Positions 1 through 64,000 of a stretch of DNA of 64,000 nucleotides are shown here, piece by piece (position 1 is the stretch's first letter; every line of letters begins with the position of its first letter). The notes under the pieces are model-generated. The model saw only the letters and a program-made list of their open reading frames with translations. It did no database searches and was not told where the DNA came from. A program made the position numbers and the translations under genes. Origin of the DNA: Thermoguttaceae bacterium. Lineage in GTDB: Bacteria > Planctomycetota > Planctomycetia > Pirellulales > Thermoguttaceae. The stretch spans positions 1-64,000 of the forward strand of contig JAQVHZ010000009.1 of assembly GCA_028695965.1 (NCBI GenBank). The letters run 5' to 3'.

Positions 1-120
1 TTCAAGACCGCAATCGACGATTGTTTGGCAAAGCTTGAAACCGACTATAAGAACGACGTCATGTCGATGATGACATTAAATTTTCAAACGTTTGAAAAGG
101 ATAACGTACTGGCATTGTGA
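1..120 (+). CDS. C-terminal fragment of a protein truncated by the window start, possibly an IS630-family transposase
   Basis: Open frame from base 1 to TGA at 118-120: FKTAIDDCLAKLETDYKNDVMSMMTLNFQTFEKDNVLAL. The tail (…MTLNFQTF) resembles IS630-type transposase C-termini. Confidence 0.4.
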   Translation, partial: FKTAIDDCLAKLETDYKNDVMSMMTLNFQTFEKDNVLAL

Positions 121-626
121 AGTATAACTTGATCGTCAGCCGTTGGAGCCGGACGTCCAAAATAGGAATCGACCAATGAAAAACAGCGGCAATGCAGAGC
201 GTCGTTAGCTAAATGTTTGGGCTTTGACGTCTCAAGGTCTGGGCAAGAGCGCATAACTCCAGCGCTGCAAATATGTCGAGCGCATTAGGGCGCCGTCGTC
301 GTTTCAACCTGATGATTTTCCAAGGTCGGATCCTTGAATCGTTCCCCGCGACCTTTTTTGTTTGGCGGCGATTCTTTTGCGCTTCCATCCCTTGCCGCGT
401 CTGATTTCGCATATCTCCTTGCGGAGCGTTTGTGCGGCGCTTGAAAATTTGCGCATAAAATTCCCATAAGCGCGGGTCGACGCCTTGTTGACGTTGGCGG
501 CGGGAACGACTACAATTAACGAAGCGCTTGAGGTTTGCTCATGAATTATTTTCATTCGAGCCTTAGAATAATATGCGCGGTCGTTTTGGAGCTATTAGAA
601 CCCGTTTCTTTCAACGTTGACAGACT

Positions 627-1553
627 ATGAAAAAGAACACGCCGTTAAACTGGTCGCCTGGGATTGTGATTCGGAAGCGCACGATGAACGAAACGCGCGA
701 TTTGGCGCTTCGGATACTCGGTCGTAACTTCAAGGCGCTGCTTCCCTATTATCTGACGCTGGCGTTGCCGGTTTATGCGTTCAATCTATTGCTTTGGGGC
801 GTCTTGTTTTTTGTGGTCGGTCCTCTGACGACGGGGGCGAGTTATGATCCGGTCGCTCGCGAAATTGAGATTTTAGCGATTATTTATGCGACGATTCTTT
901 ACGAGTCGTCTTTTGTCGGTTCGTTGACGACGGCGTATCTGGGCGTCTGGCTCTTTGCGCCTGACGAGCGCGCGATTAAGTACCGTTCGGTAGTTCGCAC
1001 TTGGCGTTCGAGCTGGTTCCAACTTGTTTATTATTTGATTCTTACACGAATCATTCGGACGCGCGTTTTCTATCCGGAAACGATTTTGCTCGAGAAGACT
1101 CCTTTTCGTTCGCGTCCCGACCGCATCTCGACGAAGGAGCGCGTTAGAAATATCAACCTTAGCTTTCAGGGCGTTTTTTCAACCGGTTTCTTTTCGATGG
1201 AATCCTATATGTTTGCAGGGGTCTTGTCTGGCGGGCTTCTTTTTTCCGGGCTCGTCAAAGGGTTGTTTCCGGATTCCGTCGTGTATTTATTTATCATTAA
1301 CGCCGCAATTGTTCCAGCTTTAGTTTTCGGATCGCGATTGTACGTCGCCGTCTACCGTTTTTTTTCTTACATCAATTATCGGATCGAGAGCGAAGGCTGG
1401 GATCTCGACCTGGCGTTCAGGACCGAATTGAGCAAGTGTTCGCGCGTCGACGAGGAAGACCAGACGATCCCCGCGCGGTTCAGGCGCTCTAAGACGCTCG
1501 CGCCTATTCATTTGGACGCCGACGCGTTCGAATCGGAGGAGGCGCGGCGATGA
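627..1553 (+). CDS. Multi-pass membrane protein of unknown function, translationally coupled to the next gene
   Basis: 308-aa ORF with several hydrophobic segments; stop overlaps the next start (ATGA at 1550-1553). Confidence 0.75.
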   Translation: MKKNTPLNWSPGIVIRKRTMNETRDLALRILGRNFKALLPYYLTLALPVYAFNLLLWGVLFFVVGPLTTGASYDPVAREIEILAIIYATILYESSFVGSLTTAYLGVWLFAPDERAIKYRSVVRTWRSSWFQLVYYLILTRIIRTRVFYPETILLEKTPFRSRPDRISTKERVRNINLSFQGVFSTGFFSMESYMFAGVLSGGLLFSGLVKGLFPDSVVYLFIINAAIVPALVFGSRLYVAVYRFFSYINYRIESEGWDLDLAFRTELSKCSRVDEEDQTIPARFRRSKTLAPIHLDADAFESEEARR

Positions 1554-4264
1554 CGTCTCGGCGGTTATGCGGCAAATTGCGGCGCTGCGCGCTCGTTCTT
1601 TCGGCGTGTTGCTGCGTATTTTTCGCGTCGGCGACGCGCGCGGACGAGGTCGGTTCGGAACCGTCGGCTGTTGCTGGGATAGAAAGCGTTCCCGAAACGG
1701 CCGCGCTTCGTGAAACGGTCGATAAAGCGAAGTATCCCTGGCTCTCGAAAGAGACGGGCAAGCCGGTCTATTTGCCCCTTTCCCCCGTTGAAGAGATCAA
1801 GAGGCCGAGGAGCAAATCTCAGGAACATAACGCCGATTTCGGATGGCTTGACGGCTTGGCCAAGTTTGCAACCTGGTTGACATACGCGCTCGTCGCAGGC
1901 GCCCTGCTTGCCGCGATCGTTTGGGCGGTTCGTTCGTTCGCTCAGAAGAGCTGGAAGCTGAAATCACGCGTCGACGGGGAGGCTGCCGCGCGCGAGCGCC
2001 GCATCAGCACGTTGGCGCCGGAAGCCGCGGAGCGGTACGACGATCTCCTTGCCGCGGCTCAAGACGCGTTTGATCGTGGCGACTATCGTTACGCGCTCAT
2101 TTTCTATTTCAGTTATCTTCTCGTCGAGATGGACAAGCGCCGCTTCGTTCTGCTCGAGAAGGGCAAGACGAACCTTGTCTATTGGCGCGAATTGACGGAA
2201 TTTCCAGAGCTTCGTTCGATCTATCGTTCGACGATGAAGGAATTTGAACGGGTCTATTTCGGCGGAGCCTCGATAACCCGTGAGGAATTCGGCGCCATAT
2301 GGTCGCTTCACGCTCGTTTTTCGGAGCTGACGCGCGAGCATGACGCGCGCGAGGCGAGCCGTCTTGGGGCGCTGGCGTCGGCGAGTCAAGGAACGAGCGC
2401 GCCGGTTCCGACGCAGCTTACGCTTTTCATCGCGGTTCTGGCGCTGGCGTCCTGTTTCGGCTGCCTGCCCGAGAAGAATACCTGGCGGTCCCGGTATAAG
2501 AGCGACGTCGAGCAGAACGATCGCGAGAGCCTCAATTCGGCGACGACTTATCTGAAATATTGCCGCAGCGGCGCGAAATGGAAGGTGCAGACGGTCAACC
2601 ATTGGCAAATGATGGAATACGGTTTGGCTAACCTCGTCAGGGGCAAGGACGCGGTCGTCTGGTTCGATCCGCCGCCCAGGCCGGGTTCGCCGCCTTTTTC
2701 AGATTTGCGCTGGCTGTGCGCAGGCGAAGGAACAGGAGAACGCGCGGACCGAGTCGCGGCGACCGAGGCGATTTTGCGCCGGTACGCGGACGCGACGGAG
2801 AACGATTTCGACCAATTTGCGACGACCGTAACGACGCCGAACTTCGACGCGATTAAAGAAGACGTGGCGCGTTGGCTCGAGGGTCGGCCGAACCGCGTCT
2901 TTGTGATTGTGGGGTCGGGATGGGACGCCTATCCGTATTATTTGCTCGACGCGCGCCAAGATCTTCTGGACTCGGGCGCCGCCGACGCCGAACCTCGTCT
3001 TCTCCAAGAATGCGACGGTTTCCTTGAGAGGTTCATGAAGGATGTCAAGGGGGGACGGACCCCCTCCTTTAATTTTGAGGGCGTCGACTGGACCGACCTC
3101 GACAGCTGGGCGGACAAGGAGCTTCAGAAATGGCCCGAAACGTCAAAAGATATGTTTTTGGCGCTTCAGGCGGTGAACAGAGCCATTTTGGCGTCTCCTA
3201 AGAAACACGCCGCCGTTCTTCTTTGGGAATATGAGGAGTCGGAATACGAAGAAGCCGGCGCGGTTTTGCCCGACGGTCTCAAAGAGGCGGTCATTCTTCA
3301 GTTCGAGCAGGAGCAAGCCGCCGCTCCTGAAGAACCTGGCAGTTCCGAAGAATCTGCGGACTCCGCGCCCGACGTCGGCGAGTTGGACGTCGAGGAGAAA
3401 TGGCGTCTTGCGTTTCGTTGGATTCGGTCGGAAATCTCCGTCAGCAAGGTCAGTATGGGGATGTATCGGAGGGAGAAAGAGAGCGCGGGCTCTCCGTTTC
3501 CCTACCGCATTGGTAAGTTCGACGACGGGACCGCTTGGCAGACGGACGAGCGCGCTTGGGAGCCTTTCTTTGTAACTCGGATCATACCTTCTGCGTTTGG
3601 AGAATGGACCAAGCTCGAGGGCGGCGGAAAAGAGAGCGGCGACATAAGACACGATCCTCAGAGCCTTATCCGGACGGGCAAATTCAGCGGCGACCCAAAA
3701 TGGACGCAGGGTCTTCCGGAGGAAGCGCGCTTGTACGAGTTCTGTCGGCTCGAGCCTTTCGGCGATACGAAAGTCCTCTTGGCGTTAGGGGACGTCCCGC
3801 TAATCTGCGAGCGCAAGGTCGGGCAAAGCAGGCTGCTGATTGTCAATTCAAGCTCGTTTTTGTCGAATTACGGATTGACGGATCCCGTGAATATGGAATT
3901 AGCGGCGCGCTTGACGCGCGAGATTCCTCCGAAGAGCCGCGTACTCGTCAGTTTGACGAATATTCCTTATTTTGACTTTGACGCGTCGGACGACGATTTG
4001 CCTCCTGACGACGGTCCGTTTTCGCTGAAAGAGGCGACGCCTTACGCCGTCTTCATTTGGAATCTGGTCTTTTTAGGCGCGTGCGCGGTCTTTTGGGCGT
4101 ATCCGGTCTTCGGGCGTCCTAAGCGTCTCCTGCAAGAGCGCAGGAACGATTTTAGCCGACATATCAACGCTTATGCGAGCGAGCTGGAAAAAATCGGAGC
4201 GCGCGAGTGGGCGCAAGAACAAATCGACGCGTATCGAGCGTCGGATAATTTGCCCGAGCTTTGA
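1550..4264 (+). CDS. DUF4129/DUF4350-like fused membrane protein, copy 1
   Basis: 904-aa ORF with N-terminal signal peptide (…FFASATRADE), TM segment, DUF4129-like segment (DRGDYRYALIFYFSYLLVEMDKRRF), internal hydrophobic segment, DUF4350-like segment (VFVIVGSGWDAYPYYLLDAR) and C-terminal TM. Confidence 0.75.
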   Translation: MTSRRLCGKLRRCALVLSACCCVFFASATRADEVGSEPSAVAGIESVPETAALRETVDKAKYPWLSKETGKPVYLPLSPVEEIKRPRSKSQEHNADFGWLDGLAKFATWLTYALVAGALLAAIVWAVRSFAQKSWKLKSRVDGEAAARERRISTLAPEAAERYDDLLAAAQDAFDRGDYRYALIFYFSYLLVEMDKRRFVLLEKGKTNLVYWRELTEFPELRSIYRSTMKEFERVYFGGASITREEFGAIWSLHARFSELTREHDAREASRLGALASASQGTSAPVPTQLTLFIAVLALASCFGCLPEKNTWRSRYKSDVEQNDRESLNSATTYLKYCRSGAKWKVQTVNHWQMMEYGLANLVRGKDAVVWFDPPPRPGSPPFSDLRWLCAGEGTGERADRVAATEAILRRYADATENDFDQFATTVTTPNFDAIKEDVARWLEGRPNRVFVIVGSGWDAYPYYLLDARQDLLDSGAADAEPRLLQECDGFLERFMKDVKGGRTPSFNFEGVDWTDLDSWADKELQKWPETSKDMFLALQAVNRAILASPKKHAAVLLWEYEESEYEEAGAVLPDGLKEAVILQFEQEQAAAPEEPGSSEESADSAPDVGELDVEEKWRLAFRWIRSEISVSKVSMGMYRREKESAGSPFPYRIGKFDDGTAWQTDERAWEPFFVTRIIPSAFGEWTKLEGGGKESGDIRHDPQSLIRTGKFSGDPKWTQGLPEEARLYEFCRLEPFGDTKVLLALGDVPLICERKVGQSRLLIVNSSSFLSNYGLTDPVNMELAARLTREIPPKSRVLVSLTNIPYFDFDASDDDLPPDDGPFSLKEATPYAVFIWNLVFLGACAVFWAYPVFGRPKRLLQERRNDFSRHINAYASELEKIGAREWAQEQIDAYRASDNLPEL

Positions 4265-4311
4265 GTTCGGGCGGAAAAGAATTTCCCTGGAAAACAGAAT
4301 AAACTTTTATT

Positions 4312-6942
4312 GTGAACACACGAGACGAACAGACCGCATATTTTAAGACGCCGCGACTCCCCGCGTTTCGAACGCTTTTGACGGCGCTCGTTCTTGCGGC
4401 GTTCTTCGGCGCGTTTTTCGCGGTCGAGACGCGCGCGGACGACGGCGCTTTGGAGTCGGCGGCGGTCGGCGTCGAAAACGATCCGGAGACGGACGCGCTT
4501 CGTCGAAGGGTCGAGAAGGCGGACTATCCTTGGCGCCCGGCAAAGACTGGCAAGACGGTCTACTTGCCGCGCAAAGAGGTCAAGAAGGAAACTCCGCAAG
4601 GCCGCGACGCCGATTTCGGCTGGATCAAAGACTTGGCAAAAATAGGGAGCTGGGCGGTCCTTGCGGTCGTCGTCGTCATTGCGCTCGTCGCAGCCGCTTG
4701 GGCGATTCGCGCGCTCATGCTTGGGAAATGGAAGCGGAAATCTCGCTTGGACGCGGAGGCTGCCGCTCGCGAACGCCGGATCAGCACGTTGGCGCCGGAA
4801 GCCGCGGAGCGTTACGACGACCTTCTTGCCGCGGCGCAAGACGCTTTTGCTCGAGGCGACTACCGTTACGCGCTCATTTTCTATTTCAGTTATCTTCTTG
4901 TCGAGATGGACAAGCGCAATTTCATTTTGCTCGAGAAGGGCAAGACGAACCTTGTCTATTGGCGCGAACTGACGGAATTTCCGGAGCTTCGTTCGATCTA
5001 TCGTTCGACGATGAAGGAATTCGAACGGGTCTATTTTGGCGGCGTTTCGATCTCTCTGGAGGAGTTTGACGCCGTTTGGGCGCTTCATGATCGTTTTTTG
5101 GAGCTGATGCGCGACTATGACGAGGAGGAGTCGAGACGCCGTAACGCGCGCGAGTCGGCTTCGGAGGGACCAAGCGCGCCGATTCCGACGCAATTTGCGC
5201 TTTTCATCGCGGTTCTGGCGTTGGCGTCGTGTCTGGGCTGCAAGCCTAAGGAGAAGACGTGGGAGCGTCCCTATGGCGCTCATCTCAGGGACAACTACTC
5301 CAAGAGCCTCAATTCGGCGACGACTTATCTCGATTATTGCCGCAGGGACGCGAAATGGAGAGTGCGGACGAACAGCAAGCCTCAATTGTGGGAAGAGGAG
5401 TTTTTACGACTTGTCGCGAACAGAGACGCAGTTCTTTGGTTCGATTCGCCCATTCCCTATTCGACGCCCTTAACGGAACTGCTCTGGCAGTATGTCGACG
5501 AATCCGCAGGGGACCGCGCGGACCGAGTCGCGGTGAAGGAGGCGCTCTTGCGCGAGTACGCGGCGGCGTCGGCGGACGATTTCGGCAAATTATCGACGAC
5601 GAGCACGACGGCGAAATTCTATAAAATAGAGGAAACGGTCGAGCGCTGGCTCGAGGAGAAGCCGAACCGCGTCTTTGTGGTCGTCGGGTCGGGCTGGGAC
5701 GCTTATCCGTATTATTTCCTGGACGCGCGTCAGGAGCTGTTGAACGCCGGAGCGGACGCAAACGATCCTGACCTGCAAGAATGCGACGCCGTCCTCCAAG
5801 ATTATATGCGGATCGCCAAGAACGGATCGGACGGCGGCTTTGCCGTTCATATCGTCCTGGGAGAGAATCATGAGTTCAGCGTGAAGGAGGAACATGAGCT
5901 CAGCATTGGGGAGGACCGGAGGGGCTGGTCGTCCCAAGCAACCTTTTTTGCGCTTCGAACCGGGAGCAAGCTTCTTTTGGAGTCTCCTAAGGAACACGCC
6001 GCCTTTCTGCTTCGAGAATATGGCGCGTTGGAATGTGAAGAGGCGGGCGAGGTTTTGCCCGACGGTCTGAAAGAAGAGGTCGTCCGCCGGTACGGGGGCG
6101 GAGACGCCGCGTCGGACGGGTCTTCGGAGCCGACGCTCGAGGAGAGATGGCGTCGGGCGTACGAAAGGATTAAGTCGGAAGGTTCTGTTGAACAAACCTT
6201 GCTTCAGCTAGAGAATTCATTGGCTTGGCAGACGGGCAAGGGGCCCCGGGATCCGTCTTTTGTAACGCGGGTTATGCCCTCTGCGTTTGGCGATTGGCCC
6301 GATACCCCCGGCTTTGGAATAGAAGGCGACGCGAGTTTCGATCCTCAGAGCCTCGTCCGGACGGGCAAATTCAGCGGCGATCCGGAATGGACGCAAGGTC
6401 TTCCGGAGGAGGCGCGCTTGTACGATTTTTGCCGAATCGAGCCGCGCGGCGATACGAAGGTCCTCCTGGCGCAAGGGGGCGTCCCGCTTGTCTGCGAGCG
6501 CAAGGTCGGGCAGAGCAGGTTGTTGATTGTGAATTCGGGCTATTTTATGTCGAATTACGGATTGACCGATCCGGTGAACCAGAAGTTGGCGGCGCGGCTG
6601 GCACGTGAGATCCCTCCGAAGGCCCGCGTGCTCGTCAGCTTGACCGGGTTTACTTTTTATGAAAAGGACGCTCCGAAGCCCAGCGAAATCGGTCGGTTTT
6701 CCCTCAGAAGAGCGACGCCTTTTACCGTCTTCATTTGGCATATGTTCGTTTTAGGCGCGTGCTTGCTCTTTTGGGCGTATCCGATCTTCGGGCGTCCTAA
6801 GCGCCTCCAACGAGAACGCCGGAACGATTTCAGCCGACATATCAACGCGTACGCCGGCGAGCTGGAGAAAATTGGCGCGCGCGAGTGGGCGCAGGAACAA
6901 ATCGACGCGTATCGGGAGTCGGATCATTTACCGGAGCTTTGA
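4312..6942 (+). CDS. DUF4129/DUF4350-like fused membrane protein, copy 2 (tandem paralogue)
   Basis: 876-aa ORF colinear with copy 1 over nearly its full length. Start uncertain (GTG 4312 or TTG 4378); the N-terminal ~20 aa look rlmN-derived. Confidence 0.75.
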   Translation: MNTRDEQTAYFKTPRLPAFRTLLTALVLAAFFGAFFAVETRADDGALESAAVGVENDPETDALRRRVEKADYPWRPAKTGKTVYLPRKEVKKETPQGRDADFGWIKDLAKIGSWAVLAVVVVIALVAAAWAIRALMLGKWKRKSRLDAEAAARERRISTLAPEAAERYDDLLAAAQDAFARGDYRYALIFYFSYLLVEMDKRNFILLEKGKTNLVYWRELTEFPELRSIYRSTMKEFERVYFGGVSISLEEFDAVWALHDRFLELMRDYDEEESRRRNARESASEGPSAPIPTQFALFIAVLALASCLGCKPKEKTWERPYGAHLRDNYSKSLNSATTYLDYCRRDAKWRVRTNSKPQLWEEEFLRLVANRDAVLWFDSPIPYSTPLTELLWQYVDESAGDRADRVAVKEALLREYAAASADDFGKLSTTSTTAKFYKIEETVERWLEEKPNRVFVVVGSGWDAYPYYFLDARQELLNAGADANDPDLQECDAVLQDYMRIAKNGSDGGFAVHIVLGENHEFSVKEEHELSIGEDRRGWSSQATFFALRTGSKLLLESPKEHAAFLLREYGALECEEAGEVLPDGLKEEVVRRYGGGDAASDGSSEPTLEERWRRAYERIKSEGSVEQTLLQLENSLAWQTGKGPRDPSFVTRVMPSAFGDWPDTPGFGIEGDASFDPQSLVRTGKFSGDPEWTQGLPEEARLYDFCRIEPRGDTKVLLAQGGVPLVCERKVGQSRLLIVNSGYFMSNYGLTDPVNQKLAARLAREIPPKARVLVSLTGFTFYEKDAPKPSEIGRFSLRRATPFTVFIWHMFVLGACLLFWAYPIFGRPKRLQRERRNDFSRHINAYAGELEKIGAREWAQEQIDAYRESDHLPEL

Positions 6943-6952
6943 GCGATATTCC

Positions 6953-8095
6953 GTGGAAGAACAGAACAAGCCTTTATTGTCGTACGCGCAAGACGAACTG
7001 ATTGCGTATTTTGAGACGCTTGGACTGCCCGCGTTCCGAGCGGGGCAGGTTCGGCGCTGGATATTCTCGCGCAAGACGGATCGTTTTTCTTTGATGAGCG
7101 ATATTTCGAAAGACGTCCGCGCTCAGCTGACGACGCTCTTTTCGCGCCCTAAAAGCGCCGACGTCGGCTTTACGCCCCTCTTGATTGCCAACGGCGTGCA
7201 GACGCCGGTCGCCGCGGACGCTTACGATTCCGACGATTCGCTCTACGAAGGGCGCGTCGTTGCGAAATCCCTCTCGGACGACGGCTCGGAAAAGCTTCTT
7301 ATCGAATGGCGCGACGGTCGCCGGGTCGAGTGCGTGCTTCTGCGGGACGACCGGGATCATCGCACGGCGTGCGTCAGCGTGCAGGTCGGATGCGCGATGG
7401 GGTGCGCGTTCTGCGCGAGCGGTCTCGGCGGGTTTGCGCGCAACTTGACAAAGAGCGAAATGCTCGAACAGCTCCTGCGTCTCAACGCGCTCTTGCCAAA
7501 AGAGGAGCGGCTGACGCATATCGTCGTCATGGGGACGGGCGAGCCGACCCTCAACTTGGACGCGCTCTTGCCCGCGCTCGCCGAAGCGACGTCGAAGGAC
7601 GGGCTCGATATCGGCAATCGGAGAGTTACGATTTCGACGGTCGGCGTTCCGGCGGGGATTCGCCGGTTGGCGGAAGCGAAAGTCCCGTACAAGCTGGCGG
7701 TCTCGCTGCACGCGCCGAACGACCGCATACGCGACGCGATCATGCCCCAGAACAAAATTCATCCGATCGCGGAGGTCCTCAGCGCCGCCGACGCCTTCTT
7801 TCGAACGACCGGCAGGCGCGTTACCTACGAGTATATTTTGCTCGACGGCGTCAACGCGTCTGTTGAAAACGCGCGCGAATTGGCGCGGCTCCTGCGCAAT
7901 AAGACGGCGATCGTCAATGTGATTCCGTACAATCCCGCGCCGGAACTGCCCTTTAAGACCCCCTCGAACGCGACGGTCCGCCGGTTCGTCGACGCGCTCG
8001 AAGGGGCGGGGATTCAGGTGAAAGTCCGGTTCCGCAAAGGGGATAAAATCAACGCGGCTTGCGGCCAGCTGCGTTGGAGCCTGCGCGATAAGTGA
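6953..8095 (+). CDS. rlmN: 23S rRNA (adenine2503-C2)-methyltransferase RlmN
   Basis: Radical-SAM motif CAMGCAFCASG, conserved GTGEPTLNLD, SLHAPND and C-terminal NAACGQL. GTG start at 6953 preferred over the ORF-track start at 6872, which overlaps the upstream gene. Confidence 0.93.
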   Translation: MEEQNKPLLSYAQDELIAYFETLGLPAFRAGQVRRWIFSRKTDRFSLMSDISKDVRAQLTTLFSRPKSADVGFTPLLIANGVQTPVAADAYDSDDSLYEGRVVAKSLSDDGSEKLLIEWRDGRRVECVLLRDDRDHRTACVSVQVGCAMGCAFCASGLGGFARNLTKSEMLEQLLRLNALLPKEERLTHIVVMGTGEPTLNLDALLPALAEATSKDGLDIGNRRVTISTVGVPAGIRRLAEAKVPYKLAVSLHAPNDRIRDAIMPQNKIHPIAEVLSAADAFFRTTGRRVTYEYILLDGVNASVENARELARLLRNKTAIVNVIPYNPAPELPFKTPSNATVRRFVDALEGAGIQVKVRFRKGDKINAACGQLRWSLRDK

Positions 8096-8452
8096 GCGCG
8101 CTTCCTCTTGGCGGTTCGGACAAGCGTCGAGGGGACTATTTCTGTTTGTTCCGATAATAACGGTTGTGCAAAAGAGCGTCCTTTTTTTGTTTGTCTATCT
8201 TGCGTAAAAGGTCCGTTTTTCTTTGTTTCTTCTTCTTGCGTATAGTCTCTAGTGTGTTAAAATAGGAAACTGGCGTCAACTGCATTGTTTTTTTGAGAAA
8301 TAACGATTTTGCTTAAACGGCAAGCGTTTTGCGCTTGAAACGCCGTCGCGGCGCCGAGCTTCCACAGCGCTTTTTTCGCAGGGAGTTAGTCGTTTTCTGT
8401 TGCTAAAAATGTTTTTTCACCATATCAGCCACCATAACGAAAGGTAATTTCG

Positions 8453-11400
8453 ATGAAGCGGCAATTTGTCTTTTTCGCGCTTGCAGCGTTCTGCGGACTT
8501 TGCGTTTCCGCGTATGCCGACGACCAAGCGGCTCCGGCTCCGGTTCCGGAAGCGTCTGACATTCCTGTCGTCGCGGCGCCGTCAGACCCGGCTCCGCCGC
8601 CGTTTGCCCAAGCGGTTCCCGACGCCGAGAGGATTGGCGGTCCCATTACGACGCATCGTAAGAAGGATTCTTTGTACTGGGAAATCGGTCCTGAGCAGTA
8701 CAATTCGGACTATATCATCATCATGTCGCTTGCGCGCGGTATCGGCACGTCGTACGCCTACGGCGGTCAATCGCTCGATTACGGCGACGATATGATTTGG
8801 CGGTTCAAGAAAGTTGGCGACCGCATCCAGATTATCCGTCGAAATTACCGCTATCGCGCCGACTCGGGCCCTGACGCCGAAGCGTTGAGAGTCGCTTTTA
8901 CCGACAGCATTCTTTTCAGCCTGCCGATCGTCGCGCAGAATTCTTCAGGCGGTTCCACCGTTGACGTCGTCGACGTTTCGTCGTTGTTCCTCAGCGATCA
9001 GCTCTGCCGTCTGGGCGGGATTCTCGGTTCGTTTGCGCGCGACCGATCGTCGTGGGAAAAAGTCAAGGCGATGAAAGACAATCTCGAACTTGAAGTTGCG
9101 GCGACCTATTCGGGCGGCGACGGCTCGAGCGACACGGTCCTTGACCTTCGCGGGGTCAGCGTCCATATTCACTATTCGATCAGCAAGCTGAAGGACGAAG
9201 GTTACCAGCCGCGTTACGCCGACGAACGGGTCGGTTACTTCACGACCGCAATTCGGGACGTCAGCAAGACGAGCGCCGACGACAATTTCGTTCGTTACAT
9301 CAACCGTTGGAATCTGCAGAAACTCGAGCCGAGCGCGGAGAAGTCGCTCCCGAAGAAGCCGATCGTCTTCTGGCTCGACAAGGCGACGCCTTATCAGTAC
9401 CGCAAGACGCTGCGCGACGGTATCCTCGAATGGAACAAGGCGTTTGAAAAAGCGGGGTTCTACAACGCGATCGAAGTGCGCCAACAAGAGGACAACGACG
9501 ATTGGGATCCCGAAGATATCAACTACAACACGATTCGCTGGTCGGTGGCTCAGACCGGTTTCGCTATTGGTCCGAGCCGCGTGAACCCGATGACGGGCGA
9601 AATTCTCGACGCCGACGTCGTACTGACCGTCGGGTTCCTGAGCAGCTGGACCCGTCAATTTGAGCTCTACACGTCCGACCAGCTTATTGACAAGTTCGCA
9701 AACGTCGATCGTGAGAGCGCGATCAAGGCGCTCGAAAACGTCGACACGAACAGTATGCGCCGCCGTTTCAATGAAAACGACACGGAACTCTATTACGCGC
9801 AGCAGTTCGGCTTGGCGAACACGTTCTTCGACATTATGTCGGTAGACAGCGCCGTCTTTGACGCGTTCTTAGGCGAGCCGGAAACGCAAGAAGACCAAGC
9901 CGCCGCAGCGGCGGAAGCCGAGCGGTTAGCCGCAGAAGCCGCGGCTGCCGAAGCCGCTAAGAAAGCGGAAGAGGAAGCCGCCGCAAAAGCGCGTGAAGAA
10001 GCGCGCGCCGCAGAAGAACAAGCGCTCCGCGAGACCGCGCAAAAAGCGTCCGAAGCGGCAGCCGCGGCGCAAAAGACCGCCGACGACGCCCGAGCCGCCG
10101 CCGAAGAAGCGAAAGCCGCCGCCGCAGCAAACGCCGACGAGCTTGCCAAGAAAGCGCAAGAGGCGAAAGACGCCGCCGACGTCGCGCTGCGCGTTGCGAA
10201 CGACACGGCCAAGAAACTTGACGAACTGCGCGCCTCCTTCGAAGAGCTGAAAGCGGCTGAAGACGCCAGAAATGCCGAAGAAGCTAAGAAAGCCGAAGAA
10301 GCCAAGCAAAAGGCAGAAGAAGCCGAGAAAGCCGCCGCTGAAACGAAGGCTAGAGAAGAAGAGGCAAAGAAGCGCGAAGAGAACAAGAAGCGCCTTGAAG
10401 AAGAACAGAAGAAGGTCATCGACCAAGGTCTGCGCCAGCTCGTTACGCACGAGGTCGGCCATACGCTCGGTCTGCGCCACTCGTTCAAGCAGAGCGCTCT
10501 GCACTCGCTCGAGGATATCAACGACGCGTCGAAGTGGACCGAATACGGCTTTGTCGGTTCGATCATGGAATACGCGCCGATCAACATCATGCCAAAAGGC
10601 CATAAGCAAGGCGATTACTTCTCGTATCGTCTGGGCAAATACGACGAATGGGTCATCGAGTACGGCTATCGCGTCTTCCCTGGCAAGTCGACCGACTCGG
10701 AAGTGGACGAACTGAAGAAGCTTGCCGCGCAGCAATCGAAGCCCGAGTACGATTACGCTACCGACGAAGACTGCTACGGCTCGACGATCGACCCGTACGT
10801 CAATATTTGGGACCTCGGCTCGAATCCGCTTGAATACGCGAAAGTCCGCGTCGCGCTCGTCGATCAGCTCATGCCCGGCTTGAACGAGCAGATCGTTAAG
10901 GACGGAGAATCGTATCAACGTCTCCAAACGCGCTTCAATATGCTCAATTCGTGGAAGGCAGGCGCGATGACCTTTGCCGCGAACTATATTGGCGGCATGA
11001 AAGTTCACCGCGACTTCAAGGGCGACGAAGGGGAACGCAAGCCGTTCGAGGTCGTGCCCGCGCAGGATCAGCGCGATGCGATGGCGTTCCTGAAAGAGAA
11101 TGTCTTCAGTAAGGAAAGCTATAAGATTCCGCCGCAATTGTTCAACTACCTTGCGCCGAATCGTTGGCGTCATTGGGGTTCTCCGGTCTTGTCGCGTTAC
11201 GACGCCGACGTCCACGCGACGATTCTCAGCTGGCAAAACAGCGTGTTGTCGCAACTCTTAAACTCGGTAACGCTCAGCCACTTGGCAGACGCTGAAATCC
11301 GGGTTCCGGAAGGCGAAGACGTCTTCACGAGCGCCGAAATGCTCGACACGCTTTCCGACGCGATCTTCCAGGAGATTTTCGACGCCGCCAAAGCGATCGA

Positions 11401-11713
11401 CGAGAAGAACGACGAAAAAGCGACGATCGTCATCAGCACGCAGCGCCGCAACTTGCAGCGCGCGTACTTCGCGCGGTTGTGCTCGTTTGCGAACAACGCC
11501 TCCGGAAGCGCCGGCGTCGCCGACGTCTCCGCGCTGTCGCGATACCAGCTGCGCAAATTGCAAAAGGCGATTAAGACGGTCCTTGAGCATGAGAGCGCCG
11601 ACTACGCAAACGCAAGGGCTCGCGGTCAGGATCGATTTGCTCGTCCGCACCTTGAGTCGTTAGACGAACAGGCGACAAAGACCCTTGAAGCGATCGTGAT
11701 TTCAGGGCTCTAA
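8453..11713 (+). CDS. Secreted zinc-dependent metalloprotease (DUF5117/DUF5118-like) with a long Ala/Glu/Lys-rich insert
   Basis: Signal peptide; HEVGHTLGLRHSF zinc motif (HExxHxxGxxH) at about 10448-10486; GSIMEYAPIN Met-turn-like segment; low-complexity insert at about 9875-10415. Confidence 0.85.
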   Translation: MKRQFVFFALAAFCGLCVSAYADDQAAPAPVPEASDIPVVAAPSDPAPPPFAQAVPDAERIGGPITTHRKKDSLYWEIGPEQYNSDYIIIMSLARGIGTSYAYGGQSLDYGDDMIWRFKKVGDRIQIIRRNYRYRADSGPDAEALRVAFTDSILFSLPIVAQNSSGGSTVDVVDVSSLFLSDQLCRLGGILGSFARDRSSWEKVKAMKDNLELEVAATYSGGDGSSDTVLDLRGVSVHIHYSISKLKDEGYQPRYADERVGYFTTAIRDVSKTSADDNFVRYINRWNLQKLEPSAEKSLPKKPIVFWLDKATPYQYRKTLRDGILEWNKAFEKAGFYNAIEVRQQEDNDDWDPEDINYNTIRWSVAQTGFAIGPSRVNPMTGEILDADVVLTVGFLSSWTRQFELYTSDQLIDKFANVDRESAIKALENVDTNSMRRRFNENDTELYYAQQFGLANTFFDIMSVDSAVFDAFLGEPETQEDQAAAAAEAERLAAEAAAAEAAKKAEEEAAAKAREEARAAEEQALRETAQKASEAAAAAQKTADDARAAAEEAKAAAAANADELAKKAQEAKDAADVALRVANDTAKKLDELRASFEELKAAEDARNAEEAKKAEEAKQKAEEAEKAAAETKAREEEAKKREENKKRLEEEQKKVIDQGLRQLVTHEVGHTLGLRHSFKQSALHSLEDINDASKWTEYGFVGSIMEYAPINIMPKGHKQGDYFSYRLGKYDEWVIEYGYRVFPGKSTDSEVDELKKLAAQQSKPEYDYATDEDCYGSTIDPYVNIWDLGSNPLEYAKVRVALVDQLMPGLNEQIVKDGESYQRLQTRFNMLNSWKAGAMTFAANYIGGMKVHRDFKGDEGERKPFEVVPAQDQRDAMAFLKENVFSKESYKIPPQLFNYLAPNRWRHWGSPVLSRYDADVHATILSWQNSVLSQLLNSVTLSHLADAEIRVPEGEDVFTSAEMLDTLSDAIFQEIFDAAKAIDEKNDEKATIVISTQRRNLQRAYFARLCSFANNASGSAGVADVSALSRYQLRKLQKAIKTVLEHESADYANARARGQDRFARPHLESLDEQATKTLEAIVISGL

Positions 11714-11771
11714 TCTTCGACGAATCGAGGAGCCGCGTCGTTGCGGGCTCCTGAAGCGTCGAGCTTAATTG

Positions 11772-11822
11772 AAGGAACGCCAAAGCGGATATGTTGAATT
11801 ATCGCTTTGGCGTTCCTTTTTT
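11772..11822. terminator. Bidirectional intrinsic terminator between convergent genes
   Basis: AAGGAACGCCAAAGCG…CGCTTTGGCGTTCCTTTTTT perfect inverted repeat with T-run. Confidence 0.85.
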
Positions 11823-11839
11823 GTCGCTATTGCAAATTG

Positions 11840-13357
11840 CTATTGCAAGTCGGGCAGGGGCGGACTTGCTTCGACCAATTTCTTGATTTCGCGCGTCGCT
11901 TTCTTAGGCTCGCCCAACGCGCCCGCGCCGCCGACGCATCCGCCCTCGCAGGTCATGATTTCGACCAGATTGCCGGGGCATTCTTTCGTCGCGTAGGTTC
12001 TCAGCATTCTGATACCGTTTGGGGAGAGTCCGTCGACGCAAATCGGCTTCACGTCGATTTCGGCGAGGCTTGGATCGTTGTCGACGTTGTTTTCGACGAT
12101 CGTCTTGACGGCGTTGGCGACTCCTCCGGTGACGGGGAAGCCGACGCCTAGAGCGCTCGCAGGGGCGTCGCAGAAGTAGTCCGCAACGTCGGCGCCTTCA
12201 ATGTCGGCGGCGGCGAACAACGAGCCGAGTTCCTCGAAGGTCAGGACGTAATCGACGCTTTCGTCGCGCAGCCCTTCGGCGCGTTTTGCGACGCAAGGGC
12301 CGATAAATACGGAGATGCAGTTGGGATAGCGCCGCTTCGCTTCTTTGGCGGTATAGTTCATCGGCGTCGGCGTTTCCGAGACGAACGGAAGGAGCTCCGG
12401 AATGTGTTTCTTCGCCGTCGTAACATACGCCGGGCAGCAGGACGTCGTCATAAAGCGTTCTCCGCGCCTCATACGTTCGATAAATTCTTCGGCTTCGAAG
12501 ACGGCAGTTTTGTCGGCGCCCGCGGCGACGGTTAAGATATGGTCGAATCCAAGCTGAAGGAGCGCGCCGCAGATTTTTTCGATCGGGTAGGGGAATTGTC
12601 CGACGATCGCCGGCGCAATGAGCGCGACGAGCGGCTTCTCGCGTTCGACGAGCCGCCTTGCGACGTCGAGGATCTGACTGCGTTCCATGATTGCTCCGAA
12701 GGGACACGCGCGCATACAGCGTCCGCACGCGGTGCATTTGTCGAAATCGATTTCCGCGCGTCCCGACTCGGTTTTGCGAATAGCGCCGACCGGGCACGCC
12801 TCCTCGCAGGGCACGTGCAATTTGATGATCGCCTGGTAGGGGCACGAATCCATGCATCGCCCGCAATTCTTGCAGGTATGCGAGTCGATATGCGACTTTC
12901 TGCCGATGATCGAGACGGCTCCGAAGGGGCAGTTCGTCAGGCACGGACGCGCCAAACAGCCTTGGCAGTACTCGGTAACCATGTACCGCGCCTTGACGCA
13001 GCCTTGGCACGCGATATCGACGAAGGTCAAGACGGGCTCTTCCGGTCGTTCTCGTTCGAGCGCCTCCTTGGCGTATTGCGAGAGCGGCTTGTATTCGTCG
13101 TCCTCTTCGACGGAGAAGCCCAGCGCGCTGATGCACCGCTGCCGCAATATGGCGCGCTCTTTAAAGACGCAGCATCGAAAAGTCGCTTCCGAGTCTTTCG
13201 GGCGCATATCGAACGGTATGCGGTCCGCCGATTCGAGCAAGGCGCCCTGAAAGTACGCGTGCACTAAGCGGACGGCGACTTCGCGGCGCAGGTACGAAGC
13301 GTTGTCGCGCTTGACTGTTTGCGCCGTCCCTTTGGAGTTTTCGGCGTTCGTCTCCAT
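11840..13357 (-). CDS. Monomeric [FeFe]-hydrogenase, group-B-like, with 4Fe-4S ferredoxin domains
   Basis: Multiple CxxCxxCxxxC clusters plus H-cluster motifs L1 TTSCCPAY, L2 IGPCVAKRAE and L3 MTCEGGCVGGAG. Confidence 0.85.
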   Translation of the reverse strand: METNAENSKGTAQTVKRDNASYLRREVAVRLVHAYFQGALLESADRIPFDMRPKDSEATFRCCVFKERAILRQRCISALGFSVEEDDEYKPLSQYAKEALERERPEEPVLTFVDIACQGCVKARYMVTEYCQGCLARPCLTNCPFGAVSIIGRKSHIDSHTCKNCGRCMDSCPYQAIIKLHVPCEEACPVGAIRKTESGRAEIDFDKCTACGRCMRACPFGAIMERSQILDVARRLVEREKPLVALIAPAIVGQFPYPIEKICGALLQLGFDHILTVAAGADKTAVFEAEEFIERMRRGERFMTTSCCPAYVTTAKKHIPELLPFVSETPTPMNYTAKEAKRRYPNCISVFIGPCVAKRAEGLRDESVDYVLTFEELGSLFAAADIEGADVADYFCDAPASALGVGFPVTGGVANAVKTIVENNVDNDPSLAEIDVKPICVDGLSPNGIRMLRTYATKECPGNLVEIMTCEGGCVGGAGALGEPKKATREIKKLVEASPPLPDLQ

Positions 13358-13512
13358 TTCCGATCCTTCTTTCTAACTATTCCAACGGAATCGTAACGTT
13401 TTGGTTCTTTGCGGCGGCTGTTTGGCGCTCGTCTGTGTTTTCGCCCCGAATTTTACTGTTTTAGGCTTAATTTGTCAAGAATGCGCGAAGCCGCTCGCTC
13501 TTGCGGCGAGGT

Positions 13513-13559
13513 AAAAAAACACGGCTTGCTCGCGTCGAGGAACGCGAACAAACCGTGTT
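13513..13559 (-). terminator. Intrinsic terminator of the HEAT-repeat gene
   Basis: Minus strand: ACACGGTTTGTTCGCG…CGCGAGCAAGCCGTGTTTTTTT. Confidence 0.8.
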
Positions 13560-13587
13560 GGGCTAGGTTAAGGCGCAACTTTCGCGA

Positions 13588-15297
13588 TTAGCGAATGTTG
13601 GCCTTGTATTGAACGGCGCGGTCCTTTTGACCTTGGTCGCCCTTTGCGATAACGACGTCGAGCGCTTTGCGGAAGAGGTCTTTGTTCTCTTTACGGAGGT
13701 AGTCTTGGTGCGCGAGGTCGAGGATCGAGTTGAGCGCTCTGTTCGCGAGCGCTTCCGTATCGACCGATTCGAGCAAGAATTCGACCGATTTCGGCGCGCG
13801 GACGGCTCCGACGCGTTCGAGGACGTAGTTGCGTTCGGCGTCGCGTTGGGCGAGCGCAAAGGCTTTCTTCAAGTTCGCCAATTTGTCTTCGTTCGACATA
13901 TCGATCCCGTCTTGTTCGTCCGGCAGGGAGACGACGCGGATGAACGCGCGGAGCGCCTGAGTGCGGAGCTGTTCCGGATAGGCGTCGTTGCTTGCGGCGG
14001 CAAGGAGCTTCTCCCAGACGACGGCGTTGGGCCAGTTGCTCATTGCGCGGACGCTCAAGGCGACCATGTTCGGGTCGTTCGTGTTGAGGCCGGCTTCGAT
14101 CTGCTCGAGCGCGGCGTCGCCGCCGATACGGCCGAGGAGCATGAAGACTTGCGGGCCGTTTTCGTTGTTCATCTTGGCGATGACGGGCGTCGCGTCTCCG
14201 GCGCAGAGTCGGGAGATGATCTGTTCGGCGCGGTCGCGGTCGCCGCGGTCGGCAATAGCGAGGAACGCGTCGACAAAATCGCCGATATTATCTTTGGTCG
14301 CGAGCTGTTCTGCCGCCGTCAGGAGCGCCAGGCGCGCGGGGCAGTCGTCTTTCTTCGCAAGGGCGAGGAGGGTCGCGACTTCCGACTTGACGTAGCGCCC
14401 GCCGACGACTTCCGCCAACGACGCCATATTGGCGCCGTCTTTTTCCTTCTTGAGCGCGTCGACGACCGCTTTGTCGAAATCGTCGCCAACGATGTTTCTC
14501 ATGACGCGAACGCAGAGCCCGCGATCGAATTCCGCCATCGTCTTGTAGAGGACGTCGAATTCTTTGCTCGAGCCGATCTTTTCGATCGCCATGAGCGCGG
14601 CGCGCTTCACTTCGTGATTATCGGACGCCAGAGCGGCGACGGCGAGCGGGAGGCAGTCTTTCGCTTGACGAACGCGGACGGCGCCAAGGGCGCGCGCTTT
14701 GTCGTCGTCGGAAAGGGCGTCGAAGCCTTTGATATACGCCTCGAAATCGGCGTCGGAGAGGTAAGGCGCGGCGAGCGGCAGTTCCGTTTCGACGCCGACG
14801 CTGATATCGACGTCGCGCGCTTTAATGTAGGACGCGAATTTCTCAGGGTCGGCGTTCAGCGCGTTCAACGCTTTTTCCGTCGGGATTTGGGCCAGAACGC
14901 GCGCGGCGGCGTCGACTAGGGCGGGCTCGTCGCTCGTCAGGAAGGTCGCGACGGTATCGACGCACGAATCGTCGCCGAACCATTGGAGCACGTGCAGGAG
15001 CCACGCTTTGGCGACGACGGGGTTGTCCGCTTCAAGCGCGTCGCAGGTCGCTTTGATCGATTCGGCGCGGAGTTCTTTTGTTTCGGCGCAGTCGCGCAGG
15101 CAGTAGTTCATCCAGGCTTGCTGCGATTCTTCCATCGCGCGGACTTGCCCTTCGTCGGCCATATTTTGAGGCGCCATCTTCGGGAGGAATTCCGCCAGTT
15201 TAGCGGCTGGGTCTTGCGCGAACGTTTGCGCGGAGGCGACGCAGAGCGCGCAGGCCGCGGCGACGCATATCGCGAGCTTTTTCCAAGTGAGTTTCAT
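13588..15297 (-). CDS. Secreted HEAT-repeat-like protein
   Basis: 569-aa ORF with signal peptide (KLAICVAAACALCVASAQTFAQ) and repeated alpha-helical HEAT-like units. Confidence 0.7.
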   Translation of the reverse strand: MKLTWKKLAICVAAACALCVASAQTFAQDPAAKLAEFLPKMAPQNMADEGQVRAMEESQQAWMNYCLRDCAETKELRAESIKATCDALEADNPVVAKAWLLHVLQWFGDDSCVDTVATFLTSDEPALVDAAARVLAQIPTEKALNALNADPEKFASYIKARDVDISVGVETELPLAAPYLSDADFEAYIKGFDALSDDDKARALGAVRVRQAKDCLPLAVAALASDNHEVKRAALMAIEKIGSSKEFDVLYKTMAEFDRGLCVRVMRNIVGDDFDKAVVDALKKEKDGANMASLAEVVGGRYVKSEVATLLALAKKDDCPARLALLTAAEQLATKDNIGDFVDAFLAIADRGDRDRAEQIISRLCAGDATPVIAKMNNENGPQVFMLLGRIGGDAALEQIEAGLNTNDPNMVALSVRAMSNWPNAVVWEKLLAAASNDAYPEQLRTQALRAFIRVVSLPDEQDGIDMSNEDKLANLKKAFALAQRDAERNYVLERVGAVRAPKSVEFLLESVDTEALANRALNSILDLAHQDYLRKENKDLFRKALDVVIAKGDQGQKDRAVQYKANIR

Positions 15298-15379
15298 CTG
15301 TTCTTCCTATTATATGGGCAACGCATAACGCGTTGTTCAGTTGTTAAATACTGTTGACCAATACCGTTTTGTTACTTGC

Positions 15380-16633
15380 TCAGACTTCCGGAATCGCATA
15401 AGGGGCGCGTTGGACGCGTTGGACGTGGCGATTGGCCTCGTCGTCGTTGACGAAACGGCAGTTGGCGGAATCCCATTCGAGCCGACGGTTAAGCTTGTGA
15501 CAGATCGCAAGGAGCTGGCAGAGGGACGCGGTAACGGCGCCGTACGCGAAATCTTGGAACGGACGCAGACGGTTGCGCGCGCAGAACGCGAAATCGTCGT
15601 TGATGCTCCATGCGCCGCCGGAGTAGCGGCGAACTTCGACCGGCTTGAGAGGATTCATCTTCGTTTGGTTGTGCGAATATTCGCCTTCCGTGCCCTTGAA
15701 CGTAATGTCAAAAGGACCGTGCCAGGCGTGGTGCATCTTGAGCCCGTTCTTGAAGACGGCGCAGACGTACTTGGAGCCGTCGTAACCGGCGGGAAGAAGT
15801 TCGACCGGTTCTTCAAGGTCCATGCCGAGCGCATAGAGGGCGCCGCCGAATTTGTGCGCGCCCCAGTCGGCGAGGAACCCGTTTCCATATTCGGTATACC
15901 GCCGCCAGCCGCCGCCGTAGTTCCCGGAGCAGCGCTCGCTGTTGAACGGGGCGTAGGGCGCTTGACCTTGCCAACGATCCCAGTCGAACCCTTCCGGAAT
16001 CGGTTGTTCGGGCAGGTAGCAGTGTCTTGGCGGGTCGCCTAGCCCGACGAAGACTTCTTTGACTTCGCCGATGGCGCCGCTTTGCAGAATGGGGGCCATG
16101 TAGCCGTAGTCTTCCATGACGCGTTGGCTTCCGCTCGAGCAGACGCGGTTGTATTTGCGCGCGGCTTTCACGATGATTCGGGATTCTTGGAGCGTCAGGG
16201 TAAGAGGTTTTTCGCAGAAGACGTCTTTACCGGCTTGGCAGGCTTCGACGGAGATTTTCGTGTGCCAGTGGTCGGGGGTCGCGCAGCAAATAGCGTCGAC
16301 GTCGTCGCGCTGCAGGACGTCTTCGTAATGCGCGTATTTGGCTGCCGCTTCGTTGCGATAATGATTGTTGACGCGAGCGGCGGCGCGGTCAAGATGGGCT
16401 TTGTAGCAGTCGCATACGCCGAGGATTTGGTAGTTCGGGTTGCCTAAGAAAGCGCCGAGCAGCTCGTTTCCGCGGTTGCCCATTCCGATATGGAACAGGT
16501 TGATCTTGTTGCTTGGCGCAACGCCGCCGCTGAATCCGAAGATACGCCCCGGCATGACAAGCGGCGCCGAAATGGCGCTTGCAGAAACCGCTAAAAAGGT
16601 GCGGCGTGAAAGTCTTGTTCGCTCGTTCTTCAT
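15380..16633 (-). CDS. Gfo/Idh/MocA-family oxidoreductase with Tat-type signal
   Basis: SRRTFLAVSASAISAP signal; VCDCYKAHLDRA, CCATPDHWH, CEKPLTLTLQE motifs. Confidence 0.9.
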   Translation of the reverse strand: MKNERTRLSRRTFLAVSASAISAPLVMPGRIFGFSGGVAPSNKINLFHIGMGNRGNELLGAFLGNPNYQILGVCDCYKAHLDRAAARVNNHYRNEAAAKYAHYEDVLQRDDVDAICCATPDHWHTKISVEACQAGKDVFCEKPLTLTLQESRIIVKAARKYNRVCSSGSQRVMEDYGYMAPILQSGAIGEVKEVFVGLGDPPRHCYLPEQPIPEGFDWDRWQGQAPYAPFNSERCSGNYGGGWRRYTEYGNGFLADWGAHKFGGALYALGMDLEEPVELLPAGYDGSKYVCAVFKNGLKMHHAWHGPFDITFKGTEGEYSHNQTKMNPLKPVEVRRYSGGAWSINDDFAFCARNRLRPFQDFAYGAVTASLCQLLAICHKLNRRLEWDSANCRFVNDDEANRHVQRVQRAPYAIPEV

Positions 16634-16886
16634 CGTTATCCTTTTACATTACAGGGGTTGGAATATGGTAGGACAAATGATCGCAGGGGCGCATGGCGGC
16701 TTAAACGCAATTGACGCGCTGGATTTTGAACGCCCGCCTCCACAACTACCCGATTATATATCAAACTGAAATTAGTAGCAACAGTTTCGCTATTTTTTTA
16801 TTTTTACGTATTTTCTAGCGTGCCGTGCCTTTATTTTAACGGATTCTAGTTGCCGCCGCGCCGTCGGCAAACGCTTCTGAAGAAGA

Positions 16887-16924
16887 AAAGCGCCTCGGCT
16901 TGTTAGGTTCGAGGCGTTTTTTAT
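16887..16924. terminator. Intrinsic terminator
   Basis: AAAAGCGCCTCGGCTTGTTAGGTTCGAGGCGTTTTTT hairpin. Confidence 0.75.
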
Positions 16925-16949
16925 TGGGTTGATTCGATTCAAGTTAGAA

Positions 16950-17399
16950 TCATTCGTCAACCATAGTGATATCGTAGACCATCGTTTTGTCTTTTCCGTT
17001 GATTTCGACGACTTGTTCCGATTGGGCGCCGAATTTCGGGGGCACGAGGTCGATTTGTTCGACGGCGGATGGGTCGACGTTGCCGTCTTTCACGTCGTCA
17101 ATATCGACCAGTTCGCCCGATTTCTTATCGCGCGTGATTGTCGCGTTGACGACGACCTTGTATTTTCCGGCAAGGAGCCCCGCGGCGGGCGTCATTTTAT
17201 AGGTTCCGTCGGTAATGCCGCAGGAGGCGCCGGAGCCTTCCGCGCTTTCAGGTATGAAATTGACGACGCCGACCGGGACCGGTTCGCCGTTCGAGGTAAC
17301 GGTTCCGGAGAGCGCGCAGCGTATTTCTTTTGAACATCCCGCCGTCAAGGCGACGCAGGTCAACAGGACGCACAGACAAAGAGCGTTTATTTTCATCAT
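16950..17399 (-). CDS. Lipoprotein with carboxypeptidase-regulatory-like domain, partner of the DUF1559 gene
   Basis: MMKINALCLCVLLTCVALTAGC lipobox followed by GTVTSNGEPVPVGVVNFIPES. Confidence 0.75.
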   Translation of the reverse strand: MMKINALCLCVLLTCVALTAGCSKEIRCALSGTVTSNGEPVPVGVVNFIPESAEGSGASCGITDGTYKMTPAAGLLAGKYKVVVNATITRDKKSGELVDIDDVKDGNVDPSAVEQIDLVPPKFGAQSEQVVEINGKDKTMVYDITMVDE

Positions 17400-17522
17400 A
17401 TAGCCTTTATTAAAAATAGAGCGGCGAATTCGCACAAGGCGAGCCGCCGCTCTTCGGAGATTAACGTTCGCGCGGCGTTCTGCAGCGAGCGCTTCGAGCG
17501 GCCGCGCGTTGTTAGAGCGACT

Positions 17523-18569
17523 TTACATCGACGCGAGAGTTTCGCCGCCTTGGGTCGAACCGATAGCGCGCCAGACGTCGGCGCTGATCGTGGAGCTGAT
17601 AAAGTGGACGGAACCGTCGGCATAGACGCAGTTAGCGCCGCCGGAGTGGCGGGATCGCGCGGAGACCCACGCGACGTCTTGGCTTGTTCCGTTGCCCGCG
17701 TCGATATTCAATTTGTAGTCTCTACAGGGCAGTCCGAGCGTTTCATTATTAACACAGCGGCAGTAGTTATAGAGCATTTTGTCGGGGTAGGCGGAGTTCG
17801 GGGTGTTGTAGTGGGTATAGAACGGAGTCAAGCAGGCTCTCCAGAACGCTCCGCGCGTGTCTTGACGAGAGGAGCCGCCAGGCGAGGTCGGGGCGAAGTT
17901 GCCGATGATGAGTTCGGACATAATCGCGCTGTTCGAAAGTCCGTCGGTAGCGGACGCCCACGTCTGATAGGTTCCGTTGGAGCCGGATTGATAGTGTCCG
18001 CCAAAGAACGCGCCTTTATGTTCGGCGTAGCCGTTCACGTCGAGTTTGGGAACCCAGTAGTTTTTCCCGATGACAGCGCCGACCGTGTCGTACCAAGCGG
18101 TGCTTCCGACGCTGACAACGTAGTTCGCAAGGTACCGTCCGCGATATACGGGAGTCGGGTCGCTGTCCGGCACATACGCTTGAGGGTTGTCGCTCGGGCA
18201 CATGAACATTGGAATGCGATTTCTCTGGTTGAATACGGCGGAGTTGTTAGTTGTGCCGTGATAGGTCTGGGGAGACCAATCGATCGTCTGGTAGAGGTTT
18301 TGCTGTTCGATGTACGGGAGGATTACATACGCCCACGTGAAGCCGTTGGCGCCTTTCGTACCGGCCATCAACGCCTTGTTGACGTCGTGATAGTTTTGAA
18401 AACCGAGCCCGAACTGTTTCAGGTTGTTGGTGCATTGCATACGTCGAGCCGCCTCACGCGCCGCTTGAACGGCGGGAAGAAGCAGACCAATCAGAATGCC
18501 GATGATGGCAATGACAACCAAAAGTTCAACCAAGGTGAAACCTTGAAGCTTCTTGGAGCTAGCGAACAT
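17523..18569 (-). CDS. DUF1559 domain-containing pseudopilin-like protein (prepilin N-terminal methylation signal, H-X9-DG C-terminus)
   Basis: [60 protein letters not shown]. Confidence 0.93.
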
Positions 18570-18955
18570 ATCTGAGATCCTCGCTGTGAGAGATAGGTAA
18601 AATGGATAAATAGTAAAGGGTCGAACGAATCCGTAAGGTTAAGACAGCCAGCAAGACTGACCTGCGCTATCAGCGCTGATATATTATAGCTGAAAATACT
18701 GGGAGCAAAATAATTCGACGAGTCAGGATGAGCAACTGAGCCCTTAAAACAAGCGATTGATGAACGCGCCTTCCTTCCGTCTCTATTTTACGTATCAATT
18801 ACGCCCTTGGCAATGATTATTTTTCGTTTTTACGACAAATAGACAGTTTATCTGTTTTCTTTGTAGCGTTTTTTCAAGACATGCACGAATGAAGGCGTCG
18901 TTTGCCGTTGGCGCAGGGCGAGCGGGAAAGACGCCGCGCCGCAGCGCGCGGGATA

Positions 18956-18987
18956 CAAAAAAGCCCCCGACCGACGCCGAGGGCTAG
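18956..18987 (-). terminator. Intrinsic terminator of the esterase gene
   Basis: Minus strand: AGCCCTCGGCGTCGGTCGGGGGCTTTTTT. Confidence 0.7.
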
Positions 18988-19016
18988 AGTTAAGACGAGG
19001 TTTTTCGGGAGTAGAA

Positions 19017-19916
19017 TCAGTATTCGACTTTTGCGTTTTCCGGCGTTTCCAAAATACCGATCGTTTGCATCCATTCGTAGACGCGTTGCGGGTACTTGCG
19101 GATCGGCGCTTCGGGTCCGCAGTTGAAGAAGGCGTGATTGGCGTAAGCGTAGATATGGACTTCGCCGGGGATTCCCATGCGTTTCAGCTGTTGATAGACC
19201 TTCATGGACGCCATCGCGGAATAGCCGTCTCCGTCGCCGTGAATGAAGCACATGGGGCACGTTTGCTCGTCGAATTGGAAATCGTCGACAAGTTCGGCGT
19301 CGACGCCTTTGCCGGTATTTTCGCCGTCGACGCCGTCAGTGAGCGCGTACGCCGGATAGACCGGAATCGCAAAATTCACGTTGCAGGGGAGCTTGTCGAG
19401 TTCGTCGACCGGTTCGTAGGTCTGCGTCATGCTTGACGTCGCGGCCATGAGACAGAGGTGTCCGCCGGCGGAGAAGCCCATTTCGCCGATTTTGTTCGGG
19501 TCGATATTCCATTTTTCGGCGTTTGCACGCGAGATTCGCACGGCGCGCTGGACGTCTTGCCAGGCGGCGTAATGTTTCGGAACCCCTTCTCGGCGCGGCG
19601 TACGGTACCACAACATGACGACGGCGACGCCTTTGGAGAGGAAGTAGTCGCGCGGCATGACGCCTTCGACGTCGTAAGCGACGCCGTTATAACATCCTCC
19701 GCAGCTGACGATAATGCACGCGTCGGTCGTCTGATTTTCCGGGCGCCAGAATTCGAGCCTTGGCGTATAGTAGGAACCTCCGTTCTCTTGATACTGTTCG
19801 GGCTTGTCGCCCGGCGGCGTGGAGGGCCACAGGTTGACGACGTCGAAAGCAAACGCGGAGGACGCTGCCGAGGCGATAAAGAGCGCGGCGGCGAGGAGAA
19901 TATGTTGGAGCTTCAT
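19017..19916 (-). CDS. Secreted alpha/beta-hydrolase (esterase/lipase-like)
   Basis: Signal peptide; CGGCYNG oxyanion-like motif; GFSAGGHL nucleophile elbow; C-terminal YANHAFF. Confidence 0.85.
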   Translation of the reverse strand: MKLQHILLAAALFIASAASSAFAFDVVNLWPSTPPGDKPEQYQENGGSYYTPRLEFWRPENQTTDACIIVSCGGCYNGVAYDVEGVMPRDYFLSKGVAVVMLWYRTPRREGVPKHYAAWQDVQRAVRISRANAEKWNIDPNKIGEMGFSAGGHLCLMAATSSMTQTYEPVDELDKLPCNVNFAIPVYPAYALTDGVDGENTGKGVDAELVDDFQFDEQTCPMCFIHGDGDGYSAMASMKVYQQLKRMGIPGEVHIYAYANHAFFNCGPEAPIRKYPQRVYEWMQTIGILETPENAKVEY

Positions 19917-19990
19917 GGGAAACCTCGTAATGATTAGCGCGTGAAAGACGGACGACTCTTATGGCGCGTATGCGCCGCGGACGGGTAACT

Positions 19991-20947
19991 TTATTCAGGA
20001 TTGGCGGTTGCTGCGGCGCCGACGGCGAGCCGTTTGCCGCTCAGCATGATTTCCCCGGCGGAGGCGAGATTGTCGATATCTTCTTCGATGAGCGCGACGA
20101 TCGCGATGTTATGCGCGTCGGCAAACGCGATCGTTTCTTCCGGGTCGATAAAGAGCGATTTTTTCGCTTCGACGGCGAGCACGGCGGCGCCGGCTTTAGC
20201 CATTGTTTGGACGGTGCCCAGCCCGAAGGTCGGCACGTCGAACCGCATATCTTGGTTCGGCTTCGAGACTTTGACGACGACAAAGTTCTTGCTTTTACAG
20301 AGCTTGCCGGCGCGTTTGATCGCCTCGTCGGTCCCTTCGATCGCCTCGACGGCAAGGACGGCGCGGTTCTTTACGGAGACGCTCTGACCGACGTCGAGCC
20401 GCCCCATTTCTCTTGCAAGTTTCCAGCCGAAAAGGACGTCTTGTAATTGCGCGGACGTCGGAGCGCGCTTAGTCAGTAGTTTGCGTTCCACAAGTAACTC
20501 CGGTGCGAAATAGGTTCCAGGCAAGACTGTAATTCCACGTCGTTCGAAGGCGCAACATACGGCGCCGAGCAGAGAATCGTCTTTGCAGTCGACGCGCCGA
20601 TGCAGGAAATGGTCGACGAAAGTGCGGATTGTGTAGAGGTCGGGCGCTTGGCGCCAGATGAAAAACGGGTCGAAGAGACGGACTTTGTGAATTTTGCCCG
20701 CGAGCGTCGCGTATTCGACGTTGTGTTTGCGAAAGAATCGTGTCGCCCAGCCGAATTTGCCCATGCCTTTCCAGACGAAGACGTCGCATATTTCCGCCAG
20801 GACAGGCTCTGCGTGATCGCGAATGCCCATGCATACGACCTCGTACCCGACGTCTTTCAGCGCGCGAGCTAAGTGGATCGGATAACGTCCCCAGCCTGCG
20901 ACGAGGCCGATACGCTTGACGTCCGGATGTTGGTGTTGCACGTTCAA
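19991..20947 (-). CDS. lpxI: UDP-2,3-diacylglucosamine diphosphatase LpxI, copy 1
   Basis: IGLVAGWGRYPIHLARALKDVGYEVVCMGI, TRAPTSAQ-like region, and conserved C-terminal half of LpxI/DUF1009 family. Confidence 0.87.
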   Translation of the reverse strand: MNVQHQHPDVKRIGLVAGWGRYPIHLARALKDVGYEVVCMGIRDHAEPVLAEICDVFVWKGMGKFGWATRFFRKHNVEYATLAGKIHKVRLFDPFFIWRQAPDLYTIRTFVDHFLHRRVDCKDDSLLGAVCCAFERRGITVLPGTYFAPELLVERKLLTKRAPTSAQLQDVLFGWKLAREMGRLDVGQSVSVKNRAVLAVEAIEGTDEAIKRAGKLCKSKNFVVVKVSKPNQDMRFDVPTFGLGTVQTMAKAGAAVLAVEAKKSLFIDPEETIAFADAHNIAIVALIEEDIDNLASAGEIMLSGKRLAVGAAATANPE

Positions 20948-20989
20948 GGCACCATGTTAACGTTAAAATGGATAGCGAACCTTTGTCGT

Positions 20990-21040
20990 TCACGAGTTTT
21001 TCTGTTCGAGGTCGGCGAGAAGAGCATACTGGAACTTCAT
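20990..21040 (-). other. Duplication-junction relic: chimeric 16-codon mini-ORF MKFQYALLADLEQKNS*
   Basis: First ~8 codons match the esterase start (MKLQHILLA…); last codons match the LpxD C-terminus (…ADLEQKNS*). Confidence 0.75.
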
Positions 21041-21114
21041 CGCGGACCTTGTAGCAATTAGCGCGTGAAAGACGAGCGTCTCCTGCAGCGCGTATGCGCC
21101 AGCGACGGGCGCCT

Positions 21115-22065
21115 TTATTCAGGATTGGCGCTTGCCGCGGCGCCGACGGCGAGCCGTTTGTCGCTCACGGTAAATTCCGCTTCTGCGGCGGGATTGTCGA
21201 TATCTTCTTCGATAATTGCGATCATCGCGATATTATGCTCGTCGGCGTAGGCGATCGTTTCTTCGGCGTCGATGAGGAGCGACTTGCCCGCTTCGAAGGC
21301 GAGCACGCGCGCGCCGGCTTCCGCCATCGTTTGGACGGTTCCGAGCCCGAACGTGGGGACGTCGAACCGCATATCCTGATGCGGCTTGGCGATTTTGACG
21401 ACGACGAAGTTCTTGCTCTTGCAGAGCTTTCCTGCGCGTTTGATCGCTTCGTCGGTTCCTTCGATCGCTTCGACGGCAAGCACGTCGCGGTTCTTTACGG
21501 AAACGCTCTGTCCGACGTCGAGCCGTCCGATCGCTCTTGCGATTTTCCAGCCGAAAAAGACGTCTTGTAATTGCGCGGACGTCGGGGCGCGTTTAGTGAG
21601 TAATTTGCGTTCCACAAGCAACTCCGGAGCGAAATCGGTTCCTGGCAGGATGATAATACCGCGTTTTTCAAAGGCGCGGCATACGGTGTTGAGCAGAGAG
21701 TCGTTTTTACAGTCCTCGCGTCGGCGCAGGAAATGGTCGGCGAAGAGTCGGATCGTGTAGAGGTCCGGCGCTTGGCGCCAGATGAACAGGGGGTCGTAAA
21801 GGCGGACTTTTTGAATTTTGCCCGCGAGCGTCGCATATTTGACGTCGTGTTTGCGAAAGAATCGCGTCGCCCAGCCGAATTTGCCCATGCCTTTCCAGAC
21901 GAAGACGTCGCATATTTCCGCCAGGACAGGGTCCGCATGATCGCGAACGCCCATGCAGACGACCTCGTAGCCCTCGCTTTTCAGCGCTCTGGCCAAGTAG
22001 ATTGGATAATGACCCTGACCTGCAATGAGGCCTACGCGTTTGACGTCCACGGGATGAGGCTGCAC
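21115..22065 (-). CDS. lpxI: UDP-2,3-diacylglucosamine diphosphatase LpxI, copy 2
   Basis: Colinear and highly similar to the 19991-20947 ORF; immediately downstream of lpxD. Confidence 0.87.
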   Translation of the reverse strand: MQPHPVDVKRVGLIAGQGHYPIYLARALKSEGYEVVCMGVRDHADPVLAEICDVFVWKGMGKFGWATRFFRKHDVKYATLAGKIQKVRLYDPLFIWRQAPDLYTIRLFADHFLRRREDCKNDSLLNTVCRAFEKRGIIILPGTDFAPELLVERKLLTKRAPTSAQLQDVFFGWKIARAIGRLDVGQSVSVKNRDVLAVEAIEGTDEAIKRAGKLCKSKNFVVVKIAKPHQDMRFDVPTFGLGTVQTMAEAGARVLAFEAGKSLLIDAEETIAYADEHNIAMIAIIEEDIDNPAAEAEFTVSDKRLAVGAAASANPE

Positions 22066-22121
22066 GGTTAGGACTCCATATCAAGAGTTGGAAACGGATA
22101 GCGAGCGGCGTTCCTTGCCGT

Positions 22122-23261
22122 TCAGGAGTTTTTCTGTTCGAGATCGGCGATCTTCTTAGCAAGTTCTGCAACTTCTCTTTTCAGCGCTTTGAACTCTTTT
22201 TGAGTTTCCGGCAGCTTTGCGAGCGCGACCTGCTTGCGCATCTGCTCTTTTTCCGGGGTCGCGGGTATGCCGACGATCCTTGCGCCTTCGGGGACGTCGA
22301 GCATGACGCCCGCCATCGCGCCGATGACGGCGCCTTTGCCGACTTTCAGATGGTCCCGAACGCCGACTTGGCCCGCCATAACGACGTAGTCTCCGGTCGT
22401 AACGCTTCCGGCGACGCCGACGCTGGCGCAAATCATATTTCTGGCGCCTATCGTACAATTATGCGCTATCATGACGTGGTTGTCAATTTTGGTTCCTTCG
22501 CCGATTTTGGTGCAATCGTAGGCGGCGCGGTCGATCGTGGCGCACGCTCCAATTTCGACGTTGTCTTCAATGACGACGATTCCGTATTGCGAGGTTAGAA
22601 CATGGACGCCGGTCGAGGATTCGTATCCGAACCCGTAGGCGCCGATCACGCTGTTCGCATGAATAATGCAGTTGGCGCCGACGACGCAGTTCTCGTAGAC
22701 GACGACGTTAGGAAAGAGGGTCGTGTTGGGGCCGATGGAGACGCCGTCGAGCAGGACGACGCCCGCGTGAAGGGTAACGCCGTCGCCGACGACGCAGTCC
22801 TCCCCGATCGTGACAAAAGGCGCGACGGCGACGTTCTTGCCGATCGACGCGGATTCGGCGACGCGCGCTTGCGGCGAAATTCCTTCTTTCACGAGGTTGG
22901 TTCGCCGCGGCTTGAAGAACGCGGCGATTTTTTCAAACGCAGCTTTTGGCTCGTCGACGCGCAGTACGGCGAAGCGTTCCGGCAGTTGGACGTCCGCCGT
23001 TTTGGCGATGACGACGGCGCGCGCTTCGGTAACGACGTCCCAGTCGAGCTTGTCGGGGTTTTCCGCAAAGGTGATGGAGCGCGCGTCCGCGGCGTGCAGA
23101 GGGGTCGCTTTTTCAAGGACGCAATCTTGCCGTTCGTCAATAACGCCGCCAGTCAGTTCAGCTAATTGCGAAAGTCGAACTTGCATCAGGGGGGAAACTC
23201 CTTCTGGTAGATTGCGCCGCTTGAATCTTTGGGTCTGCGAATCGTTGGCGCGATAGGTCAA
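22122..23261 (-). CDS. lpxD: UDP-3-O-acylglucosamine N-acyltransferase
   Basis: Left-handed beta-helix hexapeptide repeats; VKEGISPQARVAESASIGKNVAVAPFVTIGEDCVVGDG; YGFGYE; MIAHNCTIG. True start may be internal (MQVRLSQLAELTGG). Confidence 0.93.
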   Translation of the reverse strand: MTYRANDSQTQRFKRRNLPEGVSPLMQVRLSQLAELTGGVIDERQDCVLEKATPLHAADARSITFAENPDKLDWDVVTEARAVVIAKTADVQLPERFAVLRVDEPKAAFEKIAAFFKPRRTNLVKEGISPQARVAESASIGKNVAVAPFVTIGEDCVVGDGVTLHAGVVLLDGVSIGPNTTLFPNVVVYENCVVGANCIIHANSVIGAYGFGYESSTGVHVLTSQYGIVVIEDNVEIGACATIDRAAYDCTKIGEGTKIDNHVMIAHNCTIGARNMICASVGVAGSVTTGDYVVMAGQVGVRDHLKVGKGAVIGAMAGVMLDVPEGARIVGIPATPEKEQMRKQVALAKLPETQKEFKALKREVAELAKKIADLEQKNS

Positions 23262-23439
23262 CGTCAGGCGACGACGTTCTTGCTAAATAGAAAAACCGCC
23301 CTTCAATCAAGCGCAATGCTTGCTGAACGACGGCGTATTCTTTTCCGTCCGCCGAGCTGCAGTGCGCTTGAATCGAGGCTGTTACGCATGGTACGATAAG
23401 GACTGCTTTGCCGGCAGGCGAGTTCGATAAACGTCAAGA

Positions 23440-23721
23440 TCAAGCGTCCGCTTGTTCGACCTTAGTCTTAACGATGAGTTTGGCTAAGCGAGACTTTCTT
23501 CGCGAGGTATGGTTCTTGTGCCACAGTCCGCGCGCCGCCGCGCGATCCAGAGCGCTGCATACGCTTGGGAATTGCGCCTCAGCCGCTTCGACGTCGCCGG
23601 CGCGGAGAGATTTGAGCATATTCTTGATACGGTTACGGACAATGGAACGAGCAGAACGGTTACGATCGCGACGAACGACGTTTTGTCGCTGTCTTTTCTT
23701 AGCGCTTGTAATTCTTGGCAT
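23440..23721 (-). CDS. rpsT: 30S ribosomal protein S20
   Basis: MPRITSAKKRQRQNVVRRDRNRSARSIVRNRIKNML…AARGLWHKNHTSRRKSRLAKLI. Confidence 0.92.
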   Translation of the reverse strand: MPRITSAKKRQRQNVVRRDRNRSARSIVRNRIKNMLKSLRAGDVEAAEAQFPSVCSALDRAAARGLWHKNHTSRRKSRLAKLIVKTKVEQADA

Positions 23722-24123
23722 AGTTAATCTTTTAAAATTTCTTAGGAACAACGTTTTTTTACAAACTCATGTCGGGAAACAAACGCAGGCTCGTAAAAAG
23801 ATGGGCACATCGACCTGACGCTCGTTTGGACCCGCCGCACGACGGCTCCGACAAAAGTTTTCGCGAGACGAAAAAAATCAAGAATCTATTTTGAACTTTT
23901 AGGATTCCTTTTGATTTTTTTATTCTTTCGGCAAAAATTTTCCTCAGCATTTCAATTCGACAGGAAAATAATTGCGTTCAAGAACAAGGCCTCGACGCCG
24001 CTTGGGCTTTTCGGAAAAACGCGTTATTTTAACTTAATACCCGCAAAATCCCCGTAAAAACCCGCGTTGCGCGCTTGTCGATGAGAGCGTTCGACGTTAG
24101 GCGCGCGCCGCAAAAAATTTTGT

Positions 24124-25470
24124 CTACTGATTATGCCTCTTTTCTGCAATCTTGTCTAGTAGCCCCCCGACGTCTTTATAAGAAAAATCGATAGCGGCGA
24201 GCTGATTGGCGTAATCGTCGGCTTTGTCGTAGTTGTCGAGCCCGAGAGCGAGCCTTGCGCCGTAGTAGAGCGCTTTTTTCAGATCCTCGCTCTGTTTAGG
24301 CAGGACGGCGATCGCTTGGTCGTAGTGAGTCAGCGCGAGGCGGTACTGTTTGATATGCTGGAAGCACTGCGCGAGGAGCAGGAGGCATTGCGGGTTCAGG
24401 CTGTGGTCCGCTTTTGCTGTCTGGAACGCGGTGATTGCCTCTTTGTATTCTCCGCGCTGCATATGGTAATTGCCCAGTTCAAAGTGGACGTGCGAATTAT
24501 CGGGCGTCATTGTCAGGTTGTACTGAATGAGCTCGAAGGTTCTGGCGTCGAGGGCTTCTTTTTGTTGATTGAACTTTTCTTTGAGCTCTTCGGACGGGCT
24601 CTTTTCGTACTGTTCCTTAATTCTTGCGAGTTCTTCTCTTGCTCGGCTCTTCTGCGCTTCCAGGAGCTGCGGGTAAAAGACGTCGTCGTTCGGGAAGACT
24701 TTCAAGGCGCGCTTGCACGTGTCTTCGACTCGGCGCATATTTCCTCTTTGATAGAAATGGTTGATCAAGTCGACATAGGCGGACCGGTCGTTTGGATCCT
24801 TTCTGAGCCTCTTTTCACATTCGTCTTCAACGGAGAGTTTTTCGACGGGGCTTTGCGCGGCTTCTTCCGCCTCTTTGGACCCTCGCGGGGCCTGTTTGAC
24901 GCGGTTGATCGTCTTTTCGAGCATGAGGTCGCTGATTCTCTTGCCCGCTTCGGGATCGTCCGGCTTGAGCTTGCTGACTCTTCCCCAGCAGGCGAGCGCG
25001 TCGTCGTACATCTGCCGATCGCCCAGCTCGATCGCGGCGATTCTGTTGACTTCGACGCTGTCGGGCGCGGATTGGACGGCGTGTTTCAAGTAGGCGAGCC
25101 CGGCTTCTTCGAGCCCTTCTTCGAGGCACGCGAGCCCCATGGCGACAAATGCCTGGTCGTCCCATGGATCTTTTTTGAGCTTTTCTACGCCTTCCTGCAT
25201 CGCCGTTTCGAAATCTTTTGGCTTTCCAATTGGAACGTTTTTCTTTGCGGCTCTTACGAACCCAAACGCTCCTTTTTTCTTCGGCTGCCCGTACTTAACG
25301 CGCAGGTTAGCGATGAACGAATTCATGTACAAGAGGTTGGACGGATCGGAAAGCACGCACTGCGAAAACATTTCCGTCGCGTAATCATGGTCGCCAATCT
25401 GCATCTTCTGGTTGCCATACTCGAAGCATTGCTGCAGTCTTGCGCGCTTTGAAGGTGAAATTTCTTGCAT
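24124..25470 (-). CDS. Tetratricopeptide-repeat protein
   Basis: 448-aa ORF with repeated TPR-like units. Confidence 0.8.
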   Translation of the reverse strand: MQEISPSKRARLQQCFEYGNQKMQIGDHDYATEMFSQCVLSDPSNLLYMNSFIANLRVKYGQPKKKGAFGFVRAAKKNVPIGKPKDFETAMQEGVEKLKKDPWDDQAFVAMGLACLEEGLEEAGLAYLKHAVQSAPDSVEVNRIAAIELGDRQMYDDALACWGRVSKLKPDDPEAGKRISDLMLEKTINRVKQAPRGSKEAEEAAQSPVEKLSVEDECEKRLRKDPNDRSAYVDLINHFYQRGNMRRVEDTCKRALKVFPNDDVFYPQLLEAQKSRAREELARIKEQYEKSPSEELKEKFNQQKEALDARTFELIQYNLTMTPDNSHVHFELGNYHMQRGEYKEAITAFQTAKADHSLNPQCLLLLAQCFQHIKQYRLALTHYDQAIAVLPKQSEDLKKALYYGARLALGLDNYDKADDYANQLAAIDFSYKDVGGLLDKIAEKRHNQ

Positions 25471-25741
25471 GGTATTATTTTCTCGCTTTTCCGAAAAGTA
25501 GCGTTTCTTCTTGACGTCGGCGAATCGGCGGAGCTCGAACGCGCGTCCCTTGACTCTTACTTATTATAATAACGTTGGAAGCTATTTTCAACTGCAGGCA
25601 AGGTTCTTTTCAACTTTTTTTGGCGCGGCGGCTATTTTCTGCGAAATTTTGGCGCATGAGGAGCGTTTTAGAGATAAAAAATCCCCGACGCATTTGAAAT
25701 GGTCGGGGAGCGGAGAGGTTCTTGGGATTGGCGGACGGTCG

Positions 25742-27514
25742 TTAGTTCCAACTTGTTTTTGGCGGGTACTGCGAGGGCGTGTATTGGGTCGTTGGAGGTC
25801 GGATCTCCGACGTTTGGGGCTGCGGCGATCGGAAGGTCGGCGGTTGAGACGTCGGAATTTCAATTGTCGACGTCTGCGTCGACGGCGCCGGGAAGGCTGG
25901 AGCTTGCGTCGTTGGGATTTGGAGGGTTGACTGCGTCTGCCAACTCTGGGACGCGTCGGCTTGCGCGGCGGCTTCTTCCGGCGAGAAGCCGGGGTAGACG
26001 GGCGCTTGGCTCGCGCGATTTGGATCTTGCGGCGTCGGCTGGATCTGCTGGTATTGCGCGTTTGCGGGCGCGGCAGGTTGCTGGACGCCGTAATTCGCGG
26101 ACGGGGCGCCGAGAGGTTCGTTCGTCGCGCTCTCGGCGGAGAAATCCGGCGCGTAGACGTCGTCGGCTGGAGTTTGCGCGGGCATATTTGGCGCGATGTT
26201 CTCCTGCGGCGCCAGCGGCTGCTGCGCGCTAGCCTGCGGAACTTGCTGGTCGTTCATGAACGCGCTTGTCGTTGCGATCGGCTGGACGGCGTCTTGACGC
26301 GACTGCGGGATTTCGGGAACGACGCGATAAGACTGCACAGGGGCGTTTTGCGCCGGTTGCGGCGGGTCTGCCGCGGCGACGACGGTCGTGGTCGGGAAGG
26401 GCACGATCCCCGCGCCAGATTCGACGGGCGCCGTGTAGATCTGTTTTTCCGGCAAGGGTTTGCTGAGCTGGGAGGCGTCGACGGTCGCCGGGCCTTGCAA
26501 GCCGTTTGGAATCGGTTCTGGTTCCGGGTCGGTCGTAACCGACTTAGGCTGCGCTTCGGCGGAGACAGGGGGCGATACGTTGGACGCGGGCGCCGCGTTG
26601 GAGCCCGACTTATTCGACAGGTCGACTTGACGTTTGTTGTCGGAGGGAATTTCGAAGGCGAGCAGCTTGGAAGGGTCGTTTAAAATCGGCTCGTTCAGGT
26701 TGATATCGAGTTCGACGTTTGTCGCGGCGCAATTGATCAGGAGCGATTGCGGCATGACGACGTCGAGCTCTTCAATGTACTGGTGACTCTTGCATTTGAC
26801 GGTGACGACGGTTCTGCCGGTTGGGTCTTGGACGTCTTGTCGGACGATCGCGGCGGTTTCCGGCTTAAAGTAGATGTATTCGGTGTAGACTCCGTCCGGG
26901 CGGACGCGCTTCACTTTGGTGCGCAGCGTGCCGTCTTGCTGTTCTCGCGGCTCTTCGAGCAGGTCTTCTTCTTTTATCGTAACGATACCGAGCGCTTCGG
27001 GGAACCAGGTCGGGTCGAGCGGCAGGGAGTCTGCCATTTCGCTGCCCTTGAATTTGTCGAGGTCGCAGACGTAGACGATTTTTTCGTTTTCTTGTTTTTC
27101 CCAGAACCAGAAGGTCGTTCCGTTGCTTCCGCAGTCGAGGAAGCGGCCGCCCATGAACGAGGAGACGCCGATCAGCCGGAATTTGTTCGGTTCCTGATAG
27201 GAAATTGTGCAGCTAGCTTGGCCCGCCTGTTTGGCTATGCCGACGTTCGCGCTGCTGAAATGCGCTGACTGGATCTTCGCGCTGTTCTTGTTGACGACGG
27301 CGATGAATTCAGAAAAGGTCGGGTTTTCGCCGATAACTTTGGGCAACTTGACTTTTGGGGTCGAGTTGCATCCGACGGCGAGAAGAGACGCAAGCGCCGC
27401 GAACGCCAACGATAGAAAGAGGGCGCGCTTAATCCGGACGCCGTCTCGTTTGAGGACCGAGTCGCTGCCTGCTGGGTCGCGCGAATTGAAAACGAACGTG
27501 AACATAGGACGCAA
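25742..27514 (-). CDS. Lipoprotein (outer-membrane lipoprotein-sorting-like N-terminal domain) with Pro/Gln/Ala-rich C-terminal tail
   Basis: Hydrophobic segment with lipobox SLLAVGC; LolA-like N-terminal half; low-complexity P/Q/A/T C-terminal ~270 aa. Start probably downstream of the ORF-track start. Confidence 0.65.
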   Translation of the reverse strand: MRPMFTFVFNSRDPAGSDSVLKRDGVRIKRALFLSLAFAALASLLAVGCNSTPKVKLPKVIGENPTFSEFIAVVNKNSAKIQSAHFSSANVGIAKQAGQASCTISYQEPNKFRLIGVSSFMGGRFLDCGSNGTTFWFWEKQENEKIVYVCDLDKFKGSEMADSLPLDPTWFPEALGIVTIKEEDLLEEPREQQDGTLRTKVKRVRPDGVYTEYIYFKPETAAIVRQDVQDPTGRTVVTVKCKSHQYIEELDVVMPQSLLINCAATNVELDINLNEPILNDPSKLLAFEIPSDNKRQVDLSNKSGSNAAPASNVSPPVSAEAQPKSVTTDPEPEPIPNGLQGPATVDASQLSKPLPEKQIYTAPVESGAGIVPFPTTTVVAAADPPQPAQNAPVQSYRVVPEIPQSRQDAVQPIATTSAFMNDQQVPQASAQQPLAPQENIAPNMPAQTPADDVYAPDFSAESATNEPLGAPSANYGVQQPAAPANAQYQQIQPTPQDPNRASQAPVYPGFSPEEAAAQADASQSWQTQSTLQIPTTQAPAFPAPSTQTSTIEIPTSQPPTFRSPQPQTSEIRPPTTQYTPSQYPPKTSWN

Positions 27515-27644
27515 GGGTATAAAATAAACGAATCGATGAAGCGCTCCAAACGCTCGGTCTTTTGCCGCAATGGGCGTGAAACCGAACGCTATTTTGGGAT
27601 AGTAACGTTTACGCGATAATTGCGCAAGGTCAAAAGACGGTTCT

Positions 27645-28268
27645 TTATTTGCTCGGCGTCTGCGCGGTGGGGTTGGCGCTTTCCGGATCGTCGAGCTCTT
27701 CCGGCTCTTCGGACGTCCGGTCGGCGGATTTTTGGGGCGATTCGATGAGCGCGACGAGCTGTGCTTGAACTTCTTCGATTTGTTTAGGGGTCATGTTGAC
27801 GACCGGGACGTAATAGCCCGTCTCGTTTCGCGGAGAATAGACGTAGATTGTGTTGGCGGTCTCGGGACCGGACCGCTTTGAGGCGTTTTCTTCATAATCG
27901 AATTTCAGGACGCGCCGCCTGGCGAGGAGCAGAGCGAGCGCGTACCTCAGCGCCTCTTTGCCGGGCTTGTCGGCGAGCGAGACGAAGAGCGCGGTCAGGG
28001 CGTCGTTGGGCGCCAATTTGAGTTTCTTGTCTTTTTCGGCGTCCTCTTGTATCCTCGACGCCCACCATGCGATCGCGTTTGCCGGGCGCGGCGTCGAGCG
28101 CCACGCGGACGCGCGCACGTCGCGGCGCTTGAGTTCGCCGTCTTCTTCGTAGAGAACCGAATAGACTTTGTCGCCGGGCGCAAACGGCTTGTTGGTAACG
28201 GCGCAGTATTTGCCGAGCTTTGGCGCGTCTTCAGGCGAAAACGCGGAAGGTTCAGAGGGGGCGCTCAT
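27645..28268 (-). CDS. Conserved hypothetical protein
   Basis: 207-aa ORF with host-like codon usage; no recognised domain. Confidence 0.6.
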   Translation of the reverse strand: MSAPSEPSAFSPEDAPKLGKYCAVTNKPFAPGDKVYSVLYEEDGELKRRDVRASAWRSTPRPANAIAWWASRIQEDAEKDKKLKLAPNDALTALFVSLADKPGKEALRYALALLLARRRVLKFDYEENASKRSGPETANTIYVYSPRNETGYYVPVVNMTPKQIEEVQAQLVALIESPQKSADRTSEEPEELDDPESANPTAQTPSK

Positions 28269-28449
28269 GCTTCTTTCCAGTATCTTTACGGCGGGTTATT
28301 GGAAATGTCCGACAGGGAAAGGTACCTATTTTGCGCCGAAAAGACAAGGGCAAATAAAATGGCGAAATTTTTCGAGCGCCCCCTTGAGAAAATCGCGGAG
28401 CGCTATAAGATTGGGGCGTTGAGAGAGTCAACAGAAGCTTGATTGTCCT

Positions 28450-28533
28450 GCCGGACTGGCGGAATAGGCAGACGCGATGGATTCAAAATCCATTGCCCGA
28501 AAGGGCGTCCCGGTTCGACTCCGGGGTTCGGTA
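28450..28533 (+). tRNA. tRNA-Leu (anticodon CAA)
   Basis: Acceptor GCCGGAC/GTTCGGT; anticodon stem-loop ATGGA-TTCAAAA-TCCAT; long class II variable arm GCCCGAAAGGGC; T-arm CCCGG-TTCGACT-CCGGG; discriminator A, CCA not encoded. Confidence 0.93.
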
Positions 28534-28536
28534 CTT

Positions 28537-28567
28537 AAAAACCCAACGCTTAAAGCGTTGGGTTTTT
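28537..28567 (+). terminator. Intrinsic terminator after tRNA-Leu
   Basis: AAAAACCCAACGCT-TAA-AGCGTTGGGTTTTT. Confidence 0.88.
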
Positions 28568-28673
28568 CCGTTTCTTGCAGCAGGCGACTTTGGTGCAAAA
28601 ATACTTGATAGCGGTACAAAAAAAAGAGGGACTGATTTTCCTGCGTCTTGTTAAAACTGAACTGCTGGAAACG

Positions 28674-28754
28674 CTAACTAAAATACTTTTGCATCAGGCT
28701 GTCGAATAAAAGTTGGGTTTCGTCGATGGATTTCTGCACGACGAATTGGAATTT
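28674..28754 (-). pseudogene. 3' tail of a disrupted type I restriction specificity subunit (hsdS)
   Basis: Minus-strand frame KFQFVVQKSIDETQLLFDSLMQKYFS*, typical of HsdS C-termini. Confidence 0.75.
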
Positions 28755-28758
28755 GCAG

Positions 28759-29253
28759 TTATCTATACTCTTTTGGAATTTCGATATGAAATGTCTCACA
28801 CAATAACTTCACATCATGTACATCATTTTCATCAAACTCGTATCCCAGATGGAACATTACTTGACTATATGGTTCAATACAGGAAACCTCTATTTCCTCA
28901 ATTTTTCCTTTACCCGAAAAAGTTTCTACTGGAAAACAATCCCCATCATAAAGAATTTCACCTTCGTCCGTATATTCAAAACAATGCAAATCAACAATTC
29001 TGTTTTTCAAATCTTCCCATACAGTATGGTTCAATGTTGTATATTCCATCTTAATCTCATAAAAGCCATTAGCTTTCATTATCTCTATAAAGTTTTGATA
29101 ATCGTTCTTTTCTACAAAAATATCAATATCGTTATGGGCTCTTGACTGATGTCCAAGAAGAGCATCTACACCCCAGCCACCATCAAGAAAGACTTTAATC
29201 TCCGCATCTATTGCAAATTGAAGAATCTGTTTTACATCAGTTATATTGACCAT
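28759..29253 (-). CDS. lnu: Lincosamide O-nucleotidyltransferase, Lnu(C)-like
   Basis: 164 aa; nucleotidyltransferase motif FLDGGWGVDALLGHQSRAHNDIDIFVE; closely resembles Lnu(A)/Lnu(C)-type enzymes; visibly AT-rich relative to neighbours; GGAG SD upstream. Confidence 0.88.
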   Translation of the reverse strand: MVNITDVKQILQFAIDAEIKVFLDGGWGVDALLGHQSRAHNDIDIFVEKNDYQNFIEIMKANGFYEIKMEYTTLNHTVWEDLKNRIVDLHCFEYTDEGEILYDGDCFPVETFSGKGKIEEIEVSCIEPYSQVMFHLGYEFDENDVHDVKLLCETFHIEIPKEYR

Positions 29254-29261
29254 CTTATCAT

Positions 29262-29734
29262 CTCCACAAATTCAAGTTTTTCTATATCCTCGCGATTTAC
29301 CGAGCCAAAGACAGATCCAGACTGTTTGTCGATTAAATGTGCAGCATAATAGCGCATCAAGTAAAACAAGAACTCCTGGTTTCCGTTTTTCATACGTAAA
29401 GAACACAAGCCCCTACCTAAGCACATTTTAACAGGAGTAATATTAAGAGCTCCAACGGGGCCCTGACGCTCATGATTACATCGTTAGGAAGCGCTATTTT
29501 AGTTGGAACGGTGGTATATGTGTCGAATGACGGATATTTAGCGCCGAATGTCCTACTCCCTTGCAAAAAAGGCAAGCCCTCCTTGTTTGCGTTGTAGTAT
29601 TCCGACTTCGGCGATTGCCCCATCGTAACGTCTGCAATACTGCCTAAGCAACATTTAATCATAACAATCGTATCCAATAAACTTCCTATGCGCCAATTTA
29701 ACATTTCGTAAATTGTCAGATAGGAACTCGTCAA
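29262..29734 (-). pseudogene. Frameshifted, truncated hsdS (TRD and conserved region)
   Basis: LGSIADVTMGQSPKSEYYNANKEGLPFLQGSRTFG…NDVIMSVRAP in one frame continues as VGALNITPVKMCLGRGLCSLRMKNGNQEFLFYLM…NREDIEKLEFV in another after a 1-nt change near 29457-29460. The 5' boundary is not resolved. Confidence 0.8.
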
Positions 29735-30300
29735 AATCGCAAATGAACGTCGTGCAGGTCGTCTATTCGACGCCGTAGAGCGGGTTCAATAGACCGCCAA
29801 AGCAGAGCGCTTGTGTTTCTAAGTTCGCCAACAATCATTTTTCGGTCAAAAAAGGTCAAAGGGTTATGTTCTGGGCATTGTACCCGAATTTATTCTGGAA
29901 GTCGAGTATTTTCGGAAAATATTTCGAGGAAGAGCAGATAAAGAGAGGAACAGTTTTAAGGCGGAGAAACAGCGCTGACTTTGCATGACAGCCAGTCATA
30001 GGCGCGTTTTGCAGACGCCGTTTATTGCAGACGTTGTAAATGTTCGATAATCCATCTTTGTTGCTTCTTTATGACTGCCTGTGTTAAGGTCAGGTTTTCT
30101 AGACGCTCAAAATGTTTGATTTTGGCGCAAAATTTTTTACGGAAGGCGAAAAAAGAGCGACTAATTTGCTCGACGTCTCGCTAAATTGTAAAAAGTTGGT
30201 ATAATGTCGGGCGTCGAGTCGTCGCCGCTTTTCGGGAGCGTAACCGGGCGAACGGCGGCGTACGAACAGAGACTCTAATTATAATCGAACGAGGCATAAA

Positions 30301-31194
30301 ATGAAAACGCGGGCCGATGAATTTTCCGGGCTGACCGTTGCAATGATCACGCCCTTTAAGAACGGGAAAGTCGATTTCGACGTTCTTCAAGAGCAGGTGG
30401 AGTTCCAAGTGGCGGCGGGCACGACGGCGATTTCGCCGACCGGAACGACTGGCGAATCTCCAACGTTGACGCACGAGGAGCAGCACGAAGTCATTAAGAA
30501 GATGGTCGAATTTTCGGCGGGTCGTGTCAAGGTGCTCGCTGGCAGCGGCTCGAACAGCACCGCCGAAGCTCTTTCGTTGTCTCGCTATGCGGAAAGCGTG
30601 GGCGCGGACGCGCTGCTGGTCATCGGTCCGTACTACAATAAGCCGACTCAGGAGGGTATGTACCAGCATTTCAAGGCGGTTGCCGAAGCGGTTGATATTC
30701 CCGTCTGCGTCTACAACGTGCCCGGCCGTACGAGCAAAGCGATCGACGCCGAGACGATCATTCGTCTTGCGGAGATCAAGAATATCGCGCTGGTGAAAGA
30801 CGCGACCGGCACGATGGAGAACGCGTCGCGCGTCATTGCGGCGACGGATCTTACGGTTCTTTCCGGGGACGACAGCTTGACGCTTCCCTTCATGGCGCTT
30901 GGCGCTCGGGGCGTCGTTTCTGTCGCCGGCAACTTTGCGCCGCGCGACATTGTCGCGTTGTGCAAGGCGATGAACGCGGGCAACCTCGACGAAGCGCGCG
31001 CGCTGCACAAGAAGCTCCTGCCGCTCAGCCACGGCATGCTGTCGTTGTCGACGAATCCGATTCCGGTGAAGAAAGCGATGCAGCTGCTCGACCGCGACTC
31101 TGGGGAACTCAGACTGCCTATGACGGAACTCGAGCCCGCGCTGACGGAGAAGCTGCGCAAGCTGCTCGTCGATTACGGCTTGCTTGCCGAATAG
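30301..31194 (+). CDS. dapA: 4-hydroxy-tetrahydrodipicolinate synthase
   Basis: GTTGESPTL, VLAGSGSNSTAEAL, GPYYNKPTQEGMYQHF, YNVPGRT, KDATG motifs. Confidence 0.95.
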   Translation: MKTRADEFSGLTVAMITPFKNGKVDFDVLQEQVEFQVAAGTTAISPTGTTGESPTLTHEEQHEVIKKMVEFSAGRVKVLAGSGSNSTAEALSLSRYAESVGADALLVIGPYYNKPTQEGMYQHFKAVAEAVDIPVCVYNVPGRTSKAIDAETIIRLAEIKNIALVKDATGTMENASRVIAATDLTVLSGDDSLTLPFMALGARGVVSVAGNFAPRDIVALCKAMNAGNLDEARALHKKLLPLSHGMLSLSTNPIPVKKAMQLLDRDSGELRLPMTELEPALTEKLRKLLVDYGLLAE

Positions 31195-31221
31195 ACGTCG
31201 TTAGTTGTTGTTTCGTCGAAC

Positions 31222-31265
31222 GCCCCGTCGAGCCGAGATTTTTTCTTGTCGACGGGCTTGTTTTT
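31222..31265 (+). terminator. Probable intrinsic terminator after dapA
   Basis: GCCCCGTCGA…TCGACGGGCTTGTTTTT. Confidence 0.65.
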
Positions 31266-31315
31266 CTTGTTTGCCAACGTTCTTTGTCGATATTTGTTAA
31301 GTTCAAGGAAGATCG

Positions 31316-31951
31316 ATGATTGTAAAAATCAGCGGAAAATTAGTCGCGCTCTTTCCAGAACGCGCGATTCTCGAAGCGGGCGCTTTTGAATATGAGACGC
31401 TCGTTCCCGAATTCACGCGCCGTCAGCTGCAAGGCGAAGTTGGGAACGAAGTTTCTCTGCATACGATCGAATATCTTGACGGCAATATGCAGCAGGGGCG
31501 ATTGACCCCGCGCTTGGTCGGGTTCCTGACGGAGGTTGAACGAGAATTTTTCGAACTATTCTGCAGCGTCGACGGGCTCGGCTCGAAGAAGGCGCTGCGC
31601 GCGATGGTCCGGCCCGTTCGCGAGATCGCCGCGGCAATTGAAGAACAAGACGTCAAATTTCTGTCCCAGCTCCCGGGCATTGGTCCGGCGACTGCGGAGC
31701 GGATCGTTGCGAAATTGCGGCGCAAAGTCCCGAAGTTTGCGCTGATGGTCGCGCGTCCGGGCGACGCGGCGTCTGGAGAAGGGAGCTTGCAGGAGCACGA
31801 CGTCGTTACGGAAACGTTCGAAGCGCTTGTCAGTCTTGGACATGGCGAAGCGGAAGCGCGTCGGATGATCGATTCGGTCGTTGAAGGGAGCCGCAAGAAG
31901 TTCAAAGATTCTTCCGAGCTGATTCAAGAGATCTACTTGAAGAATCGTTGA
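31316..31951 (+). CDS. ruvA: Holliday junction branch migration protein RuvA
   Basis: [20 protein letters not shown]…[23 protein letters not shown] helix-hairpin-helix motifs; adjacent ruvB. Confidence 0.9.
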
Positions 31952-31977
31952 TAAGGTAATTTAAGCAAGGACGAGGT

Positions 31978-33108
31978 ATGGCAAAACGAGCGATCTTCAC
32001 GAGTTCCGACGATGGTCAAGGCGGTTCTTTTGAGAACGAAGAGAATGCGTTTAACGATTCTTTTCAGGGCGCCTATTGCGAGAACAGGGACGACGATCTT
32101 CTGCTTCGTCCGACGCGTATGTTCGACATGGTCGGTCAGCGCGACGTCTACGAGCGCATCGAAATAGCGGTCGAAGCGGCGCAGAAGCGCGGGGAAACGC
32201 TGGGTCATATTCTCTTTGACGGTCCTCCGGGTCTGGGCAAGACGACCTTTGCGACTTGTATTCCTCGCGAACTTGGCGTCGAATTCCAAATAGCGAACGG
32301 GGCGACCTTGCGCGCGCCTAAGGACGTCGTGCCGTACCTTACGAACGCGCAGGAAGGCTCGGTTATCTTTATTGACGAGATTCACCGTATGCAGAAGACG
32401 GTCGAGGAGTTCCTCTATCCGGCAATGGAAGATTTTCGGATCGACGTCGTGATGGGCGAAGGGGTGAGCGCTCGGACGCTCAATATTCCTCTGAAACCGT
32501 TTACGCTCATCGGGGCGACGACGCGCACGGGCTTGATCTCCGCGCCTCTCCGGGACCGGTTCCAGATGCGCGAACATCTCGACTTCTATTCGGACGACGA
32601 ACTTGCGGAGATTGTCCGCCGCAACGCGAAGAAACTCCACATGACGCTCGAGGACGAGGCGGCGTTTGAAATAGCGCGTCGCAGTCGGGGCACGCCTCGA
32701 CTTGCCAACAATCGTTTGCGCTGGGTCCGCGACTATGCCGACGCGCGCGCCGACGGGAACGTTACGGCGAGCGTCGCAAGGGACGCGCTGCAGATGCAAG
32801 GTATCGACGAACTCGGGCTCGACTCGCAAGACCGCAAGGTCCTCGAAACAATCTGGCGCGTCTTCCAAGGCGGACCGGTTGGCGTCGAAGCGGTCGCGCA
32901 TACGATCAATGTCGCGCCCGACTCGATCATCGACGAAGTCGAGCCGTTTTTACTGCGCAGCGAGCTGCTCGTTCGGACGCCTCGAGGACGACGGTTGACG
33001 CGTAAAGGGCTGCAGCATATCGGCGTCGACGCCGACGTCGTCGACTTTGGCTATGACGTCGGCGGAACGAAGCCGGACGCGACGCAGCGCTTTTTTGATA
33101 ATTTTTAA
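31978..33108 (+). CDS. ruvB: Holliday junction branch migration helicase RuvB
   Basis: LRPTRMFDMVGQRDV; Walker A DGPPGLGKTTFA; Walker B IFIDEIHRM; IGATTRTGLISAPLRDRF. Confidence 0.95.
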   Translation: MAKRAIFTSSDDGQGGSFENEENAFNDSFQGAYCENRDDDLLLRPTRMFDMVGQRDVYERIEIAVEAAQKRGETLGHILFDGPPGLGKTTFATCIPRELGVEFQIANGATLRAPKDVVPYLTNAQEGSVIFIDEIHRMQKTVEEFLYPAMEDFRIDVVMGEGVSARTLNIPLKPFTLIGATTRTGLISAPLRDRFQMREHLDFYSDDELAEIVRRNAKKLHMTLEDEAAFEIARRSRGTPRLANNRLRWVRDYADARADGNVTASVARDALQMQGIDELGLDSQDRKVLETIWRVFQGGPVGVEAVAHTINVAPDSIIDEVEPFLLRSELLVRTPRGRRLTRKGLQHIGVDADVVDFGYDVGGTKPDATQRFFDNF

Positions 33109-33156
33109 TTTTTGAACGGCGCGGGAGACACGCCGCCCGCGCATGGAGTCTGGAAA

Positions 33157-34026
33157 ATGGCTGAAGAGGAACTGAAACCGTATCTCGTTACCGACGTCGC
33201 CGAAATGAGCGCGCGTATCGACGAACTTCGCTCTCAAGGGAAAAAGATCGGGCTCGTTCCGACGATGGGCGCGCTGCATCTTGGGCATCTCAGCCTCGCG
33301 ATCGCGGCGAAAAACGAATGCGACGTAACGGTCGTGTCCGACTTTGTGAATCCGAAACAATTTGCGCCGGGCGAGGACTACGACCAGTACCCGCGCGCTC
33401 TCGACGCCGATATTACTCTTTTGTCCCAAGTTGGCTCCGACTTCATCTTTGCGCCCTCTCCTGCGGCGATGTATCCTCGCGGCTTCAATGCGAACGTCCA
33501 CGTCGGGGGCGTCTCGGAGATCCTGGAAGGGGCGTTTCGTCCGACGCACTTTGACGGCGTCTGCACCGTCGTCTTGAAGCTGTTCAATATCACGCGCGCG
33601 GACGTCGCCTATTTTGGACAAAAAGATTATCAGCAGGTCGCGGTCGTTAAGAAGATGGCTTCCGACTTGAACCTCCAGACGCAAATCGTCATGCGTCCGA
33701 CGATCCGCGAACGGGACGGACTGGCGATCAGCAGCCGGAACCAGTACCTTTCTGCCGACGAACGCGAACAGGCGCTCGTGCTCAGCAAGTCGCTGTCGAA
33801 AGCGGAAGAGCTGATTCATGCGGGCGAACGGGACGCGTCGGTCGTGCTCGACGAGATGCGCGCGATTATCGAGACGGCGCCGAGCGCTCAGATCGATTAT
33901 CTGCATATTGGGGATCCGGACACGCTTCTGGAGATGGAACGAATTGCCGGGAACGTCGTGGTTCTCGTCGCGGTTCGTATCGGAACGACGCGGCTCATCG
34001 ACAACAAATTAGTCGCGCGGCAATGA
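33157..34026 (+). CDS. panC: Pantothenate synthetase
   Basis: VPTMGALHLGHLSL, VSDFVNPKQFAPGEDYDQYPR, FGQKDYQQ, SSRNQYLS. ATG at 33157 preferred to the TTG at 33112. Confidence 0.95.
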   Translation: MAEEELKPYLVTDVAEMSARIDELRSQGKKIGLVPTMGALHLGHLSLAIAAKNECDVTVVSDFVNPKQFAPGEDYDQYPRALDADITLLSQVGSDFIFAPSPAAMYPRGFNANVHVGGVSEILEGAFRPTHFDGVCTVVLKLFNITRADVAYFGQKDYQQVAVVKKMASDLNLQTQIVMRPTIRERDGLAISSRNQYLSADEREQALVLSKSLSKAEELIHAGERDASVVLDEMRAIIETAPSAQIDYLHIGDPDTLLEMERIAGNVVVLVAVRIGTTRLIDNKLVARQ

Positions 34027-34048
34027 CGCGCTCAGCAAAAAGCGAGCA

Positions 34049-34087
34049 CAAAAAACGCCGACAAGATTAGCTCTTGTCGGCGTTTTT
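34049..34087. terminator. Bidirectional terminator between panC and the VOC protein gene
   Basis: AAAAAACGCCGACAAG…CTTGTCGGCGTTTTT. Confidence 0.85.
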
Positions 34088-34134
34088 GCATTTTGCGTTA
34101 TTGCGTTCCGTCGTTGGCGGGAACGAACAGCGGG

Positions 34135-34458
34135 TTAGGAGCGCTGCATCAATTCGATCCCAAGTCCGTCGACTTCGACGAACGCGCAGGTGAGTCCAGG
34201 GCCGCCTTCAAACGGCTCGACCAAGACTTTGCAGCCTTTCATGGCTTCTTCAAGGTCGTCGCATTCGTACGCGATGTGCGCTTGCTTTTGAAGGATTTCC
34301 GGGAACGGGCTTCCTTCTTCGAACTTGAGCCATTCGACGGCGTACGGCTCCTCGTTGAAATCGTTGATGTAGACTTTAGCTCCTTCAAGATAGATCGGGA
34401 GATCGCGATCTTGAACCGGAATGCCAATGTGGCTGAAACGGAGACCGGGCTTCAACAT
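34135..34458 (-). CDS. VOC-superfamily (glyoxalase-like) protein
   Basis: 107 aa; LRFSHIGIPVQDRDLPIYLEG…HIAYECDDLEEAMK…FVEVDGLGIELMQ. Confidence 0.75.
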   Translation of the reverse strand: MLKPGLRFSHIGIPVQDRDLPIYLEGAKVYINDFNEEPYAVEWLKFEEGSPFPEILQKQAHIAYECDDLEEAMKGCKVLVEPFEGGPGLTCAFVEVDGLGIELMQRS

Positions 34459-34561
34459 ATTTATCTTTCCTTCTCGCTAATTATATTTCGCCAGACGCCA
34501 AGGGACGCGGAACGACAAACTCGCCGTTCCGCGCCTTCCTTAGGCTCTTTTAACGCTGCGA

Positions 34562-35290
34562 TTACGAATGGGCTTTCGGGTTGGTGAACTTGAGTCCGTC
34601 CGGGCTGTGGTAGCACGCGTATTCGGTAACGACGGCGCCTTCGCTTCCGCCCATCATGAAGTGCGGGGCTTCGATTCTGCCGAGGCGGTCGAGGTCGCCC
34701 ATTTGCATATATTTGAAGTTGTAGCAGGTAACCGCTTTGGCTTCAAGTTGGCTCTTCGGGATGAGCGCGAGCGCTTGCGGATTGTTCGGATCGCCGCCTT
34801 CGGAGAAGTTGTAGATGCTTCCGATGCGGACTTGCCACGCTTCGTGCTTGGCAGGGAGCCCTTCGGCGGCGACGTGACGGTGTTCCGGAATCATTTGTCC
34901 GGGAAGGAGGTAGATGTCGTGCCCGAAATAGCGGAATTCTTTATCGTTGAAGAAGAAGATTCCCGCCATGCCGACATTTTCGAAATCGCCGAGTCCGAAT
35001 TCGGCGACCCAGAAATTCGGGTTTGCGCGGAGCGTGTCGCCCAATTGGAATCCCATTCTTTCGAACATGTCGAAATACGCTTCGAAGGCGACCGCTTCTT
35101 GGAAGACGCCGTCCTTGTAGAAATCAGCGTTCGTGTATTTTTTCATCGTGTTTCCTTTACTAGATTCTGGGGTTGATTCTTTGTCAAGCGCTGCGGTTTC
35201 CGCTTTAACGACCATGTCGCTAGAAAAATCCGCAAGGCCAAGTCCGGCGACCCCGCCGAACAACGCCTTTAAAACGTCTCTTCTTTCCAT
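34562..35290 (-). CDS. Cupin-like protein (possible sugar isomerase) with Tat-like N-terminus
   Basis: MERRDVLKALFGGVAGLGLADFSS signal; LPGQMIPEHRHVAAEGLPAKHEAWQV cupin-like metal motif. Confidence 0.5.
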   Translation of the reverse strand: MERRDVLKALFGGVAGLGLADFSSDMVVKAETAALDKESTPESSKGNTMKKYTNADFYKDGVFQEAVAFEAYFDMFERMGFQLGDTLRANPNFWVAEFGLGDFENVGMAGIFFFNDKEFRYFGHDIYLLPGQMIPEHRHVAAEGLPAKHEAWQVRIGSIYNFSEGGDPNNPQALALIPKSQLEAKAVTCYNFKYMQMGDLDRLGRIEAPHFMMGGSEGAVVTEYACYHSPDGLKFTNPKAHS

Positions 35291-35625
35291 TGAAAAATCT
35301 CCTCCGCGACGCGCGCTCTCTTGAAAAATTGACGTTGCAGAGAACGCCGCGCTTGTACGGTTGATCGGTATGTCGTTCGCTAGGTCTTGGACGTCTAACG
35401 AACCGCCGCGCGGTTACTACGGCGAACGTCGTCAAGCAATAATCGCGCCCGTTGACGCCGACCGCGCCTAGAATTATACTAGACGAAGTCAAAAACGCAA
35501 ATCATCGCGTCCAAGACTTTGTCGACAATAGTTTATTATATTAGTTTTAGACGCCGATTGCAAGCATTTTTTAAAAATCTTTTTTAACGAATAATTTTTA
35601 TCGCTTTAGACGGAAGCGAGAGGTT

Positions 35626-35952
35626 ATGAACAATTCGAAATCGGGGTCGCCGCGTCCGGAACTCGACTTGGAAGTTCGCCCTGAAGGCGTGCTTCTTCCA
35701 GTAAAAGCGCAGCCTGGCGCGGCGCGCAACGAGCTTCGCGGCTTTCAAGACGGGGCGCTTAAAGTCTGCGTTACCCAAGTTGCGGAGAAAGGCAAGGCGA
35801 ATAAAGCGATCGTCGGTTTCTTGGCAAAAGCGCTGAAATTGCGCAAATCGCAAATCGAATTATTCTCGGGCGAACTGGCGAGTCAGAAGAAATTTCTTAT
35901 CAGCGATATCGAGGAATCGGAGCTGCGCGACAAAATAGAGCGCTCGACATAG
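35626..35952 (+). CDS. DUF167 (YggU-like) family protein
   Basis: VLLPVKAQPGAARNELRGFQDGALKVCVTQVAEKGKANKAIVGFLAKALKLRKSQIEL. Confidence 0.88.
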   Translation: MNNSKSGSPRPELDLEVRPEGVLLPVKAQPGAARNELRGFQDGALKVCVTQVAEKGKANKAIVGFLAKALKLRKSQIELFSGELASQKKFLISDIEESELRDKIERST

Positions 35953-36240
35953 AGCTGTTTTTAGAATAATCGGTATAAAACGTAAGGCTTGTTGAAAATA
36001 AATAAAATAGCGAAAATACAGAAAATGTTTTTGCGGTCGTCTCTTTTCACTGCGGCAATTTTTGGTATAATTCACGACGCTCTGTTTTGGCGCAGAGACG
36101 TGTTTTTTTGCGGAATTTCCGTATGAAAAGACGGCGGATACGAGAAGAAAGCGCGCGGCGGCGTCCGAGCGTCGTCGGCGCCAACCCGTTATAGTTACGG
36201 CGTTTGCGTCGCGCAACGATATAGCAGGAGTTTTATCGAG

Positions 36241-37752
36241 ATGAATTTATTGATCAAAAGGACGAGCGCGGTTTTCCTCGTGGGCTGCATCGCGCTGCTT
36301 AGCGGCTGCCGCGAATCGAAAAATCCTACCGGAGCGGTTGTCGGATATCAAAAGGACGAAATTGCTCCTACGGCGGAAGACACGTCAGACCAAACGATGT
36401 ACGAACCGGCGGCCGCCGTCGATCCTAATATTGACCTCTTAGCGCAACAGTATGACGAGCTTCATCCGAAGAGAGTCGCCGTTTTAGCTCCTGCTCCAGT
36501 CGCGCCTCCTGCGCCTCCCGCTCCGCCACTTGCCGCAAAAGAAGATATTGAGAAAGCCAAGACGCGCGTCAGCGAACTGCGAGGCTCTTTTAAAACCGCC
36601 AAAAACGGCGCGATTACCTCGATTACCGTCGAATCTCAAGACGCGACCCTCGACGATATGAAATTGTTCGGCCGTCTGCTCGACCTTGAATCGTACACGT
36701 TCCTTGGTTCGAACTTCACCGACGAATTCCTCGCTGAGTTCAAAGATCTTCAAAAGGTTACGACGGTAACGATCCAAAACGCGGCAATTACCGTTGAAAC
36801 GCTCAATATGCTCGGCAACTATCCTGAGCTCACGTCGCTCGATATTCGCCGCGACCTGGAATTGAAGAATAAAGACCTCGAAGCGGTCGTCAATATGCCG
36901 AAGCTCGAAAAGCTCTTTGCATATTACAACGGGTTCGGGACGCTTGGAGTCAGACGTCTTGCGAAATCGACGACGCTTAAATTGGTCGACCTGCGCGGTT
37001 GCTCCGGCGTCGACGACTCCGCGTGCCGTTACCTTGCCGAAATGCCGACTCTGGAAGAACTTTATCTGCGCTTCCTTATCACGAACGACGGCGTCGAATA
37101 TCTCGCGGCTGCTCCGGCGTTGAAATTCGTTGAGTTCCAAGACTGCCCGATCGACAACCGCTGCTCGGAGTCGCTTGTGAAGTTTCCTGCGCTCGTCGGT
37201 CTGCGCGTCTTCCGCTGCAACGCGTTTGACGACGGAGGCATTAAGCAGCTCGCCGATATGAAGTTTGAACGTCTTGAACTTCGCGACTTGAATATTTCGA
37301 GCGAAGGTATCCTTGCGCTGAAAGATATGACCACGCTGAAGACGGTCGAGCTTTCTGAAATGAGCAGCGTCGACGCCGAAGCGCTCAAAACAGTTTTCTC
37401 CTCATGGAAGGATATGACGAGCCTCAACACGTTCACAATGCCTGTTGACGACGAGGTTGTTAAGACGATCGTCGCCAATATGCCGAACCTCAAGAGCTTG
37501 ACCATTCGCGCCTCCATCGGCAAATTGACCGACGCCGGTCTCGACGAAATTTGCAAGCTGTCTAATCTTGAGACGCTCGACCTTCGCGAAAACGCCGGTC
37601 TGACCCTCGAAGGCATGATGAAGCTCGCCAATATCCAGACCTTGCGCAGGGTCTATATCAAGGGCACCAAGTTGGGCGAAACGACGCCTGAAGCAGCCGA
37701 CGCGATCAAAGAATTCAAGAAGATCAATCCTAAATGCTCCTTCTCGAACTGA
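36241..37752 (+). CDS. Leucine-rich-repeat lipoprotein
   Basis: Lipobox LLSGC; multiple LRR units (…LTSLDIRRDLELKNKDLEAV…LETLDLRENAGLTLEGM). Confidence 0.85.
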   Translation: MNLLIKRTSAVFLVGCIALLSGCRESKNPTGAVVGYQKDEIAPTAEDTSDQTMYEPAAAVDPNIDLLAQQYDELHPKRVAVLAPAPVAPPAPPAPPLAAKEDIEKAKTRVSELRGSFKTAKNGAITSITVESQDATLDDMKLFGRLLDLESYTFLGSNFTDEFLAEFKDLQKVTTVTIQNAAITVETLNMLGNYPELTSLDIRRDLELKNKDLEAVVNMPKLEKLFAYYNGFGTLGVRRLAKSTTLKLVDLRGCSGVDDSACRYLAEMPTLEELYLRFLITNDGVEYLAAAPALKFVEFQDCPIDNRCSESLVKFPALVGLRVFRCNAFDDGGIKQLADMKFERLELRDLNISSEGILALKDMTTLKTVELSEMSSVDAEALKTVFSSWKDMTSLNTFTMPVDDEVVKTIVANMPNLKSLTIRASIGKLTDAGLDEICKLSNLETLDLRENAGLTLEGMMKLANIQTLRRVYIKGTKLGETTPEAADAIKEFKKINPKCSFSN

Positions 37753-37786
37753 GTTCGTTCAACCCTTGCGCGCTTGACGCGATATG

Positions 37787-37829
37787 AAAACAACCCCGAT
37801 GAAACGTGATTTCATCGGGGTTGTTTTGT
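37787..37829. terminator. Bidirectional terminator
   Basis: AAAACAACCCCGATGAAA-CGTGA-TTTCATCGGGGTTGTTTT. Confidence 0.9.
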
Positions 37830-37871
37830 TTGGGAAGCGCCGCGCTTGGACGTCGAAGCGTCGGAGAGCGC

Positions 37872-38780
37872 TTAGCGTCTGCGTCTCCTGATTCGCTGCG
37901 GCGGTTGATTTTCTTCTTCGGCGTTTTCATCGCCGGACGCCGCGCTCTTCTGACCCGCGGCGGCTTTTCTTGCCTCGGCCTCCGCCTGAATGGCGAGCTT
38001 ATTGTCAACTGTTTGCTCGTCCGATTTTTTGACGTTGGCGCCGCCCATGCTGGGGGCGTTGAGGTCGACGCTTAGTACTTTTGACGCCGCGCTGGATTGC
38101 GTTTGCCAGACCCATCCCTCGTCAAAGAGGAGCCCGCGCCCGATAATAGCGGCGACGGCAAAGACGCTGTAGACAAGCAGCGCTTTGCCGTAATTGCAGT
38201 CGAAGAAGATCAGCGCGCCAATAGCCCCGATCGCGCCGAAAATGAGCAGGTAGAGGCAGGTTAACGGGCCTGTCGCCTTGACGTAGTAGACGAACGCTTC
38301 GAAAACGAGCCACGAAGCGCCAAAGACGAGCGCCGTACGAAGCGAGCGCCAATGTCGTTCGTTGCCGAGGAACATTTCGAGGTCGTTATCGTCGCGAATG
38401 AGGGTATAGCCAAATTCCGCAAGAGGAAACGCGATGAGAAAGACCCCGATAATCCCGTAGATTTTGCTGACCAGAGGAAGACCCGCCGCGCCGACAAGGT
38501 ACGTGAGCGCCATCGCGCCAAGGGTTATCATAATTCCCCAAAAGACCTGCCTGCCCGTGTAGATGAAGCGGCGCTGCATGATCGGGCGCGCGTCGTGACC
38601 CGCCTGAGCGCGCCGCGGTTTGCCGCCGTCCATGATCATGTCCGGCTCGTGAACGATAAGCTTTTCCTTTGGGATCTCAATCGTATGGCCGCACTTTGGA
38701 CACGGCCCCTTCTGACCCGCAAAACGATCGTCGACTTCAAATGAAGTGATACATCCCGGACATATTACGCGAATCGCCAT
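37872..38780 (-). CDS. Membrane protein with N-terminal zinc-ribbon
   Basis: ICPGCITSFEVDDRFAGQKGPCPKCGHTIEIP followed by several TM segments. Confidence 0.7.
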   Translation of the reverse strand: MAIRVICPGCITSFEVDDRFAGQKGPCPKCGHTIEIPKEKLIVHEPDMIMDGGKPRRAQAGHDARPIMQRRFIYTGRQVFWGIMITLGAMALTYLVGAAGLPLVSKIYGIIGVFLIAFPLAEFGYTLIRDDNDLEMFLGNERHWRSLRTALVFGASWLVFEAFVYYVKATGPLTCLYLLIFGAIGAIGALIFFDCNYGKALLVYSVFAVAAIIGRGLLFDEGWVWQTQSSAASKVLSVDLNAPSMGGANVKKSDEQTVDNKLAIQAEAEARKAAAGQKSAASGDENAEEENQPPQRIRRRRR

Positions 38781-39061
38781 TAGTTCTTCCTTATCTTGCT
38801 GTATTGTTGCCGCGCCCTTTTTCAGGTTAGCGGCCGGGTTGCTTGCCGATTTTCATTGTAACGAGTTAGAAAAGTTTTTGCAAGCGGTTTGATAAAATTG
38901 CAGAAGCGCTTTTGAGGACTTTTTTGATTTTATCCTTTGAAGGGACAAACGTCGTTAAATAAACGTAAGAGGACGCCGTAAAGAGCGCGCAAAGTTTCTG
39001 CAAGGAAAAAATAATCTTATTTTTGGTTAATCAATCTTCTTTGAAGCCGCTAATCGAATCG

Positions 39062-39649
39062 TTACGCTTTCAATCGTCCCATGCCTTGTTTGGCGCGCAG
39101 CGCGTTGAGCGTTTCGAGCGCTTTTGGATTGTCGGCGAGCAGCTTGACGATTTGACTCGCCGTCGTTTGAAGGAGTTCCGCCGTCTGGGTCAGGTTCTCG
39201 TTTGTCGCGGCGTAGACGTCGAAGAACTCGGCGACGAGTATGGGGTAGTCGAAATGCGTTGGGGCGACGCGGATTTTGTTCCCTTGCAGGCGTTCGAACC
39301 AGCGCATCGACTTAGCGCGGTCTTGCGGGAGCGCCGCGTTTCCTTGCGCGTCGAGCTCGAGAGTCGGGACGGTCCTAACGGTCAGGGCGAGTTCCAGCCG
39401 CAGCCGCTCGAGCGCAATTTTGCGATTCTCGCCCTGACGCCGCCGCTCAGACGCTTCGCCGACAAGCCCTGTCGGGAGGTGATGGAACCGGACCGCCGTC
39501 TCGACTTTATTTCTGTTCTGACCGCCGGGTCCGGAACGGCGCAGCCGTTCGAATCGGCATTCTTTTTCAAGTTCTTCCGGCGCTAAATAGACGGGCGATT
39601 GGGACATATTCGACTGCTTTCGTGTAAGGACGGCACAAAAAACGCCCAA
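39062..39649 (-). CDS. Peptide-chain-release-factor-like (RF-1 domain, ArfB-like) protein
   Basis: RRSGPGGQNRNKVETAVRFHHLPTGLVGEASERRRQGENRKIALERL (GGQ motif). Confidence 0.85.
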   Translation of the reverse strand: MGVFCAVLTRKQSNMSQSPVYLAPEELEKECRFERLRRSGPGGQNRNKVETAVRFHHLPTGLVGEASERRRQGENRKIALERLRLELALTVRTVPTLELDAQGNAALPQDRAKSMRWFERLQGNKIRVAPTHFDYPILVAEFFDVYAATNENLTQTAELLQTTASQIVKLLADNPKALETLNALRAKQGMGRLKA

Positions 39650-39677
39650 GCGGAGACGACTCGTTCCGATTGGGCGC
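39636..39677 (-). terminator. Intrinsic terminator of the S1-domain protein gene
   Basis: Minus strand: CGCCCAATCGGA…TCCGCTTGGGCGTTTTTT. Confidence 0.8.
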
Positions 39678-39705
39678 GCGTTATATTACGACGGAGATTT
39701 CTAGC

Positions 39706-41604
39706 TTAGAGCCGGAGCCCGAATTTGTCGGAATCGTCGGTACGGCCTAGCCCGCCTTTCAGGGGCTTCTTCGGCTGCAGCTTGGCGATCCGTTCGCGTC
39801 GTTCAGCGTCTTCGGCTTCTTCGCGTTTCCTGGCTTCGATTTCCGCCTGCGTGGCTTCTGCGTCGGCTTTGGCTTGCGCTTCTTCTCGTTCCTTGACGCG
39901 CGGGTCGTCTTGTGTCTTCTTGATCGAGAGGCTGATTCTTTTTTTGCCCGGCTCGACGGAAAGGACTTTGACGTCGACGACGTCGCCAGCGGTCAAGGCG
40001 TCGGAAACTTTGTTGATGCGTTGGTACGCGATCTCGCTGATGTGGACGAGCCCTTCGAGCCCGTTGGGAAGCTGGACGAACGCGCCGAAATCCATGAGTT
40101 TCGTAACGGTTCCGCGAATGATATCGCCGACGTTGTATTCGGATTCGACGGTATACCACGGGTCGGCCGCGGCGTCGCGCAGGGAAAGGGAGATGCGTTT
40201 GCGCTCGTTGTCGATTTTCAGGAGCGTTACTTTGACCTTGTCGCCGACTTTCACGACGTCACCGGGCTTATTGACGCGTCCCCAGCCCATCTGGGAGACG
40301 TGAATGAATCCGTCGACGCCGCCCAGGTCGACAAAGGCGCCGACGTCGATCAGCTTGCGGACGACGCCTTCGCGAGTTTGACCGACTTCGAGCTCGGCGA
40401 GCGTCTGTTCACGGAGTTCAGCGCGTTCCATTTGCAGGAGCTTGCGTCGGCTGACGACGAGGTTGCGGCGTTCCGGATTGACTTCGGTAACGATGCATTT
40501 CCAGACTTCGCCGATGAACTGGTTGGCGCCGTCGAGGTCGAAATCGGCGAGTTGAACTTGGCCCGCGGGCAGGAAACCGCGCAGACGCCCGACTTCCACT
40601 TCGAGGCCGCCCTTGTTGACGCCGGTAACGCGCGCTTCGACGATCGCGTCTTTCGTGATGCTGAACCAGTCGCCGATTTCGGCGGCGGCGAGCGGGAGCG
40701 AGACTTCGTAATAACCTTCCGCCGAATTGAATTTCGTTACGACGGCGTCGAATTCTTGGCCTTCGCTCAGCTCCATATCGTCGGGGAACTGCTTGAGCGG
40801 GACGAGCCCGAGCTCGGTCGCGCCAAGATTAACGAAGACGGAGTCTTTGGTAATTGTGTCGACCTTGCAGGTAACTTTCGTGCCGTCTTCGATCATTGCC
40901 GCGCTAACTTTCGCGTCGACGCTTGCCGTCATCATCGATTCGAGCTCATGACCGGCGCACAACGCGGCAAATTCGTCTTCCAGGTCGCCGAGCCCTTCGC
41001 GTCTGTTCGGAAGGATAGCGGACGTGCCGGGTTTCGGGGCAGCGGTGATTTCTCGTTCGACGCGTTCGCGCTCTTCTCTCGGACGTCGTTCAGTCTTTTC
41101 GCCTTTTTCGCCGCCTTCAGCTCTTGGACGTTCTCTTTTGCGTCGGCTGGCGTTCTGGAAGGAGCTCAAAGGCGCGGCTTTCTTGAGCCGTTCCTCGATC
41201 ACGTCTGCCGTAACGACCGGCGCGTCGACGTTGATCGACTCATAAGTCGGCAACGGAGAAGGAGTTTGCGCTTCTTCTGCAGGAGCTTGTTCTTCTGCAG
41301 GCGCGGTTTGTGCTTCTTCGGCAGGAGCTTGTTCTTCTGCGGATGCGGTTTTCACTTCTTCGGCAGGAGCTTGCTCTTCTGCGGGTGTTGTTTGCGCTTC
41401 TTCAGGCGACGATTGAGCTTCTACTGGCGGAGTTTGTGCTTCTTCGGCAGGAGCTTGTTCTTCTGCGGGCGTTGTTTGCGCTTCTTCAGGCGACGATTGA
41501 GCTTCTACTGGCGGAGTTTGAGCTTCTGCGGTCGGTTGTTGTTGAGCCTGTTCAACAGGAGCGGCGGCGTTTTCGGCGACGACGTTTTGATCGGAATTTT
41601 CCAT
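39706..41604 (-). CDS. rpsA: S1-domain RNA-binding protein (ribosomal protein S1-like) with repetitive acidic N-terminus
   Basis: Four recognisable S1 domains (e.g. GQTREGVVRKLIDVGAFVDLGGVDGFIHVSQM; GDIIRGTVTKLMDFGAFVQLPNGLEGLVHISEI). MENSDQ start at 41604 preferred. Confidence 0.85.
   Translation of the reverse strand: MENSDQNVVAENAAAPVEQAQQQPTAEAQTPPVEAQSSPEEAQTTPAEEQAPAEEAQTPPVEAQSSPEEAQTTPAEEQAPAEEVKTASAEEQAPAEEAQTAPAEEQAPAEEAQTPSPLPTYESINVDAPVVTADVIEERLKKAAPLSSFQNASRRKRERPRAEGGEKGEKTERRPREERERVEREITAAPKPGTSAILPNRREGLGDLEDEFAALCAGHELESMMTASVDAKVSAAMIEDGTKVTCKVDTITKDSVFVNLGATELGLVPLKQFPDDMELSEGQEFDAVVTKFNSAEGYYEVSLPLAAAEIGDWFSITKDAIVEARVTGVNKGGLEVEVGRLRGFLPAGQVQLADFDLDGANQFIGEVWKCIVTEVNPERRNLVVSRRKLLQMERAELREQTLAELEVGQTREGVVRKLIDVGAFVDLGGVDGFIHVSQMGWGRVNKPGDVVKVGDKVKVTLLKIDNERKRISLSLRDAAADPWYTVESEYNVGDIIRGTVTKLMDFGAFVQLPNGLEGLVHISEIAYQRINKVSDALTAGDVVDVKVLSVEPGKKRISLSIKKTQDDPRVKEREEAQAKADAEATQAEIEARKREEAEDAERRERIAKLQPKKPLKGGLGRTDDSDKFGLRL
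41262..41525 (-). repeat. In-frame coding tandem repeat (14-aa / 28-aa units) in the S1-protein N-terminus
   Basis: QTPPVEAQSSPEEAQTTPAEEQAPAEEA twice in tandem followed by shorter QT/KT-xx-AEEQAPAEEx units. Confidence 0.85.
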
Positions 41605-41870
41605 AGGTTTACTGATAAATTTCACGAGACGACGCATCTTGCGTCGACGGTTAGGTTCGATCGGTATCGAACAATTGAACTTCGGGGAAGGGCGTCCGCG
41701 CGAAATTCCGCGCGTTCGCATTGTTCCGACTTTGAGTCGGCAGATTCTAGATTTTACCCGTAAACGCGCAGTTTAAAAGCCCTAGACGGCGCGTTTGGGG
41801 CAAAATTATAGGTTTTTGAGATTGATTTGCCGCGCGCCGCCGCCGAGTTTTCACGGGGCGCGCCGATCGG

Positions 41871-43142
41871 TTACTGGGTAACGGCGAATCTTACCGGAAC
41901 GACGACGTCCTGACTCGTTTCCTCAGTCTCTCCCACTGAGAAGACGATTTCGCCGAGCTGTTCCTTTTCAGGGCCCATGAACGCGCCTTGCGGCGAATTT
42001 GCGGGTATTTCAATTTCGACTTCAACGAGCCGAATCGGCGATTCTTTTTGGAGTTCCTCGGGCGGGTAAGTCATGTTGACATTAATCCAGTCGGGTCTCG
42101 TGCTCTTGACTTTGACGGTGTTTTCATTTGCGGGAATCTTGTCGAAGATCGTCAAGCGGATACTCGTTGTCTTGCCGACCGCGCGCTGCACGTTGTCGAG
42201 TCGGAGCTGCCCTGAGTCTTTGTCGTCAAACAGCCGCCCGCTGATTCTGATCTCATTGCTAGAGATTTGTCCGTTCAGCGATATTTCGAGGACCGGCGTT
42301 TTCGGGCTGTTCGAGTGGAGCCGGATAACCTCTTGGAACGCGCCTTGCGGCATCCCGGGCTTCATGGAGACGATCCCTTGGAAAAGGGTTTGCGTTTGCG
42401 AATAGAGTTTGCTTTTGCGGTCTTCGTCGGTCAGATTATCGAGGGAGTCCGGTTCGAGCAAGATTTCAAAATGATCGGGGTCGGTAACTTCGACACGTTG
42501 AAATTCGAGCGGGAAGGGGGACCCGTCTTCGTTCTTTTCGAATCCCATAATTCGGAACGATCGCGAGGATTGCTGCGTGGCGGACGCGTTTTGGAAGACG
42601 ACTTCTCCGACGTCGCAGATAATCGGGGCGGTGTAGAGCCCTTTGACATAGAACATAACTTCTTTTCTGTCAGGGTCGTTCGTCAATACGCGGACGCCTT
42701 GATTGAACACGCCGCCTGATCTTGCGCCGTCCCAGGTGAAGTTGACGGTCGCTTTTTCGCCTGGCTTAAGCGCGCCCTTCGAGATGGTGAAATCGGTGCA
42801 GAAGCATCCTTTTCCGCCGTCGGCGAGCGTCATATCGGCGTCGCCGACGTTCTCAATATAGAATTTGTGTTCGCCCTTTTCGCTGGAAGGGTCCTTTTCG
42901 ACGATTCCGAAGTCATAGAGAACCTCGTCCACTTTGACTTTCGGCTGCTTGCCCCTTTTGCCTTTGGCTGTTCCGTCTTTATTATCCGGGGTCTCTTGCC
43001 CGACCTTTGCGAGCTCTATGCCCTTGTTGATTTCGAGAGAAGGATCCCAAGGCATAAGAGACGCCTGGAACCTGCCAATGGCGTACCCGGAGCCTAAACC
43101 TAAGAGAATTCCGACGACGACTGTCGCTAGAAAAGCGCGCAT
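41871..43142 (-). CDS. DUF1573-like secreted or membrane-anchored protein
   Basis: N-terminal TM (AFLATVVVGILLGLGSGYAIG); YDFGIVEKDPSSEKGEHKFYIENVGDADMTL DUF1573-type motif. Confidence 0.75.
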   Translation of the reverse strand: MRAFLATVVVGILLGLGSGYAIGRFQASLMPWDPSLEINKGIELAKVGQETPDNKDGTAKGKRGKQPKVKVDEVLYDFGIVEKDPSSEKGEHKFYIENVGDADMTLADGGKGCFCTDFTISKGALKPGEKATVNFTWDGARSGGVFNQGVRVLTNDPDRKEVMFYVKGLYTAPIICDVGEVVFQNASATQQSSRSFRIMGFEKNEDGSPFPLEFQRVEVTDPDHFEILLEPDSLDNLTDEDRKSKLYSQTQTLFQGIVSMKPGMPQGAFQEVIRLHSNSPKTPVLEISLNGQISSNEIRISGRLFDDKDSGQLRLDNVQRAVGKTTSIRLTIFDKIPANENTVKVKSTRPDWINVNMTYPPEELQKESPIRLVEVEIEIPANSPQGAFMGPEKEQLGEIVFSVGETEETSQDVVVPVRFAVTQ

Positions 43143-43252
43143 TACTTCACCTTAACGCTGCGAAAAGTTACTGTTTTGGACCCTGCGCCAACATAACGCT
43201 TGTGTTTCAGCGCCGCTGGCGTCAGGCCGTTGGACGTTTTATTTATACCGAC

Positions 43253-43297
43253 AGTTCCCTTAACGCCGAAAAAGCTTTCCGGCGCTAAGGGAACCGT
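43253..43297. promoter_or_regulatory. Long hairpin between the Hsp70 gene and the DUF1573 gene
   Basis: GTTCCCTTAACGCCG…CGGCGCTAAGGGAAC near-perfect inverted repeat without a T-run on the transcribed strand; function unknown. Confidence 0.5.
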
Positions 43298-43324
43298 TTC
43301 AAATTTTACCAAAGGAACCGACGG

Positions 43325-44896
43325 TCATTCGATCGAGTATTCCTCCGCCAACCGGATGAATTGTTCGACTTCTGCGTCGGTCAGGACGCCGCGGCGTTCG
43401 ATTTCGATGCTCGCTTCTTTGTTCGTGAGTTTTTCACGCGCGGAAACAGAGATGCGACCCGTCTTGTCGAACGAGTAGGTTACTTCGACGGGCGTGCCCT
43501 TGGGCATATCCGGCGGAAGGTCGACGATGCGGCACTTTCCGAGGAGCGAGCAAGCGGTCGGATCGGGCGCGTCGCCTTCCATGACTTGAACGGAGATACG
43601 CGTCTGGCCGTCTTTGGTCGTTTGAAAGGTCTTGCTGATCGAGACCGGCAGCGCCGTGTTGCGCGGGATCATGATATGATTGACGAGTTCCTTGTCTTTG
43701 TTCGAGGCGACGATGCCGAGACCGTGCGAGTTCACGTCTTCTTCCCGAACGTTTTCGAGCAACTTCTTCACGCGGTCGCTAAGTTGGCTGTCCTTATTAT
43801 ACTGGGCTTCCAGAATCGCCGCGTGAATCGCCGCGCCGCGCGCGACGGCGGTGTGCGGGTTCAGGTCGGCGCTGACGTAAGGAACGTGCCCCGTTACGCG
43901 TTCGAGCATCGCGGGCACTTGGGGCATCAGGGTCGAGCCGCCGATCATGACGACCGCGTCGAGGTCGGAGAACTTCAAGCCCGCCTGATGCGTAACGAAT
44001 TCGGTGGTGTCCGCCGTGCGCTGGAGCAGGTCGTAGGTGAGGTCTTCGAAGAGTTGGCGCGTGATCGGCACGGAGATCGACAGACCTTCGTGTCGGCAGG
44101 AGACGTTCGTTTGGTCGCGCGTGGTGAGCTGGATCTTAGCGACGTCGCAGTCGTTGCGCAGGATCTGCATCGTCTTTGCCGATTGGTGCAGGTTGACGCC
44201 ATGCCGCTCTTGGAATTTTTGACAGACGTAGTCGGCGAGCCGGTCGTTCCAGTCGACGCCGCCCAATTTGACGTCGCCGTCGGTCGAGATGACGCGGAAG
44301 TTGTTCGCGCTATATTCGACGACGGTGCAGTCGAAGGTGCCTCCTCCAAGGTCGTAGATGAGAATTTTGCGGGACTTAGTAACGTCGGGACGTCCGAGTT
44401 CTCCGCGGTGCCACGCGTAAGTGAGGGCCGCCGCCGTCGGTTCGTTGATGATGCTCACGACGTTCAAGCCGGCGATGCGTCCGGCGTCTTGCGTCGCCTT
44501 GCGCCGCGTGTCGTTGAAGTAGTAGGGGACCGTGATAACGGCGTTTGCGATCGGACCGATTTTGTGCTCGCAGTCTTGCTTGAGCTTACGAAGAATCAGG
44601 GAGGAGACGAATTCTGGGGTAATGTCTTGCCCGTCAAATTGACGCTGGTAGCCGACGGCGCCCATTTGCCGCTTGATTCTTTCGATGACGTTTTCGGGAT
44701 CTTCCATCGCCGCGCGGCTTCTGTTTGGCCCGACAATGACGTGACGGTTTTCTGCAAGCAGGATAAGACTAGCCGTTTCGACGTCGTCGTCGTCGTTTGG
44801 AATTGGGGTTGGCTCGCCTTGTTCGTCGACGATCGCCAACGTAGAGAAAGTGGTTCCTAAGTCGATACCAACTGTTTTGCCTTCTAAAAATTCCAT
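43325..44896 (-). CDS. Hsp70-family chaperone lacking the C-terminal lid
   Basis: KTVGIDLGTTFSTLAIVD, ILIYDLGGGTFDCTVVE, VVMIGGSTLMPQV; ends shortly after the substrate-binding beta-domain. Confidence 0.9.
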   Translation of the reverse strand: MEFLEGKTVGIDLGTTFSTLAIVDEQGEPTPIPNDDDDVETASLILLAENRHVIVGPNRSRAAMEDPENVIERIKRQMGAVGYQRQFDGQDITPEFVSSLILRKLKQDCEHKIGPIANAVITVPYYFNDTRRKATQDAGRIAGLNVVSIINEPTAAALTYAWHRGELGRPDVTKSRKILIYDLGGGTFDCTVVEYSANNFRVISTDGDVKLGGVDWNDRLADYVCQKFQERHGVNLHQSAKTMQILRNDCDVAKIQLTTRDQTNVSCRHEGLSISVPITRQLFEDLTYDLLQRTADTTEFVTHQAGLKFSDLDAVVMIGGSTLMPQVPAMLERVTGHVPYVSADLNPHTAVARGAAIHAAILEAQYNKDSQLSDRVKKLLENVREEDVNSHGLGIVASNKDKELVNHIMIPRNTALPVSISKTFQTTKDGQTRISVQVMEGDAPDPTACSLLGKCRIVDLPPDMPKGTPVEVTYSFDKTGRISVSAREKLTNKEASIEIERRGVLTDAEVEQFIRLAEEYSIE

Positions 44897-45262
44897 CGTA
44901 AACTCGCTTTGTTTGTGTTTGGTCGGGAAATCGCCGACCCTTTGAGGACAAGTCACGCGCAGGCGGCGCACGCCGCCTCGTTTTCAGGTTGTGGAACGCG
45001 CCAAAAGAGCGCTCGTACAATCTTACTTCTATATATGCTACTAGTTTTTTTTTCAACCGTCAAGGAAAAGATGGAAAAAACAGAGAAATTAACAAAAAAT
45101 TGGCATATGGCGCCGCTATTGTTCCTATAAGGGTATGATGTATGTGTGAAAATAGGCCGCGCGGTGTTGACCTTTGCCAGAATCTGATATAATTAGAGGT
45201 CCTAAACGACGAAAAAACAGAATAGCTCGGCGCTCTAACGCCAGATAGAAAAGAAAGAGGGA

Positions 45263-46651
45263 ATGGAACAAGCTCGCAATAGACATAGTATCGACATGAC
45301 CACTGGGGCGATTTTGCCGAAGCTGCTTATGACGGCGCTTCCGCTCATAGCGTCGGGGGTTCTGCAGCTGTTTTTTAACGCTGCGGACGTTATTGTCGTC
45401 GGCAGATTTGCGAGCGAGCATTCCCTTGCCGCCGTTGGAACGACCAGCGCGCTCATCAATTTGATAACGAACCTTTTTATCGGTTTGTCGATCGGCGCCA
45501 ACGCGCTCGCTTCCTTTTATTATGGGGCGCGGGACAATGAGAATCTTAGCCGCGCGGTTCACAACTCAATTCTTCTCAGCGTAATCGGCGGGGCGGGACT
45601 GACGTTTATCGGCATCGTCTTTGCTCCGACGTTTCTCCGCTGGATGCAGGCGCCTGAGGAAACGCTTGGTCTTGCGGTCCTTTATATGCGAATCTACTTC
45701 GCGGGAAGCATACCGATTCTGCTCTTTAACTTCGGCAGCTCCCTGCTTCGCGCAAAGGGGGACACGAAACGTCCATTGTATTACTTGACTTTTGCGGGCG
45801 TCGTCAACGTTGTGTTGAATTTAATCTTTGTGCTCGTCTTCAAGATGGACGTCGGCGGGGTCGCGCTTGCGACGATTATCGCTCAGGCGCTCGCGGCGTG
45901 GCTCATTATCCGCTGTATGCGTAAAGAGACGGACGCGTTCCATTTGGATCTGCACAAATTGCGGCTCGACCGGCCGATCGTCGTCGAGATCCTGCGCACG
46001 GGCGTGCCCGCCGGGCTCCAAGGGATCATCTTCTCGCTTTCGAACGTGGTGATTCAGTCGTCGATTAACGGGTTCGGTCCGACGGCGATGGCTGGCAGCG
46101 CGGCGGCTCAGAACGTCGAAGGGTTCGTGTGGGTCTCCATGTACGCGTTTTCTCAGACGGCGCTGACCTTTGTCAGCCAGAACTATGGGGCGCGCCAATA
46201 TGGCAGGCTCGACCGGATAACGCTTATTACGGTCGGCTGCGCGTTTGTTACCGGGCTGGTCCTCGGGAATTTGTGCAGTTACTTCGGCGCGAATCTCGTC
46301 CGCATCTACGACGCGCGGCCCGAGGTCGTCGCGTCGGGCGTTACGCGCTTTCAGCTTATCTGCCGGTACTACTTTATCTGCGGAATGATGGACGCGATGG
46401 TCGGAGTCATCCGGGGACTGGGCGTCTCGATAACGCCGACGGTCGTTTCGCTCGTGGGCGTGTGCGGCGCGCGGCTGCTCTGGGTCTTTACGATCTTTCA
46501 ACAGACGCAGTTCCATACGGAATACACGCTCTTTTTGTCGTATCCGATTTCCTGGACCGTCACCTTGTTGGCGCACGTCGTCTGCTACCTCTATATTCGA
46601 CGCAGGATTCGGGACAAGGTGGAAAAACGAGAGCTGGCGCTCGCCGCGTGA
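45263..46651 (+). CDS. MATE-family efflux transporter
   Basis: 462 aa, ~12 TM segments; PKLLMTALPLIASGVLQLFFNAADVIVVGRFASEHSLAAVG; FVSQNYGARQYGR. Confidence 0.92.
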   Translation: MEQARNRHSIDMTTGAILPKLLMTALPLIASGVLQLFFNAADVIVVGRFASEHSLAAVGTTSALINLITNLFIGLSIGANALASFYYGARDNENLSRAVHNSILLSVIGGAGLTFIGIVFAPTFLRWMQAPEETLGLAVLYMRIYFAGSIPILLFNFGSSLLRAKGDTKRPLYYLTFAGVVNVVLNLIFVLVFKMDVGGVALATIIAQALAAWLIIRCMRKETDAFHLDLHKLRLDRPIVVEILRTGVPAGLQGIIFSLSNVVIQSSINGFGPTAMAGSAAAQNVEGFVWVSMYAFSQTALTFVSQNYGARQYGRLDRITLITVGCAFVTGLVLGNLCSYFGANLVRIYDARPEVVASGVTRFQLICRYYFICGMMDAMVGVIRGLGVSITPTVVSLVGVCGARLLWVFTIFQQTQFHTEYTLFLSYPISWTVTLLAHVVCYLYIRRRIRDKVEKRELALAA

Positions 46652-46756
46652 GCGCGTTTGCCGCCTAGAATGAGCAGCCGCCGCGTCGGGAGTCCGACTC
46701 GGCGGCGCTTCTGCGTCTTCATACATTCTTGATTTTCAGCGCTGGTGAAAACTTTT

Positions 46757-47316
46757 CTAGATTCCGCCAAGAAGCGTTGACGGGACGAATATTAATGCGC
46801 CGAGCGTGTAAACAGTCAGGATGAAGAGGGTTGCCAATCCATAACCCAAAATTATAGATCGAGTTTTTGTTAGTAATGTCAACAAGACAACTAGCTGCAG
46901 GATACAGCTTAGAACATAAGGCGTCAGCTCCAGCGGAACTTCTGACGGTATACAATGTCCAAAAGTTTCCGAACAGGAGTTGAGAATACTTTCAAAGACG
47001 CCTGGAACCGCTATCATGAAAAGGACGTAGACCACTAGACCACATTCAGCGCTAGGATGCTCCAAAAAAAGATCTGTCCATAACTGAGGTTAATTTGCTC
47101 AGAAGCGGTTTTGCGATAATCGCTTACTGCAAACAAACCAATTAGAGGAAGAAGGATACAAATTAAACTATCAAGAATCAAAGAACCTACAACCACGAAG
47201 AGACCTGCGCGGTTGTTGCCAATGCAAGCCAGCAATAAAGCGAGCGATTCGAGCAACACAAGCGCTATTGACAACTTGAACAAAAGGACAGTTTTAGTCT
47301 TTTTCACAGAACTCAT
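46757..47316 (-). pseudogene. Frameshifted small membrane protein, paralogue of 47609-48097
   Basis: Two overlapping-frame ORFs (46757-47065 and 47035-47352) together match the intact neighbour; frame broken by an 8-bp tandem duplication at 47028-47043. Confidence 0.75.
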
Positions 47317-47608
47317 TTTGAGTTCCTTTCTATGAAATGTGTTAAACGCCAATTATAAAATGGCGGCGCTAAAATGTTAAAATTGTCCATTTCCAGCGCT
47401 TCAATCACTACACTTCCTTCAGCCGCCAATTTCAACAAGCGATAGGGGAAGTTGTTTTATTACAGTTTCCCGCGTCCATTTTTGGAACGCAGTTTGTTAT
47501 TTTTTCTTTCCATTCTTGCGATCCTTGTTTTCAAGCGCCCTGTCGGCGGGTCTGCGATTATCGACTGCGTCTACCAGCGTTCTGGATCTTTGTTGCCGGT
47601 TGAGCTTT

Positions 47609-48097
47609 CTACATAGGATAAAGCGTCATTGGTATACAGTACGTCATTGAGCCAAGCGAAGTAGCTGTCAGAATAACAAAGGCTGCAAGCGCCATGCCGA
47701 AAATTTTCGATCGAGTTGTTATCAGTAGAAACGACAAAAAGGCGAACTGAAAAAAACCAATGACGAGAAGAAGAAAGAATATTCGCTCTTCCTGCCCCTG
47801 CCAAATACTGCCAACGATACTGCCTATTACATTAATCGCCAGCGCGGCTAGAAAAAATCCTTGCGCGTAACTGACGTCCTCTTGCTCCGAAGCGGTTTTG
47901 GAATAATCGTTTGCCGCAAATACGCCAATTAGAGGAGCCAGGACGCATATTAAAGCGGCGTTAAAGAGAAGTAAACCTGAAAACAACTCTTGACGTCCGA
48001 CGTCGCGAACAAGCCGAAACAAGAGCAGCTGCAAGGGCAGATTCAACAGCGACAGCATCAGCAAAACATTTGTCTTTTTCTTAATTGCCGGGTTCAT
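47609..48097 (-). CDS. Small multi-pass membrane protein of unknown function
   Basis: MNPAIKKKTNVLLMLSLLNL…; SD GGGAGG upstream of ATG 48097; several TM segments. Confidence 0.65.
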   Translation of the reverse strand: MNPAIKKKTNVLLMLSLLNLPLQLLLFRLVRDVGRQELFSGLLLFNAALICVLAPLIGVFAANDYSKTASEQEDVSYAQGFFLAALAINVIGSIVGSIWQGQEERIFFLLLVIGFFQFAFLSFLLITTRSKIFGMALAAFVILTATSLGSMTYCIPMTLYPM

Positions 48098-48460
48098 TTT
48101 GACCTCCCTTTGCGTGAAAAGCGCGCGCAATCCGAAAGAGCGCTAAAACGTTATGAATCGATTGTTGCGATGGCTGCAACGCGCGTAACGAGCGCTTTGG
48201 AGCAGCCGAAAATGAACTATTTCAAGCGCTTCTTTAATATTACTCGCTCGCGCTGCGAATTTCAACAAGGCGGGAAAGAAAATCAGCCTTTTTCGAAAAA
48301 TGAGCTATTAATTTCGAGAACGTTTAAACAGTGAACGCCGCGCCGCCAGCGATTAGCGCTTCATGAGATTGCAACATTTTTTTCTCGCCGATATTTGCGA
48401 TTCTTGTGTAGTATGACTATAATTACAGTGTAACCTTGCGGGTTTGGAAAGGATCGCGAT

Positions 48461-51400
48461 ATGGATAGAATAGTTCGCGCGCTGGCGACGGCGCTTATCG
48501 TTTGCGCTTACACACAACTTGGATCAGCGTTTGGCTCGGACGGCGTTGAGGAGTTTTATTCTCCGGCGTCGGAGCTTCAGCCAACGGCTATTTGGTCGGA
48601 CAACGACGTCTTTGTCGACGCGAACGCTGGGAATCCTGAAATGTACGGATTCGGGAAGGCGATCGACGGAGATCCCAAGACGTACGTCTGCATTCTCGAC
48701 TCGACGCGCACGGGCGGGCGCGCCGACACGACGCCGCAATACGCCGCGGAGCCGATAACGGCGGAAATGACGCTCGACCTTGGCGCGGAAACGTCGTGCG
48801 TCGGGCTGCGGATCGTAACGCCGATCAATTGGCGCAGTCTCTCTCCAAAGAACGTCAGCGTCTACGCTTGCGACGATCTGCAAGGTCAAGTCGGCTTGCG
48901 CGTTTTAGCGGACGGCGTCGAACTTCTTCCTGTAAACAGCGGCTATTCGGTCTGCGTCCTTTGGGAGCGAACTTCGGCGCGTTACTTGCACGTCCGCGTA
49001 CACGAAGGGTATCAGCTTCGGAACCGTCGGCAAGGGCTTTACGAAGAGACGCATTTCAACACGCAAATCGCGGAACTTCGCGTTCTTACAGCGGTCCCGG
49101 ACGACGTTGCGGCTAAGAATCCGGACGACGTCGCTTTTCCGGAGAGCCGTCTTCGCCGCGATTGGCTTCTGCAAGACGCGTCGACGGCGGACGCCGCGCC
49201 GGACGAGTGTTTCGTTTCAGAGACGGAGAACGCTTGCGAAGCGGCGCTGGTCGACTGCGTCTTGTCGGAACTTCGGGACGAGTATGACGTCGACGCGCAG
49301 GAGTGGGAAAGCGCGAAGTCGGCCCTGCTCGCTTCGAACGCGCCGGGCTCCGATCCGCGTTGGCGTTCGCTCTATTATTCCGCGTGTTCGAAACGCCGCG
49401 CGCTTCGGCTCGACTATCTGCGCGAGTATTCCGACACGATATTTTACGTCAAGCATTACGTCTTTGGCGGGACGGAAGGTCTGACGGGGATCGCGCGCGT
49501 CTCGGACGCGCAATATCACGACCAAACGACGGAACGCCGGGGCGGGTCTCAGTTGTGTATGTTGACCGTTCAGGAAGACGGGTCGATCGCGCATGAAGTC
49601 TTGATCGACAAGCCGGAGGGTGTGATTCGCGATCCTAATCTCTCTTGGGACGGCGAGAAACTGATCTTCTCGATGCGCGACAACTTTGAGCTCGACGATT
49701 ATTCGCTGTACGAAATGAAGACGTCGGATCGTTCGACACGGCGTCTGACGGCGCCGCCGGTCTATGACGGGCGCGAGTATCCCTGCGCGGATTACGAGCC
49801 TTGTTACGCGCCGGACGGGTCGATCCTTTTTGCGTCGACGCGACACACGCAGATCAACGACTGCTGGCCGAACGACAACTCGGATATTTACGCGTGCGAC
49901 GCCGACGGGAACCATATTCGCCGACTTACTTACGACGAACTCGACACGAATTTTCCGCAGATAACCGCCGACGGCCGTGTCGTTTACACGCGCTGGGAAT
50001 ACAGCGACCGGAACGCGTATTTCTTGCATCCGCTCTTTACGATGAATCCGGACGGGACGGCGCAGACGGAATTTGTCGGGAATAACTCGATGTACCCCGC
50101 GTCCTATTTGCAGGCGCGCGCCGTTCCCGATTCGACGAAGCTCGTCGCGATTATCAGCGGGCACCACGTGCCGCACAAGGGCAAATTGGCGCTGATCGAT
50201 CGGTCTCTTGGGGCGCAAGACGGCGCGTGCATCGAATATGTCGGCGGTTCGTCGCCCGACGGCGTGCCCGGAAGAACGCCTAATCCGATCAAGCCGGAAG
50301 GGCATAACGACCGCAATATCGATATGTTCGGCCAGACGGGCCCGCAGTATCAGTACCCTTATCCGTTAGACGAAGACAATTATTTGGTCGCGTACTGTCC
50401 GGAAGGATGGCTCACGATCGACGGGCCTTATACGCCGCCTTTTGGCGTCTACTTCATGAAGGCGACGGGCGAACGCGAACTGCTCGCGTTCGACTGGTCG
50501 ATTTCGAGCGGTCAGCCGATTCTGTTTGCTCCGCAAGACGCGCCGCGCGTGAAGGCGTCGAGCGTCGACGAAGGCGCGAATTACGGAACGTTTGTCGCGC
50601 AGGATATTTACATGGGCCCGGGCCTGGCGGGGATCGAGCGCGGGACGGTCAAGAAGCTGCGCGTCGTCGCGCTCGAATACCGGGCGGCAAAAGTCGGCAA
50701 GGGGAGCAACGCGGGCGAAGTCGACCAAGGGCTCGTCCAGACGCCGGTTTCGTTCAATAACGGGACATGGGACGTCAAACACGTCTTGGGCGAAGTCGAC
50801 GTCGAAGAAGACGGGAGCGTCGCGTTCAAAGTCCCGGCGCGAACGCCCGTCTATTTCCAACTGCTCGACGAAAAAGGGTATTGCGTGCAATTGATGCGCA
50901 GTTGGGCGACGCTGCAGGGCAACGAACGGTTTGCGTGCCTGGGCTGTCACGAGGACAAGTTGGAGACGGGCGCGATGCAGGTTGGACTGCTCAGTTCGAT
51001 CGCGGCGAACAAACCTCCTCAAACGCCTCGACTTACGGACGGGTCGCTCCATCCGCTGATCGAGCGGCTGGAACGGCAAAGCTGTCTCGATTCCGTTGAG
51101 AATTTCCTCGGCGTGAACGCCCCGGCGCTCGAGTGCGACCCCAACGCGCCGACCGACGGATTCAGCTACCGTCAGACGATTCAGCCGATTCTCGACAGGC
51201 ATTGCGTCGAATGCCATCAGGGCTTGCCGGTCGGGGATCTGGACGCCGATAAGCCGCGTTCGCCGCTCGACTTGCGCGGGATTGTCGAGAGCGTCGAGCG
51301 GCTGAAACAGGCGCCGGACGACGACCACAAGCGCGCGTTCACGCGTTCGTACCTGAATTTGACGAATAATGGGAAAGTCGAGGGTTCTCAGTGGGTTAAG

Positions 51401-51688
51401 TGGCTGGAAGTGCGGAGCCGTTCGGCGATGCTGCCGCCGTACTTTACCGGCTCGTTGCAGAGCCCGATCATGGACTACCTCGAGCCGAGCCATTACGACG
51501 TCGCCGTGTCCGAGCAGGAGAAGCGCGCCTTTGCGTGCTGGATCGACCTTCTCATCCCGTTTTGCGGGTCCTACACGGACGCGAACACGTGGTCGCCGGT
51601 CGATAAGATAACGTATCTGTACTACCTGCAGAAACGGCTCATGAACGCGGAAGCGGAGATGCAGGATATTAAAGCGTCAAGGGAGTAG
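48461..51688 (+). CDS. Large secreted HzsA-like protein: N-terminal discoidin-like region, beta-propeller-like region and two CxxCH heme-binding motifs
   Basis: Signal peptide; YEPCYAPDGSILFASTRHTQINDCWPNDNSDIYACDADG propeller-like repeats; CLGCH (50936-50950) and CVECH (51203-51217). Confidence 0.75.
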   Translation: MDRIVRALATALIVCAYTQLGSAFGSDGVEEFYSPASELQPTAIWSDNDVFVDANAGNPEMYGFGKAIDGDPKTYVCILDSTRTGGRADTTPQYAAEPITAEMTLDLGAETSCVGLRIVTPINWRSLSPKNVSVYACDDLQGQVGLRVLADGVELLPVNSGYSVCVLWERTSARYLHVRVHEGYQLRNRRQGLYEETHFNTQIAELRVLTAVPDDVAAKNPDDVAFPESRLRRDWLLQDASTADAAPDECFVSETENACEAALVDCVLSELRDEYDVDAQEWESAKSALLASNAPGSDPRWRSLYYSACSKRRALRLDYLREYSDTIFYVKHYVFGGTEGLTGIARVSDAQYHDQTTERRGGSQLCMLTVQEDGSIAHEVLIDKPEGVIRDPNLSWDGEKLIFSMRDNFELDDYSLYEMKTSDRSTRRLTAPPVYDGREYPCADYEPCYAPDGSILFASTRHTQINDCWPNDNSDIYACDADGNHIRRLTYDELDTNFPQITADGRVVYTRWEYSDRNAYFLHPLFTMNPDGTAQTEFVGNNSMYPASYLQARAVPDSTKLVAIISGHHVPHKGKLALIDRSLGAQDGACIEYVGGSSPDGVPGRTPNPIKPEGHNDRNIDMFGQTGPQYQYPYPLDEDNYLVAYCPEGWLTIDGPYTPPFGVYFMKATGERELLAFDWSISSGQPILFAPQDAPRVKASSVDEGANYGTFVAQDIYMGPGLAGIERGTVKKLRVVALEYRAAKVGKGSNAGEVDQGLVQTPVSFNNGTWDVKHVLGEVDVEEDGSVAFKVPARTPVYFQLLDEKGYCVQLMRSWATLQGNERFACLGCHEDKLETGAMQVGLLSSIAANKPPQTPRLTDGSLHPLIERLERQSCLDSVENFLGVNAPALECDPNAPTDGFSYRQTIQPILDRHCVECHQGLPVGDLDADKPRSPLDLRGIVESVERLKQAPDDDHKRAFTRSYLNLTNNGKVEGSQWVKWLEVRSRSAMLPPYFTGSLQSPIMDYLEPSHYDVAVSEQEKRAFACWIDLLIPFCGSYTDANTWSPVDKITYLYYLQKRLMNAEAEMQDIKASRE

Positions 51689-52744
51689 CGACTCTTGCGG
51701 ACGAAGGCGGACCTCGCCCCCGTTAAGCGCCGAGACTTTGCCGGGCTCGTCGTCGAAGGAGACGAGGAGCCGGAACTTGTCGTCGACGCCGACGGCGGTT
51801 GCGGACCGGACGTTCTTTTCGTCGTAGAGATTTTCGACGACGTCGACTTTTTTTCCAAAGAGGAGCTGACGTTCCCGATAGACTTTCAGCAGGGCGTCGA
51901 GCGCGGCTTGCGACTCGGCGCCGTCTTTGGTAAAGATAGAAGCGTACAGGGTATAGAATTCGTTCAGAAAGGCGGCGATCAGTTTGGCGCGCGCTCCGAC
52001 TGGGGTCGTGCTCTGAAATAAACCGCCTCCGACGTCTTGGAGCTCTTTTGGCGCGTTCTTCTCGTCGAACGTCAAGTTGATCCCGACGCCTAAGACGGCG
52101 TAGTCCATCTTGCCGGACTCCAGGGAAACGCTTCCTTCGGTCAGTATGCCGCAGATCTTTCTGCCGTTCAGATAGAGGTCGTTAACCCACTTGATTTTAA
52201 CGCTTCTTTTTTTAAGAGCTCTATTGATTTTTTCACAGGCTCTTGCGCCTGCGACAGCGGCGATCGCCGTGATTACTCCGGCTTGGAGCGCGTTTCCTTG
52301 CGGCTTGAGCAGGACGCTGAAATAGACGCCGGAATCTTTTGGAGAATGGAACGCGCGTCCGAACCGTCCTCGACCGCCAGTCTGAGTTTCTGCGGAGAGG
52401 ACGAGCCCTTCGCGCTCGGATTCTCCATAGAGCTCTTTAACGAGCGTATTGGTCGAGACGGTCTCTTTCAGACAGACGATTTTATGGTAGAACGCCGCCG
52501 CTTTGGGGGATAAGCCCGCGCGGATCGAATCGGGGTCGTGTATGTCGGCCGCGTCGTCGAGGGAGTAGCCTTTGTTGGTCGCGCCGACGATTTTGTAGCC
52601 CTCTTGACGCAGCTTTTCGATCGCCTTCCAGACGGTCGCGCGCGTTACGTCGAGCGAGTCGGCGAGCTCTTGACCGGAATAGAAGGCGCCCTTGTTGCGA
52701 TTGAGGACTGAAAGGACTCTCGATTTAACAGATTTTCGCGCCAT
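51677..52744 (-). CDS. birA: Biotin-[acetyl-CoA-carboxylase] ligase/repressor BirA with N-terminal HTH
   Basis: HTH region GQELADSLDVTRATVWKAIEKLRQEGYKI; TQTGGRGRFGRAFHSPKDSGVYFS; KWVNDLYLNGRKICGIL. Confidence 0.92.
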   Translation of the reverse strand: MARKSVKSRVLSVLNRNKGAFYSGQELADSLDVTRATVWKAIEKLRQEGYKIVGATNKGYSLDDAADIHDPDSIRAGLSPKAAAFYHKIVCLKETVSTNTLVKELYGESEREGLVLSAETQTGGRGRFGRAFHSPKDSGVYFSVLLKPQGNALQAGVITAIAAVAGARACEKINRALKKRSVKIKWVNDLYLNGRKICGILTEGSVSLESGKMDYAVLGVGINLTFDEKNAPKELQDVGGGLFQSTTPVGARAKLIAAFLNEFYTLYASIFTKDGAESQAALDALLKVYRERQLLFGKKVDVVENLYDEKNVRSATAVGVDDKFRLLVSFDDEPGKVSALNGGEVRLRPQESLLP

Positions 52745-52761
52745 GGTATCGCTTTAATTCC

Positions 52762-53745
52762 TCAGTTAGATTGGTTTGTGGAGACGTCGCGTCCGAGTTC
52801 TTTCAGCATGAGCCGGTCGGAGCGGATCGTCGCGCTGGATACGGTGGTGAGCATATTGCCGGTGATCGTCGCGGAGGCGCCGGCGCAAAATGCGCGCTTG
52901 CCGTCGCGGCTCAAGAGCGCGCGTCCTGCGGCGAGCCGGACGTCGGTGGTCGGGACGATCAGCCGAAAGATCGCGACGATTCTCAGAATCTCGGATTCTT
53001 GGAGCGTCGGGGCGTCTTCTAAGGGCGAGCCCTTGATCGGGATCAGGGCGTTCAGCGGAATCGAATCGACTTGGCATTCCGCAAGCGCGAGCGCCATGTC
53101 GACGCGGTCTTGCCACGTTTCGCCGAGTCCAAAGATCCCTCCGGAACAAACGCGCAGTCCGACGGCTTTGGCGTTCTTGATCGTTTCGATCTTTTGGTCG
53201 AACGAGTGGGTCGTGCAGATCTGCGGAAAGAACCGTCTCGACGTTTCGACGTTGTGATGATAGGTCGTTACGCCAACGTCTTTTAAGCGCTTGAGCTGTT
53301 CGAGCGTCAGGAACCCCATTGAGGCGCACAGGCTGATCGACGTTTTTTCTTTCATGAGCGCATAAGCGCGTAGCGCGCGTTCGAATTCTTCGCCGCCGAG
53401 CGCTCTTCCGGAGGTAACGAGCGCGAATCGATCGACGCCCTCGCGTTCGTGCGCTTGGCACGCTTCGAGCAGTTTTTCTTCGGACAGGAGCGGGTGAACG
53501 GCGCAGTCGGTATCGTGCCGCGACGCCTGGGCGCAGAATTTGCAGTCTTCCGAACATCGTCCGCTCTTCGCGTTGACAATAGCGCACAATTCGACGCGAT
53601 TTCCGACGAGCTTTTCGCGCGCATAATCCGCAGCGGCGCATAACGCGTCGAGATCGCCGCTTATAAGGGGCTCTAAGTCGTCTTGGGAGGTCAGGCGTTT
53701 CCCTTCGACAATTTCTCGCGCGAGCGCTTGAAAATATTGCGTCAT
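52762..53745 (-). CDS. bioB: Biotin synthase
   Basis: Radical-SAM CSEDCKFCAQ; TTYHHNVETS; CSGGIFGLGETWQDRVDMA; PLNALIPIKGSPLED. Confidence 0.95.
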   Translation of the reverse strand: MTQYFQALAREIVEGKRLTSQDDLEPLISGDLDALCAAADYAREKLVGNRVELCAIVNAKSGRCSEDCKFCAQASRHDTDCAVHPLLSEEKLLEACQAHEREGVDRFALVTSGRALGGEEFERALRAYALMKEKTSISLCASMGFLTLEQLKRLKDVGVTTYHHNVETSRRFFPQICTTHSFDQKIETIKNAKAVGLRVCSGGIFGLGETWQDRVDMALALAECQVDSIPLNALIPIKGSPLEDAPTLQESEILRIVAIFRLIVPTTDVRLAAGRALLSRDGKRAFCAGASATITGNMLTTVSSATIRSDRLMLKELGRDVSTNQSN

Positions 53746-53906
53746 ATCATGATTCCGCCGGCTAGGCGCGTTGTGTTATTCTTGCGTTGCGCTTGATTTA
53801 TGCGCGCTTTTCTGAGAATGATACTCTTTTTTGAGGAATTGTCAACTTAGCCGCCGGGTAAGGTTGACGAGCTGCGCGCCCCGGCGTCGGTCTTGTTCGA
53901 GAAGAC

Positions 53907-53942
53907 AAAAAAACCGCGTCTACAAGTTCATTGTAAACGCGG
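53907..53942 (-). terminator. Intrinsic terminator of the DUF1559/lipoprotein module
   Basis: Minus strand: CCGCGTTTACAATGAACTTGTAGACGCGGTTTTTTT. Confidence 0.85.
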
Positions 53943-53978
53943 CTGTAATTTAGTCGCTTAAAATGGGGTTTTGTGCGA

Positions 53979-54449
53979 TTACTGGGGGATTTTGACGGCG
54001 TCGCCGACGTCAAGCGTGAAGGTCTGGTTCTTTTCGTCGGTAACGGTGATTGTCAGATCGGTAGTATTTTCCAACATGTATTTTTTGTCGACAAGTTGGT
54101 AGAATTGACCTGGCGGGTCGTCTTCATTGATTTGCGGATTTTCAATGAGCGTTTTCATCACAGTTACTTTGTACGTGTCGGGGGCCATTCCTTCGTGCTT
54201 GCCCAAGGTCATGACCTTGATGACGCCTTGCTCGTCGGTCGCTCCGCCGCATGACCACTGCTTGTTCGCTTCGGTCGACGGATAGAAGCTGACGAGCGCT
54301 TCGGCGAGCGGGGCGCCCCCTTGGGTAATTGTAACGCTGACGGGCACGAGTTTAGGCATACCGTCAGGCTTTTTTTCGCCGCCGCACCCGCAGCAGAGAA
54401 CTGCGCAGCAAAGGAACGCCAATGCGGATAATGTAAGCTTATTCATCAT
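53979..54449 (-). CDS. Lipoprotein with carboxypeptidase-regulatory-like domain, partner of the DUF1559 gene
   Basis: MMNKLTLSALAFLCCAVLCCGCGGEKK lipobox; VSVTITQGGAPLAEALVSFYPS. Confidence 0.75.
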   Translation of the reverse strand: MMNKLTLSALAFLCCAVLCCGCGGEKKPDGMPKLVPVSVTITQGGAPLAEALVSFYPSTEANKQWSCGGATDEQGVIKVMTLGKHEGMAPDTYKVTVMKTLIENPQINEDDPPGQFYQLVDKKYMLENTTDLTITVTDEKNQTFTLDVGDAVKIPQ

Positions 54450-54469
54450 GAAATCTCCTGTCGTTGATA

Positions 54470-55633
54470 TCAGAGCGAGCTCCTGCTTTCACCGCCCGCG
54501 CGGCTGCCGAACGCGCCCCAAACTCCATAAGGAGACGCGCCAATAGCTGACGTTGTACCATAGCCCGGCGCCGGCGTCGTCAGGGTTCCGCAGTCGATCA
54601 TTTCGGAGACGAAGGTAACCGAGCCGTCGACGCGGCAGCAGTTGACGCCGCCGTTATGGTTGCTCGCGGGCGACGCGATACCGCCGGAGTAGTACGGGGA
54701 AACGCTTCCGACCAAGCAAGACGGCGAGTTCGGAGGCAGGATGGTGGTGAAGGAGCATCCGTCGGTGAGTCGACCAGCCCAACGCGTGTGACCGCGCCAG
54801 TTGTTGTAGTAGTTGCCGGTCAGCATACGTTGGTCGGTTGAGCTGCGCATATTCAGGCAGGAAGTTGGATTGCCCGCCAGAGTTTCGTAGCTGTGTCCGA
54901 GATAGAAGGACCCTTTGACCAAACCGTCGTTACTGGTGGTCACTTCGCCAATGCCAGTGCTCGTGTGGGTAACGAGTTCGCTGATCATCGCCGTGTTGCT
55001 CGTGCCGTCGGTGCAGGCTGCCATTGAGAGCCATTGTCTGGTGATGAACATCCCGCGCATCCCGGAGCTGTCGGGCGTGTTGTTTCTCCAGCAGGAGTCG
55101 CCGTTGCAGCATCCGTAGTTTGCTTTCACTTGCCCGGAGTTGCTCGGCGTTTTCGCGCTGGCGTCCGACGGACAGACCAAGGCAGGAATTACCGTCGTAT
55201 AGAGCGGTCTCAGATGAGCGAGGTTCGTGTTGTCGTTAAGCCACGGAACGGGCCAACGACCGTCAGAGCGAGATTCGCATTCGGAGGTGAAGATTTGGTA
55301 AAGCGACGATTGTTCAACGAACGGGGTGATGAAGAAGGTCGGTCCCCAAACGTAGCTGTGTCCAATTTCCGTGTTTGTGTTTCCACAGCAACGGCACATT
55401 CCGCCCCAACGACCAGCTGGGAAAACGCCGTGCGTATCGTGATAGTTTTGGAAACCGAGCGCCAATTGTTTCAAGTTGTTCGTACATTGCATACGACGCG
55501 CCGCCTCACGAGCCGCTTGAACGGCGGGAAGCAGGAGCCCAATCAAGATGCCGATGATCGCAATAACGACCAGGAGTTCAACGAGGGTAAAACCGTTACG
55601 TTTGGTTCCCCTCTTGGTTAAGATTGTATTCAT
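54470..55633 (-). CDS. DUF1559 domain-containing pseudopilin-like protein
   Basis: [61 protein letters not shown]. Confidence 0.93.
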
Positions 55634-55915
55634 TTCTGTTCTCCTAAAAAATGAACGAATAATACGCAGTGTGCGATTAATCTAAGGGGATACGGCTGAA
55701 TCTGAATGAAGCTGCTCGCATAATAAACGCGTCTGACTCCAACGTTATTATAACATTATCGACTTGCAATTACCAGCGAGTAATAATTTTTAGTTGTTGC
55801 CGGCTTAATGCGTCCTATAATGTTTAACTTATGGATTATCTTGGTTGTTACGTTAAATGACGCAGAAAAAGCGGATTTGATCATAATATTTTGTTGATTA
55901 GAGGGAGACTCCATA

Positions 55916-55959
55916 AAAAAACGCGAATAGACCTTACTGAATCTATTCGCGTTTTCTGT
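55916..55959. terminator. Bidirectional intrinsic terminator after groEL
   Basis: AAAAACGCGAATAGA…TCTATTCGCGTTTT. Confidence 0.88.
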
Positions 55960-55997
55960 TCAATCGCTAGCGGAAGGAGTTCCGCTTGTTCGATTTA

Positions 55998-57638
<1,641 letters not shown>

Positions 57639-57728
57639 TTAAATGTCTATTAGTGTTGAGAGCAGCAGGGCCGCGCGTTCGTCTTTGTTCGACGTTACGC
57701 TGCGGGACAAACCAACTTGCTTGACGAC

Positions 57729-58064
57729 TTACTTGACGATCGCGAGGATATCGCTCTCGCGCATGAGGAGATATTCGTCTTCGCCAAATTTGAAATCCTC
57801 GCCCGCATAGGGGAGGAATAAGACGTGGTCGCCTTCTTGGACGGTGAATTTACTGCGCGTGCCGTCGTCAAGGACGCGACCGTCGCCGATCGAGACAACG
57901 ACGCCACGAGAAGGTTTGTCTTTGGCAGTGTCAGGAAGATAGAGACCGCCGGCTGTGCGTTCTTCGCTTTCGTCGCGGCGAACGACGACTCGGTCGCCGA
58001 GAGGTTGAAGTTTCATACCGCAGCATTTGGTTTCCGTCGCGGCGTCGCACTTATTCTTAGCCAT
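57729..58064 (-). CDS. groES: 10 kDa co-chaperonin GroES with Cys-containing N-terminal extension
   Basis: MKLQPLGDRVVVRRDESEERTAGGLYLPDTAKDKPSRGVVVSIG; extended start ATG 58064 preceded by AGGAG SD. Confidence 0.95.
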   Translation of the reverse strand: MAKNKCDAATETKCCGMKLQPLGDRVVVRRDESEERTAGGLYLPDTAKDKPSRGVVVSIGDGRVLDDGTRSKFTVQEGDHVLFLPYAGEDFKFGEDEYLLMRESDILAIVK

Positions 58065-58532
58065 GTTTTAAACTCCTACTGGATTGTTCGAGATATTGCG
58101 GCACGACGCGCTTGGTCGCGCCGAACTAAAATAAAATTGCGATACTTGCGACGTCGGCGCCGAGCGCCATTTGGTTGCGACCGCCGAGAGGTATCGGCGC
58201 GTTGCCGCAGCGCCCGTCGTCGTCATCGCGGAACTGCTATAAAACGAAGCAAAGAGGGCGCCAATTTCGTTTTTTCCCATTAAAAATCAGAGAAACGTCG
58301 TTTTTTTTGGCGTCTTGCGGCGGAAGATTGTTGAGCGCGCGTTAAATTTCGCCGGTTTTCGACGTTGCGCGATTTGGCAATTTAGAAAAAATGGCAAAGT
58401 CAAAATGGCAGTTAGATCGGGTTTCTATGAGATTCTGAGAGCTTTTCGAGCTTGATCTTTTCAGAGGGCAAGTTTCGCCGCGCGCCGTTTTGCGCTTTTG
58501 CCCGGTTGAAAAGCGATCTTACCGCAAAAGAA

Positions 58533-58576
58533 AGGCGCCGATTCTATTGCGTTTTGCCAATAGAATCGCGGCGCCC
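58533..58576 (-). terminator. Probable terminator hairpin of the HAD hydrolase gene
   Basis: GGCGCCGATTCTATTG…CAATAGAATCGCGGCGCC inverted repeat next to the gene stop. Confidence 0.65.
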
Positions 58577-58604
58577 GAAAGTTTTTTCATGGAAATTTCA
58601 GCGC

Positions 58605-59324
58605 TTACTCTTCTTCCGCGCCTTGTTCTCCGTTTTCCTCTCCATTTTCTCCGTTTTGATCAGCGTTTTGGTCAGCGCCGTCGACATATCGGGACGGGAG
58701 AGGCAGGCCGGTCTTCTTGTATTCGACAAGGAAATCGTCGAACTCAATGTAATGGATCGTTTGGAACCCAAATTCCTGAGCGGCTTTAACGTTCGCTTCA
58801 AGGTCGTCGATCAGGAGGACTTCGTTCGGCTGAAGATCGGGAATTTCCCGCTTAGCGTCGTCGAAAGCAATTTGATAGATTTCAGGGAAGGGCTTGAGCG
58901 ATCGCACTTCGAAACTTGCAATTCTGTGGTTCGGGAAGAAGTCCCAGATGCGGGGGAACGCCATTTCGATATAACGCCAATGCAAGGGGTTCGTATTCGA
59001 CAGGATTCCTCGCGGGAAGTCGGTCGTCGACAGTTTGCGCGCGATGGACAGGATCGGATCGTTTGCCCAGAAGATGTCGCAGATGGCGTGAATTAAGGCG
59101 TCGCGATCAGGAGTTGATTCGAGCGACTGACAGATCATATCAAGGAATTCTTCCGTTGACTTTTCGCCGACTTCATAGCCGCGATAACGCTGTTCGTCAA
59201 AAAGGAGTTCTTGAATTTCCGCTTCTGATTTTTGCGCCAACTCGGCGAGCTGACACAACATACGATGAACGCTGAAATGAATCAGCACGTTTCCAAGGTC
59301 AAAATAGACGAATCGAATGGGCAT
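58605..59324 (-). CDS. HAD-family hydrolase with acidic Asn/Glu-rich tail
   Basis: MPIRFVYFDLGNVLIHF; GILSNTNPLHW; LLIDDLEANVKAAQEFGFQTIHY. Confidence 0.87.
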   Translation of the reverse strand: MPIRFVYFDLGNVLIHFSVHRMLCQLAELAQKSEAEIQELLFDEQRYRGYEVGEKSTEEFLDMICQSLESTPDRDALIHAICDIFWANDPILSIARKLSTTDFPRGILSNTNPLHWRYIEMAFPRIWDFFPNHRIASFEVRSLKPFPEIYQIAFDDAKREIPDLQPNEVLLIDDLEANVKAAQEFGFQTIHYIEFDDFLVEYKKTGLPLPSRYVDGADQNADQNGENGEENGEQGAEEE

Positions 59325-59607
59325 TAGGTTCACTCTCAGTATGCGTTTGCTGTCCATGCGCGAACTTCGAGCGCGCAGCGAGGACGCGCGAAGCTCAAAC
59401 GATTAGAGGAAAAACGACATTTTCCTTCTAATTCCCCTCTCTCCATACTAAGATTATAAGCTTTTTTCGATTCTTTGAATAGCGGGCGCTTAGTATTTTT
59501 TTATTTGTAACGTTTTTGCGGACTTTTTCAAGCGCGGAGGCGCAAGGCTGGGATAATAAGGCGCTCTTTGACAATATTGAACGCTTTTAAAAGAGCGCGG
59601 GAAAATA

Positions 59608-59645
59608 AAGAAACGACGCGTCGTCCATAAGGTCGGCGCGTCGTT
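59608..59645 (-). terminator. Intrinsic terminator after the GH2 gene
   Basis: AAACGACGCG…CGCGTCGTTT hairpin followed by T-rich sequence on the minus strand. Confidence 0.65.
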
Positions 59646-59683
59646 TGCTCGTCAATTCTTACGAATCTGCCGAAGTCGTTCCT

Positions 59684-63568
<3,885 letters not shown>

Positions 63569-63626
63569 CTAGAATCGTTAATGATAGCTTATAATGACGA
63601 AAAGCGCAGAATAAAAGAGGACGCGC

Positions 63627-64000
63627 TTAGAAATCGTCGTCGGACGCCAAGTCTTCCAATTCGACGTCGCTTTGGAAATTATCCATTGGCGAATCACTGA
63701 CGTTTTTTAAGGCGTCAATGATAGGTCCGGAATCGTCTTCTTCGATAGCGGGCGGTTCGGGCAGGTCTTCGGGCGACAGATTTGCCGCTTCGAAGACTTT
63801 GTCGATCGTGCTGTCGACGAGTTCGTCCATCTCTTGTCGGAGTTCTTCAGAGGATTTGAATTCTTCGACTTCGAGGGGCGGATCCGGATGATCAATTTTG
63901 AAGTACAGTCTTCCGATAGAAAATTCAGAGCCGAACGGAACGTTGACTCCTCTTCCTATCCTTTCGCCTTCGAAGACTGTGCCGTTTAGCGAACCGAGGT
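63627..64000 (-). CDS. FHA-domain protein, truncated by the window end
   Basis: Frame open to the window edge: LGSLNGTVFEGERIGRGVNVPFGSEFSIGRLYFKIDHPDPP… (end of an FHA domain) followed by an acidic tail. Confidence 0.75.
   Translation of the reverse strand, partial: LGSLNGTVFEGERIGRGVNVPFGSEFSIGRLYFKIDHPDPPLEVEEFKSSEELRQEMDELVDSTIDKVFEAANLSPEDLPEPPAIEEDDSGPIIDALKNVSDSPMDNFQSDVELEDLASDDDF

Follow-up and report, generated by a model that had tools for sequence, protein, structure and literature searches.

How does a lincosamide resistance gene come to lie within the remains of an hsdS gene when no transposase accompanies it? We addressed this question for a window of 64,000 nucleotides (i.e., the whole stretch of DNA analysed) from a Thermoguttaceae bacterium (genome G000), a presumed gut planctomycete. 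The initial annotation had read the locus as an Lnu(C)-like gene embedded in a decayed hsdS gene, placed between tRNA-Leu and dapA, and both the identity of the parts and their location were borne out by profile searches and homology, as follows (positions are those of the window):

28450-28534, plus strand: tRNA-Leu(caa), neighbour of the hsdS remnant (ARAGORN)
28674-28747, minus strand: hsdS 3' fragment (FVVQKSIDETQLLFDSLMQKYFS and stop; begins AATTCGTCGTGCAG), the last 24-25 hsdS codons
28735-28762, minus strand: right junction dyad ATAACTGCAAAT-TCCA-ATTCGTCGTGCA, score 14.5, its outer arm being native hsdS tail
28749-28755, minus strand: right inner end box CAAATTC, which accompanies the gene elsewhere too
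28759-29253, minus strand: lnu(C) coding sequence, predicted 164-aa lincosamide nucleotidyltransferase (NCBIfam NF000141)
29260-29287, minus strand: left junction dyad ATATAGAAAAAC-TTGA-ATTTGTGGAGAT, score 14.8, its outer arm being the hsdS EKL codons
29262-29265, minus strand: GGAG, predicted from sequence as the ribosome-binding site of lnu(C), within the cassette; the 20-nt leader is conserved in close bare copies
29267-29273, minus strand: left inner end box GAATTTG, which marks the edge of the mobile unit and is found 20 nt ahead of the ATG where near-identical lnu copies occur in other surroundings
29274-29659 (approximate), minus strand: hsdS 5' fragment (IKCCLGSIADVTMGQSP...NREDIEKL), with one target-recognition domain (HsdS homology)
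30301-31194, plus strand: dapA, neighbour on the other side of the hsdS remnant (Pfam PF00701, 302 bits)

The resistance ORF scored 368.3 bits against the NCBIfam Lnu(C) profile NF000141 (cut-off 300) over positions 1-164 of 164, and its product is predicted to be a full-length Lnu(C). The cassette has a GC content of 33% vs 55% in the window, in agreement with the AT-rich insert in a GC-rich host described at the outset, and no transposase ORF was evident within 27.6-31 kb of the window. The 60 nt ahead of lnu(C) showed no convincing promoter, meaning that expression of the gene would need read-through from hsdS.

Both flanking segments are recognisable by their homologues. The hsdS head is 40-43% identical to HsdS of other family members (G019, G130) and is frameshifted, with one base missing near 29439-29461 and the fragment read in three frames, while the tail is 92-94% identical at the DNA level to the tails of two intact hsdS genes of the same genome (contigs C87 and C12). 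Relative to intact HsdS, about 21-23 codons (...PPIELQxxFxxFVxxVDKL) are gone between EKL and KFVVQKS, which fits the loss of some 20-30 codons estimated earlier and amounts to approximately 65 bp of hsdS; where the intact C87 gene reads GTCGACAAATTAAAATTCGTCGTGCAG, its counterpart in the window reads TAACTGCAAATTCCAATTCGTCGTGCAG. Two further features of the window were noted in passing: a perfect 15-bp inverted repeat with a 1-nt loop at 28537-28567, adjoining tRNA-Leu and probably a transcription terminator, and two tandem genes that by eye are similar and LpxI-like (19991-20947 and 21115-22065, minus strand), adjoining an LpxD-like gene.

In the plasmid and phage records examined, lnu(C) was in every case (8/8) the passenger of ISSag10, lying after the ISSag10 transposase. 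The plasmid and phage matches have 523 bp in common with the window and then end abruptly; specifically, the window diverges from ISSag10 at 20 nt ahead of the ATG and 8 nt past the stop codon (CTGCAAATTCCAATT in the window vs CTGCAAATAACAGTT in ISSag10), and it matches the stand-alone cassette instead. The insert thus resembles ISSag10/MTnSag1 (IS1595 family) in its resistance gene and 20-nt leader, but differs from it in having neither the transposase nor the ISSag10 ends, and in the bases that stand right after CTGCAAAT. One could still imagine an ISSag10/MTnSag1 remnant from which transposase and ends were deleted on both sides, given that the gene is the same and 97.4-97.8% identical to the ISSag10 copies. 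However, the window gene is nearer to bare copies (99.6% DNA identity to L023 and 99.2% to L022), no ISSag10 sequence extends past the two points of divergence, and the bases that come next are TCCAATT, as in the bare cassette, vs AACAGTT in ISSag10. As the flanks do not match ISSag10, we rejected this explanation, which we regard as extremely improbable.

The bare arrangement was initially thought unusual; it turned out to be widespread, as about 36 of 80 lnu(C) loci in species-level genomes (a count made by hand) were without the ISSag10 left flank or transposase. Their hosts are Clostridia, Victivallales, Bacteroidaceae and planctomycetes, and the bare loci have only the 20-nt leader (GAATTTGTGGAGATGATAAG or close variants) and some 10 nt downstream (CTGCAAATTC or CTACAAATTC) in common. 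The insert is also not devoid of terminal repeats, as had been supposed: in the window, the inverted boxes GAATTTG (29273-29267) and CAAATTC (28755-28749) bound the cassette, each within a degenerate dyad. A different lnu(C) insertion, adjoining a KdsD-like gene, is common to the five congeneric genomes G015, G017, G019, G011 and G009 (loci compared: L012, L013, L021 and L197-L201); it is lacking in G010, where about 890 bp are replaced by about 64 bp, and between G015 and G017 its gene is 100% identical and the whole region 96%.

Where the mobile unit ends can be read from copies of the same gene in different places. Five lnu genes that are 100% identical (L068, L069, L070, L071 and L073) have inner ends that are 90-100% identical, while their left arms agree at only 12-75% of positions. 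Gut isolates such as Oscillibacter ER4 and Butyricicoccus pullicaecorum are among the hosts of identical lnu genes. Arm identity showed no rise with gene identity (0.41 at a gene identity of at least 98%, 0.41 at 95-98% and 0.44 at 90-95%), and beyond the arms the sequences of lnu(C) loci agree at about chance level. The combination of identical genes and inner ends with arms that are independent of gene identity indicates that a defined unit of about 525 bp has moved. The converse was seen in a prophage slot flanked by zinc-ribbon and terL-like genes, in which the arms (GGAAGATAAAT and AATTTATCAAA) and the promoter are constant and the gene varies: one copy carries a VOC/YdeI gene, a second copy in the same genome carries lnu(C), and a copy in another genome carries a GNAT gene (two further copies of the slot have related arms). 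It is the gene that moves, and the arms remain at the locus.

Other single genes were found with the same type of ends, namely VOC, GNAT, phosphorylase, nucleotidyltransferase, GH16 and RlmA-like methyltransferase genes. For example, a nucleoside phosphorylase gene with the same boxes directly follows lnu(C) in L022, L147 has VOC, GH16 and pyrophosphatase-like genes arrayed within the same boxes, and the boxes also bound a nucleotidyltransferase gene in L152 and an RlmA-like methyltransferase gene in L160. A one-end pattern (at most 2 mismatches) gave 126 matches in 30 genomes vs 28 for the reversed control, with most of these genomes having been selected for lnu carriage, which adds one or two matches each. 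A pattern for cassette-cassette junctions matched in 3 of 392 genomes (control 0), and the plasmid and phage collections held no convincing junction of this kind. Of 37 left ends, 25 had a -10 box (at most 1 mismatch to TATAAT) in the preceding 45 nt, compared with a background fraction of 0.21. The cassettes themselves appear to lack promoters and to depend on one at the landing site. We consider it very likely from these comparisons that lnu(C) forms a single-gene unit of about 525 bp that moves independently of ISSag10.

Two observations concern individual sequences. The RlmA-like cassette (L160:1473-2406), which stands alone, consists of a short leader ORF (MTAYMRLR) and the rRNA methyltransferase gene, and is possibly an inducible resistance gene; the start only of such a cassette lies directly after lnu(C) in L058, from position 3520. 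In genome G146, a repeat with CAAATTCGGGTTTGTxGAGC occurs near several contig ends (L148, L149, L150 and L151); it resembles a dyad arm and may represent a dispersed repeat family.

Aligning the arms yielded a 28-bp junction dyad with the consensus AGTTCGACAAAT-N4-ATTTGTCGAACT. With a landing-arm matrix built without the window, we ranked 809,170 placements in the window and in two stretches of hsdS-bearing contigs. All three of the best-scoring placements fell in the intact C87 hsdS gene: its midpoint codons (ELVKLRFVEMFG, on both strands) and its tail codons VDKLKFVVQKS, the latter at the very position of the right junction in the window. There, the outer arm is identical to the tails of the intact hsdS genes in C87 and C12; for the left outer arm, the fraction of background positions that attain its score is 0.0013. 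Since codons at the midpoint and tail of hsdS look like a cassette landing site, the location of the window cassette in hsdS may not be arbitrary. The C87 dyads are nevertheless largely dictated by the conserved peptide, as 11.7% of synonymous-codon shuffles of this gene attained the observed maximum. Dyads scoring at least 19 numbered 5 in 65.7 kb of a first hsdS set, 0 in 102.7 kb of a second set and 4 in 467.8 kb elsewhere, meaning that the likeness to a landing site fits only some HsdS types. The junction between transposase and lnu in ISSag10 (L005 and other ISSag10 loci) was itself scored as a weak landing dyad (ATCTCCACAAATTCTAATTAGGCGACCA, score 15.4), which suggests that ISSag10 may once have captured lnu(C) as a cassette.

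By eye, the left and right outer arms had seemed to covary, as a palindromic target would predict, but a shuffle test found no covariation within loci (p=0.32) and this argument was dropped. Of 27 genomes searched for exact empty dyads (TCGACAAA-N0-12-TTTGTCGA), only G017 had one, a single copy, and no clean empty site, which would bear on target-site duplication, was found for a solo cassette.

Which enzyme might act on such sites? Tyrosine recombinases that shuffle hsdS use short repeats within these genes: TvrR excises circles and reintegrates them at an hsdS midpoint repeat of about 18 bp and a tail repeat, which have a core of about 11 bp in common (PMC6265443), and PsrA carries out inversion at a 15-bp repeat (PMC7096588). 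We found a comparable hsdS-shuffling locus in genome G704 (L293, contig G704:C13), where three hsdS pieces surround a 331-aa tyrosine recombinase. The crossover sequences of this locus are directly readable: the three pieces have exactly ACCGACAAATCAAAAT in common before they diverge, and the midpoint copies have TCCCGATTTATCGAGATG in common after divergent DNA. When compared with the cassette arms, the left half-site of this locus ranked in the top 1e-6 to 4e-6 of background positions and the midpoint (right) half-site in the top 3e-4, so that half-sites are common to the cassette arms and the G704 locus. Contig C12 of the window's own genome encodes a recombinase with a Phage_integrase domain that is 59% identical to the one in G704 and lies 3 kb from an intact hsdS gene. 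The matching half-sites and the related recombinase near hsdS make an hsdS-type tyrosine recombinase the leading candidate, and we tentatively propose that an enzyme of this type moves the cassette. The likeness to TvrR and PsrA, matched by the description of their sites, lies in the short repeats located at hsdS midpoints and tails; unlike the cassettes with their resistance genes, the known systems move pieces of hsdS. No recombinase was linked to the cassette, and 5 of the 12 cassette-bearing genomes searched gave no match to hsdS (Pfam PF01420) at the chosen threshold. Another set of candidates, tyrosine recombinases of about 310 aa that matched the IntI profile, was set aside, these being XerC/XerD-like, located away from hsdS and without strong sites.

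The history that we propose begins with a minimal cassette, i.e., lnu(C) with its own ribosome-binding site between GAATTTG and CAAATTC, without promoter or transposase. Cassettes of this kind, with lnu(C) or another single gene, would move between genomes and join recipient DNA at dyads of the form AGTTCGACAAAT-N4-ATTTGTCGAACT. Recombination would take place within the few bases that separate inner boxes from outer arms; the boxes would move with the gene and the arms would remain at the landing site. Copies that land just downstream of a promoter would be expressed from it. The window cassette would have landed in the hsdS tail codons between DKL and KFVVQKS, forming the landing dyad, after which about 65 bp of hsdS on the left would have been lost between EKLEF(V) and the cassette (GAATTTGTG), probably by slippage between two GAATTTG-containing repeats. 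The most likely enzyme would be an hsdS-shuffling tyrosine recombinase akin to TvrR and PsrA that acts in trans, presumably through a circular intermediate.

The main rival to this history needs one step and no site-specific enzyme: a bare lnu(C) fragment from another gut bacterium would have replaced about 65 bp of hsdS by microhomology-driven (illegitimate) recombination, guided by AAACTTGAATTTGTG-like homology on the left (the EKLEFV codons) and AATT(C/T)GTCG on the right. Cassette ends and hsdS do overlap at both junctions, target sequence was lost, which is not expected of a simple site-specific insertion, and the left junction is found at EKL instead of the tail site, so that cassette insertion requires an extra deletion. 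Yet the right junction falls exactly at a top-ranked landing site, and microhomology would leave unexplained both the identical unit edges in many unrelated contexts and the exchange of genes within constant arms, and we consider it unlikely. A chimeric assembly was considered as well, the genome being a draft of 153 contigs that is 82% complete; however, the contig is 68 kb long and continuous, the hsdS tail is of the same family as the other hsdS genes of this genome, and the junctions lie at edges seen in many other assemblies, including those of isolates, which makes a chimeric metagenomic contig highly improbable.

Integron gene cassettes share with the units described here the promoterless single genes, varied cargo, expression from an upstream promoter and occasional head-to-tail arrays (L022, L147, L058), and some junctions contain triplets resembling RYYYAAC/GTTRRRY; an integron cassette moved by an IntI-type integrase into a non-canonical (attG-like) site was accordingly considered. 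But here each end of the gene bears part of the recombination sequence, within a 28-bp dyad, in place of a single attC after it, the outer triplets are not conserved, and the boundaries do not follow G^TTRRRY. IntI (TIGR02249) exceeded the curated cut-off in none of 18 cassette-bearing genomes, G000 included. We rejected the integron reading, which is very unlikely, on the lack of IntI and the wrong geometry; a Treponema-type attC, considered because of the arrays, was dropped on geometry as well. The cassette would thus work like an integron cassette while lacking the hallmarks of one. It also resembles MITEs or TIR transposons moved in trans in being a short, transposase-free unit bounded by inverted ends, but differs in that its outer ends are not constant with the unit: the arms remain with the locus, their identity is independent of that of the gene, and no transposon family was identified. 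Considered as a whole, a mobile cassette moved by an hsdS-type recombinase, with the two-step history proposed for the window, is the explanation that we prefer and hold to be moderately probable.

In the open-access literature we found no description of lnu(C) or other genes as cassettes of this kind, although an earlier description is possible elsewhere; what seems undescribed in that literature is the class of cassette, its cargo gene being known. A broader and more conjectural possibility is that gut bacteria have a second gene-cassette system independent of integrons, in which hsdS-shuffling tyrosine recombinases would move promoterless genes, including resistance genes, hsdS and promoter-proximal dyads would serve as docking sites, and the lnu(C) of ISSag10/MTnSag1 would be a captured cassette. 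A 525-bp unit without a transposase is easily overlooked by mobile-element annotation, yet it brought an identical resistance gene into unrelated genera, and its ends provide a simple search motif for a census in gut metagenomes. If the docking rule is true, the origin of the ISSag10 lnu(C) passenger would also be explained, and resistance and other cargo could spread via recombinases known for changing DNA-methylation specificity.
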